From positions 3,100,001 through 3,164,000 of the forward strand of contig NZ_CP034145.1 of assembly GCF_003856835.1 (NCBI RefSeq): 64,000 nucleotides of DNA. Direction: 5' to 3'. Both the position numbers and the translations under genes were made by a program. This DNA comes from Haloplanus aerogenes (lineage in GTDB: Archaea; Halobacteriota; Halobacteria; Halobacteriales; Haloferacaceae). The notes under the pieces are model-generated. The model saw nothing but the letters and a program-made list of their open reading frames with translations, was not told the origin of the DNA and made no database searches. Below, piece after piece: positions 1 to 64,000 of this stretch. Within the stretch, counting starts at the first letter, position 1. Each line of letters begins with the position of its first letter.

Positions 1-865
1 CCTGCTCCTCGCTCACGTCGTCGACGAGGTCGAAGTCGTCGGCGCCGGGCGTGTAGTCGATCCGTCCTGCCTCGTCGGCGGCCTTCAGCGCTTTCTCCGC
101 GTGGGCGCTCGCCGGGACGATCGGGAGGTGGTCGTAGGCGGGGTCGGCCGCGATGTCCGCGAAGTTCTCGGCCGCCGCGGGGTCGTCGATCTTGTTCGCC
201 GCGATCACCATCGGCTTCGTGCGCTTGCGAATCTCGCGGGCCAGCGACTCCCGATCCGCCTCGTCCCACGTCGACGGGTCGAGGTCGAGGCCCTCAGAAA
301 GGATGATCTGCTTGATCTCGTCCTCGTTCGTCCGGAACGCGCTCATCTGTTCGGCCAAATCGGCCTCGATGCTTGCGTCCGCGCCGTGATACTTCGACTC
401 GAAGCGCTCGATCCCCTTCTCCAGAATCCCCAGATACCACATGTCGAGTTCGTTCTCGAGGAAGTCGATGTCGTCGCGAGGGTCGTGGCCCTCCGTGGGT
501 TCGCCTTCGAGGTCCGTCTTCCCCGAGAAGTCGACGACGTGGACCAGCACGTCCGCCTCGTTGAGGTCGCTCAGGAACTGGTTGCCCAGCCCCTTCCCCT
601 CGTGAGCGCCGGGGATGAGACCGGCCACGTCGACGAGTTGGACGGGAACGAATCGCGTCCCGTCGTCGCAGTAGCCCACGCTCGGCGTGCACGTCTCGTC
701 GAACTCCGGGGCCGCACACGCGACGCGGACGTACGCCTCGCCGACGCTCGGGTCGATAGTGGTGAAGGGATACGCGCCCTCCGGCACGTCGTTCATCGTC
801 GCCGCGTTGAAGAAAGTCGACTTGCCCACCGAGGGCTTGCCGACGAGTCCGATGGCATAGCTCAT
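1..865 (-). CDS. YchF/Obg-like translation-associated GTPase, C-terminus missing at window edge
   Basis: The first 288 residues of an Obg-superfamily P-loop GTPase of the YchF branch, which associates with ribosomes. The G1 loop GKPSVGKST is at residues 9-17, the switch/G3 region reads DVAGLI, and a canonical NKID G4 motif follows. That G4 motif suggests GTP specificity, unlike bacterial YchF, where it is altered. The family is usually about 390-400 residues with a C-terminal TGS domain, so roughly 100 residues lie beyond the left edge. The ATG at 865 sits directly before the typical opening MSYAIGLVGKPS. Transcription is leftward, divergent from the small gene at 974. The family assignment is firm; the cellular role is inferred from relatives. 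Confidence 0.9.
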   Translation of the reverse strand, partial: MSYAIGLVGKPSVGKSTFFNAATMNDVPEGAYPFTTIDPSVGEAYVRVACAAPEFDETCTPSVGYCDDGTRFVPVQLVDVAGLIPGAHEGKGLGNQFLSDLNEADVLVHVVDFSGKTDLEGEPTEGHDPRDDIDFLENELDMWYLGILEKGIERFESKYHGADASIEADLAEQMSAFRTNEDEIKQIILSEGLDLDPSTWDEADRESLAREIRKRTKPMVIAANKIDDPAAAENFADIAADPAYDHLPIVPASAHAEKALKAADEAGRIDYTPGADDFDLVDDVSEEQ

Positions 866-973
866 GGTCACCCTCCACCGTCACCGGGCAAAAACGCCGC
901 TATCGCGCCGCCGTCTGGCTGTTACTCTCTTTCACACCGACCGGCTTATGCGGCCGGCGGACCGAGCGGGCAC

Positions 974-1255
974 ATGGCCGACGACTCCCCCGCGGACACC
1001 TTCGGCGTGAGCATCGGCGTCGACGACGACGCCTTTCGGTTTCTGGTTCACGTTCCCTCCAACCTCGACGCCGCCTGGAGCGACCGCGACGCCTTCCAGC
1101 AACTGGTCGAGCAGGCCGTCTGGGAGCGACTAGATCGGGACCGGACGATCCGGGCCGTCGACCGCGTGGCCGAGACGGGCGAACGGGTCGAACTCGGGAC
1201 GGTGACGCTCCGCCCCGACGGAACCGTCGTCGATCACACCCTCGCAGAACCATGA
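974..1255 (+). CDS. Small acidic haloarchaeal protein, unknown function
   Basis: A 93-residue acidic protein without a signal peptide, membrane segment or cysteine pairs. It opens MADDSPADTFGVSIG and reads like a compact alpha/beta fold. Codon use is strongly G/C-biased at third positions, as in neighbouring genes, and an ATG start was chosen because the in-frame sequence upstream looks non-coding. Its stop overlaps the next gene's start by 4 nt (ATGA), so the two are almost certainly co-transcribed and translationally coupled. I do not recognise the family. Confidence 0.7.
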   Translation: MADDSPADTFGVSIGVDDDAFRFLVHVPSNLDAAWSDRDAFQQLVEQAVWERLDRDRTIRAVDRVAETGERVELGTVTLRPDGTVVDHTLAEP

Positions 1256-1653
1256 CGCTCGCGGCGGTCCGGGCGGCCGCACTCGACCGCGCCCTCGTCG
1301 GCGACGATCCCGAGTCCGCACTCGCGCTCGCGGGCGTCGTCGATAGCGTGATGCTTCGCATCACCGAAAAGAGCGCGATGCCCGGCGCCGCGGACGAAAC
1401 AGCCGATCCGTTCACTGCCGCGATGCTCGCGGTCGGCTGTGTCGGGGCCGCGAGCGGATCAGCCGCGACCGACACGCTCGACGACCGGGCGTGGCGACCC
1501 GGCCACGACGCCGATCCAGCCGCTATCGCCGGCGCGGCCGTCGCCGTCCGTGAACGGGGTGTCGCCGTCGACCGAGCGGCCACCCTCGCCGGCTGCGCGC
1601 CGGCGACGCTCGACGCCGTCGTTGAGAAGCAACGTCGCGAAAAAGAGAACTGA
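1252..1653 (+). CDS. Hypothetical protein coupled to the preceding small gene
   Basis: A 133-residue alanine-rich, mostly helical protein. It starts inside the stop codon of the preceding gene (4-nt ATGA overlap), the usual sign of translational coupling in haloarchaea. It has two isolated cysteines and no CxxC pair, no signal peptide and no clear transmembrane helix. The C-terminus is a charged tail rich in K, R and E. It converges on the surface-protein gene that ends at 1661, leaving 7 nt between them. No family is recognised; coupling suggests a shared role with the upstream protein. Confidence 0.65.
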   Translation: MTLAAVRAAALDRALVGDDPESALALAGVVDSVMLRITEKSAMPGAADETADPFTAAMLAVGCVGAASGSAATDTLDDRAWRPGHDADPAAIAGAAVAVRERGVAVDRAATLAGCAPATLDAVVEKQRREKEN

Positions 1654-1660
1654 GTCTCAG

Positions 1661-3316
1661 TTAGCGACCGTTGCCGTTTCCGCCGCCGTTGCCGCCAGCG
1701 TTCCCGCCGCCACTGTTGCCGCCAGCGTTCCCGCCGCCACTGTTGCCGCCAGCGTTCCCGCCGCCACTGTTGCCGCCAGCGTTGTCGCTACCGCCACCGG
1801 CATCGTCGTTGCCGCTACTGCCGGCGTCGTTGTCGCCGGCGTCGTCGTTACCGCCGTCCTGTTCGTCTTCCTCGTCCGACTGCCCGGGAGCCGAGTCGGA
1901 GTTACCCGGCGACTCGTCGCTTTCGTCCTCGGACTGGTCGTCGTCGCTATCCTCGGACTGCCCGGGGGCCGAATCGGAGTTACCCGGTGACTCGTCGCTC
2001 TCGTCCTCGGACTGATCGTCGTCGCTATCCTCGGACTGACCCGGTGCCGATCCCGAGTTACCCGGCGATTCGTCGCTCTCGTCCTCGGCGTCATCGCCAG
2101 ACTGTCCCGGTGCCGATCCCGAGTTACCCGGCGACTCGTCCTCATCGTCGTCGGACTGACCCGGGGCCGATCCCGAGTTACCCGGAGCGCTCTCGTTGCC
2201 CTTGTTCTCGACCGGCGGGTTCGCCGGAACGATCCGCGACTGGTTGCCGTCCTTCTTCTCCTGACCCGGCGGCGTCACGGGCGCGTTGTTGCCCGCGGCC
2301 GGCGGCGTCACGGGCGCGTTGTTCCCGACCGCCTCGGAGTTACCCGCGTTCGACGGGTTGTTGCCCGTCACGAAGTCGGACACCTGCTGACCGATGCCGG
2401 TGAAGCCGGCACCCTTCAGCGCGTCGACGAAGGCCGAGACGATCTGACCGAACGGCCCGACCGGTTCGGGAGGCTCCAAGTCAGCCGTCGTCGTCGCCGT
2501 GTCGCCCTCTTTCGTCGCCGTCACCGTCACCGTGACGTTCTCCGCGGGCGCCGGGAGCACGACCGTCCCGGTGTCGTCCGTCTCGTACTCGCCCGTGGCC
2601 GCGTACGTGCCATCGGTCGTCACGGTGACCGTCGCATTCGTCACCGGTTCACCGAGTCGGCCGACCGAGACGGTCACCGTCCCGTCGTCGGCCTGTTCGA
2701 CACCCACGGCGAGCGTCTGAACCGGCTTAACGACGACCGACGTGGACGCCGTGTCGTTCCCGTCCATCGCCGTGATCGTCAGTTCGACCGTCTCGTCCGG
2801 GTTGGCGAGCGTGACCGTGCCGTTCTCGTCGGTCTCGAACTCGCCCGTGTCGGCGTAGGTCGTGTTCGCCGTCACGTTCACCGTCGCGTCCTCGACCGTC
2901 GCGTTTCCGCGCGTGACCGTCACGACGACCGACCCGTCGGCCGCACCGTCAACCTCGATACCGAGTGCCGGTTCGAGGTCGACTGTCTGCGTCGTGGTCG
3001 TGCCGTTGTAACTCGCCTCGACGGTGACCGTCACCGGTTCGTCGGGCGCCTCGAGCGACACCGTGCCGTTGGTGTCGGTCTCGTACTCGCCCGCACCGGC
3101 GTACGTGTCGTTACCGTCGGCGGTCACGTTCACCGTCGCGTTCTCGACGGCCGTGCCGTTGTCCGTCAGGGTGACCGTCACCGCCCCTGTCTCGTCCTGT
3201 GTCACGTCCAGTGACAGCGACTCATCTGTCGTCTGCGCTGTCACCGCTGCCGGCGCGACCGCCGACACCAATAACAGCGCCGCCATCAGTATCGCACCAG
3301 TTCGTTTCGCGTTCAT
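1661..3316 (-). CDS. Large secreted surface protein with Ig-like repeats and an acidic low-complexity tail
   Basis: A 551-residue exported protein. The start MNAKRTGAILMAALLL begins a Sec-type signal peptide ending near AVTA. An in-frame ATG five codons upstream is less likely. Three tandem beta-sandwich-like repeats of about 80 residues follow; each contains versions of VTVT, ENATVNVT and GEYETD..GTV, with many N-x-S/T sequons that could be glycosylated. After a linker (about residues 240-370) comes a tail of near-identical acidic repeats of the type SPGNSGSAPGQS plus D/E/S runs, then glycine/asparagine repeats (GGGNAGGNS). There is no clear C-terminal membrane anchor or PGF motif. A cell-surface or adhesin-like role is inferred. 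The repetitive DNA makes length variation likely. Confidence 0.8.
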   Translation of the reverse strand: MNAKRTGAILMAALLLVSAVAPAAVTAQTTDESLSLDVTQDETGAVTVTLTDNGTAVENATVNVTADGNDTYAGAGEYETDTNGTVSLEAPDEPVTVTVEASYNGTTTTQTVDLEPALGIEVDGAADGSVVVTVTRGNATVEDATVNVTANTTYADTGEFETDENGTVTLANPDETVELTITAMDGNDTASTSVVVKPVQTLAVGVEQADDGTVTVSVGRLGEPVTNATVTVTTDGTYAATGEYETDDTGTVVLPAPAENVTVTVTATKEGDTATTTADLEPPEPVGPFGQIVSAFVDALKGAGFTGIGQQVSDFVTGNNPSNAGNSEAVGNNAPVTPPAAGNNAPVTPPGQEKKDGNQSRIVPANPPVENKGNESAPGNSGSAPGQSDDDEDESPGNSGSAPGQSGDDAEDESDESPGNSGSAPGQSEDSDDDQSEDESDESPGNSDSAPGQSEDSDDDQSEDESDESPGNSDSAPGQSDEEDEQDGGNDDAGDNDAGSSGNDDAGGGSDNAGGNSGGGNAGGNSGGGNAGGNSGGGNAGGNGGGNGNGR

Positions 3317-3339
3317 GCCGGTCGAGTCCACGGCCTACA

Positions 3340-3351
3340 CCCCGTTAAATC
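3340..3351 (-). promoter_or_regulatory. TATA-like promoter element of the surface-protein gene
   Basis: On the minus strand this reads GATTTAACGGGG. It is centred about 30 nt upstream of the surface-protein ATG at 3316, consistent with a leaderless or very short-leader mRNA. It lies inside a short imperfect inverted repeat (cccgttaaatcggg). Confidence 0.45.
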
Positions 3352-3387
3352 GGGAAAGCGCTGAAGCCGGGTTTGGGGCGTTTCACC

Positions 3388-3411
3388 CCGATTAAACCCG
3401 GTTTAATTCGG
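3388..3411. promoter_or_regulatory. Palindromic motif (ATTAAACCCGGTTTAAT core) upstream of the surface-protein promoter
   Basis: A 17-nt core, ATTAAACCCGGTTTAAT, is flanked by CCG and TCGG, making a near-perfect 24-nt palindrome. It sits about 40 nt upstream of the surface-protein TATA element. A closely similar element occurs at 62801-62830 in front of another gene. It is a candidate operator; no binding protein is known from this sequence. Confidence 0.45.
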
Positions 3412-3539
3412 ATTGCCGAGCGTTATCGCGTGTGAGATGTGGGTAGGTGTGGCGAGACCAGTGGCTCGGAGCGTATGAAAACGCGACGAGTGGACGGATG
3501 GCCGTCGCTCGCCGAGTGAATGAAATGAAGTATGAATGG

Positions 3540-3659
3540 TGAGGCGGCGAATCGGGTCTCCCAGAGGCTCGCGCACTCCAGTACTGGCCGATACGCAGAC
3601 AGGCTTAACGTCCGTGTTCGGGATGGGTACGGGTGTGTCCCTGCCGCTCTGGCCGCCTT
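3540..3659 (-). rRNA. rrf: 5S ribosomal RNA
   Basis: The reverse complement carries the archaeal 5S core: GGCGGCCAGAGCGGC at the 5' side, CCCGTACCCATCCCGAACACGG in the middle, and AGTACTGGAGTGCGCGAGCC towards the 3' side, ending in TTCGCCGCC. The outer GGCGGC/GCCGCC stem pairs. Ends are approximate to a few bases. It is the last recognisable gene of the rRNA operon; no tRNA-Cys follows it. Confidence 0.93.
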
Positions 3660-3714
3660 CATGCCGACCGACGGAATCGAACCGTCATCAGACCACTGTC
3701 GGTGGGTCGAACTA

Positions 3715-3750
3715 CCGTATGTACGTGCGATCCAGTTAACGCCTGGACCC
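3715..3750 (-). other. 23S rRNA processing stem, 3' arm
   Basis: This 36-nt segment is an inverted copy of 6735-6770 on the other side of 23S. The outer 21 nt (CCGTATGTACGTGCGATCCAG on the plus strand) and the inner 8 nt (CTGGACCC) match exactly, separated by a 7-nt mismatched internal loop. This is the expected location of the precursor stem cut by the archaeal splicing endonuclease to release pre-23S. Confidence 0.8.
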
Positions 3751-3782
3751 GATCAGTCAGATCAGGTCACAGTGCGAATCAG

Positions 3783-6694
<2,912 letters not shown>

Positions 6695-6734
6695 ATTGAT
6701 GGTTGTCACACTAGTGACCCGGATATGACTGTTC

Positions 6735-6770
6735 GGGTCCAGTGGACGCCTGGATCGCACGTACATACGG
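6735..6770 (-). other. 23S rRNA processing stem, 5' arm
   Basis: The inverted partner of 3715-3750. Together they can form a 21-bp plus 8-bp stem looping out the whole 23S, with an internal loop where a bulge-helix-bulge-type cleavage site would lie. It sits in the spacer between tRNA-Ala and 23S, about 40 nt from the mature 23S 5' end. Confidence 0.8.
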
Positions 6771-6909
6771 TGTCATTACGCTCTCGTGGACGCGAGGGCG
6801 TTCGACCCTTCCCATCCGCGTTCACACGGGATGGTGCATCGGTCTTGCGTAGCCCAACCGAGCGCCGTCATGCACTTAAGCAGTGCGTTTCGGCGACGGT
6901 GGGCTGGCA

Positions 6910-6981
6910 TGGACCCGCTGGGATTTGAACCCAGGGCGTCCTCCTTGCAAAGGAGGTGCTCTACCGCTGAGCTACGGGCCC
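6910..6981 (-). tRNA. tRNA-Ala (anticodon TGC)
   Basis: The reverse complement folds as a 72-nt tRNA: acceptor GGGCCCG pairs CGGGTCC, the D-arm is GCTCAGCGGTAGAGC, the anticodon arm CTCCTTTGCAAGGAG carries TGC, and the T-arm is CTGGGTTCAAATCCCAG. The discriminator is A and CCA is not encoded. It occupies the usual archaeal position between 16S and 23S. Confidence 0.97.
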
Positions 6982-7040
6982 GGTCCCAAAGTGGGACGCT
7001 GGGTGATGGTGTGTGAGCCTCGGTGGGTCGTAGGTGCCCG

Positions 7041-7080
7041 GTCGTTCGGGTGGGCGATCCGATTCCTTGGACGAGTGGTC
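7041..7080 (-). other. 16S rRNA processing stem, 3' arm
   Basis: This matches, as an inverted repeat, 8656-8699 upstream of 16S. Paired blocks include GACCACT, GTCCAAGG, GGATCG and CCACCCGA, with small loops between them. It is the expected pre-16S excision stem. Confidence 0.75.
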
Positions 7081-7126
7081 GCTACGTGGTGGGCCTCCCG
7101 TGTGGAAGCGGGAGGTCCCGGTCAGT

Positions 7127-8597
<1,471 letters not shown>

Positions 8598-8655
8598 GGG
8601 CTCACTCCAGAGGGAGTGAGGGGTGGCGGGAAACGTAATGTTTCCGCGTCGTAAA

Positions 8656-8699
8656 GACCACTGAGGTCCAAGGTGGTGGATCGGGTCCACCCGAGCGAC
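8656..8699 (-). other. 16S rRNA processing stem, 5' arm
   Basis: The partner of 7041-7080. The pair brackets 16S, with an internal loop (GAG on this arm) between the GACCACT and GTCCAAGG blocks, where a bulge-helix-bulge-like cleavage site is expected. It lies in the 16S leader between promoter P2 and mature 16S. Confidence 0.75.
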
Positions 8700-8803
8700 C
8701 GGGTGACACCGACCCACCGAGGCTCACATCAGATTCCGTCTTACGGCGGACCGCAGGGGGGGAATCCTCATGTTTCGTCCGGACTTGAACCGACGAGAGC
8801 GAC

Positions 8804-8812
8804 CCATATAAG
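8804..8812 (-). promoter_or_regulatory. rRNA operon proximal promoter (P2) TATA box
   Basis: The minus strand reads GGGCTTATATGGGTCGC. This TATA box lies about 210 nt upstream of mature 16S, the right place for a haloarchaeal rRNA leader promoter. The transcription start would be about 25 nt downstream. Confidence 0.6.
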
Positions 8813-8914
8813 CCCGTTGATCGGGCCCGGGGGATCTCCCATCGGAGCGTGTGGTCCGGGACGCCGAGGGCATCGTCGCCCTCGCCGCGTTCGCATTAGA
8901 TGCAGAATGGAGGT

Positions 8915-8924
8915 GAATACTTAA
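8915..8924 (-). promoter_or_regulatory. rRNA operon distal promoter (P1) TATA box
   Basis: The minus strand reads GGGGTTAAGTATTCACC, a second TATA-like box about 110 nt upstream of P2. Tandem promoters are typical of haloarchaeal rRNA operons. The rest of 8598-9097 holds the rRNA leader, these promoters and the TBP promoter; I see no gene there. Confidence 0.5.
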
Positions 8925-9062
8925 CCCCGTTGGTTTCCGCTGAAATCGGCAGACGCAATGATATTTGCGTGGTGATCCCTGTCGTGGTGAGTGGTCGCAC
9001 GAGGGGTCGATTCGGGCTGTCGCCCGGCGTGAAGGATCAACGACCGCACGTCTCCGGGGTGG

Positions 9063-9070
9063 TTTATAAG
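9063..9070 (+). promoter_or_regulatory. TATA box of the TBP gene
   Basis: TTTATAAG is centred about 31 nt upstream of the TBP ATG at 9098, implying a very short leader. It faces away from the divergent rRNA promoters about 140 nt to the left. Confidence 0.7.
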
Positions 9071-9097
9071 GATGGGGCGTGCATTTGGGCGCATACG

Positions 9098-9658
9098 ATG
9101 AGTGACCCGGCAGATTCGATAGAGATTCAGAACGTGGTGGCGTCGACCGGCATCGGGCAAGAGCTCGATCTCGAAGCGCTCGCGGAGGACCTCCCCGGGG
9201 CCGACTTCAATCCCGACAACTTCCCAGGGCTGGTCTACCGCACGCAGGAACCGAAAGCGGCGGCCCTCATCTTCCGGTCGGGGAAGATCGTGTGCACGGG
9301 CGCGAAGAGTATCGACGACGTCCACGACGCACTCGGTATCATCTTCCAGAAACTCCGCGACCTGCAGATTCCCGTCGAGGAGAGCCCAGAGATCACGGTC
9401 CAGAACATCGTCTCCAGCGCGGATCTGGGCCACACGCTCAACCTCAACGCCCTCGCCATCGGGCTTGGGCTGGAGGACGTGGAGTACGAACCGGAACAGT
9501 TCCCCGGTCTCGTCTACCGCATGGACGATCCCGACGTGGTCATCCTGCTGTTCGGCAGCGGGAAAATCGTCATCACGGGTGGGAAGCGGACGGCCGACGC
9601 CGCCGAGGCGGTCGACGTGATCGTCGACCGCATCGACGATCTGGGACTGCTGGGCTAG
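9098..9658 (+). CDS. tbp: TATA-box-binding protein (TBP)
   Basis: A general transcription factor that binds promoter TATA boxes and recruits TFB and RNA polymerase. The 186 residues form the two-repeat TBP saddle. Each repeat contains an IQNVVAST- or VQNIVSSA-type strand, FPGLVYR, and (I/L)(I/L)F.SGKIV.TG. Both repeats are complete and the protein is strongly acidic, as in halophiles. The ATG at 9098 is chosen because it follows the TATA box TTTATAAG at the right distance and gives the usual family length; upstream in-frame sequence belongs to the promoter region. It is divergent from the rRNA operon and followed 45 nt later by the XPB-like helicase. Haloarchaea often encode several TBPs; only one is visible here. 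Confidence 0.97.
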   Translation: MSDPADSIEIQNVVASTGIGQELDLEALAEDLPGADFNPDNFPGLVYRTQEPKAAALIFRSGKIVCTGAKSIDDVHDALGIIFQKLRDLQIPVEESPEITVQNIVSSADLGHTLNLNALAIGLGLEDVEYEPEQFPGLVYRMDDPDVVILLFGSGKIVITGGKRTADAAEAVDVIVDRIDDLGLLG

Positions 9659-9703
9659 GAACGGGTCACAACTCGTTTCTCCGTCCGGGGCGTACCGGCA
9701 CCG

Positions 9704-11521
9704 ATGACCGACGAATCCGCAGACGGCATGGACGCCGTCACGCTGGAGTCGTTCCACGACGCGTTGCAGGCGGAGGGACGCCCCGTCGCCACCGCCCAGC
9801 AGATCGCCCGCCGGATCGGGTGTTCGCAGGCAGCTGCCAGCGAGGCCCTCGACCGACTAGTTACCGACGGCCGCGTGGAACGCCTCGACGTCGAAGCCGA
9901 CCCCGTCGTCTGGTATCCGACCGAGTGGAAGGAACTCGCGGAGCGCGAGCGCGTGATACTCTTTCCGGAGCGGCGGGAACTCGTCGTCGACCAGCCGACT
10001 CAGTACACCCGCGCGCAACTCTCTCGTCTCGCCCACCTCGTCGACACCTCCGGAACCAAAGGCTACCTCTATCGCATCCGCCAGGAGGACGTGTGGGCCG
10101 CACCGTTCGACGACTGCGACGCCCTCCTGCGAACGCTGCGCTCCGTCCTCCCCCGACGGTCTCCCCACCTCGAGGAGTGGATCGAGCGCCAGTGGACTCG
10201 CGCCCGGCAGTTCACACTCACGACCCACGAGGACGGCTACACGGTTCTGGAGGCGGCGAGCGAGAGCCTGATGGGCAACGTCGCCCGGCAGAAACTCGAC
10301 GAGGAACACCTTCATGCCCCCATCTCTGACACCGAGAGCTGGGTCGTGGAGGGGAGCGAGGCGGCGATCAAGCGGGTCCTCTACGAGGCGGGCTACCCCG
10401 TCGTCGACGAGCGTGATCTGGAGACCGGCGACCCACTCGACGTGGACCTGACGACGAGTCTCCGCGACTACCAGCGCGACTGGGTCGACCGCTTCCTCGA
10501 TCAGCGTGCCGGCGTGTTCGTCGGCCCGTCGGGGAGCGGCAAGACCGTCGCCGCCATCGGCGCTCTCGCGGCCGTCGGCGGCGAGACGCTGATTCTCGTC
10601 CCCAGCCGCGAACTCGCGGGGCAGTGGCGGACCGAACTCCTCGAACACACGACGCTCGACACGGAAGACATCGGTGAGTACCACGGGGGCGAGAAAGACA
10701 TCAGCCCAGTCACTATCGCCACCTACCAGGTCGCGGGCATGGACCGCCACCGCGCGCTGTTCGACCGCCGCGAGTGGGGGCTGATCGTCTACGACGAGGT
10801 CCACCACATCCCCAGCGAGGTGTACCGGCGGAGCGCGGACCTCCAGAGCAAACACCGCCTCGGCCTCTCCGCGACGCCGGTGCGGGAGGACGACCGCGAG
10901 ACGGATATCTACACGCTCGTCGGTCCACCCATCGGCACCGACTGGGACGCCCTCTTCGACGCCGGCTACGTCCAGGAGCCCGAGGTCGAGATCCGCTACC
11001 TCCCGTGGGCGAACGACGAGGAACGCAACGCGTACGGGAGCGCGGAGCCGCGCGCGAAACATCGGATCGCCGGCGAGAATCCGGCGAAGATCGACGAAGT
11101 GCGTCACCTGCTCGCGGAACACCCGACGGCGAAGGCGCTCGTCTTCGTCGAGTGGCTGGATCACGGCCGGGAAATCGCTGACGCCATCGACGCGCCCTTC
11201 GTCAGCGGCGAGATGCCCCACCACGAACGCGACCGGTTGTTCGAGGAGTTCCGAGCGGGCGAGCGCCGGACGCTCGTCGTCTCCCGCGTCGGCGACGAGG
11301 GGATCGACCTGCCGAACGCCGAACTCGCCATCGTCGCCTCGGGGCTCGGCGGGTCGCGCCGACAGGGTGCCCAGCGGGCCGGGCGGACGATGCGCCCCGC
11401 AGGGAGCGCGACGGTGTACGTGCTGGCGACCCGCGGGACGAGCGAGGAAGACTTCGCCCAGCGACAGATGCGCCACCTCGCGGAGAAAGGGATTCGCGTG
11501 ACCGAGCAGGGCGTCGATTAG
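9704..11521 (+). CDS. XPB/Rad25-type DNA helicase with N-terminal winged helix
   Basis: A 605-residue superfamily 2 DNA-dependent ATPase of the archaeal XPB family, associated with DNA opening in repair or transcription. Residues about 10-65 look like a helix-turn-helix. A damage-recognition-like region follows to about 250. Helicase domain 1 has GPSGSGKT at 274-281, DEVHH at 364-368 and SATPVREDD near 389-397, which includes the XPB RED signature. Domain 2 ends with QRAGRTMRP (motif VI). The gene lies 45 nt after TBP on the same strand, so a shared transcript is possible. Its TAG stop overlaps the convergent aminotransferase stop by 4 nt (TTAG). Confidence 0.93.
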   Translation: MTDESADGMDAVTLESFHDALQAEGRPVATAQQIARRIGCSQAAASEALDRLVTDGRVERLDVEADPVVWYPTEWKELAERERVILFPERRELVVDQPTQYTRAQLSRLAHLVDTSGTKGYLYRIRQEDVWAAPFDDCDALLRTLRSVLPRRSPHLEEWIERQWTRARQFTLTTHEDGYTVLEAASESLMGNVARQKLDEEHLHAPISDTESWVVEGSEAAIKRVLYEAGYPVVDERDLETGDPLDVDLTTSLRDYQRDWVDRFLDQRAGVFVGPSGSGKTVAAIGALAAVGGETLILVPSRELAGQWRTELLEHTTLDTEDIGEYHGGEKDISPVTIATYQVAGMDRHRALFDRREWGLIVYDEVHHIPSEVYRRSADLQSKHRLGLSATPVREDDRETDIYTLVGPPIGTDWDALFDAGYVQEPEVEIRYLPWANDEERNAYGSAEPRAKHRIAGENPAKIDEVRHLLAEHPTAKALVFVEWLDHGREIADAIDAPFVSGEMPHHERDRLFEEFRAGERRTLVVSRVGDEGIDLPNAELAIVASGLGGSRRQGAQRAGRTMRPAGSATVYVLATRGTSEEDFAQRQMRHLAEKGIRVTEQGVD

Positions 11522-12564
11522 AGTTCCGCTTCGAGCGCGTCCATCGCCTGCCCCACCCGATCCACGTCGGCGTTGTACCCCATGTGTCCCACCCGGAGCA
11601 CGTCGTCCGCGAGGTCACCGAATCCAGTCGAGAGCGTCACGTCGTGGGTCTCACGGAGTCGTTCCTGCAACTCCGTCGCCCGCCCGGGAACCGAAAAGGC
11701 GGTGACGGTCGGCGAACTCCGTTCGGGATCGGGGTAGGGGTCAAGTCCGAGCTCGGAGCCACGCTCCCGGCACACTGCGGCCACTTCCCGATGTCGGTCG
11801 TAGACGGCATCCAGTCCCTCCGCCAAGAGCAGGTCGAGCGCCTCGTCGAGAGCGACGACGAGCGTTGTCAGGTGGGTGTAGGGGTAGGGCTGTTCGGCGT
11901 CGTGCCACGGGAGGAGGTTGGTGTACAGCGATTCGGGCTCCCGCTCCTCGATCCGGTCCCACGCCGCGTCGCTCACCGAGGCGACGGCGAGCCCCGGCGG
12001 CGCGCTGAAACACTTCTGTGACGCGCCGAGGCAGATGTCGATGCGGTCGGTGGGGACGGACGCCCCGCCGAGCGACGAGACGGCGTCGACGACGGTCACC
12101 ACGTCGTGGTCGTCGAACAGGGCAAGCGCGGGGGAGAGATCGTTGAGCGCCCCCGTCGGCGTCTCGCAGTGGACCATCGTGGCGAGGTCGAAGTCGCCCG
12201 CCGCGAGCGTTCGCTCCAGATCGGCCAGGGGAAGCGAGTCGTCGTAGTCGGCGTCGACGAGCGTCGACTCGCCGCCGTAGCTCTCGACGAAGTCGGCGAA
12301 GCCGTCGCCGTACGGGCCATTCGAGAGACACAGAACGTGATCGCCGGGACCGACGGTGGAGGCGATGGCCGCCTCCAGTCCGAGGATGCCCTCGCCGCCC
12401 ATGACGACCATCTCGTCGTCGGTGTCGAAGACGGTCCCGAGTTTGTCGAGGAGGGCGTCGTAGCGGTCGGCGAACGCGGGGTCGACGTCGGGGTTGATCA
12501 GTTCCTCGCTCATCACCTCGCGGACGGACGGCGGCAGGGCCGTCGGGCCGGGTGTCAGGAGCAT
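11518..12564 (-). CDS. Class V PLP-dependent aminotransferase (alanine-glyoxylate / serine-pyruvate type)
   Basis: A 348-residue PLP enzyme of the alanine-glyoxylate/serine-pyruvate aminotransferase group. It opens LLTPGPT, typical of the family. HCETPTG at about 132-138 and VDAVSSLGG near 159 (with the cofactor Asp) precede GASQKCFSAPPG, where K184 is the expected Schiff-base lysine. Length is slightly short but complete. The exact amino donor cannot be read from sequence: alanine, serine or aspartate are all possible. The ATG at 12564 is 80 nt from the divergent AIR-synthase-like gene. The end overlaps the helicase stop. Confidence 0.88.
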   Translation of the reverse strand: MLLTPGPTALPPSVREVMSEELINPDVDPAFADRYDALLDKLGTVFDTDDEMVVMGGEGILGLEAAIASTVGPGDHVLCLSNGPYGDGFADFVESYGGESTLVDADYDDSLPLADLERTLAAGDFDLATMVHCETPTGALNDLSPALALFDDHDVVTVVDAVSSLGGASVPTDRIDICLGASQKCFSAPPGLAVASVSDAAWDRIEEREPESLYTNLLPWHDAEQPYPYTHLTTLVVALDEALDLLLAEGLDAVYDRHREVAAVCRERGSELGLDPYPDPERSSPTVTAFSVPGRATELQERLRETHDVTLSTGFGDLADDVLRVGHMGYNADVDRVGQAMDALEAEL

Positions 12565-12644
12565 ACTCCACCTACCGCCCCCGGCGGCTTGTAGGTGCGG
12601 TTCGGACGGGAAGGCACATGAACGGGGCGGGCGTAGCGCCGCCC

Positions 12645-13607
12645 ATGACCGGCAAACTGGATCGCACGACCCTCACCGATCTCGTTCTCTCGCGGACCGG
12701 CGCTCCTAACTCGAACCTGCTCGCCGGACCGGCGTTCGGCGAGGACGCCGCGGCGATTCGGGTCGGATCGGAGACGCTGGTCGTCAGCACGGACCCCATC
12801 TCCCTCGCGGCCGAGCGCATCGGGCAGTTGGCCGTCACCGTCGCCTCGAACGACGTGGCGGCGTGTGGCGGTGCCCCCGAGTTCCTCCTCTGTACGGTCC
12901 TCCTCCCGAGCGCCGACCCGAGCCTGCTCGATACGATCACCGGTCAACTCGACGCCGAATCGAAGCGGTTGGGGCTGACCATCGCCGGCGGGCACACCGA
13001 AGTCGTCGCCGGTCTCGACCGCCCGCTCTGTTCGCTCACCTGCTTCGGTACCGCCGACCGATTCGTCTCGACGGGTGGCGCGACACCCGGCGATCACGTC
13101 CTGCTCACGAAGGGTGCGGGGATCGAGGCGACGGGCGTCCTCGCCACCGACTTCCGCGACCGCTTAGATCTCTCGGCCGACGCGCTCGACCGGGCGACGG
13201 CCGCCTTCGACGACCTCAGCGTGATTCCCGAGGCGGCCGTCCTCACGCCGGTCGCGACGGCCATGCACGACCCCACCGAGGGCGGCGTCCTCGAAGGACT
13301 GATCGAACTGGCGATCACCGGCGACGTGACTCTCGACGTGGACCGCGACGCCGTCCACGTTCGGGCGGAGACGCGCGCGGCCTGCGAGGCGGTGGGTGTC
13401 GATCCCCTCCGCGTCCTCGGGTCCGGCGCGTTGCTGGCGACCGTGGGCGACGACGAGGTCGACGACGCACTCGCAGCGCTGGCCGCGGAAGGAATCGACG
13501 CCGTCGACATCGGCCGGGTCGAAGCCGGGGAGGCGGCGGTCAGAATCGACGGCGAGCGCTACACGGAGCCGATTCGCGACGATATGTACGCCCTGTGGGG
13601 CGAGTGA
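12645..13607 (+). CDS. AIR synthase-related protein (PurM/HypE/ThiL superfamily)
   Basis: A 320-residue member of the ATP-dependent PurM/HypE/SelD/ThiL superfamily. The N-terminal domain has FGEDAAAI, VVSTDPIS and VTVASNDVAACGG, the residues that normally bind Mg-ATP. The C-terminal domain has HDPTEGG and GSGALLATV. The start MTGKLDRTTL at 12645 fits the family; ATGs further upstream would add an unsupported extension. No hyp, sel or thi genes are nearby, so the substrate is unknown. HypE-like is the closest resemblance, but its C-terminal PRIC-type cysteine end is absent, arguing against a true HypE. Confidence 0.82.
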   Translation: MTGKLDRTTLTDLVLSRTGAPNSNLLAGPAFGEDAAAIRVGSETLVVSTDPISLAAERIGQLAVTVASNDVAACGGAPEFLLCTVLLPSADPSLLDTITGQLDAESKRLGLTIAGGHTEVVAGLDRPLCSLTCFGTADRFVSTGGATPGDHVLLTKGAGIEATGVLATDFRDRLDLSADALDRATAAFDDLSVIPEAAVLTPVATAMHDPTEGGVLEGLIELAITGDVTLDVDRDAVHVRAETRAACEAVGVDPLRVLGSGALLATVGDDEVDDALAALAAEGIDAVDIGRVEAGEAAVRIDGERYTEPIRDDMYALWGE

Positions 13608-14375
13608 TCACTCCTCGAAATCCGGTTCAGTCCACGGATCGTCCGCGTCGACCGCCGCGAGTGCGTGGGCGACCTCCTCGTCCGTGTAGTCGTATTCGTC
13701 GAGCGCGAGATAGAGGCGCTTCCACCGGGCGCTCACGTCCGTCTCCCCTTCGGGACCGACGCGCGCGCCATGAACCCGGAAGAACGGCGAACTCCGGTTC
13801 AGTCGCGCCCCTTCGCCAGTGTGGCCGTCGAGAGCCACGTCGTACTGGCCGCCGGCGGAGAGGTCCTCGCCGCTGACGGGGAAGGAGTGAGTCGGCTCCT
13901 CCCCTCGTTCGTGCGCCTCGGCCCGCCGCTTCGCGATGGCGTGGAACGCGTTGACCGCGTTCGCGCCCTCGCGGGCCGCTCTGGCGCGCGCGACGACCAG
14001 CGCCGCCTGCACCGCCGCCATCTGCCCCCGCCGGGAGTCCATGTCCCAGTTCTCGGCCAACTCCTCGTACCGGCCGACGAGGAGGGCGGCCTGCGCGTCG
14101 GCTTGCAGGTCCTCGACGACGAACGTGTTCAGGCGGTCCCAGAGGTTCCACCCGAAGCCGGAGCGTGCGAGTTCCCACGCACACCACGCCGACACCTCCT
14201 CGTCGCCGCGGCGGATGGCCTTCTGGAGGAGGCTGACGACCGCGTAGCGGTTGAACCCACCGTCCGTCTCGTCGGCACCCGTCTCCTCGCCGAAGTCGTT
14301 GGTCCCCGTCGCCTCCGGCGCCTCCGTCTCCAGTTCGCCGTCCGGCCCGAAGGTCGCCTGTCGCTCCTCGTCCAT
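13608..14375 (-). CDS. Stand-alone RarA/MgsA C-terminal-like domain protein
   Basis: A 255-residue acidic cytoplasmic protein. After a low-complexity N-terminus, residues about 43-90 read VVSLLQKAIRRGDEE..AWCAWELARSG...LWDRL...VVED. This resembles the lid/C-terminal region of RarA (MgsA) clamp-loader-like ATPases, whose pattern is S.LQKAIRRGD....A..EL..SG....W.RL...ED. There is no Walker A or B, so the AAA+ motor is missing and the protein cannot be a complete RarA. It abuts the AIR-synthase-like stop with no gap and is transcribed towards it. A role in replication or recombination is inference only. Confidence 0.6.
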   Translation of the reverse strand: MDEERQATFGPDGELETEAPEATGTNDFGEETGADETDGGFNRYAVVSLLQKAIRRGDEEVSAWCAWELARSGFGWNLWDRLNTFVVEDLQADAQAALLVGRYEELAENWDMDSRRGQMAAVQAALVVARARAAREGANAVNAFHAIAKRRAEAHERGEEPTHSFPVSGEDLSAGGQYDVALDGHTGEGARLNRSSPFFRVHGARVGPEGETDVSARWKRLYLALDEYDYTDEEVAHALAAVDADDPWTEPDFEE

Positions 14376-14471
14376 GCGGCGTCGATGGCGGGCGGCCGAC
14401 GAAAGGGTTCGGGTCCGCCCGCCACGTAAATGAGAATCCTTAAGTCCAGTCTGGCGATTACGTCTACGTGC

Positions 14472-14545
14472 CCGCCCTTAGCTCAGACTGGTAGAGCAGC
14501 CGACTGTAGATCGGCTTGCCCCCCGTTCAAATCGGGGAGGGCGGA
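14472..14545 (+). tRNA. tRNA-Tyr (anticodon GTA)
   Basis: A 74-nt cloverleaf: acceptor CCGCCCT pairs AGGGCGG, the D-arm is GCTCAGACTGGTAGAGC, the anticodon stem CCGA/TCGG holds loop CTGTAGA with GTA, and the T-arm is CCCCGTTCAAATCGGGG. The discriminator is A and CCA is not encoded. There is no intron. A TATA-like CCTTAAGT at 14438-14445 lies about 30 nt upstream, and a T-rich run follows the 3' end. Confidence 0.96.
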
Positions 14546-14944
14546 CTCGTTTTCCAGCCGATGTGAAGTCGACGAGAAATCGCTTTGCCTCCGTCCACGC
14601 GAGCGTAGCGAACGCGAGGCGACGGCGACCGTAGCGAATGGAGGAGACGTTCAGTCGGCGTAAAATACGGCGGAGACAGGTGGAGTATCCGGGCGCAGAC
14701 CGGATGTCGATGTCAGAGGCACCCCATCTCCGTTCTGACAAATAGTTATCAATCATGTAAAATTCATATATTCACTCGATTAATCAAAACCAGATATGGG
14801 AGGAAGATGCGTAGCACTCTCGATACGGACACCCGGTGACGGCCGTCCGGCGAAGGCGGCCCAGCGCCGAGCGGACCGAATCGGTCACGCGGCCCGTGAG
14901 CCGAGACAGTAACTAGTAGCTGGAGCGTCAAACCCGACGCAGCG
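14546..14944 (+). other. Gene-free spacer after tRNA-Tyr with an AT-rich patch
   Basis: No convincing gene is seen. About 14600-14640 holds a small inverted repeat (gcgagcgtagcgaacgcg). 14738-14800 is markedly AT-rich for this genome (for example caatcatgtaaaattcatat), followed by normal GC content. No copy of the tRNA 3' end and no integrase is visible, so an integration scar is only a guess. The last 30 nt may hold the promoter of the small zinc-finger gene at 14945. Confidence 0.5.
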
Positions 14945-15058
14945 ATGGCGCGAAAGATGTCGTGTGACAGTTGCGGGTACGTGGAGAGCTACGACAACAT
15001 CGCGACGGCGCCCGGTCACTGTCCCCGGTGTGGCGATCCGTGGGGGCCACAGTACTGA
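14945..15058 (+). CDS. 37-residue CxxCG zinc-finger microprotein
   Basis: A very short gene (37 codons) with two CPxCG-like knuckles: CDSCGY at residues 7-12 and CPRCGD at 27-32, a spacing right for one zinc ribbon. Third positions are G/C-biased as in real genes here. Haloarchaea are known to encode many such one-domain zinc-finger microproteins, some with regulatory phenotypes; this one's function is unknown. It starts MARKMSCDSCG and ends WGPQY. It precedes the lipoprotein gene by 46 nt on the same strand and could be co-transcribed. No Shine-Dalgarno is obvious. Confidence 0.75.
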   Translation: MARKMSCDSCGYVESYDNIATAPGHCPRCGDPWGPQY

Positions 15059-15104
15059 CCCGGTAAGCGTGAGCCTCATAAGCTGATCCGTCCCTCCAGT
15101 ATCT

Positions 15105-15863
15105 ATGCGACAGGGTTGGACCACAGTCCTGGCCGCGCTCCTCGTCGTCACGGCAGGGTGTGCAGGATTCGCACCGGACGGCGACGAGACGCCGGCGGTA
15201 ACGGAGACAGCGACGCCGACGCCGTCGAACCCGTCTGCGGTGACGTACCCGTCCGGCTGGAATGCGACGGGCGTGAACGCCTCGGTCGCCCTGCGATCCC
15301 ACTACACCGCCGTCCTCACCGGACCGTCGGCCACCGTCACGTATCGATCGGAAGTAGTCGAGTCGGAGGGAATTCCACGCCGAAACACCACGCTCGACAT
15401 GCGACTCGACACGGCGGACAGGCGGCTGTACGCCTCGATCGAGGGGAAGACGAACCACCGCATCGCCTATTTCGCGGACGGGACGCTCTCGCGCTGGGAC
15501 GCTCGAAACGAGACGCTGGTCGGGCAGTCGTCCGCTCGTTTCGGAGAAGTGGCGCAATCGATAGACAACGGCGTCCTCTACTCGCATCTGTTGCTCTACG
15601 ACCTCGAATTCGAGCGGACGGTTCGTCGACAGGGGACGACCGCACTCGTGTACGACGTGACGGGAGCGTACAGCAACACGCTCTCGCGGACGTACGGCTC
15701 GGCCCGGGACGCGACGGGGCAAGTCGTCGTCGCGGCGGACGGCCGCGTCCTCGAGATCGAGACGACGGTGACGTATTCGGAGGGGACGCTCCGCTACCAC
15801 TACGCCCAGACGCGAGTCGGCGAGACGGACGTGGCGATGCCGGACTGGCTTTCGAGCGCGTGA
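15105..15863 (+). CDS. Haloarchaeal lipoprotein of unknown function
   Basis: A 252-residue exported lipoprotein. The signal peptide (hydrophobic LAALLVVTAG) ends at a lipobox whose cysteine is in VTAGCAG, residue 19. A T/P/E-rich linker to about residue 45 is typical of haloarchaeal surface lipoproteins. The rest is a beta-rich domain (YRSEVVESEG, LDMRLDTADRRLY, YYAQTRVGETDVAMP-like strands), resembling the halobacterial lipoprotein families that carry a repeated sheet domain. The ATG at 15105 gives a standard signal peptide. A ligand cannot be assigned. Confidence 0.8.
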   Translation: MRQGWTTVLAALLVVTAGCAGFAPDGDETPAVTETATPTPSNPSAVTYPSGWNATGVNASVALRSHYTAVLTGPSATVTYRSEVVESEGIPRRNTTLDMRLDTADRRLYASIEGKTNHRIAYFADGTLSRWDARNETLVGQSSARFGEVAQSIDNGVLYSHLLLYDLEFERTVRRQGTTALVYDVTGAYSNTLSRTYGSARDATGQVVVAADGRVLEIETTVTYSEGTLRYHYAQTRVGETDVAMPDWLSSA

Positions 15864-16351
15864 TGGCCGGCAGGCACTCGACGGTCGCGTTTTCACTAGA
15901 TGGAAACCGACGAGCGAGTCTTCAACTCGACGGAGCGACCTACGAACGGGGTTCCAGTAGTCTGGTGTGTGACCGTCCCCTGGAATCCCATCCTCGACCG
16001 GTGAGCACCGGCGCTCGCCGCGAGGGAACCGTCGGGCGCAACGGACCCGCGCCCGCCGGATTCGGACGGCCTGCCGAGCCGTCGGCGCTCGCCCCGGAAC
16101 GTCGTCTCGAGGTGAAGAAGTTGCCGTGCCGAAACGTTCTACAGGGGAGGCAAACGATGAGACAGCCACGAAGTATTCAAAGGATTGGCTTGAAAACCCG
16201 AGTGGGTTCCGAATACTGCCTGTACCATCGTCCCATGCGGAACCCCTCCCCTTTCCTTACTGGACGAACCGCCAATTGTGAGCCAGCGTGACGGCGCGTG
16301 GCAACGGGGACGGTCCCCCACACCTTTCACGGGGTCGGTCGTACGGTCGCT
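15864..16351. other. Intergenic region with no confident gene
   Basis: About 490 nt between the lipoprotein and the reductase. A 44-codon frame at 16157-16291 starts after a GGGGAGG purine run, but its third positions are not G/C-biased, so I do not call it. The reverse strand is equally unconvincing. The last 50 nt must hold the promoter of the reductase. Codon use suggests decayed or non-coding DNA. Confidence 0.5.
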
Positions 16352-17275
16352 ATGAAGTTCGCCGTATTCGGGGCGGGCGGCGTCGGCGGCTATCTCGGCG
16401 CACGGCTCGCGGACGTGGGACACGAAGTGCATCTGATCGCGCGTGGCGAGCATCTCGACGCCCTCCGATCGTCGGGGTTACGGGTCGAGAGCGTCGCCGG
16501 TGACACGACCGTCGACTGTCCGGCGACCGACGACCCGGCCGACATCGGGCACTGTGACTACGTCCTCTTCTGCGTGAAGTCATACGACACGCGCGAGGCG
16601 GCCGCGGATCTCGACCCGCTTCTGGGTGCGGACACGGCCGTCGTCTCCTTCCAGAACGGCGTCGACAACGAGGCGTGGCTGGCCGACGAGATCGGTGACG
16701 AGCACGTCGCCGGCGGCGTCGCCTACATCTTCTCGACGATCAAGGAGCCGGGCGTCGTGGAACACACGGGCGGGCCGGCACGGTTCGTCTTCGGCGAACT
16801 CGACGGGGAACGAACCGCTCGGATCGAGGCGCTCGACGAGGCGCTCTCGGCGGCCGAGGGAATCGAAGCGGTGCTGGCCGAGGACGTGCGGGTCGAACTC
16901 TGGCGGAAGTTCTGTCTCATCTGCGCGCAGGCAGGGATGACGGCGACGACTCGCCTGCCGCTCGGCGAGATACGGGAGACCGAGGCGTCCTGGGAGATGT
17001 ACCGGCGACTCATGGGAGAGGTGAGTGCTGTCGCGCGGGCGGAAGGCGTCGATCTGCCGGAGTCGGTCGTCGACGAGTGGAGCGAGTTCGTGCAGGGGCT
17101 GGACTCGGAGATGTACTCCTCGCTGCACTACGACCTGACCCACGGCAAGCGGTTAGAACTCGACGCGCTCCACGGGTCGGTGGTGCGGCACGCGGCGACC
17201 GTCGACGTCGACGTGCCGATGAACGAGGCCGTCCACGCCATCTTGCGCCCGTGGGCGGACCGGACGGTCGAGTAA
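16352..17275 (+). CDS. Ketopantoate reductase family protein (2-dehydropantoate 2-reductase)
   Basis: A 307-residue NADP(H)-dependent reductase of the ketopantoate reductase family; the best known reaction is ketopantoate to pantoate in coenzyme A synthesis. The Rossmann motif GAGGVGGYLGARL is at residues 7-19. FCVKSYDT and QNGVDNE are the usual cofactor and substrate segments, and the C-terminal helical domain keeps KFCLICAQAGMTA and HYDLTHGKRLELDALHG. The start MKFAVFGAGGVGG at 16352 is unambiguous. A putative sodium:solute symporter is transcribed towards it 275 nt away, and some symporters of that family carry pantothenate. Other oxoacid substrates remain possible. Confidence 0.85.
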   Translation: MKFAVFGAGGVGGYLGARLADVGHEVHLIARGEHLDALRSSGLRVESVAGDTTVDCPATDDPADIGHCDYVLFCVKSYDTREAAADLDPLLGADTAVVSFQNGVDNEAWLADEIGDEHVAGGVAYIFSTIKEPGVVEHTGGPARFVFGELDGERTARIEALDEALSAAEGIEAVLAEDVRVELWRKFCLICAQAGMTATTRLPLGEIRETEASWEMYRRLMGEVSAVARAEGVDLPESVVDEWSEFVQGLDSEMYSSLHYDLTHGKRLELDALHGSVVRHAATVDVDVPMNEAVHAILRPWADRTVE

Positions 17276-17277
17276 TC

Positions 17278-17505
17278 CTACTCGTCCATGTGCGCCAGTT
17301 CGACTTCGGGGTTGGTCGGCATCCCATTCAGAATCTCCTCGACCTCACCCGCTTCGAGTTCGATCTCGTCGAGGCCGCCGTCGCTCTGGTGGAGCGAGTA
17401 GACGAAGTTGATCATCGTCGCCTGGAAGTGCGGGCTCGGCTGGTCGTTCTCGCGGATGTTTTTGATAAGCTTGGCGGCGGTTTCGTCGTCGAGAATGTCG
17501 CTCAT
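17278..17505 (-). CDS. Small acidic conserved-type protein, unknown
   Basis: A 75-residue soluble, strongly acidic protein starting MSDILDDETAAKLIKNI and ending ELAHMDE. It is predicted helical at the start (about residues 8-40), with no cysteines and no membrane segment. Its stop lies 3 nt from the reductase stop, so the genes are tail-to-tail. It is downstream of the symporter on the same strand (45-nt gap), so it may end that transcript. No family recognised. Confidence 0.65.
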   Translation of the reverse strand: MSDILDDETAAKLIKNIRENDQPSPHFQATMINFVYSLHQSDGGLDEIELEAGEVEEILNGMPTNPEVELAHMDE

Positions 17506-17550
17506 GGGGTGGAGATAGCACGGCCCCCAAGTAGATGTTCCGGAGCGGAG

Positions 17551-19047
17551 CTAGTCGCCCCGGACGGCGAAGCACGCGGCGTCCTCGCCGACCGACTGCG
17601 AGGAGATGGTCGAGATGCCGACGGTGAGGAGGGCGCCGAGAACCATGAACGCGAGCGCCACGTCCCACCCACCGTAGCTCCGGGCGAGGAGTTCGACGCT
17701 CGTGCCCGCGATTTCGACGGTCGCCGCGGGCACGAGAACGTGCATGAGGTAGAGCGCCTGCGGGACGGCGATGCCGACGACCATCCCGTCACGAGTCGTC
17801 GCCTCCCAGTAGAGCGCGATCATGACCGGCGGGGCGAGGAGGGCGAACCCGGAGAACGCGGTGTCACCGACCTCGATGAGCGTGCCGGGGCGAGTGAGGC
17901 TGGCGAAGAACGCGAGGGTGGCGAAGGCGGCGACGCCGATCCGAGCGATCCACGCCTCGCGGCGCTCGCTCGCGTCCGGGTCGACGAGGGGTCGGTACAG
18001 GTCGCGCGTGAAGTACGACGACCCGGAGAGGAGCATCGAGTCCGAGGAGGACATCATCGCGGCCATCGCGCCGGCGACGACGAGCGCCGCGAACCACGTC
18101 GGCGTGTACTCCGCGAGGAGGACCGAGAGCACGTTCGCCCCCTCGGGCACCTCGATGGGGAGGCCGGCGGCCCACGCTCCGAGCATGAACGCCGGGACGA
18201 ACAGGAGGAGAACCAGCACGGGCCAGAGCGCGAACGACCGCTTCAGCACCGTGGCGGACTTCGCGACGAAGAACCGCTGGTTGATCTGCGGGAACATCGT
18301 GACGCCGAAGGCGATGGTGACCGCGGTGGAGATGATGAACTGCGGGGAGTAGAGGCCGCCGCCGAGCGCGGCGAAGTCGGGGTTGGCCGCGATCATTCCC
18401 TCCGTGGCGGCGCCGACGCCGCCGATGGCGCTCACGATCCAGAGGACCGCGACCCAGAGTACCGAGAGCATGAACAGTCCCTGCAGCGTGTCGGTCCACG
18501 CGACGCCGCGCAGGCCCGCGAGGGCGACGTAGGCGATCATGAAGACGGTGATGAGCGCCGCGCCGCCCCAGTAGGGGATGGCGCCGCCAGTCAGTCCGCG
18601 GAGCGCCTCGCCGGCGCCCATCTGCTGGAGCATGACGTACGGGAACAGCCACAGGAGGCTGACGCCGGCAACGAGGGCCCGGAGACCGGGCGACGCGAAC
18701 CGGTCACCGAGCATCTCGCCCAGCGTGACGTAGTCGCGAGCGCGGCCGATGAGCCACTGCCGGTAGCCGATGACGTACCAGAGGATGGCAAAGAGGATGC
18801 CGTCCATCACGCCCATCACGAGAATCCACTCGGGACCGGCGGCGTACGCGAGGTTCGGGCCCCCGAAGAACGTAAAGGCGGAGAGGAGCGTGGCGAAGGT
18901 GGTAAAGAGGAGGACGAGCGTCCCGAGTGTCCGGCTGGCGAGGTAGAAGTCCTCGGCGTCCGACCCGCCAACGCGGTAGGCGAGGAGGCCGACGCCGAGC
19001 GCCAGGAGGAGGTAGCCGACGACGATGCCGAGCGGCTGAAGCGTCAC
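17551..19047 (-). CDS. Sodium:solute symporter (SSS family, PanF/PutP-like)
   Basis: A 498-residue integral membrane protein with about 13 hydrophobic helices, the standard SSS length. Family hallmarks include YFLASRTLG-like FYLASRTLG early on, GLRGVAWTDTLQG in the middle, FPQINQRFF, and MSSSDSMLLSGSSYFTRDLY, which holds the conserved sodium-site serines. It presumably couples sodium entry to uptake of an organic solute. It starts inside the stop of a DUF3311 gene (4-nt overlap), the usual partner of this subgroup. Pantothenate is suggested by the nearby reductase, but acetate, proline or other solutes are equally allowed by sequence. Confidence 0.9.
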   Translation of the reverse strand: MTLQPLGIVVGYLLLALGVGLLAYRVGGSDAEDFYLASRTLGTLVLLFTTFATLLSAFTFFGGPNLAYAAGPEWILVMGVMDGILFAILWYVIGYRQWLIGRARDYVTLGEMLGDRFASPGLRALVAGVSLLWLFPYVMLQQMGAGEALRGLTGGAIPYWGGAALITVFMIAYVALAGLRGVAWTDTLQGLFMLSVLWVAVLWIVSAIGGVGAATEGMIAANPDFAALGGGLYSPQFIISTAVTIAFGVTMFPQINQRFFVAKSATVLKRSFALWPVLVLLLFVPAFMLGAWAAGLPIEVPEGANVLSVLLAEYTPTWFAALVVAGAMAAMMSSSDSMLLSGSSYFTRDLYRPLVDPDASERREAWIARIGVAAFATLAFFASLTRPGTLIEVGDTAFSGFALLAPPVMIALYWEATTRDGMVVGIAVPQALYLMHVLVPAATVEIAGTSVELLARSYGGWDVALAFMVLGALLTVGISTISSQSVGEDAACFAVRGD

Positions 19048-19283
19048 GGTTCACCACCCCGGACAGGAGGGGTCGCGTCGACGCCCATCAGCCGGTCCCA
19101 CCCGGTCCGGGCGAACAGTGCGAACACGACGGACGCCACGCCCATCCAGCCGACGTGCCACCAGAGCCAGACCGGCAGGCCGGCGACGACGGTGGACGAT
19201 CCCCAGAGGAACCAAGGAACCGAGAACGTGACCAGTGTGGCAAAGACCACGACCCACAGCCAGTCGCGTATCGAACGAGTCAT
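19044..19283 (-). CDS. DUF3311 small membrane protein, symporter partner
   Basis: A 79-residue protein with two hydrophobic helices (VVVFATLVTFSVPWFLWG and a second around VGWMGVASVVFALFA). DUF3311 proteins typically sit directly upstream of SSS symporters and are probably small accessory subunits. The ATG at 19283 is preceded 28 nt upstream by a TATA-like CATTTACG on the minus strand (19307-19316), which supports a leaderless transcript for the two-gene operon. A 4-nt overlap couples it to the symporter. Confidence 0.82.
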   Translation of the reverse strand: MTRSIRDWLWVVVFATLVTFSVPWFLWGSSTVVAGLPVWLWWHVGWMGVASVVFALFARTGWDRLMGVDATPPVRGGEP

Positions 19284-19438
19284 CGGAGTACACTCGTATC
19301 TCCAACTACGTAAATGATGCCAAATAGTTCTGCAACAGAGTTTTTGAAGAAATTTTGTCTTCGATACGAATAGATGGCGAGTCTGTTCGTTCGATATCCG
19401 TCGATACCGGTAAGCCGCCGCCGGGAGAGCGATAGCGT

Positions 19439-20344
19439 GTGTCCGCGACCGACGATCCAGTCGTGCCACCCCTCCTCGCGCTCGCCGTCGCCGTGCTGGC
19501 GATCAGCACGAGCGCGATTCTGGTCCGCTGGAGCGACGCGCCGAACGTGATCAAGGCGCTGTATCGGGTGTCGTTCACCGTCGGGGCGCTCGTGCCGCTG
19601 ACGGTGCGTGATCGGGCGTCACTCGGTCGTATCCACCGGCGCGACGGCCTCGTCGCCGCCGCCGCGGGCGTCGCCCTCGCAGCCCACTTCACCCTCTGGT
19701 TCGAGAGCCTCGAACACACCACCGTCGCCGCGAGCGTCACGCTCGTGCAGGCACAACCGGCCTTCGTCGCCGTCGGCGGATGGCTCCTCCTCGGCGAACG
19801 CGTGACGCGCCGGGGGGCACTGGGCATCGCCGTCGCACTCGTCGGCATGGTCGGCCTGTCGTTCGGGCCGGCGATCCGCGCGGCCGTCGATCCGGCCGTC
19901 GCCGCGACGGGAGCCGGTGTCGGCACGCAGTACGGCAACGTCCTCGCCCTGATCGCCGCCGTCGCCGTCGCGGGCTACTACCTCGCCGGCCGGTCGCTCC
20001 GACGACGACTCGGCGTCGTCCCCTACGCGACGGTGGTCTACGCGGTCTGTGCGCTCGTCCTCCTCGTCGTCGCCGTCGGACAGGGTGAGGCGCTGCTGGC
20101 CTACCCGCCCCACGAGTGGGCGCTCTTTCTCGGGATGGCACTGGGTCCGGGCGTCCTCGGCCACACCGTCATCAACTGGGCGCTCGGCCACCTCGAATCC
20201 CACGTCGTGAGCGTCACGCTCCTCGGCGAACCCATCGGGAGTACCGTCCTCGCGGCGCTCTTGCTGGCGGAGACGCCGACCGTCGGGACGCTTCTCGGCG
20301 GCGCCGTCGTCCTCGCCGGCATCTACGTCACCGCATCGGCCTAG
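19439..20344 (+). CDS. DMT/EamA-family transporter
   Basis: A 301-residue membrane protein with about ten transmembrane segments arranged as two EamA repeats, typical of drug/metabolite exporters (amino acids, nucleosides or toxic analogues). The second repeat has PGVLGHTVINWALGHLES and LLGEPIGSTVLA, EamA hallmarks. It starts at a GTG (MSATDDPVVPP); no suitable ATG exists upstream. Its promoter must lie in the AT-rich stretch 19310-19375, shared with the divergent DUF3311-symporter operon. The stop overlaps the VOC protein's stop by 4 nt (CTAG). Confidence 0.88.
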   Translation: MSATDDPVVPPLLALAVAVLAISTSAILVRWSDAPNVIKALYRVSFTVGALVPLTVRDRASLGRIHRRDGLVAAAAGVALAAHFTLWFESLEHTTVAASVTLVQAQPAFVAVGGWLLLGERVTRRGALGIAVALVGMVGLSFGPAIRAAVDPAVAATGAGVGTQYGNVLALIAAVAVAGYYLAGRSLRRRLGVVPYATVVYAVCALVLLVVAVGQGEALLAYPPHEWALFLGMALGPGVLGHTVINWALGHLESHVVSVTLLGEPIGSTVLAALLLAETPTVGTLLGGAVVLAGIYVTASA

Positions 20345-20745
20345 TGCAGTTTGAGTTCGACCCGCCGGCCGTCGGGGTCACGCACGTACGCTGCCCAGTC
20401 ACGGCCGTAGGCGCCGTAGCGCTCGCGGGGTTCGTCGGCTTCGATCTCGACGCCCGCGTCCCGGAGGCCGTCGAGGAGGGCGTCGAGTTCCGCGCGCGTC
20501 CCCGTGCCGTCGGAGCGGAGGAGGAGACAGACGTGTTCGCCACCGACATCGACGGCCTCGTCCGACGGGACGAGATGGAGGTGACGGCCGCCGGCGACGA
20601 CGGCGACGTACGGGACCTCGCCGGCCTCGAACCGCTTGCGGTCGCGGACTTCCATCCCCAGCAGGTCGTGGTAGAATTCGAGTGCGCGATCCACGTCGCT
20701 CACACGGAGGGCGACGTGATCCATGTCGACGACATCCGCGTCCAT
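20341..20745 (-). CDS. VOC (glyoxalase/dioxygenase-fold) protein
   Basis: A 134-residue vicinal-oxygen-chelate protein. It contains DHVALRVSDVDRALEFYHDLLGMEV at the start of the first beta-alpha-beta unit and ends YVRDPDGRRVELKLH. H10, H57-type and the terminal Glu positions could bind a metal, as in glyoxalase I and ring-cleavage dioxygenases. The substrate cannot be predicted. The ATG at 20745 is upstream of a second in-frame ATG (MDHVALRV), which would also work. It follows the SRPBCC gene by 31 nt on the same strand and is probably co-transcribed with it. Confidence 0.85.
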   Translation of the reverse strand: MDADVVDMDHVALRVSDVDRALEFYHDLLGMEVRDRKRFEAGEVPYVAVVAGGRHLHLVPSDEAVDVGGEHVCLLLRSDGTGTRAELDALLDGLRDAGVEIEADEPRERYGAYGRDWAAYVRDPDGRRVELKLH

Positions 20746-20776
20746 AGCCGCCGATTGGAGCGCCGCCCTCAAAATC

Positions 20777-21256
20777 CTACTCCAGCAGTTCGCGTGTCCG
20801 CCGGTGCCGATAGCGGAACATGGGTTCGAAGCCGACCCGCGCCAGCGTCGCGGCCACCTCGCCCACCGACCCGAACGGCAGGGCGTACACCACCCGGTCG
20901 TCGACGACCGTCTCCGATCCGTCGGCGAAAAAGCGGTGGGTGTGCTCCCAGCGTCGGAACGGCCCACCCTCCATCTCGTCGCGGAAGTACGCCGTTCCGT
21001 CGTCGCGTTCGCGTTCCGTGATGACGGAGGTCCACCGCTGGCGCGGGCCGACGCCGAGGGGTCGGAGCGACGCGTCGATCCGCGATCCGGTCTCCAGAAT
21101 CTCCGGGTCGGGGTCGCCGTTCGGTCCCCGCACGTCCTCGATGCGGAGGTTCATCCACCCGGGCGTCAGCGCCTCCAGACCGCGCACGCGGGAGTGGAAG
21201 TCCCACACCTCGTCGAGCGGAGCAGCGACGCGCGTCCGGCGTTGGTAGACTGCCAT
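20777..21256 (-). CDS. SRPBCC-fold (START/cyclase-like) protein
   Basis: A 159-residue protein of the SRPBCC hydrophobic-ligand-binding superfamily. It begins with MAVYQRRTRVAAPLDEVWDF, typical of the first strand and helix, and has WTSVITERERDD, RWEHTHRFF and VVDDRVVYALPFG as the central sheet. The ending EPMFRYRHRRTRELLE is the usual long C-terminal helix. Such proteins bind or modify lipids or aromatic compounds; none can be named. It is head-to-head with the ABC transporter operon and probably shares a transcript with the downstream VOC gene. Confidence 0.85.
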   Translation of the reverse strand: MAVYQRRTRVAAPLDEVWDFHSRVRGLEALTPGWMNLRIEDVRGPNGDPDPEILETGSRIDASLRPLGVGPRQRWTSVITERERDDGTAYFRDEMEGGPFRRWEHTHRFFADGSETVVDDRVVYALPFGSVGEVAATLARVGFEPMFRYRHRRTRELLE

Positions 21257-21336
21257 ACTGGCGCCGTAGGGGCGAGCGACCGATAAGCGCCCCGCCGAGA
21301 TCCGCCTATCATATTAGGTGATTTATTAATCTGAAT

Positions 21337-21345
21337 GTTTATATG
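21337..21345 (+). promoter_or_regulatory. TATA box of the ABC importer operon
   Basis: GTTTATATG is centred near 21341, 39 nt before the ATG at 21380, implying a leader of about a dozen bases. The surrounding 21310-21375 is AT-rich and would hold any operator for substrate control. I see no recognised motif. Confidence 0.5.
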
Positions 21346-21379
21346 CCATCAAATAACACGGGTTATGTGGTGTAATACC

Positions 21380-22804
21380 ATGGACGAAAGTCGACGGCGG
21401 TTTCTCAAACGAGCGGGGGTAGCGACAGCGGCAACGACCACCTTGGCCGGTTGTTCGGGTGGTAGTGGCGGCGGTGGGGGTGGCGGCGGCGGCGGTGGAG
21501 GCGGCGGTGGAACAGCATCGGGCGAGCAGCGAACGATTTCGGGCGACAAGGGGGAGGTCCACTTCCTCTCGGCGGAGAACAGTTCCGCGTTCAAGCAGTA
21601 CTACCAGAAGTGGGCGGAGCGGTTCAGCGAGGAGACGGGCTACGGCGTCCGCCTGGAGTTCGTCGGGGTCGGATCGAGCCAGTCGGCCCGCATTTCGCGA
21701 CTGTTGCAGGCCGGGAATCCGCCGGAACTGACGACGACGGCACCGGAGAAAGGTGGCGGCCTCGCGCTGCAGGGCGTACTCGCGGACCTGAGCGATCAGG
21801 CATCCTGGATGGAGGATCTGTACGGCTACGACTTCAACGAGGACTTCCTCTTCTCGTTGCAGGGCAACCAGTACGTCGTCCCCATCTGGGTGAACATGAC
21901 GATGGACTGGTACCGCGTGAGTACGTGGGAGGAGGAAGCCGGCATGACGCCCCGCGAGCCCACGTGGGACGAGTTCCTGGAAGGCGTCCAGGCGACCGAC
22001 GGGGCGGGCGACCGCCGCGGGACCTGTGTCCCGGCCGGGCAGACCCTGATGTCCACCGAATACTACATCGACCACATGTTCCAGAACGGTGGTCAGATCT
22101 TCGCCCGAAACGGCGACACCGTCGAGGTGGTGATGGACCAGGGCGAAAATCGGGAGCTGACCAAGGAGGTACTGGAGTACATCGGCCAGCTCAACGAAGT
22201 CTCCATCGACGGGTCGGGCTACGACTACGGCCCGCAGATCGAGTCCTACTGGTCCGAGCAGGTGAACGAAGTGAAGTACTTCGGCGCGCGCCCGCTCCAG
22301 CAGGCGGTGGCGAACAACGAGGCCGTCGCCGAGGACACCGGCCTCATGCATCCGCCGTCGAACCGCGAGCAGACCCACCAGGCCTTCTCCGAGGGCTGGG
22401 TGATGTTCGACGCCGCGGACAACAAGGAGGGCGCCCGGGAGTTCGTGCAGTTCATGTCTCGACCGGAACCGCTGTACGAACTCCTGCACATCGCGCCGCT
22501 GCACAACCTGCCGCCGTTCCCGGCGGCCGTCGACGACGAGGAGTTCCTCGACAACGAATTCATCGACACGTGGGTGCGGCCGAACGACCACATCCGCATC
22601 GAGGACGTGGTGAAGATGGTCGAAACCGCGAAGACGCTCGTTGGCGAGACCGACCCCAACAACGCGCTGGCTTCGCCGGTGTTCTCCGAGTCGACGTTCG
22701 GCAACATGCTGTTCAACTATCTGCACGGCGACATGAGCATCGACGAAGCCATCGACCAGGCCGGGAGTCGCTCCCGCGAGGTCATGGCCAACTTCGAACA
22801 GTGA
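21380..22804 (+). CDS. Extracellular solute-binding lipoprotein of a CUT1-type (sugar) ABC importer
   Basis: A 474-residue substrate-binding protein. The N-terminus RRRFLKRAGVATAATTTLAGC has a twin-arginine motif and a lipobox, so it is a Tat-exported lipoprotein. A linker with 15 consecutive glycines follows. The mature part resembles family 1 binding proteins for sugars or glycerol-phosphate (for example FKQYYQKWAERFSEETG and QGVLADLSDQ). The start MDESRRRFLKR at 21380 is chosen because it places RR at the right distance. It leads an operon with two permeases and an ATPase. The ligand is unknown; carbohydrate is the family norm. Confidence 0.92.
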   Translation: MDESRRRFLKRAGVATAATTTLAGCSGGSGGGGGGGGGGGGGGGTASGEQRTISGDKGEVHFLSAENSSAFKQYYQKWAERFSEETGYGVRLEFVGVGSSQSARISRLLQAGNPPELTTTAPEKGGGLALQGVLADLSDQASWMEDLYGYDFNEDFLFSLQGNQYVVPIWVNMTMDWYRVSTWEEEAGMTPREPTWDEFLEGVQATDGAGDRRGTCVPAGQTLMSTEYYIDHMFQNGGQIFARNGDTVEVVMDQGENRELTKEVLEYIGQLNEVSIDGSGYDYGPQIESYWSEQVNEVKYFGARPLQQAVANNEAVAEDTGLMHPPSNREQTHQAFSEGWVMFDAADNKEGAREFVQFMSRPEPLYELLHIAPLHNLPPFPAAVDDEEFLDNEFIDTWVRPNDHIRIEDVVKMVETAKTLVGETDPNNALASPVFSESTFGNMLFNYLHGDMSIDEAIDQAGSRSREVMANFEQ

Positions 22805-22836
22805 TGTACGGGCGTACTCCGTGGAGGTGGGCGTAG

Positions 22837-23799
22837 ATGGGCGAAGCGACCCCGACGAGCGGGGTCGAAACGTCCGGCGGTGAGCCCACGCTGCGCGACC
22901 GACTCGGCGACCTGTTGGAAAACGAGACGTTCCTCGGGTACGGGAGCCTCTCGCCCGTCATGCTCCTGTTCCTGTTTATCGCCGTGTTCCCCATCATCTG
23001 GGCGCTGGCAGGGAGTTTCTTCGCCATCAACGCGTTCAACCCGGTGTGGGAGTGGACCGGCATCTCGAACTACCAGCACCTCTTCTTCGAGGACGGCTTC
23101 TACTGGTCCGCGGTCGTCAAGTCGGTCATCTTCGGCTTCGGCTCCGTCGCGGTTCAGGTCGTCGTCGGGATCATCTTCGCGCTCATCCTCCAGCGGTCGT
23201 TCCGGGGGAACGCCTTCGCGAGGGCAGTCGTGTTGCTCCCCTACCTCGTGCCGGTCATCGTCGTCGGCCTGGTCTTCCAGTGGATGATGAACCCGAACTA
23301 CGGCGTGTTCAACCTGCTCGCCATCCGGTTCGGCCTCATCAACGAGGCGATAAACTTCCTCGGCAACCAGGACATCGCGATGTACGCGCTCATCGTCGCC
23401 GCGAGCTGGAAGTGGTCCATCTTCGTCGTGATGATGTCGCTCGCCCGGCTGGAGGCGATTCCGTCGGGGTACTACGACGCTGCCCGAGTCAACGGCGCCA
23501 ACGCCTGGCAGCGGTTCCGTGACATCACGCTCCCGAACCTGAAAGGGATGATCATCCTCGTGGTGTTGCTCCGCGGCATCTGGATGTTCAACAAGTTCGA
23601 CATCATCTGGATCATGACGCGGGGTGGTCCCAGTCAGTCGACGACGACGCTCCCGGTGTACGCGTACCGGGTGGCGTTCAACCAGTGGCAACTCGGGGAG
23701 TCGCTGGCCATCGCGTCGACGCTGTTCCTGACGCTCGTCGTCGGGGCAGCCATCTACTTCGGTAAATTCAACCCCGAACAGGAGGTCCGCGTCGAATGA
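22837..23799 (+). CDS. ABC importer permease, MalF/UgpA-like
   Basis: A 320-residue inner-membrane permease with six hydrophobic helices. The EAA loop that docks the ATPase reads EAIPSGYYDAARVNGANAWQ followed by RFRDITLP. It is the first permease of the importer, 32 nt after the binding-protein gene, and overlaps the second permease by 4 nt (ATGA). The 50-residue soluble N-terminus before the first helix is normal for this subfamily. Substrate specificity cannot be told from the permease. Confidence 0.93.
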   Translation: MGEATPTSGVETSGGEPTLRDRLGDLLENETFLGYGSLSPVMLLFLFIAVFPIIWALAGSFFAINAFNPVWEWTGISNYQHLFFEDGFYWSAVVKSVIFGFGSVAVQVVVGIIFALILQRSFRGNAFARAVVLLPYLVPVIVVGLVFQWMMNPNYGVFNLLAIRFGLINEAINFLGNQDIAMYALIVAASWKWSIFVVMMSLARLEAIPSGYYDAARVNGANAWQRFRDITLPNLKGMIILVVLLRGIWMFNKFDIIWIMTRGGPSQSTTTLPVYAYRVAFNQWQLGESLAIASTLFLTLVVGAAIYFGKFNPEQEVRVE

Positions 23800-24692
23800 G
23801 CTACACGACATCCAAATCACCGATCGAACGCCTGATGGACTACTACGTCAGGAACGTCCCACACGCCACGCAGAAGCGCATCAGCACGTGGCTGTTCCGC
23901 TTCCTCGTCGGGGCGACAGTCATCGTCGTCGGATTCCCGACGTACGTCATGCTGAAGGCGTCGATACAGCCCGAACTGGAACTGTTCTCGAAGACGTTCC
24001 TGTTCGTTCCGCGAAACCCGACGTTCGAGAACTTCGCGGGGCTGTTCACCGAGACGTCGTTCGCACGGTTCTACCTCAACAGCATCGTCGCGGCGCTCGG
24101 GACGATGGTCATCAGCGTCGTCTCGGCGACGCTCGCGGGGTACTCGCTGACCCGCTTTACGTTCCCGGGGAAAAAGCGGCTCGCCCAGTCGGTGCTGTTC
24201 TCCTACATGTTCCCGCCGCTCTTGCTCGCGCTGCCGATGTTCATGATCTGGCGGGATCTGCAGTTGCTGAACAGCTACCCGGGGATCATCCTGGCCCACA
24301 GCGCCCACGCGCTCCCCTTCGACATCTGGCTGATGTGGAAGTTCTTCCAGACGGTGCCGATCAGCTACGAGGAGAGCGCCTGGATCTACGGTGCGAGTCG
24401 CTTGCGGGCGATGCGCGACGTCGCCATCCCCATGGCGCTGCCCGGCATCATCGCGGTGTCCATCTTCTCGTTTGCCATCTCGTGGAGCGACTTCACGTTC
24501 GCGAACCTGCTCCTGACGCAGGAGTCGATGAAGACGCTCCCCATCGGGATGCTCGGCTTCATCGAACAGCAGGCGGTCAACTGGGGGCTCATCATGAGCG
24601 CCTCGGTGATGATGGCGCTGCCGGCCTTCTTGCTGGTGTACTTCCTGCAGAGCTACCTGCTCCGCGGCTTCAGCGTGGGTGGTCTCGGATGA
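23796..24692 (+). CDS. ABC importer permease, MalG/UgpE-like
   Basis: A 298-residue partner permease with six helices. The EAA loop reads EESAWIYGASRLRAMRDVAIP. The start codon lies in the stop of the first permease, so the two subunits are made in matched amounts. It carries the typical MalG-type ending, a final hydrophobic helix followed by a short tail (YLLRGFSVGGLG). It is followed 48 nt later by the ATPase. Confidence 0.93.
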   Translation: MSYTTSKSPIERLMDYYVRNVPHATQKRISTWLFRFLVGATVIVVGFPTYVMLKASIQPELELFSKTFLFVPRNPTFENFAGLFTETSFARFYLNSIVAALGTMVISVVSATLAGYSLTRFTFPGKKRLAQSVLFSYMFPPLLLALPMFMIWRDLQLLNSYPGIILAHSAHALPFDIWLMWKFFQTVPISYEESAWIYGASRLRAMRDVAIPMALPGIIAVSIFSFAISWSDFTFANLLLTQESMKTLPIGMLGFIEQQAVNWGLIMSASVMMALPAFLLVYFLQSYLLRGFSVGGLG

Positions 24693-24740
24693 TCGAGACT
24701 CCCCGTCGTATCGTCGGCCGACCATACGAGGTGAGCGATC

Positions 24741-25919
<1,179 letters not shown>

Positions 25920-25949
25920 CGGAACCCCGTCCCGACGCCCCCGTTTACC

Positions 25950-26402
25950 ATGACCGACTACCATCACGGCGCGCTCGACGACTTCGAGACGAATCCGGCG
26001 AAACCCGGCCGACGATGGGAGCTCTCGCCACCGCTCGGCATCGACGCGTACAACTTCAACGTCGCGGTGCTCGCCCCCGGCGACCCGCTGTCCCAGAACG
26101 GCTATCACTACCACGAGTCGCAGGCGGAGCTGTTCTACGTGGTCGAGAATCAGTGCCGGGTCGAGGTCGAGGACGGTGGCTTCACGCTGGAGACGGACGA
26201 TATCGTCCACTTCGAGACGGGGGTCACCCACCTGCTCCACAACCCCTTCGACGACCCCTGCAAGGTCGTCGCCGTCGGGAGCCCACCCGAGGGTCGGTAT
26301 CCGGTCCACCAGGTCGCGTCCGCGGCAGAACTGCTCGACCGTCGGTACGGCGATCCGTCGCCGTCGGCGGAGCGAATCGACGACGCCGAACACACGACAT
26401 GA
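25950..26402 (+). CDS. Cupin-domain protein
   Basis: A 150-residue single cupin barrel. GYHYHESQAELFYVVE is cupin motif 1 (two His and a Glu for metal), and HFETGVTHLLHNPFD is motif 2. It opens with MTDYHHGALDDFETNPAKPG. Cupins of this type are often sugar isomerases, dioxygenases or sensors; the role here is not determined. It lies between the ABC operon and the quinone-reductase-like gene, overlapping the latter by 4 nt, which suggests it processes the imported compound or protects its intermediates. Confidence 0.87.
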   Translation: MTDYHHGALDDFETNPAKPGRRWELSPPLGIDAYNFNVAVLAPGDPLSQNGYHYHESQAELFYVVENQCRVEVEDGGFTLETDDIVHFETGVTHLLHNPFDDPCKVVAVGSPPEGRYPVHQVASAAELLDRRYGDPSPSAERIDDAEHTT

Positions 26403-27373
26403 AAGCGATCAGATATCACGAACACGGAGACGCAGACGTACTGACGGTAGACGACGTGCCGACGCCGGAGCCACGAGCGGACGAGGTACTCGTTCGGGTC
26501 CACGCCGCGAGCGTCAATCCCATCGACACCTATGTCCGCGAGGGTGGGGTCGAACCCGCGGGCGGCCTGCCACACGTCGGCGGCGCCGACGTGGCCGGCG
26601 TCGTCGAGGCGGTCGGCGACGACGTCGAGGGGTTCGCGGTCGACGACCGGGTGTTCGCCACGGGACTGGGGCTGTTCGAGTCGGGGTCGTACGCCGAGTA
26701 CGTCGCCGCGCCGGCCGAGTCGCTCGCCTCCCTCCCCGACGAGGTCTCCTTCGTCGAGGGTGCCGCCGCCGCGATGGCGTTCGCGACGGCGTGGCGCGGT
26801 CTCGTCGGTCGAGGTGAACTCGAAGTCGGCGATGCCTGTCTGGTGCAGGGCGGCGCGGGCGGCGTCGGCCACGCGGCCGTCCAGATCGCCGCCCACGCGG
26901 GCGCCACCGTCGTGGCGACGGCAAGCGACGGCGACGAGGCGTTCGTCCGGGGCCTCGGCGCCGACGGCGTCGTCGACTACGGCGGCGACGACCTCGCCGA
27001 CCGCGTCCGGGACGCGGCCGGCGGCGAGATAGACGTCGTACTGGAGACCCACGCGGCGGCCAACATCACGACCGATCTCGACGTACTCACCCGTGGCGGG
27101 CGGATCGTCGTCCTCGGCGAGGAGGGGCCGATCCGGATCGATCCCGGCGCGTCGATGACCGGGAAGATCGCCGACGCCGACGTGCGGTTCATGTCGATCA
27201 TGGCCTCCCGCGACGACCAACAACCGATCCTCGAACGGGTCGGTCCGCGCCTGGCCGACGGGACCTTCGAGGTAGAAATCGAAGCGACGTACCCGTTCGA
27301 GGAGGCCGCGGAGGCACAGCGACACGTGCTGTCGAGCGGATCGCGCGGGAAGGTCGTCCTCGAAGTTCGGTAA
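26399..27373 (+). CDS. Zinc-free MDR oxidoreductase (NADPH:quinone reductase-like)
   Basis: A 324-residue medium-chain reductase. MKAIRYHEHGDADVL is the typical quinone-reductase start; VQGGAGGVGHAAVQIA is the cofactor-binding Rossmann loop, and the zinc ligands of alcohol dehydrogenases are missing. It reduces quinones or activated alkenes with NADPH in relatives. Its ATG overlaps the cupin stop (ATGA), so the pair is coupled. It ends 44 nt before the DgcN-like gene, which has its own TATA box. Confidence 0.9.
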   Translation: MKAIRYHEHGDADVLTVDDVPTPEPRADEVLVRVHAASVNPIDTYVREGGVEPAGGLPHVGGADVAGVVEAVGDDVEGFAVDDRVFATGLGLFESGSYAEYVAAPAESLASLPDEVSFVEGAAAAMAFATAWRGLVGRGELEVGDACLVQGGAGGVGHAAVQIAAHAGATVVATASDGDEAFVRGLGADGVVDYGGDDLADRVRDAAGGEIDVVLETHAAANITTDLDVLTRGGRIVVLGEEGPIRIDPGASMTGKIADADVRFMSIMASRDDQQPILERVGPRLADGTFEVEIEATYPFEEAAEAQRHVLSSGSRGKVVLEVR

Positions 27374-27386
27374 TCGAAAGCGAGAG

Positions 27387-27395
27387 GTTAATTCA
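27387..27395 (+). promoter_or_regulatory. TATA-like box of the DgcN-DgcA-like operon
   Basis: GGTTAATTC is centred 27 nt before the ATG at 27418, so this gene pair probably starts its own leaderless transcript, independent of the cupin-reductase pair upstream. Confidence 0.5.
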
Positions 27396-27417
27396 CCACA
27401 CTCTCGTCGAACCAACT

Positions 27418-28464
27418 ATGTCGATCTCACTCGGCCCGGACGACTCGGTCGCCGTCCTTGCCCACGAGAAGTTCCCCGACGGAGCGAAGACGGCCGTCGG
27501 CGTCCTCCGATACGCGAACTACGACGTGACGGCAGTCCTCGACCGGGAACGCGCCGGCGAACGTGTTACCGACCACGTCCCCGACGTGCCCGACGCTCCC
27601 ATCGTCGAGAGCATGACTGACGCACTCGAAACGTCGACTCCCGACGCCCTCCTGATCGGTATCTCTCCCATCGGCGGCGGCTTCGACGAGTCGTGGCGCG
27701 CCGACGTGCGCGCCGCCATCGAAGCCGGCTGTGACGTGATCGCCGGCCTCCACTACTTCCTCGAAGACGACGAGGAGTTCGCCGGCCTCGCCGCCGACCA
27801 CGGCGTCGACCTGATCGACGTGCGACGGCCGCCCGACGACCTGACCGTGAGTCAGGGCCGGGCACGCGACGCCGACGCCGACGTGGTCCTGACGGTCGGC
27901 ACCGACTGCTCGACGGGGAAGATGACGACGACGCTCGAACTCGTCGCCGCGGCACGAGAGCGTGGCATCGACGCCGGCTTCGTCCCCACCGGCCAGACGG
28001 GGATCATGATCGCCGGGTGGGGGATTCCGGTCGACCGCGTCATCGCCGACTTCGCTGCCGGCGCCGTCGAGCAGATGATTCTCGACGCGGCCGACGACCA
28101 CGACGTCCTCTTCGTCGAGGGACAGGGGACTATCGTCCATCCCGCCTACTCCGGTGTCACCTGTTCGCTCCTCCACGGCGCGATGCCCGACTCGCTCGTC
28201 CTCACCCACAGCGCCGGCCGCGACGCCATCCACGGCTACGAGGACTTCGCCATCCCGCCCGTCGAGGCGTACGTCGACCTCTACGAGGACCTCGCGACCC
28301 CCGTCGCACCGACCGAGATTGCCGCGGGCGCTCTCGATACGCGAGCCATCGACGACGACGACGCGGCCCGCGCGGCCGTCGACGACTACGCCGACGCCGT
28401 CGGCGGCCCGGCGACCGACCCCGTCCGCTTCGACGCGGACGCCATCCTAGACGCCCTGCTATGA
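27418..28464 (+). CDS. dgcN: DUF1611 P-loop protein, DgcN-like (D-glutamate N-acetyltransferase candidate)
   Basis: A 348-residue protein with a P-loop (GTDCSTGKMTTT, residues 161-172) and a C-terminal DUF1611 domain containing QTGIMIAGWGIPVDRV and EGQGTIVHPAYSGVT. Family members paired with an epimerase-like enzyme have been described as D-glutamate N-acetyltransferases (DgcN) in D-glutamate use; others are uncharacterised. It overlaps the DgcA-like gene by 4 nt, the conserved arrangement for this pair. The exact substrate in this organism is inferred, not shown. Confidence 0.8.
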   Translation: MSISLGPDDSVAVLAHEKFPDGAKTAVGVLRYANYDVTAVLDRERAGERVTDHVPDVPDAPIVESMTDALETSTPDALLIGISPIGGGFDESWRADVRAAIEAGCDVIAGLHYFLEDDEEFAGLAADHGVDLIDVRRPPDDLTVSQGRARDADADVVLTVGTDCSTGKMTTTLELVAAARERGIDAGFVPTGQTGIMIAGWGIPVDRVIADFAAGAVEQMILDAADDHDVLFVEGQGTIVHPAYSGVTCSLLHGAMPDSLVLTHSAGRDAIHGYEDFAIPPVEAYVDLYEDLATPVAPTEIAAGALDTRAIDDDDAARAAVDDYADAVGGPATDPVRFDADAILDALL

Positions 28465-29489
28465 ACACCGACTTCGAGCGCCTGACCCTGCCCATCGACG
28501 GCGCCTTCACCATCTCCCGCGGATCGAAGACGGAGGTGGAGACGGTGGTCGTCCGCGTCAGCGACGACGCCGGTCAGACTGGCGTCGGCGCCGCCGCACC
28601 CGATCCACACTACGGAGAGACGGTCGACACCGTCTGCGCGGTGCTGCCCGATCTACTCGCCGTAGTGGCGGACGTGGACGACCCCCTCGCCCTCGACCGG
28701 ATCGAGCGCCGACTCCGGGAGACGGTCCGCGACAACCCCGCCGCCCGCGCCGCCGTGAGTATCGCCTGTCACGACCTCGCGACGCGACGCCTCGGCGTCC
28801 CGCTCTACCGGCACTTCGGCCTCGACGCGGAGCGTGCGCCGCCCACGTCCTACACCGTCCCCATCGACGACCCCGACGCGATGGGCGAGCAGGCGGCCGA
28901 CGCGGTGGCGAACGGCTACGAGATTCTGAAGGTGAAACTCGGGGCCGACCGCGACCGGGAACGGATGGAGGCGGTGCGGGCGGCCGCCCCCGACGCGACC
29001 ATCCGCGTCGACGCCAACGAGGCGTGGACGCCCCACGAGGCGGTGGCGAAAAGCGACTGGCTGGCCGACCTCGGCGTCGAGTTCGTCGAACAGCCGGTTC
29101 CGGCGGAGAACCCCGCCGGCCTCCGGCAAGTCCACGAGCGGAGCGCCCTCCCAATCGCCGCCGACGAGTCCTGTGTCACCCTCCCCGACGTGCCCGCAGT
29201 GGCCGACCGGGCCGACATCGTGAACCTGAAACTGATGAAGTGTGGCGGCGTCCGCGAGGCGGTGCGGATGGTCCACGCCGCCCGCGCGCACGGACTCGAG
29301 GTGATGCTCGGCTGTATGGTCGAATCGACCGCCTCCATCGCCGCCGCCTGCCACCTCGCACCCCTCGTCGACCACGTGGACCTCGACGGCGCCCTGTTGC
29401 TCGCCGAAGACGCGTACGAGGGCCCGACCTACGACGGCGGGACGCTCACGGTCCCGGATCGGCCGGGGACGGGCGTGCGACCCGTCTAG
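28461..29489 (+). CDS. dgcA: Enolase-superfamily dipeptide epimerase / DgcA-like racemase
   Basis: A 342-residue enolase-superfamily enzyme. Catalytic KVK is at 157-159, metal ligands are D184 (VDANEAW), E210 (FVEQP) and D235 (ADES), and the second-face lysine lies in NLKLMK (257 or 260). This pattern matches L-Ala-D/L-Glu epimerases and the DgcA N-acetyl-D-glutamate racemase. Coupling to the DgcN-like gene favours a joint D-amino-acid or peptide-derived pathway. No nearby deacetylase is visible. Confidence 0.86.
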   Translation: MNTDFERLTLPIDGAFTISRGSKTEVETVVVRVSDDAGQTGVGAAAPDPHYGETVDTVCAVLPDLLAVVADVDDPLALDRIERRLRETVRDNPAARAAVSIACHDLATRRLGVPLYRHFGLDAERAPPTSYTVPIDDPDAMGEQAADAVANGYEILKVKLGADRDRERMEAVRAAAPDATIRVDANEAWTPHEAVAKSDWLADLGVEFVEQPVPAENPAGLRQVHERSALPIAADESCVTLPDVPAVADRADIVNLKLMKCGGVREAVRMVHAARAHGLEVMLGCMVESTASIAAACHLAPLVDHVDLDGALLLAEDAYEGPTYDGGTLTVPDRPGTGVRPV

Positions 29490-30464
29490 TTACTTCTCGA
29501 CCCGGAGCGCCTCCCACCCGTCGGCGTGACGCCGGTCCCCGTCGCGGGTCAGAAACAGCGCCGAGAGGTCGTCCCGGGCGCCGACGAACGCCGACGCCCG
29601 GTCGTCGTCCATCACGAACGCGGCGGTCGAGTAGGCGTCGGCCGTCTCCGCGTCGGGGGCGACGACGGTGACGCTCGTATCTTCCGTGGGCGACCGCCCG
29701 GTGTCGGGCGTGACGATGTGGTGGTTCGTGCGGTCGTCGTCGTAGTAGATGCGGTAGTCGCCGGAGGTGGCGACGCCGCCGCTTCCGAGGCGGAGTATCT
29801 CGGCGAGGCTGTCGCCGCGAGGGTTCTCGACGCCGACGCGCCACCGCCCGTCGTCGCCGCCGAAGGCCCGCACGTCGCCCCCGGCCTCGACGAGACCGGC
29901 GTCGACCCAGTCGCGGAGAGCGGCCACGCCGGCGTCGACCACCGCGCCCTTGGCGACGCCGTCGAGGGTGATCGGCGTGGGTGCCCGGAGCTCCGAGTCG
30001 TCGACCGTAATCGCGTCGAACGTCGCCGCGCCGACCCGTTCGCGGGCGTCCCGCGGGTGGTCGCGCCCGGATTCGTAGGCCGTCAGCACCGGGAGGACCG
30101 TGGGGTCGAACGCGCCGTCGGTCCGGTCGTAGATCCGTCGACAGCGACGGAGGAGGCCGACCAGTTCCGGCGACGGGTCCGCGAGAGCGCCCGCCGCGTT
30201 CAGCCGCGCCACCTCGCCGTCGGAGTCGTGTCGGGTGAACACCGACTCCAGCCGCGACATCTCTGCGAACGCGCGGTCGACGCCGAGTTCGGCCCGCTCC
30301 GGGTCCCGCGTGACCACCGTGACGGTCACGAGCGTCCCCATCATGAGCCGCGTGCTCCGCACCTCCGTGACCTCCCCGCGGACGAGGAGCGTCCGTCCGA
30401 GGAGGCCCGCGCCGGCGACGCCGCCGACAGCGGACAGGAACGACCGGCGGTCGAGTTCACGCAT
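29490..30464 (-). CDS. apbE: FAD:protein FMN transferase (ApbE), probably exported
   Basis: A 324-residue flavin transferase that attaches FMN from FAD to threonines of membrane flavoproteins. DGAFDPTVLPV, LDGVAKGAVVD, VEAGGDVRAFGG and HHIVTPDTG are family motifs. The N-terminus (MRELDRRSFLSAVGGVAGAG) has a twin-arginine signal, so it acts outside the membrane. The start at 30464 overlaps the end of the upstream NosR-like gene by 8 nt, and that protein carries the expected target motif, TGASVTT. The pair clearly works together. Confidence 0.92.
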   Translation of the reverse strand: MRELDRRSFLSAVGGVAGAGLLGRTLLVRGEVTEVRSTRLMMGTLVTVTVVTRDPERAELGVDRAFAEMSRLESVFTRHDSDGEVARLNAAGALADPSPELVGLLRRCRRIYDRTDGAFDPTVLPVLTAYESGRDHPRDARERVGAATFDAITVDDSELRAPTPITLDGVAKGAVVDAGVAALRDWVDAGLVEAGGDVRAFGGDDGRWRVGVENPRGDSLAEILRLGSGGVATSGDYRIYYDDDRTNHHIVTPDTGRSPTEDTSVTVVAPDAETADAYSTAAFVMDDDRASAFVGARDDLSALFLTRDGDRRHADGWEALRVEK

Positions 30465-32727
30465 CGTCGTCACCTCCCGTCTCGTCGGGCCAGCCCGCCC
30501 CCAAGCACGAACACGACGTGTCCGACTCCGAACACGCGCACGAGGTGCCGTGCGCGTCGTCCGAGGCATCGCCGTCTCCCGTCGACCGGCGGACCATGTC
30601 GACGATGGTCCCTTCGGGGATCAGGTCCGAACTCCCCTCGAACAGTTCCGTCTCGCCGCCGTCGGTCACGGCGCGTTCGGCCAGAATCCGCTGTTGTTCC
30701 GTCGTGCGGTCCTCGGGGCGGATGCGCTCGATGAGATGCGGGTCCTGCCACGCGTCGACCGTGATACCGTGTTCGTTGTCGTACTGGAGGACGACCGGAC
30801 AGCCGCCGGGGTCGTAGTAGTTGTCGACACAGACCGAACACTGGAAACACTGGAACCGGTCGATCGAGCCGTCGTCCTCGATGGCCTGAAACTCGCAGTC
30901 GGTCTGGCACTTCACGCAGTCGCCACAGAGGTCGTACCGCTGGATCGGCTTCCGCTGGAGGACGTTGCCGAGCGCCAACCCGGCGCCAAGCGGACAGATG
31001 TAGCGGCAGTACGGCCGGAACATGAACGCCCCCGAGACGATCAGAATCGCCGACCAGCCGATGTAGACGGGGTCGCTCACCAGCGAACTGTAGAAGGCGG
31101 CCTTGAACGGTTCGACCTTCGCCAGTTTCGCGCCGAAGTCAGTCGAGATGACGAACCCGATTACGATGGCGACGAAGAGCGGGTACCGAAGCTTCTCCAG
31201 TTTGACGTGGTACTCGCGTGGGAGTTCGTACGCCCACGGTGTCACCTTGTAGAGCAGTTCCGAGAGCGCGCCGAACGGACATATCCATCCGCAGAAGACG
31301 CCACGTCCCCACTTCGGGAGGACGAGGGCGATGCAGATGAACACGAGTGCGACGAGCGGCGCGGAGAAAAAGAGCGCCCACCGGAAGCCGCCGGTCGTCG
31401 CCCACGAGATGAGTTCGCGGACGAGGATGGCGATCTGCTGGGTGGTCGGCTGGGTCGGGTGGTACCAGCCGAGGAAGACGAGCGTCACGCCGAGCGTGCC
31501 GATCCGGAGGCGGTTGACCGTCACCCCCGCGTACCGGCAGATGCGCGAGCGGAACGCGAACACGCCGAGGATGCCGCCGAGGAAGAGGACGAGCGCGACG
31601 ACGGACCCCCAGATGTCCTCCCACGCCGACTCGACGGTGCCGACCCACGCCGGCAACGCCTGCGCGGCCGCGGCGTCGACCGGGTCGCGAACCGCCAGCC
31701 CACCGGGGCCGTAGGTGCGGCGGACGCGCTCGCCGCCGACGGTCAGATCGAGGACGAACGAACGGGACGTGTCGAGGCCGCGAACCACCAGCGCGGCGCT
31801 CCAGTCGACGCCCTCGACTCGCGTCTCGTGGACTGGCGGTGCGTACGACTGTGTCCACTGGTGGAGCCGAAGTCGGTCCGGGCGAGTAGTCGATCCGGGA
31901 CCGTCGAGGCCGACCCAGAGCACCGTCGCGTTGGCGGCGAGACTCGCGTTCGACTCGCCGAGCAGGCTCTGTCTGACGGGCGCCGCTTCGATTGGCGCCG
32001 CGTAGAGATCCAGCGATGCGGAGGCGTTGGGACCGTCCGTCGCCCCGGCGGTCCAGTGAGCGAGCGCCGTCCCACGACCGAGGTCACCGAGCGTCATGCG
32101 ACGATCGGTCGTCGTCTCGTTGGTCGCCGTCTCGTTCGCGGCCGCCGACTCATCGACCGCCGAGTCCGAGACGATACCCTTCTCCTCGGCCACGAGACGG
32201 GCCGAGCGCGTCACCGTCTCGATGGAGGCCCGCGTGGTCACGGACGCGCCAGTGAGGGCATCGACGTGGTATTCGCCGGACTCGGCGTCGCGGAGGGTGA
32301 CCTCCTCGGTGACGGACATACCGACCATCTGGTGGCTGAATCGGCGCAACCGCTGGATGGCGGAGAGGCGGTCGAAGAAGGGTTCGTGCTGTTCCACGAG
32401 TTCGATCCCGCGGATGGTGCCGTTGGTGTCGAGTGCCACTAGGAACTCGATGGGTTCGTTTCCGTAGCCCTCCACGTCAACCACGTTGCTCGTGAGGTAG
32501 ACGTAGCCCAGGAGTCGGCGCTCGCCGTCGACCTGTTCGTAGGCTTCGACTGTTCGATACGTCCCCGACGGCTCGGAGAAGGAGTCGGCGCCGGGATAGA
32601 CCTTCGAGAGACTCCGCTCCGAGAACGGGTCGTCGATCGTCGACCGGTCGACTGCGGCCACTGGTGCCGACATCGAGAGGACGAGCACCAGGGCGAACAC
32701 GACTGCGAGCCGTCGACCGTGCGTCAT
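30457..32727 (-). CDS. NosR/NirI-type membrane flavoprotein with polyferredoxin domains
   Basis: A 756-residue membrane protein. A signal peptide is followed by an outward-facing FMN-binding domain with DALTGASVTT (the ApbE target, about residues 155-165). A beta-rich extracytoplasmic region and about five or six membrane helices follow, bearing CGWICPFGALSELL and CRYICPLGAG motifs. Next come two cysteine clusters (CGDCVKCQTDC; CFQCSVCVDNYYDPGGCP) fit for 4Fe-4S centres. Relatives supply electrons to nitrous-oxide reductase. No nosZ, nosD or nosL is in the window. The last 30 residues are unusual, with CACSESDTSCSC. It is co-transcribed with apbE. Confidence 0.88.
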   Translation of the reverse strand: MTHGRRLAVVFALVLVLSMSAPVAAVDRSTIDDPFSERSLSKVYPGADSFSEPSGTYRTVEAYEQVDGERRLLGYVYLTSNVVDVEGYGNEPIEFLVALDTNGTIRGIELVEQHEPFFDRLSAIQRLRRFSHQMVGMSVTEEVTLRDAESGEYHVDALTGASVTTRASIETVTRSARLVAEEKGIVSDSAVDESAAANETATNETTTDRRMTLGDLGRGTALAHWTAGATDGPNASASLDLYAAPIEAAPVRQSLLGESNASLAANATVLWVGLDGPGSTTRPDRLRLHQWTQSYAPPVHETRVEGVDWSAALVVRGLDTSRSFVLDLTVGGERVRRTYGPGGLAVRDPVDAAAAQALPAWVGTVESAWEDIWGSVVALVLFLGGILGVFAFRSRICRYAGVTVNRLRIGTLGVTLVFLGWYHPTQPTTQQIAILVRELISWATTGGFRWALFFSAPLVALVFICIALVLPKWGRGVFCGWICPFGALSELLYKVTPWAYELPREYHVKLEKLRYPLFVAIVIGFVISTDFGAKLAKVEPFKAAFYSSLVSDPVYIGWSAILIVSGAFMFRPYCRYICPLGAGLALGNVLQRKPIQRYDLCGDCVKCQTDCEFQAIEDDGSIDRFQCFQCSVCVDNYYDPGGCPVVLQYDNEHGITVDAWQDPHLIERIRPEDRTTEQQRILAERAVTDGGETELFEGSSDLIPEGTIVDMVRRSTGDGDASDDAHGTSCACSESDTSCSCLGAGWPDETGGDDDA

Positions 32728-33023
32728 GGGTAGCGAGACGCCGTCGAACTGGCGCCGGAATCAGGCCGATATCCGCGTTCGAAAGACGGACTGGCGTGAG
32801 GTAAATCCGATCGCGAACGGGTTCGAACCGTCGCCTCGTCCGCGGGGACCGAACCGACTCGCGGCGGCGTCCGACACACCGTGCCGACGGGGACCGTTCC
32901 GACGTAACCGACAGAATTTGCCGTTGTCTCTGACACGATAGCCATCGTCACGCGATGGGTGTTAACTGTATGGGTCGAATCCTCCCGTTCGATAACGAGC
33001 CGGCGGGCGATCTGTCGACTGTA

Positions 33024-33560
33024 TCACCAGTCTCGGTGCGTCGTGACCGAGCGCACCACGTGGACGAGACGCGTTCCGAGAAGCACCGTCCCGAGAGCGA
33101 CCACGGCCCCGCCCACGGCGCTGGCGATCCACGGAACACTCGTCCCCGACGTGCCCGCGGCCGGCACGTGGAGCAGCGACGTGAGGGCGTTCATCGCCCC
33201 GAACGTGACGGGAACGCCGACGAGAAACGGCGCGCTCCACGCCATCATCGTCGTGGTAACGAGGTCCGGCCGCGACACCGACAGCCAGCGGTCGAGCGTG
33301 GCGGCCGCAACGAGCTGCGGGAGCAGACCGAGCAACAGAAACAGGCCGGCGGCGGCCGGCGCCTCGTCGTACAGAGCGAGGACGCCGAACCCCGTCACGC
33401 CGAGGAGCGCGAAGCCGTATCGAAACGGACCGGGCAGCCGGCCGGTTCGGCGGACCCACGCGTAGGCGGCGACGGTGGACAGCGTGGCGAGGACGGCGAT
33501 ACCGCCGAGCACCCCCAGCAGGGTGAGCGCGGCGAAGCCGGCACCGAGGCCATTCGACAT
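33024..33560 (-). CDS. Haloarchaeal membrane protein, unknown
   Basis: A 178-residue protein with about five hydrophobic helices (for example ALTLLGVLGGIAVLATLSTV, FGVLALYDEAPAAAGLFLLL, VGGAVVALGTVLLGTRLVHV). It starts MSNGLGAGF at 33560. A longer in-frame stretch upstream overlaps the neighbouring ligase and is not credible. It lies 34 nt after the glutamate-cysteine-ligase-like gene on the same strand and may be co-transcribed. The roughly 300 nt between its stop and the NosR-like start hold no gene I can support. No function assigned. Confidence 0.75.
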   Translation of the reverse strand: MSNGLGAGFAALTLLGVLGGIAVLATLSTVAAYAWVRRTGRLPGPFRYGFALLGVTGFGVLALYDEAPAAAGLFLLLGLLPQLVAAATLDRWLSVSRPDLVTTTMMAWSAPFLVGVPVTFGAMNALTSLLHVPAAGTSGTSVPWIASAVGGAVVALGTVLLGTRLVHVVRSVTTHRDW

Positions 33561-33594
33561 CGAATCAGGGTTCGGCCGGCCGGTGGATGATCCT

Positions 33595-35118
33595 TCACCA
33601 GTCAGCGAAGACCGTCTCGCCGCCAGCGCGGTCGAGATAGTCTCGCTGCATCGTCTCGATGGCCTCGGGCAGAGTCGCGCCGTCGTCGACGGCGTCGCGG
33701 ACACGCGCTTTCTTCCACGCGCTCGGAGCGGCCCCGTCGCGCCGGCGTTCGACCGGGTCGAGGTAGCTGTCGATCACGTCGTCGGCGATGCCGGCGTCCC
33801 GCAGGCCGCGGCGGGCGAACGCGAACACCTCGTCGTAGATGGTCTCGGGGTCAGCAGTCCGCTCGCCGTCGGCCGTCACCCACGCGAGGTCGGCGTCCGG
33901 TCCCCGGTCGACGGCGTCGTAGAAGCAGTCGCGCGCGGCCGTCCACGGCAGGTCGGTGAGCGGGTGGTCGGCGTCGATCAGTCCACGGAGGAGACCGACG
34001 ACGAGCACCTGCACCGAGACGGTGTCGCAGACGGTGGGCTGGGTCGGGAGCGGGCGGTACTCGATACGGAGCGACGCGCCCGCGTGTTCGGTGCCGACGG
34101 GTTGCCCGCCGATCACGCCACGCACCCACCGCCAGTGGACGCCTCGCTTGTGGTCGTACTCCCGGATCGTCGAGCGGTAGTCGTCGGGGTCGCCCGGACC
34201 GTCCGCGAGGACGGGCGCGTACGTCTCGTCTTCGACAACCCGGTCCACCACGTCCGTCGCGCGGTCGAGGTCCGACGGGAACCGAACCTTGCCTTCGCCC
34301 CGCGGCGCCCCGGCGTTGATGCTCTTCTCGAAGACGTGGATTCGGAGTTCGTGGGGCGTCGCCGGGATCACGTCGGGGTCGTCGTCGTAGCAGTCCGCCG
34401 GGAGAAACGGGGAGTTGCTCGTCAGCGCGAGGATCGGGCCCGCCGTCCGCAACGCGGCGTTGAAGTACGCAGGGAACGCGTCCACGTCCGGAATCTGGAG
34501 GTGTGGCTGGATCGACGTGGCGAGCGATTCGGCGAGAATCGTCGGGTAAGAGAGGGTCGCACCGGGCACGTCGAGCGTGATCCGACCGCCGCTCCGCTCC
34601 AGAATCTCGTTGTCGAGGGCGACGTAGCGCGGGTGGTGGCGCATGTTCTCGGCGACGGTCACCCCGTCCCGCTTCTCGATTCCACCGAGATAGGCGTCGG
34701 TTCCTCCCACGGGTGGGATGGTCCACATCGCGTCGAGGGCGGGCGCGAGGTCCTCCGCGGCGAGCGCGTCGATCGCCGCCGAGACGTTCGCGTCGATCCG
34801 GTCGGCCTGCTCGGCCACGCCCGCGGCGTCGAACACCGTCGCCGTGGAGTTGACCTCCAGATTGTGGACGCCGAGTTCCTTCGCACAGCCGCCGCGCTCG
34901 AAGACGCGTTCGGGGATCCGCGCCAGGCGGCCGTCCGTATCGACGGCGTACGCCTCCAGTTCCATCCCGACCGCGAACTCGTCGGTGTCGAGCCGGCCGG
35001 ATCGGATGTCGTCGCGGATGCGCTCGGCCTGGTCGCGCACCCGGCGGTCGAACGTCTCGCGGACCTCGGGATCGGTCGATCGCTCGACGGCGGCGACGAG
35101 GTCGGTCTCGTCGCCCAT
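33595..35118 (-). CDS. Glutamate-cysteine ligase-like protein (GCS2 family)
   Basis: A 507-residue enzyme of the glutamate-cysteine ligase 2 fold. AVGMELEAYAVD is the opening active-site strand, NLEVNST and RHHPRYVALDNE are conserved inner segments, and the C-terminal part has EYRPLPTQPT. Haloarchaea use gamma-glutamylcysteine as their main small thiol, so thiol synthesis is the natural reading. Another carboxylate-amine ligase activity is possible, since the protein is longer than typical haloarchaeal GshA. It starts at the last base of the PspA stop (1-nt overlap), implying coupled translation with a membrane-stress protein. Confidence 0.75.
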   Translation of the reverse strand: MGDETDLVAAVERSTDPEVRETFDRRVRDQAERIRDDIRSGRLDTDEFAVGMELEAYAVDTDGRLARIPERVFERGGCAKELGVHNLEVNSTATVFDAAGVAEQADRIDANVSAAIDALAAEDLAPALDAMWTIPPVGGTDAYLGGIEKRDGVTVAENMRHHPRYVALDNEILERSGGRITLDVPGATLSYPTILAESLATSIQPHLQIPDVDAFPAYFNAALRTAGPILALTSNSPFLPADCYDDDPDVIPATPHELRIHVFEKSINAGAPRGEGKVRFPSDLDRATDVVDRVVEDETYAPVLADGPGDPDDYRSTIREYDHKRGVHWRWVRGVIGGQPVGTEHAGASLRIEYRPLPTQPTVCDTVSVQVLVVGLLRGLIDADHPLTDLPWTAARDCFYDAVDRGPDADLAWVTADGERTADPETIYDEVFAFARRGLRDAGIADDVIDSYLDPVERRRDGAAPSAWKKARVRDAVDDGATLPEAIETMQRDYLDRAGGETVFADW

Positions 35119-35909
35119 CAGGCCGACTCCTCGTCCTCTTCTTCGCGCAACTCGTCGAGTTCGGCTTCGATGTCGGTGGCGGCCGGTTCGGACGCGGTGT
35201 CAGAACCGCTCGACTCTCCCATCTCCGCTTTCAGCGTCTCCAGTTCGGCGTCCACCTCACTCGACGTTCGCCCGGTCTCTAGCTGGCGGTCGATCTCGTC
35301 CTGATCCGAGAGGGCGTCCTCGAACGCGCCCGTCTCCTGCAGTTCGTCCATCGCCGCCGCGCGGGCCTCCATCTCGTCGGTTCGCTCCTCGGCACGCTCC
35401 AACGCCCGACTCACGTCGCCCATCTCGTCGCCGACGCCGCTCATCGCCTCCGAGACGCGGGTCGACGCCTCCGCCGCCTCGTAGCGCGCCTTCATCGTCT
35501 CCTTTTTGGTGCGGAACTCCTCGATCCGGCGCTGGAGTTCGTTTTTCTTCTCCACCAGATCGTCCTGCGTGGACTGGAGGTCAGCGATCTGGTCCTCCAG
35601 CTCCTCGATCTGGTTCATCTTCTCCTTTTTCTTCTCTAACGCCCGCCGCGCCAGGTCGTCGCGGTCCTGTCGCACCGCCTCCCGTGCCTGCTCGTTGTGT
35701 TTGTCGACGTTCTCCTCCAGCCGCCGCTTCTGAATCTCCAGTCGCTTCTTCTGGGTCGTCAGATCGGCGATGCCCTGTTTGACCTCCTGCAGTTCGTCGC
35801 GCATCCGCTCGTAGGAGTAGTCGAGCGTCTCCGTCGGGTCCTCGGCCCGATTCAGGAGGGCGTTGAGCTTCGACCGGACGACGTAGGAGGCCCGCGAGAG
35901 TATTCCCAT
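35118..35909 (-). CDS. pspA: PspA/IM30-family membrane-associated protein
   Basis: A 263-residue, almost wholly helical coiled-coil protein of the PspA/Vipp1 (ESCRT-III-like) family, which coats and protects the membrane inner face. It begins MGILSRASYVVRSKLNALLNRAEDP, the usual amphipathic N-terminus. Long coiled coils fill residues about 30-220, and an acidic tail rich in E and D ends the protein. It is expressed from its own promoter and is translationally coupled to the ligase-like gene that follows. A role in membrane or salt stress is inferred from the family. Confidence 0.9.
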   Translation of the reverse strand: MGILSRASYVVRSKLNALLNRAEDPTETLDYSYERMRDELQEVKQGIADLTTQKKRLEIQKRRLEENVDKHNEQAREAVRQDRDDLARRALEKKKEKMNQIEELEDQIADLQSTQDDLVEKKNELQRRIEEFRTKKETMKARYEAAEASTRVSEAMSGVGDEMGDVSRALERAEERTDEMEARAAAMDELQETGAFEDALSDQDEIDRQLETGRTSSEVDAELETLKAEMGESSGSDTASEPAATDIEAELDELREEEDEESA

Positions 35910-35966
35910 ACCCCTCCGTTTGGGACGCGAGGCTTAAAATCTCACCCGCCGGGGAGCGACAGGATT

Positions 35967-36584
35967 GTGCCCCCGCACGGCGTAGCGGCCGGCGTGCCGA
36001 CCGAACGCCTCGCCCTCCCCGGCGGCCGCGACGTGCGCGCGAGTCTCGATACGAACGGCCAAGCCGACGCCGTCCTCGTCGCCTGCCCGCCCCACCCACA
36101 ACACGGCGGCACCCGGCACGACGGCCGCCTGACCGCCGTCAGCGACGCGCTTCCCCCCCGTACCGACTGCCTCCGCTTCGACTACGGCCCGTGGGACGAG
36201 GGGCGAGGGGAGCGAACCGACGCCGAAAGCGCGGTGGAATGGGCCGCCGAGCGATACGACCGAGTGGGTCTCTTCGGCTACAGTTTCGGCGGCGGCATCG
36301 CCCTCCGTGTCGCTAGCGAGGCGGACGTAGTTGCCGTCGCTGCCCTCTCACCGATGGCGCAACTGGAAGACGGAACGGACGTGGCCGCCGCCGTCGGGCG
36401 GATCGGCGTACCGCTGTGGATCGGGTACGGGACCCGAGACGACACCGTCGACGCCGAGCGTGTCGCCGCGGCGGCCCGCGATCACGGCGCCACCGTCGAG
36501 ACGTTCGCCGCCGATCACTTCTTCGTCGGACAGGAGTCGCAGGTGGGCGAGCGGGTGGCGGCGTTCGTCGAGAACACGCTGTGA
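35967..36584 (+). CDS. Small alpha/beta hydrolase
   Basis: A 205-residue alpha/beta hydrolase lacking a lid. The nucleophile elbow is GYSFGG (LFGYSFGGGIAL), and a late Asp (TRDDTVD) and His (ADHFFVG) complete a likely catalytic triad. Start codons are GTG: 35967 gives MPPHGVAAG, and 35994 would start closer to LALPGGRDVRASL, where similarity to relatives begins; either may be used. Divergent from pspA. The substrate is unknown; esters or short peptides are typical. Confidence 0.83.
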   Translation: MPPHGVAAGVPTERLALPGGRDVRASLDTNGQADAVLVACPPHPQHGGTRHDGRLTAVSDALPPRTDCLRFDYGPWDEGRGERTDAESAVEWAAERYDRVGLFGYSFGGGIALRVASEADVVAVAALSPMAQLEDGTDVAAAVGRIGVPLWIGYGTRDDTVDAERVAAAARDHGATVETFAADHFFVGQESQVGERVAAFVENTL

Positions 36585-36617
36585 GGGCTTTTGTCCGCCG
36601 GAGCCGTACGTGTTCAC

Positions 36618-37139
36618 GTGCGACGGTACACTCGCCGACGTGTGGTGACCGGTGCGGCGGCCCTCGGTGTCGGGGTCGCAGGGTGTGCGGGAGACGGCGG
36701 ATCGGCGGCCGAGGGCGACGACACCGCCGAGACGACGCCGACGGTGACCGATACCGAATCCGACTCGGCCGCCCTCGACCTCCGTGAGGCGAACGTCGTC
36801 GCCGTCGAACTCGACCGCCGCGACGACGGCACCCGGTTCGACGTGACGCTCCACCACGACGACGACGGCGAAGCGGGGTACGCAAACTGGTGGCAGGTCG
36901 AGACGCTCGCCGGCGAGCGACTGGGGCGGCGTGACCTCCTGCACGCCCACGGCACCCGCGAGTTCACACGCTCGGCGACGGTGTCAGTGCCCGACGACAC
37001 GACCTGCGTCGTCGTCCGCGGCCACGATCAGACGCACGGCTACGGCGGGCAGGCGATGCTCGTGAACGTGGAGACAGGGGCGACGACGGCCGTTCGACAG
37101 GGGAGCGATCGGCTGTCGATGGCCGACCGGGAGTGCTGA
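36618..37139 (+). CDS. Tat-exported lipoprotein, unknown
   Basis: A 173-residue protein starting at GTG. MRRYTRRRVVTGAAALGVGVAGC combines twin arginines with a lipobox, so it should be a Tat lipoprotein on the cell surface. After a threonine/glutamate-rich linker, the domain has NVVAVELDRRDDGTRFDVTLHHDDD and CVVVRGHDQTHGYGGQAMLVN. It looks like a compact beta sandwich with no clear family. It follows the hydrolase by 33 nt, so co-expression is likely. Its stop lies 1 nt from the convergent membrane protein's stop. Confidence 0.75.
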   Translation: MRRYTRRRVVTGAAALGVGVAGCAGDGGSAAEGDDTAETTPTVTDTESDSAALDLREANVVAVELDRRDDGTRFDVTLHHDDDGEAGYANWWQVETLAGERLGRRDLLHAHGTREFTRSATVSVPDDTTCVVVRGHDQTHGYGGQAMLVNVETGATTAVRQGSDRLSMADREC

Positions 37140-37140
37140 G

Positions 37141-37368
37141 TTACTCCTCCCGTTCCTGCTGATTGAGCTTCAGGTACGCGGCGAACCCGAGAATGGTCGC
37201 CGGCCACAGCCCGACGAACTGTCCTTTCTGTTCGTCGCCGCGCACGTAGTAGTAGTACAGCGCGAGGGCGACGGAGCCGATGGAGGCCATCCCCGCCGGC
37301 CCGAGACCGCTCGCTTCGAGTTCGTTCGCCAGTGCGTTCGTCTCGTCGGTCTCCGAAGTCGAGCTCAC
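37141..37368 (-). CDS. Small membrane protein starting at GTG
   Basis: A 75-residue protein with two helices (MASIGSVALALYYYY and VGLWPATILGFAAYLKL) and an acidic N-terminus (SSTSETDETNALANELEA). Start choice: GTG at 37368 lies 26 nt after a TATA-like box (minus GATATATGTC, 37388-37397), the standard leaderless spacing. An upstream ATG at 37392 would fall inside that box. Function unknown. Confidence 0.72.
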   Translation of the reverse strand: MSSTSETDETNALANELEASGLGPAGMASIGSVALALYYYYVRGDEQKGQFVGLWPATILGFAAYLKLNQQEREE

Positions 37369-37436
37369 ACATATTAGTTGGATTGCAGACATATATCATC
37401 GGCCACCCCACAAAGAGGGTGACGACGGCACGCCGC

Positions 37437-37934
37437 TCAATCGCTCTCGTCGTCCTCGTGTTCCGCTTCGTGTTCCTCGATCGACTCCCAGAGGACACAC
37501 CAGTCGGCCGGATCGACGTACCCCTCGACCTTGGCGCAGGCGCCGAAGCCGTCGCCATTCTTGTCGGGGATGTACTCCGCGCAGTTGCCACAGTCTTCGC
37601 CCGGTTCGGCGGACCCGGCCTCGACGGCCGCCTCGGCCTCCTGAAACGACACGTCCTCCTTCCGTGCCAGTTGGTCGGGGTCCCGCCGCTCCTCCGCCTG
37701 TGAGAGCGCCGTCCGGTACGGTTCCGGAACCGGCCCGTGTTCGAACTCCTCCTCCGAGACGCCCTCGGGGCGTTCCTCCTCGTGGTCGTCTTCTTCGTCC
37801 GCCACCTCCGTCGCCGTCGGCGTGGCTCCACCCCCACCGTCACCCCCGACGCAGCCCGCGATCCCACCGAGACCGGCCGCACCCACAAGCCGGAGGAATC
37901 GCCGCCGCGTGTTGGCTATCAGTCCCACATTCAC
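37437..37934 (-). CDS. HiPIP-like high-potential iron-sulfur protein, Tat-exported
   Basis: A 165-residue protein whose C-terminal 60 residues match the high-potential iron-sulfur protein layout: Cys-x2-Cys-x14-Cys-x12-Cys, in CGNCAEYIPDKNGDGFGAC and YVDPADWCVLWE. A twin-arginine plus lipobox signal (TRRRFLRLVGAAGLGGIAGC) exports it. A long acidic linker follows. HiPIPs are soluble electron carriers best known from purple bacteria and are uncommon in archaea. GTG at 37934 (or 37928) is the start, about 30 nt from the TATA-like AAATATAGTC at 37962-37971. No partner reductase is adjacent. Confidence 0.78.
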   Translation of the reverse strand: MNVGLIANTRRRFLRLVGAAGLGGIAGCVGGDGGGGATPTATEVADEEDDHEEERPEGVSEEEFEHGPVPEPYRTALSQAEERRDPDQLARKEDVSFQEAEAAVEAGSAEPGEDCGNCAEYIPDKNGDGFGACAKVEGYVDPADWCVLWESIEEHEAEHEDDESD

Positions 37935-38066
37935 AGATAATATCCTGCTACGTGTTAACGTGACTATATTTCTCGCAGTGTGATAATCTCCTGCGATGCG
38001 GTCGAATTTTACCCGCGGTACGGCCTCGGCGCAACGCCCATTGCCCTCGATACGTGATATGGTATC

Positions 38067-38243
38067 ATGCCTATCCATCAGGGGTACGAACAGCACGAGG
38101 GCGAACGTATGGGGTACTACCAGTGGGGCGACTCGGGAACGAAGTATTACTACACGCCCGGCAACGAGACGGCGCGGAAGCGCGCGAAGACGAAAGCGGA
38201 GAACCAGCAGGCTGCGGCGCACGCGAGCGGGTACGAGGAGTGA
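38067..38243 (+). CDS. Small basic YYQWGDSG-type protein, unknown
   Basis: A 58-residue protein: MPIHQGYEQHEGERMGYYQW at the start, GDSGTKYYYTPGNETARKRA next, then a lysine/alanine-rich helix ending ASGYEE. Its composition is unusual for this genome: many Tyr, Gln and Lys. An internal ATG (MGYYQWGD) could serve as an alternative start giving 44 residues. Third-position bias supports coding, and a similar small protein is, to my memory, conserved in haloarchaea. Function unknown. Confidence 0.6.
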   Translation: MPIHQGYEQHEGERMGYYQWGDSGTKYYYTPGNETARKRAKTKAENQQAAAHASGYEE

Positions 38244-38264
38244 TCTGGGGCGCCGTTCGTCCTA

Positions 38265-38588
38265 TCAGTTGTACTCCCGCCAGCGGTAGCCACACTCCTT
38301 GCATTTGAAAAAGCGCGTCGGCGGTTCGTCGGCCGCACCGGTCTGTTTGATCGTGTACCACGCCTCGCCGTGCCCGCATTTATCGCAGGTCACGTCCGTC
38401 GCCGTGGGTTTCCCCTCGAAGTTCGCGCCCTCTTCCGTCTCGATAACGTCGTCGTCGCTCTGGGCCTCGGTGGAGACGAACTCGGCGGCGCGTTCCTCGT
38501 CACGGTCGGCGGTCGCACCGCAGGACGTACAGACCATCTCGCCGTCGCGGGTGTGCATCATCGACCCGCAGTCGTCACAGAACTGCAT
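38265..38588 (-). CDS. tfs: Transcription factor S (TFS, TFIIS/RPB9-like)
   Basis: A 107-residue archaeal homologue of TFIIS that rescues stalled RNA polymerase by stimulating transcript cleavage. The N-terminal zinc ribbon is CDDCGSMM...CTSCG; the C-terminal ribbon is CDKCGHGEAWYTIKQT...FFKCKECGYRWRE. In archaeal TFS a D-E pair at the tip of the second ribbon is catalytic; here the tip reads TGAADEPPTRFF, with DE present. The length is standard. It faces the small gene at 38067. Confidence 0.95.
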   Translation of the reverse strand: MQFCDDCGSMMHTRDGEMVCTSCGATADRDEERAAEFVSTEAQSDDDVIETEEGANFEGKPTATDVTCDKCGHGEAWYTIKQTGAADEPPTRFFKCKECGYRWREYN

Positions 38589-38651
38589 TCGTGCGGCGTA
38601 GCGGGTCGACCTACAAAGGTGACTCGGGTGGACGGTTGCGGTCGTTCCCCG

Positions 38652-39152
38652 TCAGTCGAACGAGGCCGCGTCTTCGTCCTCGACGATGGGACAGTCCCGC
38701 ACGCGGAAGTGATCGCTGTCGACCACCTCGACGATGGTCGTCCCGTCGTGGGTGCAGGCCGTATCTGGCGGCGCAGCGAAGTGGGGGCACCGCTGACAGA
38801 AGTCGCGTTTCGGGACGACGTGTTCGTCCGGTTCGCCGACGGCTTCGGCCTCGGCACCGAGGCCGACCCGATCCTCCGGGCCCGTCTCGCCTTCGACGAA
38901 CGACTCCCAGACCTCCTCGTCGTCGACGGAGCCCACCTCGACCGATTCGAAGAGGTCGGCCTCGGGCGCGTCGGCGTCGAAATCCGTCTCCTGCGCCTCC
39001 CGTCGGGCGCGCACCTCGCGAGCGAGGTCGTCGAGCGGGGCACTATCGTCGTCCGACTCGGGGCCGGGAGCATCCGTGTCCGACTCCGGTGCCGAATCAG
39101 GTGCATCGCCCACCTCGCCGAACGGGTCGACCGGATCGTCACCCTCAGTCAT
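38652..39152 (-). CDS. Acidic protein with a C-terminal CxxC cluster, unknown
   Basis: A 166-residue protein with a long D/E/S-rich N-terminus and a C-terminal domain with DFCQRCPHFAAPPDTACTH and FRVRDCPIVED: four to five cysteines plus His, fit for one metal or iron-sulfur site. It overlaps the coiled-coil zinc-ribbon gene by 8 nt, so both are made from one transcript. I do not recognise a family beyond haloarchaeal proteins of this type. Confidence 0.75.
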   Translation of the reverse strand: MTEGDDPVDPFGEVGDAPDSAPESDTDAPGPESDDDSAPLDDLAREVRARREAQETDFDADAPEADLFESVEVGSVDDEEVWESFVEGETGPEDRVGLGAEAEAVGEPDEHVVPKRDFCQRCPHFAAPPDTACTHDGTTIVEVVDSDHFRVRDCPIVEDEDAASFD

Positions 39153-39969
39153 CGCTCGAGCCCCCGACTTCGACGTCGAACAGGTCGGCCGGGTCGTTGG
39201 GCACGCTGAAGTCGTCCGTGCCGTCGGTCAGGGCCGGGTGGTCGCCCGTCTGGAGCGTGGCGCTACCGAAGAAGCCCGAAGCGGGATCGAAGTCGACGAA
39301 CGTGGCCTCGCAGTGGGGACAGCGGGCACGGGCGAGGAGGCCGAGGTCGACCGTCGCGTCGCAGTCGCCACACGCCGCCGTCCGCTCGCCGTGCCGGTTC
39401 GCGGCAGTCCGTAATTCGTCGACTGCCTGTCGGTCGTGTTCCGCGGCGGCGACACGCTGGAGTTCGGCGCGGAGGTCGACGACTGCACTGGCCAGCGTGT
39501 CGGTCTTCTCGTCCAGATCGTCGGCCGCGTCGGTCAGATACTCCAGAATCTCCTCGTAGTTCTCGAACCCGCGGTCGAGGCGGTCGGCGAGGTCGTCGAC
39601 TTTGGCGTCGGCGTCCGCGGCCGCCTGGGCAGTCGCGTCGACTCGCTCTTCGAGGTCCGGATGCCCGTGATCGCGCGGGGCTTTGGCGTCCGTCTCGCGT
39701 TTGATCTGGATGACCCGCTCGCGCACGTCGTCGATCTTCTCGTCGAGGTCGTCTTCGACCGCCGCGACGCGGTCGACGACGTCGTCGACTTCCGCGTCCA
39801 ACTCGTCGAGACGGGTCTCGGAGGGGTCGTCCGCCTCGGCGTCGAGCGTGCGATAGACCGCCGCGGCGCGCGCGAGAATCGTCTCCGGGTCGGTGTCGCG
39901 CTCGGTCGCCTTCCGCTCGACCCAGTCCCGCAACTCCGGCGGGAAAGCCTCGGACTGTTCCCCTGCCAT
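39145..39969 (-). CDS. Coiled-coil protein with zinc ribbon
   Basis: A 274-residue protein. An N-terminal basic/helical domain (PPELRDWVERKATERDTDPE) resembles a short DNA-binding or dimerisation helix pair. A long coiled coil spans about residues 50-190, and a zinc ribbon, CGDCDATVDL...CPHCEATF, follows at about 200-225. The acidic C-terminus overlaps the next gene's start. Architecture suggests a scaffold or regulator. It is divided from the KaiC-like gene only by a 49-nt AT-rich gap containing TATA-like sequence. Confidence 0.78.
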   Translation of the reverse strand: MAGEQSEAFPPELRDWVERKATERDTDPETILARAAAVYRTLDAEADDPSETRLDELDAEVDDVVDRVAAVEDDLDEKIDDVRERVIQIKRETDAKAPRDHGHPDLEERVDATAQAAADADAKVDDLADRLDRGFENYEEILEYLTDAADDLDEKTDTLASAVVDLRAELQRVAAAEHDRQAVDELRTAANRHGERTAACGDCDATVDLGLLARARCPHCEATFVDFDPASGFFGSATLQTGDHPALTDGTDDFSVPNDPADLFDVEVGGSSDD

Positions 39970-40018
39970 CCTGTAGGCGCTTGACCTCCGGAGCTATAAG
40001 TATGACCGCCTAGTTATC

Positions 40019-40855
40019 TCATCTAATTTTTCGGACGCCGCTCACGTCGAACCCGCCCTCGTGAATCTCCGTCTCGAATCGGATGATGTTCTCCGCCTCG
40101 ATACGGGAGAGGACGCCCCGGAACTCCTTGACGAACATCGTCCGCGCGCGTTTGGAGCCGCCGCTCTCCCACCCGAACTGGAGGGTGCCCGAAGCGGCGT
40201 CGACCAGGTGGCCGAGTTCTGTCGGCGCCAGCGTCTCCTCCTGTACCAGCATCAGAATGAGTCCTCCCCAGTCGTACGCCGCCTTCTGGACGCCCTTCAT
40301 GAGGAGGGCGATGTCGCTCCAGGTCATGTCGCCGCTGACGGCGGCGACGAGGTCGGTGATGGAGTCCACGACGACGAGGTTGCCCGCCGCGTGCTCGCTG
40401 AGATAGTCACCGAGCGCGCCGAGCGCGCTCTCGCGGCGCTCCTCGCTCGCCAGATCGCTCACCGTCCGGGTCTGGCCCACGTACCACTCCCGCGGAATCG
40501 GGCTCAGCTGGAAGTATTCGGGCGAGAGGTCCCGAAAGTGGACGTGATCGACCGCCGCGCGGACGAGATCGTCCTCCATCGTGTACGCCATCTCGCGTTC
40601 GAGCTGGTCCGGGGCCGCGGTGAAAGAGACGTAGTGAATCTCGTCGGGGGGCTCGGCGGCGGCGTCTAGCTCGCCGTAGTGGAGTTCGAACGCCTCCGTG
40701 TCGCCGTAGTAGAGGCCGTTCATCGCGGCGCTGGTGTGGATGAACTCGCGGGCGCCCGCCCCCGCCTCGCCGCTCAGCAGGACGACGCTCCCCGGTGGCG
40801 CACCGCCGCCGATGATCGAGTCGAGGCGGGCGATACCGAACGGAATCCGGGCCAT
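40019..40855 (-). CDS. KaiC/RadA-like ATPase homologue with degenerate Walker A
   Basis: A 278-residue RecA-superfamily protein of the archaeal KaiC-like group. It opens with IPFGIARLDSIIGGGAPPGSVVLLSGE, the usual lead-in. The Walker A loop is GEAGAGAR (residues 29-36), where the essential Lys and Ser/Thr are replaced by Ala and Arg. Walker B (NLVVVDSITDL) and a C-terminal SGTLQFGWESGG...MFVKEFRG segment are kept. So it probably binds nucleotide weakly or not at all and works as a regulatory or scaffold protein. It precedes the zinc-coil pair on the same strand. Confidence 0.85.
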   Translation of the reverse strand: MARIPFGIARLDSIIGGGAPPGSVVLLSGEAGAGAREFIHTSAAMNGLYYGDTEAFELHYGELDAAAEPPDEIHYVSFTAAPDQLEREMAYTMEDDLVRAAVDHVHFRDLSPEYFQLSPIPREWYVGQTRTVSDLASEERRESALGALGDYLSEHAAGNLVVVDSITDLVAAVSGDMTWSDIALLMKGVQKAAYDWGGLILMLVQEETLAPTELGHLVDAASGTLQFGWESGGSKRARTMFVKEFRGVLSRIEAENIIRFETEIHEGGFDVSGVRKIR

Positions 40856-40879
40856 GGACGCCCTACGGCCGACGGTGGG

Positions 40880-41860
40880 TTATTCGTTGCGGCGCTCGGC
40901 ACACGCGCCACGATTCCGCCCCTCGGCCACCAGCACACGGCCGTCGACGCCGGCCGCGTCGAGGGCGCCCCGCCCCGCCTCGCGCGCCGCCGCCGCCCGG
41001 TCGGCGTCGGTCACCCCGTACACCGCCGGTCCCCACGAGGATTGCCCGGCGCCGTACACCGCAGGCGTGTCGTCGAGTGCGGCGACGAGTTCGCCCGCCG
41101 GCGGTCGGTAGACGCCACCCTGTTCGTCGGCGTACCACGTCCCGTTGAGCCGGCCGATTTCGGCGACTGCGGCGCCGAACCGCTCGACCGACGCCTCCGT
41201 GATCGCCGGGAGGACGCGCCGGGCGATCACGCCGGCGAGACGGTCGCTCGGGGACGGCGGCGCGGACTCGACGACCGAGCGCATGCTCCGGTCCTCGGCG
41301 TCGCCGCTCGGGCCCGCCGGCGCGTCGGGCACGACGAGCAGGAACCGCCAGTCCCCGGGGATCGGATGCCGGGCGGCGACCGGCGGCACCGACCACTGGC
41401 CAATCTCGGGGCGCGAGGTGGTGAACCGCGCCGTCGGATGGCCGGCGTCGAGGACGAACCCGCCGTCTTCGAAGGTGGCGACGCCGACGCCGGACCGTCC
41501 GCCGCGGCCGAGATCCGGCGCGAGGTCGCGCACGTCGACGTCGGCGTCGGTGGCACGCGCGACGGCGACGAGCGTCGCGAGGGCGAACTGTGTCCCGCTC
41601 CCCAGCCCCACGTGCCGCGGGAACTCGCCCTCGACCGAGAGGTCGGCGCCGGGCACGTCGAGCAACGCGACGACGCGCTCGGCGTACTCGCGGACCGCGG
41701 GGTGATCGCAGCGGACGCCGTCGTGTGGCGTCGCCGTCACGCGGACGTGCGGCCGGTCGAGGCCGACGCCGAGGCTCCCGTAGAGTCGCTCGCGTTCGAG
41801 ACTCAGGTTACAGAAGCCGAAGTGGAGTCGCGCGTAGGCCGTGACGCTGACGCGGGGCAT
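40880..41860 (-). CDS. Beta-RFAP synthase homologue (GHMP-fold)
   Basis: A 326-residue GHMP-superfamily protein similar to beta-ribofuranosylaminobenzene 5'-phosphate synthase, the first methanopterin-specific enzyme of methanogens. Typical segments are ARLHFGFCNLS, GVGLDRPHV, VGLGSGTQFALA and GRGGRSGVGVATFEDGGF near the active site, and AVYGAGQSSWGPAVYG. Haloarchaea are not known to use methanopterin, so the product may be another pterin or aminobenzoate-derived cofactor. It starts at ATG 41860, just downstream of a cupin gene (4-nt gap). Confidence 0.83.
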   Translation of the reverse strand: MPRVSVTAYARLHFGFCNLSLERERLYGSLGVGLDRPHVRVTATPHDGVRCDHPAVREYAERVVALLDVPGADLSVEGEFPRHVGLGSGTQFALATLVAVARATDADVDVRDLAPDLGRGGRSGVGVATFEDGGFVLDAGHPTARFTTSRPEIGQWSVPPVAARHPIPGDWRFLLVVPDAPAGPSGDAEDRSMRSVVESAPPSPSDRLAGVIARRVLPAITEASVERFGAAVAEIGRLNGTWYADEQGGVYRPPAGELVAALDDTPAVYGAGQSSWGPAVYGVTDADRAAAAREAGRGALDAAGVDGRVLVAEGRNRGACAERRNE

Positions 41861-41864
41861 CGCC

Positions 41865-42188
41865 TCAGCCCGATCCCGGCATCGGACAGAGGCTGGCGGT
41901 GAAGACGACCACCTCGTCCGTGTCGTTGCGCGCGCCGTGACTCACGCCGCGGGCGTGGTGGACGACGCCCGGCGCCTCGATAGCCTCCTCCTCGTCACCC
42001 TGCACGACCGTCACCGTCCCCTGCAGAACGTGGAAGACGTTCGTACTGTCACCGTGTTCGTGGGGATGCAACTCGGCGTCCGGTCCCAGCGCGAACGCCT
42101 TCACCAACACGTCGTCGCTGACGACCAGTTCGGCCGTCAGCACCTCTTCGGACTCCGGATCGAGCGTCTCCAGTCGGTCGAGTGTCAT
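41865..42188 (-). CDS. Small cupin protein
   Basis: A 107-residue single cupin barrel. HPHEHGDSTNVFHVLQG is motif 1 with its three histidines and a glutamate-like position, and APGVVHHARGVSHGARN is motif 2. It is likely a metal-binding cytoplasmic protein of unknown substrate. The gap of 4 nt to the RFAP-synthase homologue suggests one operon. Confidence 0.85.
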   Translation of the reverse strand: MTLDRLETLDPESEEVLTAELVVSDDVLVKAFALGPDAELHPHEHGDSTNVFHVLQGTVTVVQGDEEEAIEAPGVVHHARGVSHGARNDTDEVVVFTASLCPMPGSG

Positions 42189-42248
42189 AGGAAGGAGATC
42201 GACCGCCGGCGTCTTAACGGTGCGGCTTCGGGAGCGGTAGAGCGGCCC

Positions 42249-42917
42249 TCAGTCGAGGGAGTTCGGAACGGAGATAGAGGCGAGATAGCTGTCGTCGTGT
42301 GCATCGAGAACCCGCTCGAAGTACGGTGTCATGGCCTCGCGGCCCTCGTCGAACTTCCGGGTGTCGTGGAGTTCGATTCCGAGGGCGTAGCGCGCCGGTT
42401 CCGGGCCGAATCCGCTCTGCCCGCTTCGCGGTTTGTCCGGATACTCCGGGTCCTGCATCGCCGCGCGGAGTTCGAACATCTGGGCCTTCATCATCGGCGT
42501 CCAGTAGTCGCCGCCGGCCTTGTGGTTGATCCACGCCTCGGTCGTCAGGGACGCGTACGCCGAGTCGATCCCAGCGACCTCGGCGCGGCGTTCGAACCCT
42601 TCTTCGACCGCCGACCAGTCCGCCTCGGCGACGCCGTCCGCGTCGATCCGCCCGTCGCCGTCTACCCGGCAGGCGTCCTCGACCTCGTCTTTGGCCCACA
42701 GCGCGTCGACGTAGGCTTCGGCGGCCTCAGTCGCCGCGTCCTCGTCGAGATGCGCGAACTGCAGGGCGTCGACCGCCGCGAACGCCTTGACTGCTGCCTC
42801 ACGCCGTCGCTGGTCGTGATAGACGAAGCCCCGACCGAGTTGCCCGGCCATATACGCGGCGATGTTCTCGATGCGCTCCGAATCGATCCGTTCCTCGGTA
42901 GTTTTGTACGTACTCAT
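42249..42917 (-). CDS. Helical hypothetical protein
   Basis: A 222-residue soluble acidic protein, mostly alpha-helical (IAAYMAGQLGRGFVYHDQRRR; FAAVDALQFAHLDEDAATEAAEAYVDAL). A motif AWINHKAGGDYWTPMMKAQMFE near residue 128 and PARYALGIELHDTRKFDEGREAM later look like helix-rich cofactor or nucleic-acid contacts but match no family I know. It contains one cysteine and no signal. Transcribed towards the cupin gene (60-nt gap). Function not assigned. Confidence 0.65.
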   Translation of the reverse strand: MSTYKTTEERIDSERIENIAAYMAGQLGRGFVYHDQRRREAAVKAFAAVDALQFAHLDEDAATEAAEAYVDALWAKDEVEDACRVDGDGRIDADGVAEADWSAVEEGFERRAEVAGIDSAYASLTTEAWINHKAGGDYWTPMMKAQMFELRAAMQDPEYPDKPRSGQSGFGPEPARYALGIELHDTRKFDEGREAMTPYFERVLDAHDDSYLASISVPNSLD

Positions 42918-42938
42918 TGATTGGCTGAAAGCGAAGCG

Positions 42939-43286
42939 TCAATTGGTGTCTCGAGCGGGGCCAGGCCAGCACCCGTGACTGGCCGGTGTGAGTGACGACC
43001 ACCAAAAGCGACGATGGCCACTGCCGGAGAGCCACGTCGCCAGCCGTGGCGTCCGCATCAGGTACGGAGTCGTGGGGTGGTCGTCGGCCGCATCGGAATC
43101 GATGGCCATCTCCCGTTCGTTCGTACCCTCTACGCGAGAGATATTTGCCCCTTCGGTTTTGTTCGCGCCGCTTCTCTCGGGAGTCGGCGCGTCGTCCGAC
43201 ACCCCAACCACCGTGCCGACGCCGGCGTCGAAAATCCGGACGACTGATCGTCCTTGGATGGTGGTCGTGGCGCCCATCGTACGCAT
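42939..43286 (-). CDS. Doubtful small protein in a 435-nt gap
   Basis: A 115-codon frame, MRTMGATTTIQGRSVVRIFD at the start. The first 60 codons have the G/C third-position bias of genes here, and a TATA-like CTTTAGTATC lies about 36 nt upstream. The second half (HRRFWWSSLTPASHGCWPGP) looks like out-of-frame translation, so if real the gene may be frameshifted or end earlier. The rest of 42918-43353 shows nothing convincing on either strand. Confidence 0.25.
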   Translation of the reverse strand: MRTMGATTTIQGRSVVRIFDAGVGTVVGVSDDAPTPERSGANKTEGANISRVEGTNEREMAIDSDAADDHPTTPYLMRTPRLATWLSGSGHRRFWWSSLTPASHGCWPGPARDTN

Positions 43287-43353
43287 CGTTGTGGATTACG
43301 GCCACTTCAAACATACTGATACTAAAGTACAGATTTCAAGGATGTTAGCCCCG

Positions 43354-43674
43354 TTAGGCCAGTTCTTCCGCCACCAGATCCACCCCGAACAGATCGGGGT
43401 CCATCGCGATGTCGGTCTGCCCGCGCGCGAATCCGGGCAGCGAGTCGTGACTGTAGACGACGACCCGGATGTCGGGGTTGCGGTCCTTGGCGACCGAGAT
43501 GGCCGTCGCCTCGTCGAGATCCGTGAGGACGAACAGGTCGGCGTCGTCGACGCCGGCGTCGTCGAGAACCGACGCGGTGAGGAGGCCCTCGACGCGAACC
43601 ACGTCGATGCCCTGCACTTCCAGTGCGGCGCCGAGGCCGTCCCGATCCGGCCCGGCGAGGATGGCTCGGGTCAC
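43354..43674 (-). CDS. Small protein coupled to guaA
   Basis: A 106-residue alpha/beta protein starting at GTG: MTRAILAGPDRDGLGAALEV. The fold looks like a Rossmann-type receiver domain (IDVVRVEGLLT; ADLFVLTDLDEATAI; IRVVVYSHDSLPG) but lacks the phospho-acceptor set of true receivers. The start overlaps the guaA stop as TAGTG (1 nt), so translation is coupled and the transcript continues from pyrG-guaA. Possibly a regulator of purine synthesis; unproven. Confidence 0.75.
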   Translation of the reverse strand: MTRAILAGPDRDGLGAALEVQGIDVVRVEGLLTASVLDDAGVDDADLFVLTDLDEATAISVAKDRNPDIRVVVYSHDSLPGFARGQTDIAMDPDLFGVDLVAEELA

Positions 43675-44590
43675 TATTCGTACTCGATGGTCGCGGGCGG
43701 TTTGTGCGTCACGTCGTAGACGACCCGCGCGACGTTGTCGTTCTCGCCAGTGATCCGACTCTGGATGCGCTGGAGCGTCTCCCACGGGAGGTCCTGCGCC
43801 CGTGCGGTCATGCCGTCGCGGCTCTCGACGGAGCGCACCGAGACGACCCACCCGTGGACGCGATTGTCGCCCTTGACACCCGTCGCCTTGCCGATGACGG
43901 CCGCGAAGGCCTGCCACGGATCGTGTTCCGCGACCTCCTCCTCGACGACGTGACACGACTCGCGGGCCACCTCCAACTTCTCCTCGGTGACTTCACCGAT
44001 GATCCGCACGGCGAGACCGGGGCCGGGGAACGGCATCCGCTCGGAGACGACCTCCTCTAAATCCAGGGCTCGCGCCACCTCGCGCACTTCGTCCTTGTAG
44101 AGGTCGCGCACGGGTTCGACGATGCCCTCGAAGTCGATGACTTCGGGGAGGCCGCCGACGTTGTGGTGGGACTTGATGTTGCCCTCGCTCTCGATGCGGT
44201 CGGGGTAGATCGTCCCCTGCACGAGGTAGTCGGCGTCGGTCTCTTTGGCCGCGCGTTCGAACTCGCGGATGAACCCCTCGCCGATGACGTGGCGTTTCTC
44301 CTCGGGGTCCGTCACGCCGGAGAGGGCGTCGAGGAATCGATCTTTCGCGTCGACGATCCGGAGGCTGTCCATGAAGGCGAACGTCTCCCGGATCTGTTCG
44401 GTCTCGCCTTTGCGCATCAGGCCAGTGTCGACGTAGACGGGGGTGAGTTGGTCGCCGATGGCGCGGTAGGCGAGGGCGGCCGCGACCGAGGAGTCGACGC
44501 CGCCAGAGAGCGCGATGATGGCGTTCGCGTCGCCCACTTCGGCCGCAATCTCCTCGGTTGCCTCCTCGATGAACTCGTCAGTGTCGACCA

Positions 44591-44591
<1 letters not shown>
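43674..44591 (-). CDS. guaAb: GMP synthase, ATP-pyrophosphatase subunit
   Basis: The 305-residue ATP-PPase subunit of archaeal GMP synthase, which turns XMP into GMP. The PP-loop is [16 protein letters not shown], and [21 protein letters not shown] and [14 protein letters not shown] are active-site segments. The dimerisation tail ends KPPATIEYE. Archaea usually encode the glutaminase subunit separately; it is not in this window. The start overlaps the pyrG stop by 1 nt (TGATG), so CTP and GMP synthesis are translationally linked. Confidence 0.95.
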
Positions 44592-47170
<2,579 letters not shown>

Positions 47171-47222
47171 GCCTCGCCAAGCACTTCGTCATGCTTTTCA
47201 CTGGCCGCTCCAAGGATCGAGC

Positions 47223-48059
47223 ATGAGCGCGGACGACAAATATCCCGAAGAGAGCGGCCGGCGGCGATTCGTCAAGGGCGTCGTGGGGGGCTCGGCGCTC
47301 GCCGGCGTTGGCGCTCTCGGGACGGTGACCGTCAACAGCGCGACCGCCTCGCCCGGGGCCGGCGGCGGGAGCACCCAAGCGTGGGCCATCGAGAACACCG
47401 GCGGCCCGGCACCCCGCGGCATGCCGCAGATCCCCATCGAGATCGACTCCGAGGGCTACATCAAGGGCGTCTGGCCCGACGTCGAGACCGTCACGCAGGG
47501 TGGGCGAGAGGTGCAGGTCGCGGAGATGGATCTCGGCGGCTCCACCTACTCCTCCGAGTGGTTCCAGTACTGCGGTGTCGAGGGATACGGCGGCATCCAG
47601 CCCGGATACGAGAGTGAGAACTACTTCCGCTCCGGGTCGAACCCCGCCTACAACTGGCAGTCACAGAGCAAGGAGGAGGGCGACCGCTTCCACGTCGACG
47701 ACTTCAGCGACTACGAGGAGTGGGGCAACGGCATCGGTGACCCCGGCACCGGGAAGCCCGCGAGTGGCCGGTGGCGCTCCGAGGACGCCAGCGACATCAT
47801 CCCGATTCAGTTGCTCCGCAGCACGCGCATCGAGGAAGCCGCTCAAGACGACGAGTGGTTGCAGGCGAGCACTTCGGAGGGCTTCATCGCGTGGCTCAAC
47901 AAGTGTACGCACTTCTGCTGTGTGCCGGGCTACAAGCAGTCGGCCGATGCCGGCCGGTTCGGGAACCCGAACAGCGTCTACTGCCAGTGCCACCAGTCGA
48001 CGTACGACCCGTTCAACCTCGTCCAGACACTGTTCATCGCGCGTCCGCGGCCCGACTAA
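47223..48059 (+). CDS. Rieske 2Fe-2S protein, Tat-exported
   Basis: A 278-residue Rieske protein. CTHFCCVPGYK (C-x-H with the disulfide cysteine) and CQCHQSTYDP (C-x-x-H) form the cluster-binding loops, near the C-terminus. The N-terminus SGRRRFVKGVVGGSALAGVGAL is a twin-arginine signal that probably stays as an anchor. A 160-residue region between anchor and cluster (with YESENYFRSGSNPAYNWQSQ) is larger than in mitochondrial Rieske proteins. It should carry electrons in a bc1-like or alternative quinol oxidase chain, but no cytochrome b gene is nearby. Confidence 0.9.
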   Translation: MSADDKYPEESGRRRFVKGVVGGSALAGVGALGTVTVNSATASPGAGGGSTQAWAIENTGGPAPRGMPQIPIEIDSEGYIKGVWPDVETVTQGGREVQVAEMDLGGSTYSSEWFQYCGVEGYGGIQPGYESENYFRSGSNPAYNWQSQSKEEGDRFHVDDFSDYEEWGNGIGDPGTGKPASGRWRSEDASDIIPIQLLRSTRIEEAAQDDEWLQASTSEGFIAWLNKCTHFCCVPGYKQSADAGRFGNPNSVYCQCHQSTYDPFNLVQTLFIARPRPD

Positions 48060-48061
48060 TT

Positions 48062-48337
48062 TTACCCGCCGCTCACCGGCGGGAACAGCGCGAGTTCGTC
48101 GCCACGCTCCAGTTCCGTCTCCAGTCCGTCGCCCGCGTGGACGTTCTCGCCGTTCCGGAGGACGTTGATGTGGTCGGCCACCGTACCCGAGTCGTCGAGG
48201 ACGCGCTCCCGGAGCGCGGGGCGGGTGTCGAGCAGTTCGTCGAGTGCGTCGCCGACCGTCGCGCCGGGGGCCACGTCGACACGGATCTCCCGGTCGCCCG
48301 CCACTTCCGCGAGGTCCGCGAACAACTTCCACTGCAT
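48062..48337 (-). CDS. samp1: Ubiquitin-like small archaeal modifier protein (SAMP1-type, MoaD fold)
   Basis: A 91-residue beta-grasp protein ending in the diglycine VSGG needed for activation by the UbaA E1 enzyme. MQWKLFADLAEVAGDREIRV, DHINVLRNGENV and DELALFPPVSGG closely resemble haloarchaeal SAMP1, which serves both in protein tagging and in molybdopterin sulfur transfer. The start at 48337 (MQWKLF) is chosen by that match; in-frame codons upstream are not typical. It faces the Rieske gene with a 2-nt gap. Confidence 0.92.
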   Translation of the reverse strand: MQWKLFADLAEVAGDREIRVDVAPGATVGDALDELLDTRPALRERVLDDSGTVADHINVLRNGENVHAGDGLETELERGDELALFPPVSGG

Positions 48338-48375
48338 GAGTACGTGTCGCGCCCCGTCGGTCAAAGGAGTTGCGT

Positions 48376-49533
48376 CTACGCCTCCGGCGCCCGGCTTCGA
48401 GCGTCGAGCCGTCGGTACGTCTCGGGACGGCTGACGACGTACACCGCGTCGCCGGGCGCGAGCGTCCGATCGTCGGGCAGGTCGTCGACGGTCCCGTCCT
48501 CGCTCTGGACCGCCACGACCGTCGCATCGAGACTCTCGACAGCCACGCCCACGAGGTCGCTCCCCGCAGCAACGTTGACGACGTACATGGTCTCTTCCGC
48601 CGCTCGGAGGAGCGACGCGAACTCGCGTTCGGCCTGCGGTTCAGCGGGGAGAGTAACCAGCCGATACGTCTCGTCGGCGTCGAGGTGGGTCGCCTCCTCC
48701 CCGTCGACGGCGAGCGTCGCCACGTCGTCGACGTGTGCCCGGAGTTCGCCAGTCAGGAGGCGTTCAGCCGCCGGCTCCGTCCGCCACACCTGCACCCGAT
48801 CACCGGGACTGGCGGCGTGGGCGGGATCGGCCCGGACCGCGACGGCGACGGTCCCCGGTGCGAGCGTCGGGCCGATCCCGGTCGCGCGACTCCCCAGTGC
48901 GAGATACTCGATCGTACCGTCGTCGGTCAGTTCCACGTCGACGTGACCCACATCGTAGTCGTCCTGCAGACGGGTGACGAACCGGTTCTCTAACTCCGAG
49001 ACGGACAGTCGTCGGGGGAAGATCAGCGTCTTGCCCGCGAGCGTCTCCTTCGTCGCCGGACTCACCGGATCGTACCCCTCTATGTCATCGATGTCGTCGG
49101 CGTCCTCGGGGAGGGTCACGTCGGTGATGCGGCCGACCGAGCGGACGATCCGACTCACCTCCACGTCGAGTTCGCGCGCGCCCGCGAAGGCGAACACGTC
49201 GGTCGCGACGCGGTCACCGACGAGGCGGCCGACGGGCGCACTGATCGCGCCGACACCCAGCGCGAGGACGTTGAACACGATCCGTTCGACCGAGAAGATG
49301 CTCGTCTGGCCGCTGAGCAGGTCGGTGAACACCCCGACCGTGTTGAGCGCCAGCGCGACCACCGAGAGGCCGAGCAGGATCGACAGCCACAGCGGCAGGC
49401 GGAGTTTGGTGTACCAGCGGTAGACGAGCGCCGCGACGGCACTGACGAGGGCGGCCCCGACGGCGAAGGCGAGCAGGCGGGCGAGCGTGCGAAGCAGGAA
49501 CGGATCGACCGCGGGCACGGACACTTGCATCAC
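48376..49533 (-). CDS. Membrane protein with C-terminal TrkA-C-like domain (paralogue A)
   Basis: A 385-residue protein with three hydrophobic helices in the first 110 residues (LAFAVGAALVSAVAALVYRW; LSILLGLSVVALALNTVGVF; VFNVLALGVGAISAPVGRLV) and a large soluble part. A segment IDDIEGYDPVSP precedes FPRRLSVSELENRFVTRLQD. The C-terminus (YVVNVAAGSDLVGVAVESLD; RTLAPGDAVYVVS) looks like a TrkA-C/RCK_C ligand domain. It shares the same order of parts with its neighbour, which it overlaps by 4 nt. There is no NAD-binding TrkA-N. Probably senses ions or nucleotides to control a channel. Confidence 0.78.
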   Translation of the reverse strand: MMQVSVPAVDPFLLRTLARLLAFAVGAALVSAVAALVYRWYTKLRLPLWLSILLGLSVVALALNTVGVFTDLLSGQTSIFSVERIVFNVLALGVGAISAPVGRLVGDRVATDVFAFAGARELDVEVSRIVRSVGRITDVTLPEDADDIDDIEGYDPVSPATKETLAGKTLIFPRRLSVSELENRFVTRLQDDYDVGHVDVELTDDGTIEYLALGSRATGIGPTLAPGTVAVAVRADPAHAASPGDRVQVWRTEPAAERLLTGELRAHVDDVATLAVDGEEATHLDADETYRLVTLPAEPQAEREFASLLRAAEETMYVVNVAAGSDLVGVAVESLDATVVAVQSEDGTVDDLPDDRTLAPGDAVYVVSRPETYRRLDARSRAPEA

Positions 49534-50762
49534 GCGACCGCCTCCCGGAACGCCGAGACGGCGTCGTACGCCCCGACGACGAACAGGTCGTCACCCACGG
49601 CGAGCGCCTGCGAGCCGCGGGGCGCGAACTGCCAGCGCCCCTCGTGGCGGACGGCGAGGACCGTCACGCCGTGGGCGTCCCGCAGGTCGGCGTTACCGAT
49701 GGTCGTGCCCGCGACGGGCGCACCCTCCCGGATCGTCACTTTCCGGATCCGGTTGCCCGCCCGCCGGAGGAGCGTCAGGAGTTCGTACTCCCGGCGCGTC
49801 CCCCGGGAGAGGACGGTGAGGCGGTCGACGGCCGACCCGAGCAGCGAGGACGCCTGCCCGGCGTCGACGGCGACGGTCAGGCGGCCGTCGCCACCGTCCG
49901 CGACGGGGAGCGACGGGGTGGCAGTGGGGTCGGGGACAGGATCGGTCCCGCCGTCGGTGGCGCTGGTGTCGGCCGTCCGCGCGGCGTCGCGCGCGCTGTC
50001 GCTCCGGAGGCTGACGACGGTCCCACGGTAGGTTCGGTCGGGGGCCGTGAGTGCCACCTCGTCGCCGCGAGCGGTACCCGTCGGCAGGAGCCCCCGGACC
50101 GAGACGCCGCGCTTGCCCGGCGGGATGCGCTTGGAGAGGCCGCCGAGGGGCGGCGCGGCGTTCACCGTCGCTCGGGCGCGTTCGTCGAGCGTCACCGCCA
50201 CGTCCGCGAGGTCGAACTCGGTGCGGAGGCGGTCGGCCACCCGCGACTCCAGTTCGACCACCGGCACGTCGGCGGGGAAGGTGGCGGTCCACTCCCGAAT
50301 CTCCCGGCGGAGGTCCGCGGGCACGGACGGATACCCCTCCATGTCGCCCACGTCGCCGGAGACGCGCACGGCGACCTGCCCGCGGCCGCCGACGAGTTGG
50401 ATCACGTCCGTCGAGAGGGTTCGGTCGGTGAGTTTGCGCAGCGACAGTTTCCGGGGGAACTCCGCCCCCATCTTGTCGCCGGCACTGTGCGCGTACAGCG
50501 AGAGCATCAACACGACGATGACTGCCACGGTCAGGCGGACCTGATTCGCCGACTGGGTGAAGGTCGGATCGTTCAGCGCCATCAGGCCACCGTTGACGCC
50601 GGCGATAGCGACGGAGAGGACGATGACACCGAACGCAGGGACGGTGACGCCGGTGATGTACTTGAACGTGAAGCCGAACGCCCACGACACCAGCGCCGGA
50701 ATAATGCCCGTCAGGATGCCGAGATAGAGGCCAAAGAGGACTTCGACCGGAAAGGAGGCCAT
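49530..50762 (-). CDS. Membrane protein with C-terminal TrkA-C-like domain (paralogue B)
   Basis: A 410-residue protein with about three N-terminal helices (YLGILTGIIPALVSWAFG; FGVIVLSVAIAGVNGGLMAL; VRLTVAVIVVLMLSLYAHS). The soluble part has DMEGYPSVPADL and FPADVPVVELESRVADRL, matching the corresponding segments of paralogue A. The C-terminal TrkA-C-like module has KVTIREGAPVAGTTIGN and ALAVGDDLFVVG. No Rossmann motif. Its start lies 87 nt from the divergent Kch-type channel, suggesting joint control. A and B may form a heteromeric complex. Confidence 0.8.
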   Translation of the reverse strand: MASFPVEVLFGLYLGILTGIIPALVSWAFGFTFKYITGVTVPAFGVIVLSVAIAGVNGGLMALNDPTFTQSANQVRLTVAVIVVLMLSLYAHSAGDKMGAEFPRKLSLRKLTDRTLSTDVIQLVGGRGQVAVRVSGDVGDMEGYPSVPADLRREIREWTATFPADVPVVELESRVADRLRTEFDLADVAVTLDERARATVNAAPPLGGLSKRIPPGKRGVSVRGLLPTGTARGDEVALTAPDRTYRGTVVSLRSDSARDAARTADTSATDGGTDPVPDPTATPSLPVADGGDGRLTVAVDAGQASSLLGSAVDRLTVLSRGTRREYELLTLLRRAGNRIRKVTIREGAPVAGTTIGNADLRDAHGVTVLAVRHEGRWQFAPRGSQALAVGDDLFVVGAYDAVSAFREAVA

Positions 50763-50818
50763 AGTCGCGTCTCGGCGCCGAGGCGTAAACCGCTAACGGG
50801 CCGGGCGGGCGACGAGCC

Positions 50819-50827
50819 CTTTATCAA
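50819..50827 (+). promoter_or_regulatory. TATA box of the Kch-type channel gene
   Basis: CTTTATCAA is centred 27 nt before the ATG at 50850, giving a leaderless transcript. The opposite side of this 87-nt gap must hold the promoter of the TrkA-C operon. Confidence 0.55.
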
Positions 50828-50849
50828 TCCCGTGCCCGAGAGCGTAGGC

Positions 50850-52007
50850 ATGGCTGCGAGTCGGGGTGATCGGTTTCTCGGTGTGCGGGCCGCAGTAGGC
50901 CTGACGCTCCTCGCCGGCGCACTCTCGATGGTGACGGGCATCGTCCACATGGGGTCGCCGACGGGGCGACCGCTCGTCCCCTTCGTCCCCCCGGTAGCCC
51001 GCGCCACCGCCGGCTTCACCGGCACGCTCACCGGCTTTCTGCTGCTCGGGAGCGCGCTCGGTCTCCGACGAGGCCTTCGCGCCGCGTGGTACTCGACCAT
51101 CTGCCTGCTCGTCGTCTCCGCCGGACAGGGGCTGGTGCAGGCGAGCGAAACGTCGATTCCGCTGGTGGTCCTCTCCGTCCTCGCGCTGCCCGCCGTCGCG
51201 CTCAACCGCCGTCGGTTCGACCGCTCGGTCGACTTCTCGGCCACGCAACTGGCCGCCCTCCTCGCTCTCGGCGGCTCGCAGGTGTACATCACGACGGGCG
51301 CGTACGCCCTCCGCGAGGAGTTCGGCGGGATCAACACGGTGGTCGACGCCGTCTACTTCGCCATCGTCACCTCCAGCACCGTCGGCTACGGTGACATCAC
51401 GCCCCAGACGGCAGTGGCTCGGCTGTTCGGTATCTCGGCGCTCGTCGTCGGGACGGCGAGTTTCGCCATCGCCCTCGGTGTCCTGCTGACGCCCGCCATC
51501 GAAGCCCGACTCGTCAAGGCACTCGGAAAGATGACCCAATCAGAACTCGACTTGCTCGACGATCACATCCTCGTCCTCGGTCACGGCGACCTGACCGAGG
51601 CGATCATTCAGGAACTGGACGGCAAAGCACCCTTCCTCGTCCTCGTCCCGGACGGTGACGTGGCACGACGGCTGAGCGAACGCGGTATCGACACGCTCAC
51701 CGGCGACACGAGCGACGAGGAGACGCTTCGGCGCGTCCACGTCGAGGAGGCGCGGGCCGTCGTCGCGGCGACGAACGACGACGCGGCGGACGCCCTCGCC
51801 ATCCTGACGGTGCGTGACCTCGCGCCAGACATCCACATCGTCGCGGCGGCGACCCACCGCGAGAACGTGGCCAAACTCCGGCGTGCGGGCGCCGACACGG
51901 TAATCAGCCCCGCGAGCATCGGCGGCCACCTGCTCGTCGAGTCGGCGCTCGGGGGCCGGGACGTCGACACCGAGGCTGTGGCGGATCGCTTGCTCGACGA
52001 AATCTAG
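50850..52007 (+). CDS. Kch-type potassium channel with RCK (TrkA-N) domain
   Basis: A 385-residue ion channel. Several N-terminal helices precede a pore loop with the selectivity filter TVGYGD (177-182), after AIVTSS. The cytosolic RCK domain begins DDHILVLGHGDLTEAI (about 237-252), whose GHGDL loop is the nucleotide-binding turn, and continues with EARAVVAATNDDAADALAI. No TrkA-C domain follows, so the partner proteins at 48376-50762 could supply that part. Stop overlaps the HPP-Usp gene by 4 nt (CTAG). Confidence 0.93.
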   Translation: MAASRGDRFLGVRAAVGLTLLAGALSMVTGIVHMGSPTGRPLVPFVPPVARATAGFTGTLTGFLLLGSALGLRRGLRAAWYSTICLLVVSAGQGLVQASETSIPLVVLSVLALPAVALNRRRFDRSVDFSATQLAALLALGGSQVYITTGAYALREEFGGINTVVDAVYFAIVTSSTVGYGDITPQTAVARLFGISALVVGTASFAIALGVLLTPAIEARLVKALGKMTQSELDLLDDHILVLGHGDLTEAIIQELDGKAPFLVLVPDGDVARRLSERGIDTLTGDTSDEETLRRVHVEEARAVVAATNDDAADALAILTVRDLAPDIHIVAAATHRENVAKLRRAGADTVISPASIGGHLLVESALGGRDVDTEAVADRLLDEI

Positions 52008-53413
52008 GGATGCCCGCGGTCGATCACCGCCACGTCGCAGTCCACGTCGTGTAACCGCTCGAAGGTGGGCGGGGAGACGAACCGCGAGGCACGCGAGCGT
52101 TCGCCGGACGATCCGACGAGCAACAGGTCGTAGGCGTCGGCGTTGGCGCCGATGAAGTCGGTGATCCGGCTCCGGGCCACCCGCGTCTCCACGTCCACGT
52201 CCACCGTCTCCGCGAGGTCGGCCAGCCGTGTCTCCGCCCCCCGGCGCTCCACTTCGGCGTCGATACAGGTGCAGACGCTCAGCGTCCCGCTCCGGCCGGC
52301 CAGTCGCGCGGCGAAATCGAGCATGGCGTGGGCGGTGTCGCCGGGGCGAGCGACGGTCACGAGAATGCGCCGCCAGCGGCGACGGCCCGTCGTCGGCCGG
52401 AAGGCGATGGTGTCGTAGCGGCTGTCGAAGATGCCGCGAACGTACGGCGAGAGCAACCCCTGCTTTTCCTCGTAGGGCGTGACCACGAGGTCGCAGTTCG
52501 TGTTCGCCGCCGTCTCGACGGTCGTCGGTACGGGCGCGCCGCTGGCGACCACCACCTCGCAGGGGACGCCGGCACGAGTTCGGACCGTCTCCGCGGTCGC
52601 CTCCAGACGTTCGGCCGTCTCCGTCGCGACGTCGTCGAGCGCCGGGTCGGCGTTGGCGTCGACGTCGGCATCGGCCGCCGATTCGTCGAGAATCGCCAGC
52701 AACACCACCTTCCCGGCGTCGTGGGCGGCGGCGAGCGTCGCGCCGAACAGCGCCGTCGTCTCCGCGCGGTCGTGATCCCCCCGCATCGGCACGAGGACGT
52801 GATCGTCACCCTGTGCCGTGTCGTAGAGATACTGCGCGCGGCGTTCGTAGAAGCGCGAGCGCCAGAGGGAGAAGACCACGGCGACGAGGGCACCGAAGAC
52901 GGCGACGCTGGTGACGTACGCCTCGGGCGAGGCGTCGTCGGTGACGAGGACGAGCAACGCCGTCGAGAAGGCGGCGGGTTCCTCCACGTCGAGGAGCCAC
53001 GTCGCGGCACCGGTGAGGAAGATGGAGAGCGCGGCGCTCGCGGGCGAGACGGGGGCCGCGGTGGGGAAGAACGGCGCCCACGCGGAGAGGCCGAGCGCCG
53101 CCCACCCACAGCACGCGCCGACGACGAGGCCGACGACGAACTTCCGGGGCGAGGCGTAGCGCCCCTCGGGGTCGGCAAAGAGCGTGTACGCCCCCGACGC
53201 CAGCGGCGGGAAGAGCAGGAAGGAGAGTTCGGTGAGCGCGTTCGAGATGAGCGTCACCAGTCCGATGAGCAGGGGGACCGCCACCAGCACCGTCAGGTGG
53301 AGGAGGTTGCCGGTGTGCTGGAGCCAGCGCCCGAAGGCGGCGAGTTCGCGCCGTTCGAGTCGCCGCATTCGGCGGGCGACGGCGACGAGTCGAGCGATCA
53401 CCCCCTCGAACAT
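52004..53413 (-). CDS. HPP membrane domain fused to two Usp domains
   Basis: A 469-residue fusion. Residues about 35-185 hold four or five helices with HPP-family features (LLFPPLASGAYTLFADPEGR; ASPRKFVVGLVVGACCGW). Two cytosolic universal-stress-protein domains follow: the first starts DDHVLVPMRGDHDR, the second RRILVTVARPGDTAHAMLDF and ends with LLLVGSSGERSRASRF, the typical ATP-site GS..(S) loop. HPP proteins have been linked to nitrite or ion transport in plants and bacteria. Convergent with the Kch gene. Confidence 0.85.
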   Translation of the reverse strand: MFEGVIARLVAVARRMRRLERRELAAFGRWLQHTGNLLHLTVLVAVPLLIGLVTLISNALTELSFLLFPPLASGAYTLFADPEGRYASPRKFVVGLVVGACCGWAALGLSAWAPFFPTAAPVSPASAALSIFLTGAATWLLDVEEPAAFSTALLVLVTDDASPEAYVTSVAVFGALVAVVFSLWRSRFYERRAQYLYDTAQGDDHVLVPMRGDHDRAETTALFGATLAAAHDAGKVVLLAILDESAADADVDANADPALDDVATETAERLEATAETVRTRAGVPCEVVVASGAPVPTTVETAANTNCDLVVTPYEEKQGLLSPYVRGIFDSRYDTIAFRPTTGRRRWRRILVTVARPGDTAHAMLDFAARLAGRSGTLSVCTCIDAEVERRGAETRLADLAETVDVDVETRVARSRITDFIGANADAYDLLLVGSSGERSRASRFVSPPTFERLHDVDCDVAVIDRGHP

Positions 53414-53419
53414 CCTCGC

Positions 53420-54154
53420 TTACCCGAGCGTCGCGGCGGCGTCTAACGCCAGTTCGATCATCCGCTCGACGTTGTTGCGGGCCTTCGGCGGGAGTTCGTC
53501 TGCCGACACGTCGCCGCTCCCTTTCTGCGTGCCCTCGACGAGGTTGCCGTCGACGGTGCAGATGGCACCGGCGCGCAGGCCCTTCCGCCGAGCGAGGGTG
53601 AAGAGCGCGGCCGCCTCCATCTCCACCGCGAGCAAGCCGGCGTCCTCCCAGTCGGCGACGTACTCGTCCGTCTCGGCGTAGAAGGCGTCGTCGGTGACGA
53701 TCGGGCCGACGTGGACGGCCTCGTCGTTCGCCTCGGCGGCGTCGACGAGCGCTCGCAACACGTCGTAGTCGGGGGCAGCGGGATACTCCACCCGCTCGTA
53801 GCGTTTGGTCGTCCCCTCCTCTTTCGCCGCGCCGGTGGCGACGACCATGTCACCGATCTCGATATCCGACTGGAGCGCGCCGGTCGTCCCCGGCCGAATG
53901 ACCGTCTCGACGCCGACGGCCGCGAGTTCCTCCAGCGCGATGGCCGCGGAGGGCGACCCCACGCCGGTCGAACAGACGGTGAGCGGGACGCCGTCGTACT
54001 CGGCGTTGACGAGGTAGTACTCGCGGTTGTGGGCGAGTTCTTCGACGGTGTCACACTGCGCGGCGATCCGTTCGACTCGCCCCGGGTCGCCGGGCAGGAG
54101 CGCCACGTCGTGAACGTCGTCCTCGTCGACCCGCAGGTGTGGCTGGATGGCCAT
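53420..54154 (-). CDS. Nucleoside phosphorylase (uridine phosphorylase family)
   Basis: A 244-residue PNP/UDP-family enzyme that splits nucleosides with phosphate to base plus ribose 1-phosphate. ALLPGDPGRVERI binds phosphate, VCSTGVGSPSAAIALEEL and RPGTTGALQ are active-site loops, and LAVEMEAAALFTLA holds the ribose-binding Met-Glu pair. Uridine is the likeliest substrate, judged by family pattern. DeoC, two kilobases away, would use deoxyribose phosphate from the same kind of salvage. The start is at ATG 54154. Confidence 0.92.
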   Translation of the reverse strand: MAIQPHLRVDEDDVHDVALLPGDPGRVERIAAQCDTVEELAHNREYYLVNAEYDGVPLTVCSTGVGSPSAAIALEELAAVGVETVIRPGTTGALQSDIEIGDMVVATGAAKEEGTTKRYERVEYPAAPDYDVLRALVDAAEANDEAVHVGPIVTDDAFYAETDEYVADWEDAGLLAVEMEAAALFTLARRKGLRAGAICTVDGNLVEGTQKGSGDVSADELPPKARNNVERMIELALDAAATLG

Positions 54155-54263
54155 AGTAGCTCCACGCCGCGCCGGGGAGAAAACAGTCTCGGCTCGGTGA
54201 GATCGCTCAACCGTCCGTTTGAGTCACCCAAGCAACCAACACGCTGGGCGCCGAGCCGACACC

Positions 54264-55259
54264 ATGGATCAGACGCGACGACGGGTCCTCGCGGCCGGTG
54301 CGGCCGCCGGCCTCCTCTCGCTGTCGGGCTGTCTCGGCGCCCTCGGCGGTGACGATGGCACTCTCGACGGCGGCGAGAACGACAGCCGCCACCTCCAGCT
54401 CCTCCTTTCGGACGCCTCGACCCCCCTCCGCTCGGGCTACGTGATCGATTTCGCGGAGACCGAGCGACCGTGGGACGGCGAGGCCTTCGCGGCGGCGTTG
54501 GCGGGAGAAACGTACACGACGCAGTACCGCACGCCCTTCGGCTCCCGGCCCGACGACCCGAAATACGCCCGCCACGGGGGGACGTACTACCGCCTCGGGC
54601 ACGTCGTCGTGAACGAACGGTCCGTCACGCATCCGGTGGTTCGGCTGTCGGCCGTCGCGGACGCGGAGGCGTCCGACGCACCCGAGGCCGTCGCGGCCGA
54701 CGACCTCTCCGAGGCCGACCGGACGGTCGTCCACGTCGCCCACATGGCGGCGCGGGCGCGGGGGAACGTCGGCGGCGCACCGTGGGGGCTGATCCAGCGC
54801 GGTGGATTCGTCTTCCGCGACGACGCCGACGCCGAGGAGAGTCGACTGGTCGGGGACGACGCGCCGAGTCACGTCGCCTACCGCGAGACGGTGTACGCAA
54901 TCGAGGTCAGTCGCGAGCGGTTCTACGAACCCGTCTACCGGGCGACGGTCGAGCCGGTAGCCGACTCGCCGGAGCGGATGGAGGCCATCCTCCGGGCGCA
55001 GTTCGTCGACGCGCGCCTCTCGGGTGACCGCCTCTCTGGGAAGGCACGGTCCATCCTCCGGGAGGCACAGGGTGAGGGCTACGAGGAGGCGCACCCGTAC
55101 TCCGACGCGTACCGGACGGTGGTGACGGGGCTCCACGCACGCGCCTACCTCGACGGCAACATACAGAAGGACGCGTACGTCGAGGACCCCGGCGCCGGAA
55201 TGGTGCGGTACGACGGGACGTACTACGACTACCGGTTGCGGTTCGTCACGCGGGGGTGA
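54264..55259 (+). CDS. Tat-exported lipoprotein, unknown
   Basis: A 331-residue exported protein. MDQTRRRVLAAGAAAGLLSLSGC has twin arginines and a lipobox. The mature part is mixed alpha/beta, with GGTYYRLGHVVVNERSV and a C-terminal DGTYYDYRLRFVTRG. Repeats of the motif YYR(L)G and DGTYYDYRL hint at two related halves. No family recognised. It is divergent from the phosphorylase gene and is followed 20 nt later by a small membrane protein. Confidence 0.75.
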   Translation: MDQTRRRVLAAGAAAGLLSLSGCLGALGGDDGTLDGGENDSRHLQLLLSDASTPLRSGYVIDFAETERPWDGEAFAAALAGETYTTQYRTPFGSRPDDPKYARHGGTYYRLGHVVVNERSVTHPVVRLSAVADAEASDAPEAVAADDLSEADRTVVHVAHMAARARGNVGGAPWGLIQRGGFVFRDDADAEESRLVGDDAPSHVAYRETVYAIEVSRERFYEPVYRATVEPVADSPERMEAILRAQFVDARLSGDRLSGKARSILREAQGEGYEEAHPYSDAYRTVVTGLHARAYLDGNIQKDAYVEDPGAGMVRYDGTYYDYRLRFVTRG

Positions 55260-55278
55260 CCCGACCGAGCGCACGATC

Positions 55279-55464
55279 ATGAACACGATTCGTATCGCAA
55301 TAACCTGCTTCGCCGTCAGCATCCTCGTCTCCCTCGTGAGTCGGGCGTGGTACTCCGCATCGTTCGCGTACGGCGAGGCGGCGTTCTACGGCGGGCTACT
55401 GGTCGGTGGAGTTCTGTGGCTGGTCGGCGCTTACTACGGCTACCGGGCGGTTCGGCGGCGCTAG
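55279..55464 (+). CDS. Small two-helix membrane protein
   Basis: A 61-residue protein: MNTIRIAITCFAVSILVSLV forms the first helix, GGLLVGGVLWLVGAYYGYRA the second, and a basic tail (VRRR) ends it. Probably co-transcribed with the lipoprotein upstream (20-nt gap). Stop overlaps the DUF63 gene by 4 nt (CTAG). Function unknown. Confidence 0.7.
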   Translation: MNTIRIAITCFAVSILVSLVSRAWYSASFAYGEAAFYGGLLVGGVLWLVGAYYGYRAVRRR

Positions 55465-56282
55465 GTCGGTGACCCGGCGACGGCGAACAGCAACACGTTG
55501 TGCGCGCCGGGGCCGAGTCCCACCGCAGCGACGAAGCCGAGGATCAGTCGACCCTGCGTCGGCGCCTCCCGCACCGTCTCGGTCAGCGCGACGACCACCA
55601 CCCCCACGACGGCGAGTTTCACGAGGACGAACAGCCACCCGCTCCCGATCAGGGGCGCGGTGGGGAGCGAGGCCGCGAACTCGATGATGAGCGCCGAGAG
55701 CGGCGTCCGCTCGCCGAAGCCGAGGAGGTCGATCCCGACCGCCGTCGAGACGGCGTCGAGGGCGTGGCCGGCGACCGCGAGGGCGCCGACGCGACCGGTC
55801 AGAGCCACTTCGGGGCGCAGTCGGCGGAGCAGGAGCCACGTCGCCCCGGTGACGACGGCGGCACCGACGAGGATCGCGATGGATGGAAGGAGACGGAGCG
55901 ACCGGCGACCGGCGCCGACGCCGAGGGCCGCGGCGACGACGGGGACGAGGGCGACGACGCCGACCGCGGCGAGAAAGCGGTGCGTCTCGCGGAAGGGGGC
56001 GGCGTCGGCACCGATCCACGTCGCCCCGGCGACGACGGCGACGGTGAGGTAGACGGCCGGCGTGCCGGTCAGCGGCCGGACGACGGCGGGGAGGGCGTCG
56101 AGAACGTAGAGGACGTGAAGGGCGGAGCCGAGCATCATCCACGGCGCGAACGCGAGGATCGTCGACTCGGTGACGGCCGGCCGGCGGCGATAGAGGAGCG
56201 CGGCGACGGCGCCGAGGCCGACGAGGAGGGCGAGCAGGTAGGGGAGCGGCGGGAGCGCGAAGCCCTCGGGGAGGACGGCCAT
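55461..56282 (-). CDS. DUF63-family membrane protein
   Basis: A 273-residue archaeal integral membrane protein with seven or eight helices. STILAFAPWMMLGSALHVLY and VAGHALDAVSTAVGIDLLGFGE are diagnostic for DUF63, an archaeal family of unknown function; the D and H in HALDAVST may be functional. The start at 56282 (MAVLPEGFALPP) faces deoC. Several His and Glu residues sit in helices, hinting at a membrane enzyme. Confidence 0.88.
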   Translation of the reverse strand: MAVLPEGFALPPLPYLLALLVGLGAVAALLYRRRPAVTESTILAFAPWMMLGSALHVLYVLDALPAVVRPLTGTPAVYLTVAVVAGATWIGADAAPFRETHRFLAAVGVVALVPVVAAALGVGAGRRSLRLLPSIAILVGAAVVTGATWLLLRRLRPEVALTGRVGALAVAGHALDAVSTAVGIDLLGFGERTPLSALIIEFAASLPTAPLIGSGWLFVLVKLAVVGVVVVALTETVREAPTQGRLILGFVAAVGLGPGAHNVLLFAVAGSPT

Positions 56283-56341
56283 AGCTGAAAAGCGCAGAGT
56301 CGGCGGGAAAGCCTTACGCTCCGACGACGTGAAGCGGTGAC

Positions 56342-56971
56342 ATGGACCGAGCCGATTTCGCCGCGCGCATCGATCACACCGTCCTCGGGCCGGAGACGAC
56401 GCCGGCCGACGCCAGTCGGATCGTCCGGGAGGCGGCCGACTACGGTCTGAACGCGTGTGTTCCGCCGTGTTACGTGGCCGAAGTGGTCGACGAGGCGCCC
56501 GCGGTCACGGTGATGACGGTGGTCGGCTTCCCGCACGGGCAACACGACCCCGAGGTGAAACGCGAGGAGGCGGTCGAGGCGTGGGAGGACGGCGCCGACG
56601 AACTCGACGTGGTGCTGAACGTCGGGCGGGTGAAGGCCGGCGAGGATCGGGCGGTGGTCGACGAACTGGCCGAACTCGTCGCCGCGGTGCCCGTGCCGGT
56701 GAAGGTCATCGTCGAGGCACCCCTGCTGACCGAGGACGAGAAACGCCGTGCGGGGGAGGCGGCGGTGGAAGCGGACGCCGACTACCTGAAGACGGGGACG
56801 GGCTTTGCCGGCCCCGCGACCGTCGAGGACGTAGAGCTCCTCGCGGAGTATCTGCCGGTGAAAGCGAGTGGAGGCATCGGCACCGCCGAGGCGGCGAGAG
56901 CGATGCTGGACGCCGGCGCGACGCGCATCGGCGCGTCGGCAGGCGTCGAACTGGTCGAGGGGTTCAACTGA
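56342..56971 (+). CDS. deoC: Deoxyribose-phosphate aldolase
   Basis: A 209-residue TIM-barrel aldolase converting 2-deoxyribose 5-phosphate to glyceraldehyde 3-phosphate and acetaldehyde. [12 protein letters not shown] opens the barrel, ELDVVLNVG holds the first active-site residues, and YLKTGTGF carries the Schiff-base lysine; KASGGIGT binds phosphate. Length is normal for the short archaeal form. Together with the nearby nucleoside phosphorylase it fits nucleoside salvage. Its end overlaps the propeller gene by 8 nt. Confidence 0.95.
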
Positions 56972-58127
56972 GCGCCACGAACGCCGCCTCCGACGCCGAG
57001 GTACCGCTCACGGGGACGAAGAGGGCGTCGTCGGCGACGGCGAGGCCGCGCACGACCGACCCGCCCACGTCGAGGTGCCAGCGCCGGGCGTCGAAGCGCA
57101 CGTCGCCGAGGCCGATGCCGCCGCCCATCCGGTAGGCGGACACGCCGTTCTCGCCGCCGACGTAGAGCGTGTCGCCGGCGCCGGCCATCCCCGCCGCGAA
57201 CGACCCGTCGACCGACCACTGCCGACCCTCGCCGTGCCGACTCATCGCCACGAGGCCGCCGCCGTCGGCGCCGTAGACGGTGTCGTCGGTGAGGACGAGC
57301 GAGTCCTTGGCGGGGCCGGATTCGACGTGCCAGCGCGTCCGCCCCGCGTGGAGGCCGTCCGCGAGTTCGAACGTGCCGCCGCCGAACGTCGTCGCGTAGA
57401 CGGGGCCGCCGTTCCCGAGGGCCACGTCGACGACGCTCCCGGGGAGTTTCCGGCGCCACAGTCCCTTCGCATCAAAAAGCGCGTACACCTCGCCCGCCTC
57501 GGTGCCGACGTAGGCGATGTCCCGACTCGTCGCGAGCGACGTGACCGCGCCGAACACCGAGGCGGTCCACCGCACCGTCCCGTCCGCGGCGTCGATGCGG
57601 GCGACAGTGCCGTCACGCGTCCCGACGAACACCGACTCCCAGTCGTGGTCGGGGACGGGCGCGACGGACACGTCGCCCACGGCAGTCCGCCACTGCTCGC
57701 TTCCGTCCGCGGTGGAGAGCGCGAGGAGGCTCCGGTCGTCGTCGGTGCCGACGTAGGCGGTGCCGTCGTGGACGGCGGGGCCGGTCATCCACGTCGTCGA
57801 TCGATCCTCGGCGGGCGCGAGCGTCCAGCCCGGCGACCCGTCGAGGGCGAACGTTCGGAGGCCACCGAGCGTCGGGAGGTAGACCCGGTCGCCAGCGACG
57901 ACGGGACGGCCGGTCGGCTGGGGGACGGTCCGGCGCCAGCGTTCACTGGCGTCCGAGCGCGGGCCGACGGAATCGGGGACGTAGCTCGTGCCGCCGGCGT
58001 CGCAGTCGGGGAGCGGCCAGTCTGTCTGACTGTCGGTCGCGGCGGGGTCGGCGTCGCTGTCATGACCGAGACAGCCACCCGTGGCGAGGAGGCCGAGACT
58101 CGCGAGCACGCGGCGTCTGGAGGGCAT
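56964..58127 (-). CDS. PQQ-type beta-propeller lipoprotein
   Basis: A 387-residue secreted propeller. [21 protein letters not shown] is a Tat/lipobox signal. About seven repeated blades follow, each with an A-x-D-G-x-x-x-W element (for example [31 protein letters not shown]), as in PQQ-like repeat and BamB-like proteins. No catalytic PQQ-site residues or c-type haem motif are visible, so it is probably a binding or scaffold protein. The shorter start at 58127 is chosen over an upstream ATG because it places the signal correctly. Confidence 0.87.
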
Positions 58128-58240
58128 CGACACCGTCGTTCGTGTGGCGGGAAGAAAGACGCTACGGTTGGTACGGCGCGACACGCCGTGTGCAATGCCA
58201 ACAACTAACGTATCTCCGCCCGAAGTCGACGGGGAGGTTC

Positions 58241-59596
58241 GTGCGCGCCGTGACGCTGACGACCGTCCCGCGATACGCCGGCAGTCGGACGCCGCAGTTG
58301 GGAGCGCACGCAGTGGTGGTGGGGGCGGGCGTGGCCGGCCTGTCGGCCGCGTGCGTCCTGGCAGACGGGTTCGATACCGTCACGGTCGTCGACCGGGATA
58401 CCCTGCCCGACGACCCGGTCGCCCGGCGCGGCGTCCCGCAGTCCGGTCACATCCACGTGCTACTCGTGGCCGGGCAGGTCACGCTGGACGACCTCTGTCC
58501 CGGTTTCGGCGCCGACGTACTCGCGAGCGGCGGGGCCCTCATCGACGGGACACGGGACGTGTGCTTCTACGCCGAAGGGGGGCGTCTGGCCGACGGCCCA
58601 CGCCGCGTCCCGCTGTACTGTGCGACGCGACCGCTCTACGAGCGAACGCTCCGGCGCCACGTCGCCGCATTCGACGGCGTCCGCATCCGGTCAAACTGTC
58701 GGGTCACCGACTACCTCCTCGACGAGACGGAGACGACCGTGGCGGGCGTCGCAATCCACGACGAGACGGGCCGTGACGAACTCGCTGCGGATCTGGTCGT
58801 CGACGCCACCGGGCGCACGAGTCGGACGCCCACGTGGCTCGACGCACACGGCTACACGCCGCCCGCCGTCGACGAGGTGACCGTCGACCTGACCTACAGC
58901 ACTGCCTTCGTCCGGCGGCCGGCCGACGACCGCCGAGCGTTCGTCGTGACGCCCTCGCCGCCAGAGGCCCGCGGGATCGGGATGCTTCCCGTCGAGGACG
59001 ACCGGTGGTTGATGACGGTCTTCGGGGTCCACGGCGACACCTCGCCGGCCGACGCGTCGGGCGTCGTCGACTTCGCGGCGAACCTCCCGATTCCCGAACC
59101 GGCCCGAATCCTCGACGATCACCCGCTGGCCGACGGCAGTGTCTCCCGGTATCGGTTCGCGTCCAACCGGCGGTATCGCTACGAACGGCTCGAGCGGTTC
59201 CCCGACAATCTGGTCGTCGTCGGTGACGCCCTCGCCAGTTTCAACCCGATCTACGCACAGGGGATGTCGGTCGCCGCCCTCGACGCGCTGCATCTCCATC
59301 ACGCGCTCTCGGCGGGGGGCCGTGAGGACCTCGCGGCGCGATTCTTCGACCGAGCCGCGGAGACTGTCGACCTCGCGTGGAACATGGCCGTCGGCGCCGA
59401 CCATCGATTCCCGGACACCAAGGGACCGAAACCGCGGGGGGTGGGCGTCCTGAACCGGTATCTGGCGCGCCTGCTCCGCCGAGCGCACACCGACGGCGTT
59501 CTGGCCGACGCCTTCTTCCGCGTGCAGATGATGGAGCGACCGCCTACCTCGCTGTTCCGCCCCGGAATCGTGTGGCGGGTCCTCCGGCCGGGATGA
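58241..59596 (+). CDS. FAD-dependent oxidoreductase (geranylgeranyl-reductase / PHBH-like)
   Basis: A 451-residue flavoprotein. AVVVGAGVAGLSAACVLAD is the FAD Rossmann loop. VVDATGRTSRTPTWLDAHGY is the second FAD segment and DNLVVVGDALASFNPIYAQG the third, with the GD motif contacting the ribityl chain. Relatives oxidise or reduce aromatic or isoprenoid substrates; the product cannot be named. Start codons are GTG (58241 or 58250); the GGGGAGG at 58231 suggests ribosome binding. Divergent from the propeller gene. Confidence 0.85.
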   Translation: MRAVTLTTVPRYAGSRTPQLGAHAVVVGAGVAGLSAACVLADGFDTVTVVDRDTLPDDPVARRGVPQSGHIHVLLVAGQVTLDDLCPGFGADVLASGGALIDGTRDVCFYAEGGRLADGPRRVPLYCATRPLYERTLRRHVAAFDGVRIRSNCRVTDYLLDETETTVAGVAIHDETGRDELAADLVVDATGRTSRTPTWLDAHGYTPPAVDEVTVDLTYSTAFVRRPADDRRAFVVTPSPPEARGIGMLPVEDDRWLMTVFGVHGDTSPADASGVVDFAANLPIPEPARILDDHPLADGSVSRYRFASNRRYRYERLERFPDNLVVVGDALASFNPIYAQGMSVAALDALHLHHALSAGGREDLAARFFDRAAETVDLAWNMAVGADHRFPDTKGPKPRGVGVLNRYLARLLRRAHTDGVLADAFFRVQMMERPPTSLFRPGIVWRVLRPG

Positions 59597-59656
59597 CGGA
59601 CGCCGCTGCCGGACCGTCGCGCTTTTCTCCGCGCACACGTTACCGCCGGTAACCGA

Positions 59657-60907
59657 ATGGCCCGCTATCACATCGAGACGTACGGGTGTACGGCCAACCG
59701 CGGCGAGAGCCGGACCATCGAGCGACGGCTCCGCGACGGCGGCCACCACCCCGCCGACGGGCCCGCGGACGCCGACGTGGCCATCCTCAACACCTGTACC
59801 GTCGTCGAGAAGACGGAGCGCAACATGCTCCGCCGGGCCGAGGAGTTGCAGGCGGAGACGGGCGACCTCGTCGTCACGGGCTGTATGGCGCTGGCGCAGG
59901 GCGAGGAGTTCGTCGAGGCGGGCATCGACGCCCAGGTCGTCCACTGGGACGAGGTGCCCGAGGCGGCGATGAACGGCGAGTGCCCGACGACGACGCCCGA
60001 CACCGACCCCGTCCTCGACGGCGTGATCGGCATCCTTCCCATCGCCCGCGGCTGTATGAGCGACTGTTCGTACTGCATCACGAAGCGCGCGACGGGGAAA
60101 ATCGACTCCCCGCCGGTCGAGGAGAACGTCGAGAAGGCGCGGGCGCTCGTCCACGCCGGCGCGAAGGAGATCCGCATCACCGGACAGGATACCGGCGTCT
60201 ACGGCTGGGACGAGGGGGAACGAAAGCTCCACGTCCTGCTCGACCGCATCTGCGACATCGAGGGCGACTTCCGGGTGCGCGTGGGGATGGCGAATCCCAA
60301 GGGCGTCCACGGCATCCGCGAGGAGCTAGCGGACGTGTTCGCGGAAAACGAGAAGCTCTACAACTTCCTGCACGCCCCGGTGCAGTCGGGGTCGAACGAC
60401 GTACTCGGCGACATGCGCCGCCAGCACCAGGTCGAGGAGTTTCTGGAGGTCGTGGAGACGTTCGACGACCGCCTCGATGAGTGGACGCTCTCGACTGACT
60501 TCATCGTCGGCTTCCCCACCGAGACGGACGCGGACCACGAACGGAGCATGGACCTCCTCCGCCGGGTGCGCCCGGAGAAGATCAACGTCACCCGCTTCTC
60601 GAAGCGGCCGGGGACGGACGCCGCGGAGATGAAAGGCCTCGGCGGAACGATCAAGAAGGAGCGCTCGAAGGCGATGTCCGAGTTGAAGCGGGATGTCGTG
60701 GGCGAGGTCCACGAATCGATGGTGGGCACGCGCCGCGAGGTGCTCGCGGTGCGACCGGGAACCGGCGACTCCGTGAAGTGCCGCGACGGCGCCTACCGGC
60801 AGGTGATCGTCCAGCACGCCGACGACCACGGGATCGAACCGGGCGACATGCTGGAGGTCGAAATCACGGGCCACGAGACGATGTACGCGTTCGGTCGACC
60901 GACATGA
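59657..60907 (+). CDS. tRNA t6A37 methylthiotransferase (MtaB/CDKAL1-like, archaeal)
   Basis: A 416-residue radical-SAM enzyme that adds a methylthio group to N6-threonylcarbamoyladenosine 37 of tRNA. The N-terminal domain has three cysteines (TYGCTANRGES, LNTCTVVEKTE, VTGCMA) for an auxiliary cluster. The SAM cluster motif is CMSDCSYC, preceded by IARG. The C-terminal TRAM domain (VRPGTGDSVKCRDGAYRQV) binds RNA. The start at 59657 gives the canonical MARYHIETYGC. Its stop overlaps the next start by 4 nt. Confidence 0.94.
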   Translation: MARYHIETYGCTANRGESRTIERRLRDGGHHPADGPADADVAILNTCTVVEKTERNMLRRAEELQAETGDLVVTGCMALAQGEEFVEAGIDAQVVHWDEVPEAAMNGECPTTTPDTDPVLDGVIGILPIARGCMSDCSYCITKRATGKIDSPPVEENVEKARALVHAGAKEIRITGQDTGVYGWDEGERKLHVLLDRICDIEGDFRVRVGMANPKGVHGIREELADVFAENEKLYNFLHAPVQSGSNDVLGDMRRQHQVEEFLEVVETFDDRLDEWTLSTDFIVGFPTETDADHERSMDLLRRVRPEKINVTRFSKRPGTDAAEMKGLGGTIKKERSKAMSELKRDVVGEVHESMVGTRREVLAVRPGTGDSVKCRDGAYRQVIVQHADDHGIEPGDMLEVEITGHETMYAFGRPT

Positions 60908-61182
60908 GCGGCAAGTGGCTCCGAAGCGGACTCCGGCGTGACATCTGCGTCGTCGTCGCCGGCGCCGACGAACCGACGGCTCAGGAGTGCAAGGCAGCGC
61001 TCGAATCACGGTACGACGACCGGATCGAGCCGAAGACGTTCTACGGGGCACTGGACGCGCTGACTGACGCGGGATATCTCGACCAGTGGGCCGACGGCCT
61101 CCACGACCGATACCGCCTCACCGACGCCGGGAAGCGGACGCTCCGCGAGCAGTACGCGTGGATGCGCGACATCCTCGACTAG
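60904..61182 (+). CDS. PadR-like winged-helix protein
   Basis: A 92-residue winged-helix protein: RSGLRRDICVVVAGADEPTA, then KAALESRYDDRIEPKTFYGALDALTDAG (recognition-helix region) and a wing YRLTDAGKRTLREQY, typical of PadR/ArsR-like regulators without the C-terminal dimer domain. Coupled to the methylthiotransferase (4-nt overlap). It might be a regulator or a DNA-binding accessory. Stop overlaps the CDF gene by 4 nt (CTAG). Confidence 0.82.
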   Translation: MSGKWLRSGLRRDICVVVAGADEPTAQECKAALESRYDDRIEPKTFYGALDALTDAGYLDQWADGLHDRYRLTDAGKRTLREQYAWMRDILD

Positions 61183-62096
61183 CGCGCCGTCATCGACGCC
61201 GACGACCGGTCGGTGGCGTCTTTCCACTCGCCCAGCCCGGCGGGGTCGAGGTGGACGTGCACGTCGGAGACGGGTTCGATCTCCCGCACCCGCTGGCGGA
61301 GTTCGGTTTCGAGGTCGTGGGCCTCGGCCAGAGAGAGGTCGCCGTCCACCTCGGCGTGGAACTCCACCTCGATGACGTGCCCGGAGTAGTAGGCGACGAA
61401 GTCGTGGAGGCCGTGGACCTCGGGGTGCGAGCGGATGGCGGCCTCGATACGCCCGCGTTCGTCGGCTGGCGGCGCGCCGTCGGAGAGGTAGCGGATGTTC
61501 TCCCGCGAGATGTCGACGCCCTGGTAGATGACGAGGAGGCTCACCACGCCACCGGCCAGCGGGTCGAAGATGGGGTAGCCGAAGGCCATGCCGACGACGC
61601 CGGCGAAGGCGGCGAGCGTGGTGTAGATGTCGTTCTTGCTGTCGGCGGCCAGTGCGCGCAGGCTGGGCGACCCCACCTCGCGGTTGACGCGGACGGTGTA
61701 CCAGTAACAGGCATAACGGACGACGAGGGCGACGAGGAGGCCGGCGACGAGGATCACGCTGTACTCAGCGCTCGGGCCGGTGAGGAGACCGTGTCCGGCG
61801 TCGTAGAGGAGTTTCAGACCGAGGAGGATGAGGACGCCACCGACGAAGAGGGCGGCGAGGGGCTCGAACCGGTCGTGGCCATGGGGGTGGGAGGCGTCGG
61901 GGTCGTCGTAGACGAACCGACCCCAGACGAGGACGACGGCACTGGCGAGGAGGTCCGCGACGGAGTGGGCGGCGTCGGCCATGAGCGCGAGGCTGCCGAA
62001 GGTGACGCCGAGAACACCCTCGACGACGATTTTGAGGACGTTCGAGGCGACGTTGACCCACGACGCCTTCAGGAACGAATCGCGGTCCTCGCTCAT
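61179..62096 (-). CDS. CDF-family cation efflux transporter
   Basis: A 305-residue cation diffusion facilitator with six helices and a C-terminal metal-binding cytosolic domain. Helix 2 has DAAHSVAD, and helix 5 has DSKND, the two metal-site pairs; between them lies HPHGHDRFEP. The C-terminal domain has VEFHAEVDGDLSLAEAHDLE and VHVHLDP. Zinc, iron or manganese could be exported; the D-x3-D of helix 5 leans away from strictly zinc. MSEDRDSF at 62096 is 26 nt from a TATA-like CTTATGTGG on the minus strand (62118-62126), the leaderless spacing. An upstream ATG (62111) is less likely. Confidence 0.92.
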   Translation of the reverse strand: MSEDRDSFLKASWVNVASNVLKIVVEGVLGVTFGSLALMADAAHSVADLLASAVVLVWGRFVYDDPDASHPHGHDRFEPLAALFVGGVLILLGLKLLYDAGHGLLTGPSAEYSVILVAGLLVALVVRYACYWYTVRVNREVGSPSLRALAADSKNDIYTTLAAFAGVVGMAFGYPIFDPLAGGVVSLLVIYQGVDISRENIRYLSDGAPPADERGRIEAAIRSHPEVHGLHDFVAYYSGHVIEVEFHAEVDGDLSLAEAHDLETELRQRVREIEPVSDVHVHLDPAGLGEWKDATDRSSASMTAR

Positions 62097-62166
62097 ATCC
62101 TTATACAGCACCTAAACCCACATAAGCGGTGTCATTAGGCAGGTGGAAGCCAGTTTTTGACTCAGT

Positions 62167-62712
62167 CTAAAACTGGAGTCGAACGGCGCAGTCGTCGTCG
62201 GGGACGGTCGCGTCGGGATCGGCGGCGAAGGCGTCGTGGAGGCGGTCGTAGGTGTCCTCGACGGCCTCGACGATGACTTTCGTGTCCGAGACGACGGGCA
62301 TGAAGTTGGTGTCTCCCTCCCACCGGGGGACGACGTGGGTGTGCAGGTGGTCGTCGATGGAGCCACCGGAAGCGCCGCCGCCGAGGTTGAGACCGGCGTT
62401 GTAGGCGTCGGGCTGGAAGGCCCGATCCATGGCATCGAACGCCCGTTGCTTGAGGCGAGCGTGATCCAGCAGTACGTCGTCGTCGAGCGCGCGGTAGTCC
62501 CCTTCGTGTTCGTAGGGGATGACCATCGCGTGACCGGGGTTGTACGGGTAGTTGTTCAGGATGACGAACGCGTGATCGCTCCGCGCGACGATGCGACTCG
62601 CCCGGTCGTCGTCGCGGTCGGGGAGGACACAGAACGGACACCCCTCCACGTCGTCCTCCGCGTCGTCGCGGGTCACCCACTCGATCCGCCACGGGGCGAA
62701 CAGTTGCTCCAT
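62167..62712 (-). CDS. HIT-family nucleotide hydrolase/transferase
   Basis: A 181-residue histidine-triad protein. The catalytic HLHTHVVPR is at about residues 122-130, after GGSIDDHL. An N-terminal zinc pair (CPFC) and FVILNNYPYNPGHAMVIPYEH are standard for the family (Ap4A hydrolase/phosphorylase or AMP-lysyl hydrolases). The start MEQLFAPWRIEWV at 62712 is 27 nt after the TATA box AGTATAAACC (minus, 62735-62744). The exact substrate is not assigned. Confidence 0.93.
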   Translation of the reverse strand: MEQLFAPWRIEWVTRDDAEDDVEGCPFCVLPDRDDDRASRIVARSDHAFVILNNYPYNPGHAMVIPYEHEGDYRALDDDVLLDHARLKQRAFDAMDRAFQPDAYNAGLNLGGGASGGSIDDHLHTHVVPRWEGDTNFMPVVSDTKVIVEAVEDTYDRLHDAFAADPDATVPDDDCAVRLQF

Positions 62713-62770
62713 ATCGTCGGGGGGATGCCCAGCGGTTTATACTGTCGGCTGACGCGCGTCAGACGATAAT

Positions 62771-62790
62771 GGTTCTCACGGCTGAGAACC
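62771..62790. promoter_or_regulatory. Perfect 8-bp inverted repeat GGTTCTCA-CGGC-TGAGAACC
   Basis: A palindrome with a 4-nt centre, lying between the divergent HIT and small zinc-finger genes, about 27 nt beyond the HIT TATA box. It may be an operator, or an RNA hairpin of an upstream start. Confidence 0.45.
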
Positions 62791-62800
62791 CGGCTGAGCC

Positions 62801-62830
62801 CGGATTAACCGGGTTTAATCCGGGTTAACC
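62801..62830. promoter_or_regulatory. Palindromic TTAAACCCGG-type motif upstream of the small zinc-finger gene
   Basis: Three overlapping copies of a CCGG-centred half-site (CGGATTAACC, GGGTTTAATC, CGGGTTAACC). On the other strand it contains GATTAAACCCGGTTAATCCG, almost the same as the core at 3388-3411. It lies 10 nt upstream of the TATA element of the gene at 62872, a natural place for a regulator. Confidence 0.45.
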
Positions 62831-62839
62831 GACTGCCGG

Positions 62840-62848
62840 GCTTATGCG
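62840..62848 (+). promoter_or_regulatory. TATA box of the small zinc-finger gene
   Basis: GCTTATGCG is centred 28 nt before the ATG at 62872, giving a leaderless transcript. It is immediately downstream of the palindromic motif. Confidence 0.55.
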
Positions 62849-62871
62849 AACAGCGTCGGTATGGAAGATCG

Positions 62872-63072
62872 ATGAAGGCGAAGCGACCCAACCCAGACAC
62901 CAACCTCGAACTGTGTCCCGACTGTGGCCGGGAAACCAGGCACGCGGTCCGGGTAGAGATCCGAACGGAGAACCCCGCGTCCGCGAACGCGGCGTTTTCG
63001 CGCGAGCCTTACCGGGTCGCAGTCTGTGACGTCTGTGAAGCGGAGTCGATCCAGCGGATGAACGACGCCTAG
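62872..63072 (+). CDS. Small CxxC zinc-finger protein
   Basis: A 66-residue protein: CPDCGRET near residue 15 and CDVCEAES near residue 52 form a split zinc-finger, with a central RTENPASANAAFSREPYRV strand pair. The N-terminus MKAKRPNPDTNLEL is basic. Such small zinc-finger proteins are numerous in haloarchaea; this one's function is unknown. Its promoter carries the unusual palindrome described upstream. Confidence 0.8.
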   Translation: MKAKRPNPDTNLELCPDCGRETRHAVRVEIRTENPASANAAFSREPYRVAVCDVCEAESIQRMNDA

Positions 63073-63132
63073 CGTCGCGTCAGCCCCGACGACGGTATTG
63101 ACACTCTTCCCCTCTCGACGGCGGACGGAAGA

Positions 63133-64000
63133 CTACGCAGTCGTGACTTCACACCCGTCTTCGGTGACGATGAGGGTGTGTTCGGCCTGACTGACCAGAC
63201 ACCCCTCCTCCTCTTTCAGCACGGGGTAGCCGTGAATCACGTCCTGTTGTTTGAGCCGTCGGAGCGCCATCTCGGCGCGGGGCACGTCGATCCACCGGGC
63301 GGCGAAGGGGAGCGTGCGGTACTCCTCGGTGACCTGTTCGAGCACCTGCCGGGCCTGCCGGTTGCGGACGGAGCGCTCGCGTTCGAGCCCGAAAATCTCC
63401 TCTTTGCTCCCCTCGCTCACCTTGCCGCGGCCGTCGGTGGCGAACGGTTCGATGGCGATCACGTCACCGACCTGCAGTTCCGACCCGTGATCGACGCCGC
63501 GGTTGGGGATGGAGGGGCCCGTGTGGGCGTCCCACTGCTCGACACCGTGGCCCGAGAGGTTGAGGACTGGCGTGTAGCCGTATCCCCGGATCACGTCCTC
63601 GATCTCGCCACCGATGTAGCCGGTGTCGACGCCGGGTGCGACGGCGTCGATGGCCACGTCCAGTGCCTCCTCGGCCGCTTCGACCATCTCCGGGTTGCCC
63701 GAGAGGTCGACCGTCGTCGCGGCGTCGGCGATGTAGCCGTCGACGTGGACACCGACGTCGAGACAGACCATCTCCTCGCCGAACTCGGTGTCGTCGTCGC
63801 GGGCGGGCGTGGAGTGGCTGGCCTCCTCGTCGATGCTGATGTTGACGGGGAAGGCCGGGCCGTCCGCGAGTTCGTCGATCCGCGACTCGGCGTGTTCCGC
63901 CACCTCTAGCTGGGTCACACCGGGTTCGATCATCTCGGCCGCCTCGTCGAGGACGGTCCGCAACGCCTCGCCGGCCTGGCGATACTTCTCGACAGTCTCC
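63133..64000 (-). CDS. map: Methionine aminopeptidase, type II, N-terminus cut by window edge
   Basis: A metallopeptidase that removes the initiator methionine. The visible 288 residues start ETVEKYRQAGEALRTVLDE at the right edge, so only the first few codons are missing. The metal ligands are in LDVGVHVDGYIADAATTVD (two Asp), HGVEQWD (His), IEPFATDG (Glu) and QAEHTLIVTEDG (Glu). A helical insert after EPFATDG (GKVSEGSKEEIFG) marks type II enzymes. An apparent in-frame TTG start at 63963 is not the true start, because the reading frame continues with conserved residues. Confidence 0.95.
   Translation of the reverse strand, partial: ETVEKYRQAGEALRTVLDEAAEMIEPGVTQLEVAEHAESRIDELADGPAFPVNISIDEEASHSTPARDDDTEFGEEMVCLDVGVHVDGYIADAATTVDLSGNPEMVEAAEEALDVAIDAVAPGVDTGYIGGEIEDVIRGYGYTPVLNLSGHGVEQWDAHTGPSIPNRGVDHGSELQVGDVIAIEPFATDGRGKVSEGSKEEIFGLERERSVRNRQARQVLEQVTEEYRTLPFAARWIDVPRAEMALRRLKQQDVIHGYPVLKEEEGCLVSQAEHTLIVTEDGCEVTTA

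Follow-up and report, generated by a model that had tools for sequence, protein, structure and literature searches.

Haloplanus aerogenes encodes, beside its Kch-type K+ channel, two proteins, here called A and B. We propose that they make up a module regulating the haloarchaeal Kch channel, anchored in the membrane and built from two obligate subunits, a reading to which we assign a probability of roughly 60%. The genes reside in a window of 64,000 nucleotides (the whole stretch of DNA analysed, to which all positions refer). The four genes of a preliminary description of this DNA, the gap between A and Kch, the A/B overlap and the convergence of Kch with an HPP-Usp gene were all found as given there. 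The relevant features are:

48062-48364, minus strand: small protein labelled moaD, MoaD-like by appearance, downstream of B and within the conserved gene order
48376-49533, minus strand: B, GTG start, 385 aa, predicted membrane protein (helices 11-42, 48-74 and 82-132; RcpC-like barrel 219-299; RCK_C 313-385)
49530-49533, minus strand: overlap of the A stop and the B start, 4 nt (GTGA), kept in relatives
49530-50762, minus strand: A, 410 aa, with the layout of B (RCK_C 335-410)
50763-50849: divergent intergenic region between A and Kch, 87 nt
50786-50789: TAAA (TTTA on the minus strand), TATA-like element on the A side, directed outward, read by eye
50820-50826: TTTATCA, TATA-like element on the Kch side, directed outward, read by eye
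50850-52007, plus strand: Kch, K+ channel carrying a TVGYGD filter and an RCK_N (TrkA_N) domain, without TrkA_C
52004-53413, minus strand: HPP-Usp fusion, convergent with Kch, 4-nt overlap
53420-54154, minus strand: gene labelled udp, uridine phosphorylase by appearance, at the far end of the conserved block

Architecture of A and B

In both proteins three predicted helices are followed by an alpha/beta domain containing a D-x-E-G-Y motif, an RcpC-like barrel and a terminal RCK_C (TrkA-C) domain. The structure models, which are single chains of low whole-model confidence (pTM 0.31 for A and 0.38 for B), likewise predict three long N-terminal helices in each. Comparison of the two profiles aligns 340 columns (probability 99.9, E 7.7e-31) with the parts in matching order; A and B are full-length paralogues. 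The preliminary description had assigned them this common order as well as membrane helices, TrkA-C-like ends and a lack of TrkA-N, all of which agrees with the Pfam, family and structure searches, as no TrkA_N (RCK_N) match was obtained for A or B in Pfam or in the searches of family members. The TrkA_C assignment itself is straightforward for A, whose Pfam match (6.3e-12) exceeds the curated cut-off, whereas the single sequence of B matches weakly (9.2e-4; 19.5 bits compared to a cut-off of 27). Since, however, TrkA_C is matched at E <= 0.01 by 39 of the 41 B and 50 of the 51 A family members, and residues 313-385 of the B model align with the RCK_C of MthK (Z 11.9, 72 residues, 1.5 Å), we take the TrkA_C of B to be real.

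Residues 219-299 of the B model resemble the RcpC/CpaB barrel (RcpC, 9gzr: Z 8.7, 80 residues, 2.1 Å, 24% identity), but the RcpC score of B in Pfam stays below the curated cut-off (18.5 versus 28.8 bits), and 4 of the 41 B and 5 of the 51 A members give an RcpC match at E <= 0.01. For the middle alpha/beta domain no structural match was present among those listed, which does not imply a new fold.

KhtT possesses an RCK_C without RCK_N and no membrane part, and this regulator is encoded apart from its transport partner. The modelled RCK_C of A aligns with KhtT of the KhtTU K+/H+ antiporter (PDB 7agv/7ahm; Z 14.2, 87 residues and 1.8 Å against 7ahm), which is also the best Foldseek match of the B model. 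A and B share with it the RCK_C without RCK_N and a gene separate from that of the transport partner. Unlike KhtT, with its chains of about 160 residues and its antiporter partner, they are paired, carry three helices and two further domains, and are encoded beside a K+ channel; no exchanger gene is found among their immediate neighbours in the window (Kch, HPP-Usp and the moaD-like gene). Compared to KtrA and TrkA, they would likewise represent separate regulatory genes for a K+ pore protein and end in RCK_C, but lack the RCK_N present in those proteins.

Kch and its convergent neighbour

Kch matches Ion_trans_2 (5.4e-15) and TrkA_N (5.9e-29) in Pfam but not TrkA_C, in line with the preliminary description. 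Both domains recur in all 54 Kch sequences, as expected of Kch-type channels, in which a two-helix pore bearing TVGYGD is joined to RCK_N. Filter residues T177 to D182 are invariant. The same combination of RCK_N without TrkA_C characterises E. coli Kch (NCBIfam PRK10537; 5.2e-59 over 323 residues), although the haloarchaeal protein scores below the equivalog cut-off of this family (200.2 versus 425 bits). Because TrkA_C is absent from 54/54 Kch sequences, and because the RCK structure of E. coli Kch (1id1) covers residues 238-382 of 385, almost the whole tail, we regard Kch without TrkA_C as the normal form.

This bears directly on the earlier proposal of a single gating machine whose parts are divided among neighbouring genes, and on its more specific form, according to which A and B supply the missing RCK_C lobes of Kch in trans and thereby complete the gating ring. 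The complementary domain content, RCK_N only in Kch and RCK_C without RCK_N in A and B, would fit such an arrangement, as would the covariation of B and Kch rates described below. Yet 16 of the 54 Kch sequences originate from genomes without the Kch-type pair and lack TrkA_C as well, so that this domain has not been lost from Kch only where A and B exist, and 1id1 aligns with nearly the entire Kch tail. The split-machine proposal is not sustained, and we consider its in-trans form improbable.

The fourth gene was correctly recognised as an HPP-Usp fusion (TM_HPP 38.2 bits, cut-off 27.2; Usp 58 bits, cut-off 24). It is a neighbour of Kch in 14 of 17 Kch loci with A/B (L051-L070) and in 5 of 16 without (counted by eye). 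HPP-Usp is an ordinary, frequent neighbour of Kch and nothing links it to A and B; its inclusion as an integral part of the module is unsupported by these counts. From the proposed four-gene order, A-B-Kch is conserved by position and co-occurrence, while HPP-Usp is not tied to the pair.

Distribution in Halobacteria and the divergent AB2 clade

Of 242 Halobacteria genomes, 202 encode A and B together and the other 40 encode neither (sets compared by hand); 193 genomes contain the Kch-type pair, 9 a divergent pair only. Kch is present in 193/193 genomes with the Kch-type pair, and among the 242 genomes there is no case of this canonical pair without Kch. The four genomes devoid of Kch all lack A and B (hypergeometric p 0.0015, not corrected for phylogeny). 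Conversely, many genomes contain Kch without A/B: Kch can do without the pair. On a 62-row Kch tree the A/B status shifts at least 11 times, 9 of these shifts being forced by well-supported branches; the canonical pair has been lost repeatedly as a unit. No full-length relative was found in the 241 other genomes of the phylum, which yielded matches to the TrkA_C region only. Other phyla were covered only by a pattern-based scan, from which 80 of 201 loci were retained, all of them haloarchaeal.

The B start overlaps the A stop in all 30 loci first read. In a second set, which comprises these 80 retained loci from named genomes with species partly shared with the 242, B adjoins A in 80/80, Kch lies divergently upstream in 77/80, and a start/stop overlap of 4 nt or 1 nt is seen in each of the 79 loci, out of 80, where it could be read. 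Across the 193 genomes with the Kch-type pair, Kch is divergent at less than 1 kb from A in 166 and at 1-10 kb in 10; two genomes of one genus (G001/G007) show the same-strand order K-A-B, and Kch is located within 10 kb in 178 altogether. Since co-occurrence, conserved position and the A/B overlap coincide, the partnership of A and B with Kch is well supported, and the pair probably controls the neighbouring channel, as judged from gene content and order.

A, B and Kch might instead be members of a common osmotic or K+ regulon without any contact, with A and B regulating, e.g., a K+/H+ antiporter and sharing merely a divergent promoter with Kch. The divergent layout with an apparent promoter on each side is consistent with this, as are the 15 of 193 pairs whose Kch lies beyond 10 kb or on a different contig and the KhtTU-like combination of Na_H_Exchanger and a TrkA_C-only gene near A/B in G200 (L069) and G033 (L178). 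Antiporter neighbours, however, occur in just these two of the loci with scanned neighbours, compared to 178/193 pairs with Kch within 10 kb, and no canonical pair is found in a genome without Kch; we hold this explanation to be rather unlikely.

Evolutionary rates covary strongly between A and B (residual r 0.72, p 7e-12), moderately between B and Kch (0.40, p 0.001) and weakly between A and Kch (0.21, p 0.08). As the controls are few (udp and HPP-Usp), this covariation is only suggestive. The weak A-Kch value speaks against the proposed module, as does the 0.50 reached between Kch and HPP-Usp, at least equal to Kch and A/B.

A different situation is met in AB2, a divergent sister clade of the Kch-type pair. 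None of 25 AB2 neighbourhoods contains Kch, and 20 of them contain a nearby MinD/DUF7125 or HerA/DUF87 ATPase gene. Frequent occurrence without a channel gene nearby, which the preliminary description had named as refuting its reading, applies to this clade but not to the canonical one. Because AB2 lacks Kch in 25/25 loci and mostly lies beside MinD/HerA-type ATPases, being a channel subunit is not an inherent property of the AB module. AB2 pairs retain RCK_C with no Kch nearby, which further disfavours a supply of RCK_C lobes to Kch.

AB pairs could be pictured as all-purpose scaffolds in the membrane that serve machines of the cytoplasm or the surface, the ATPases in AB2, with the vicinity of Kch reflecting inherited gene order without function; moaD and udp are, after all, likewise kept in the block. 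We deem this very unlikely, given that the adjacency of A/B and Kch survives the reordering to K-A-B and that the canonical pair, in every case accompanied by Kch in the genome, has repeatedly disappeared as a unit. A Tad pilus was considered for AB2 on the basis of the RcpC-like barrel, the MinD-type ATPases and two neighbours of about 300 aa, and was dismissed: a scan of two loci identified both of these neighbours as tetrapyrrole methylases. The part of the A/B neighbours that was scanned likewise showed no Tad gene.

Candidate ligand pocket and significance

The RCK_C of A conserves R361, W377 and P381, whereas that of B is devoid of the helix over the ligand pocket, where the A/B profile alignment has a gap. 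RCK_C-type receptors for c-di-AMP have a hydrophobic pocket enclosed between the alpha-R1 helices of the dimer. The Asp and Asn of the KtrA c-di-AMP motif are not conserved in A. The best PDB sequence match of this stretch of A is BusR (7b5u; ungapped, E 5e-5), a DNA-binding transcription factor with similar pocket positions. Of the seven side chains of the BusR c-di-AMP pocket, taken from PMC8517857, three are identical in A, the others being mostly small or hydrophobic. The best reading of these sequences is that A may keep a nucleotide-type pocket and B does not. The H. aerogenes genome contains two genes with a diadenylate-cyclase domain, and according to PMC6741144 Haloferax volcanii cannot dispense with c-di-AMP under standard conditions, the nucleotide being also linked to its salt response.

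In the regulatory module we favour, A and B would both be anchored by their three helices with the domains facing the cytoplasm, would assemble via their RCK_C ends and would act on the RCK_N ring or the pore of Kch, setting K+ flux under osmotic change. More tentatively, A may be the sensing subunit, its hydrophobic RCK_C pocket resembling c-di-AMP-binding RCK_C domains, and B, with its pocket helix gone, a structural or coupling subunit. One may speculate further, at rather long odds, on A and B as dedicated transmembrane auxiliary subunits of a prokaryotic RCK channel: joined in a heteromeric cage around the Kch pore, in which one RCK_C senses a nucleotide and the other is blind, they would allow these salt-in archaea to gate K+ release by c-di-AMP, and AB2 would have put the same cage to use in linking a membrane sensor with MinD/HerA-type ATPases.

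Haloarchaea offset the salt outside with very high internal K+. No description of how haloarchaeal Kch is regulated was found in the literature searched, which included passages of the archaeal papers PMC6741144, PMC7599335, PMC8305020, PMC4230888 and PMC5898192 as well as of PMC12453120, PMC2920069 and PMC8517857. The A/B pair is not named in the titles and abstract openings of this literature, whose scope excludes most subscription journals, and a two-subunit membrane RCK_C module regulating Kch is best read as undescribed. The paired design, an intact and a degenerate RCK_C both predicted to be membrane-anchored, differs from KtrA, TrkA and KhtT. Conserved beside Kch in about 80% of the sampled haloarchaea, the pair is a direct candidate for control of this channel and possibly a target of c-di-AMP.

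The gene pair and its domains

The positions of all four genes given in the preliminary description were confirmed on the window sequence; with their flanks they are:

48062-48364 (-): moaD (labelled so by appearance), flank
48376-49533 (-): B, membrane protein, leftward, 385 aa; GTG start inside the TGA stop of A
49530-50762 (-): A, membrane protein, leftward, 410 aa; TGA stop contains the start of B
50850-52007 (+): Kch, K+ channel, rightward, 385 aa; 87 nt right of A
52004-53413 (-): HPP-Usp, 469 aa; convergent with Kch
53420-54154 (-): udp (labelled so by appearance), flank

The best named match of A is from Haloplanus ruber (78% identity), which points to Haloplanus as the probable genus. 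The start of B overlaps the stop of A by 4 nt in 29 and by 1 nt in one of the first 30 loci examined, the B start being taken as the in-frame start nearest the stop of A; in the 79 determined of 80 named-genome loci the overlap is 4 nt (76) or 1 nt (three).

According to Pfam, TrkA_C clearly matches A and, for B taken by itself, stays under the curated cut-off. Across the families, 50/51 A and 39/41 B members match it at E ≤ 0.01, and profile comparison (51 versus 41 rows) gives a probability of 99.9 and an E of 7.7e-31 over 340 columns, so that A and B are paralogues over most of their length; the earlier claim of paralogues with TrkA-C ends thus stands. AlphaFold2 models of A (mean pLDDT 79.9, pTM 0.31) and B (85.9 and 0.38) have three helices at the N terminus, then an alpha/beta domain, a barrel and the RCK_C, the predicted folds of the individual domains being credible and their relative arrangement not. 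VIA-align superimposes the RCK_C of B on MthK (Z 11.9, 72 residues, 1.5 Å) and its barrel on RcpC 9gzr (Z 8.7, 80 residues, 2.1 Å); the RCK_C of A fits 2bko (Z 14.8, 76 residues, 1.2 Å) and KhtT 7ahm (Z 14.2, 87 residues, 1.8 Å).

Among solved structures, the last 86 residues of A best match the RCK_C of BusR (7b5u, E 5e-5, ungapped), which binds c-di-AMP; the BusR pocket side chains are I153, G154, V158, A164, T165, I166 and P181 (PMC8517857). At the corresponding positions A carries I355, G356, L360, V366, T367, V368 and G383 (3/7 identical), and the family's pocket columns are mostly hydrophobic or small; R361 (48/51), W377 (50/51) and P381 (49/51) are conserved. The A-B profile alignment leaves B with a gap over that pocket helix, and the window's genome holds two DAC-domain genes, both above the Pfam cut-off (G000:C1:2648863-2649219, L209; 1621714-1621956, L210). 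Pocket, gap and DAC-domain genes together suggest A as a candidate sensor, nothing more.

Linkage of the pair to Kch

Searches of 242 Halobacteria genomes for A, B and Kch (present: E < 1e-30) placed A and B each in 202 genomes, the sets being identical and status resting on elimination for 2 (A) and 17 (B); both are missing in 40. Profile search separates two classes of A, and nine of the 202 genomes hold the divergent class alone, which leaves 193 with the canonical pair. Among 241 genomes of the phylum outside Halobacteria only TrkA_C-region matches were found. No paper naming the pair was found in the open-access literature searched, most subscription journals lying outside this scope.

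Kch is present in all 193, divergent from the pair within 1 kb in 166 and at 1-10 kb in ten, so that the proposed positional tie is borne out. Two (G001, G007) have Kch adjacent to the pair on the same strand, in the order Kch-A-B; Kch lies farther along the contig in 11 and on a separate contig in four, classes partly limited by draft assemblies. The four genomes missing a Kch orthologue (G014, G162, G182, G183; best E 2.1e-21 to 6.7e-14, next weakest genome 1.1e-79) are also without A/B (hypergeometric p 0.0015, relatedness ignored). In the 80 named-genome loci (80 of 201 relatives, some of the same species as genomes in the census), B follows A in 80/80 and Kch is divergent upstream in 77/80. 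Many families show a recognisable form of the wider block moaD-B-A-Kch-HPP-Usp-udp. This genome evidence supports a partnership of the pair with Kch well.

In one locus (L056, G229) two tandem A-B pairs adjoin a single Kch. A minority of the listed genomes carry, away from A/B, a second Kch paralogue with ~38-48% identity to the window's Kch (e.g. G013:C2:235822-236922, G016:C5:74434-75531).

The preliminary description had suggested that the neighbours are parts of one split gating machine. Kch does contain Ion_trans_2 and TrkA_N without TrkA_C (Pfam); TrkA_C was, however, not found in any of the 54 sequences of Kch, of which 16 come from genomes lacking the canonical pair, and the RCK of E. 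coli Kch (1id1) aligns to residues 238-382 of the window's Kch. Missing TrkA_C is therefore the family's normal state, and the split-machine reading, with A/B as the other half of Kch, is not supported.

In a 62-row tree of Kch, 16 rows of which come from genomes lacking the canonical pair, A/B status changed at least 11 times, nine of these forced by well-supported branches, gain and loss being indistinguishable on the tree itself. Since moaD adjoins Kch in many A/B-negative loci, and G135 retains a remnant (L071, 7709-8029) joining A residues 1-46 to B 315-382 by deletion beside an intact Kch, the changes point to loss; the remnant marks a recent loss of the pair within the window's own genus.

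Residual branch rates (fixed topology, 39 taxa) correlate for A-B (0.72, p 7e-12), Kch-HPP-Usp (0.50, p 2e-5), B-Kch (0.40, p 0.001), udp-HPP-Usp (0.25, p 0.04) and A-Kch (0.21, p 0.08), with 0.19 for A-HPP-Usp, 0.18 for B-HPP-Usp and values below 0.1 for A, B or Kch with udp. Terminal branches only give 0.57 (A-B), 0.49 (B-Kch), 0.46 (A-HPP-Usp) and 0.08 (A-Kch). Rate covariation strongly backs A-B as a unit, while its support for a link to Kch is partial.

A sister clade and the proposed module

Kch was not found at any of the 25 loci with the divergent pair, AB2 (L172-L175, L181, L184-L203). With neighbour families named directly in some loci and elsewhere by similarity to those proteins, MinD/DUF7125 (11 loci) or HerA/DUF87 (13) ATPase genes lie nearby in 20/25, DUF7382 genes in 10/25 and ParA genes in 8/25. 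A tree built from 75 A sequences (quick method) separates the 24 divergent ones from the rest by a branch that has full SH-aLRT support; hence linkage to Kch characterises a single clade within a broader family of membrane RCK_C proteins. Large neighbours of AB2 pairs at L190 and L194 contain CARDB domains. The AB2 loci possibly encode a so far undescribed machine of the archaeal surface or membrane.

Near A/B at L069 (10290-12116) and L178 (7988-9770) lies a KhtTU-like pair, a Na_H_Exchanger gene adjoining a TrkA_C-only gene of 159 or 170 aa; L178:11506-12999 encodes an AA_permease-Usp fusion close to a TrkA_N/TrkA_C protein.

We infer physical contact between A/B and Kch, the direction of the effect and a ligand. 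Most likely, A and B would form a two-subunit membrane RCK_C module regulating Kch, in which A would be the sensing and B the coupling subunit.
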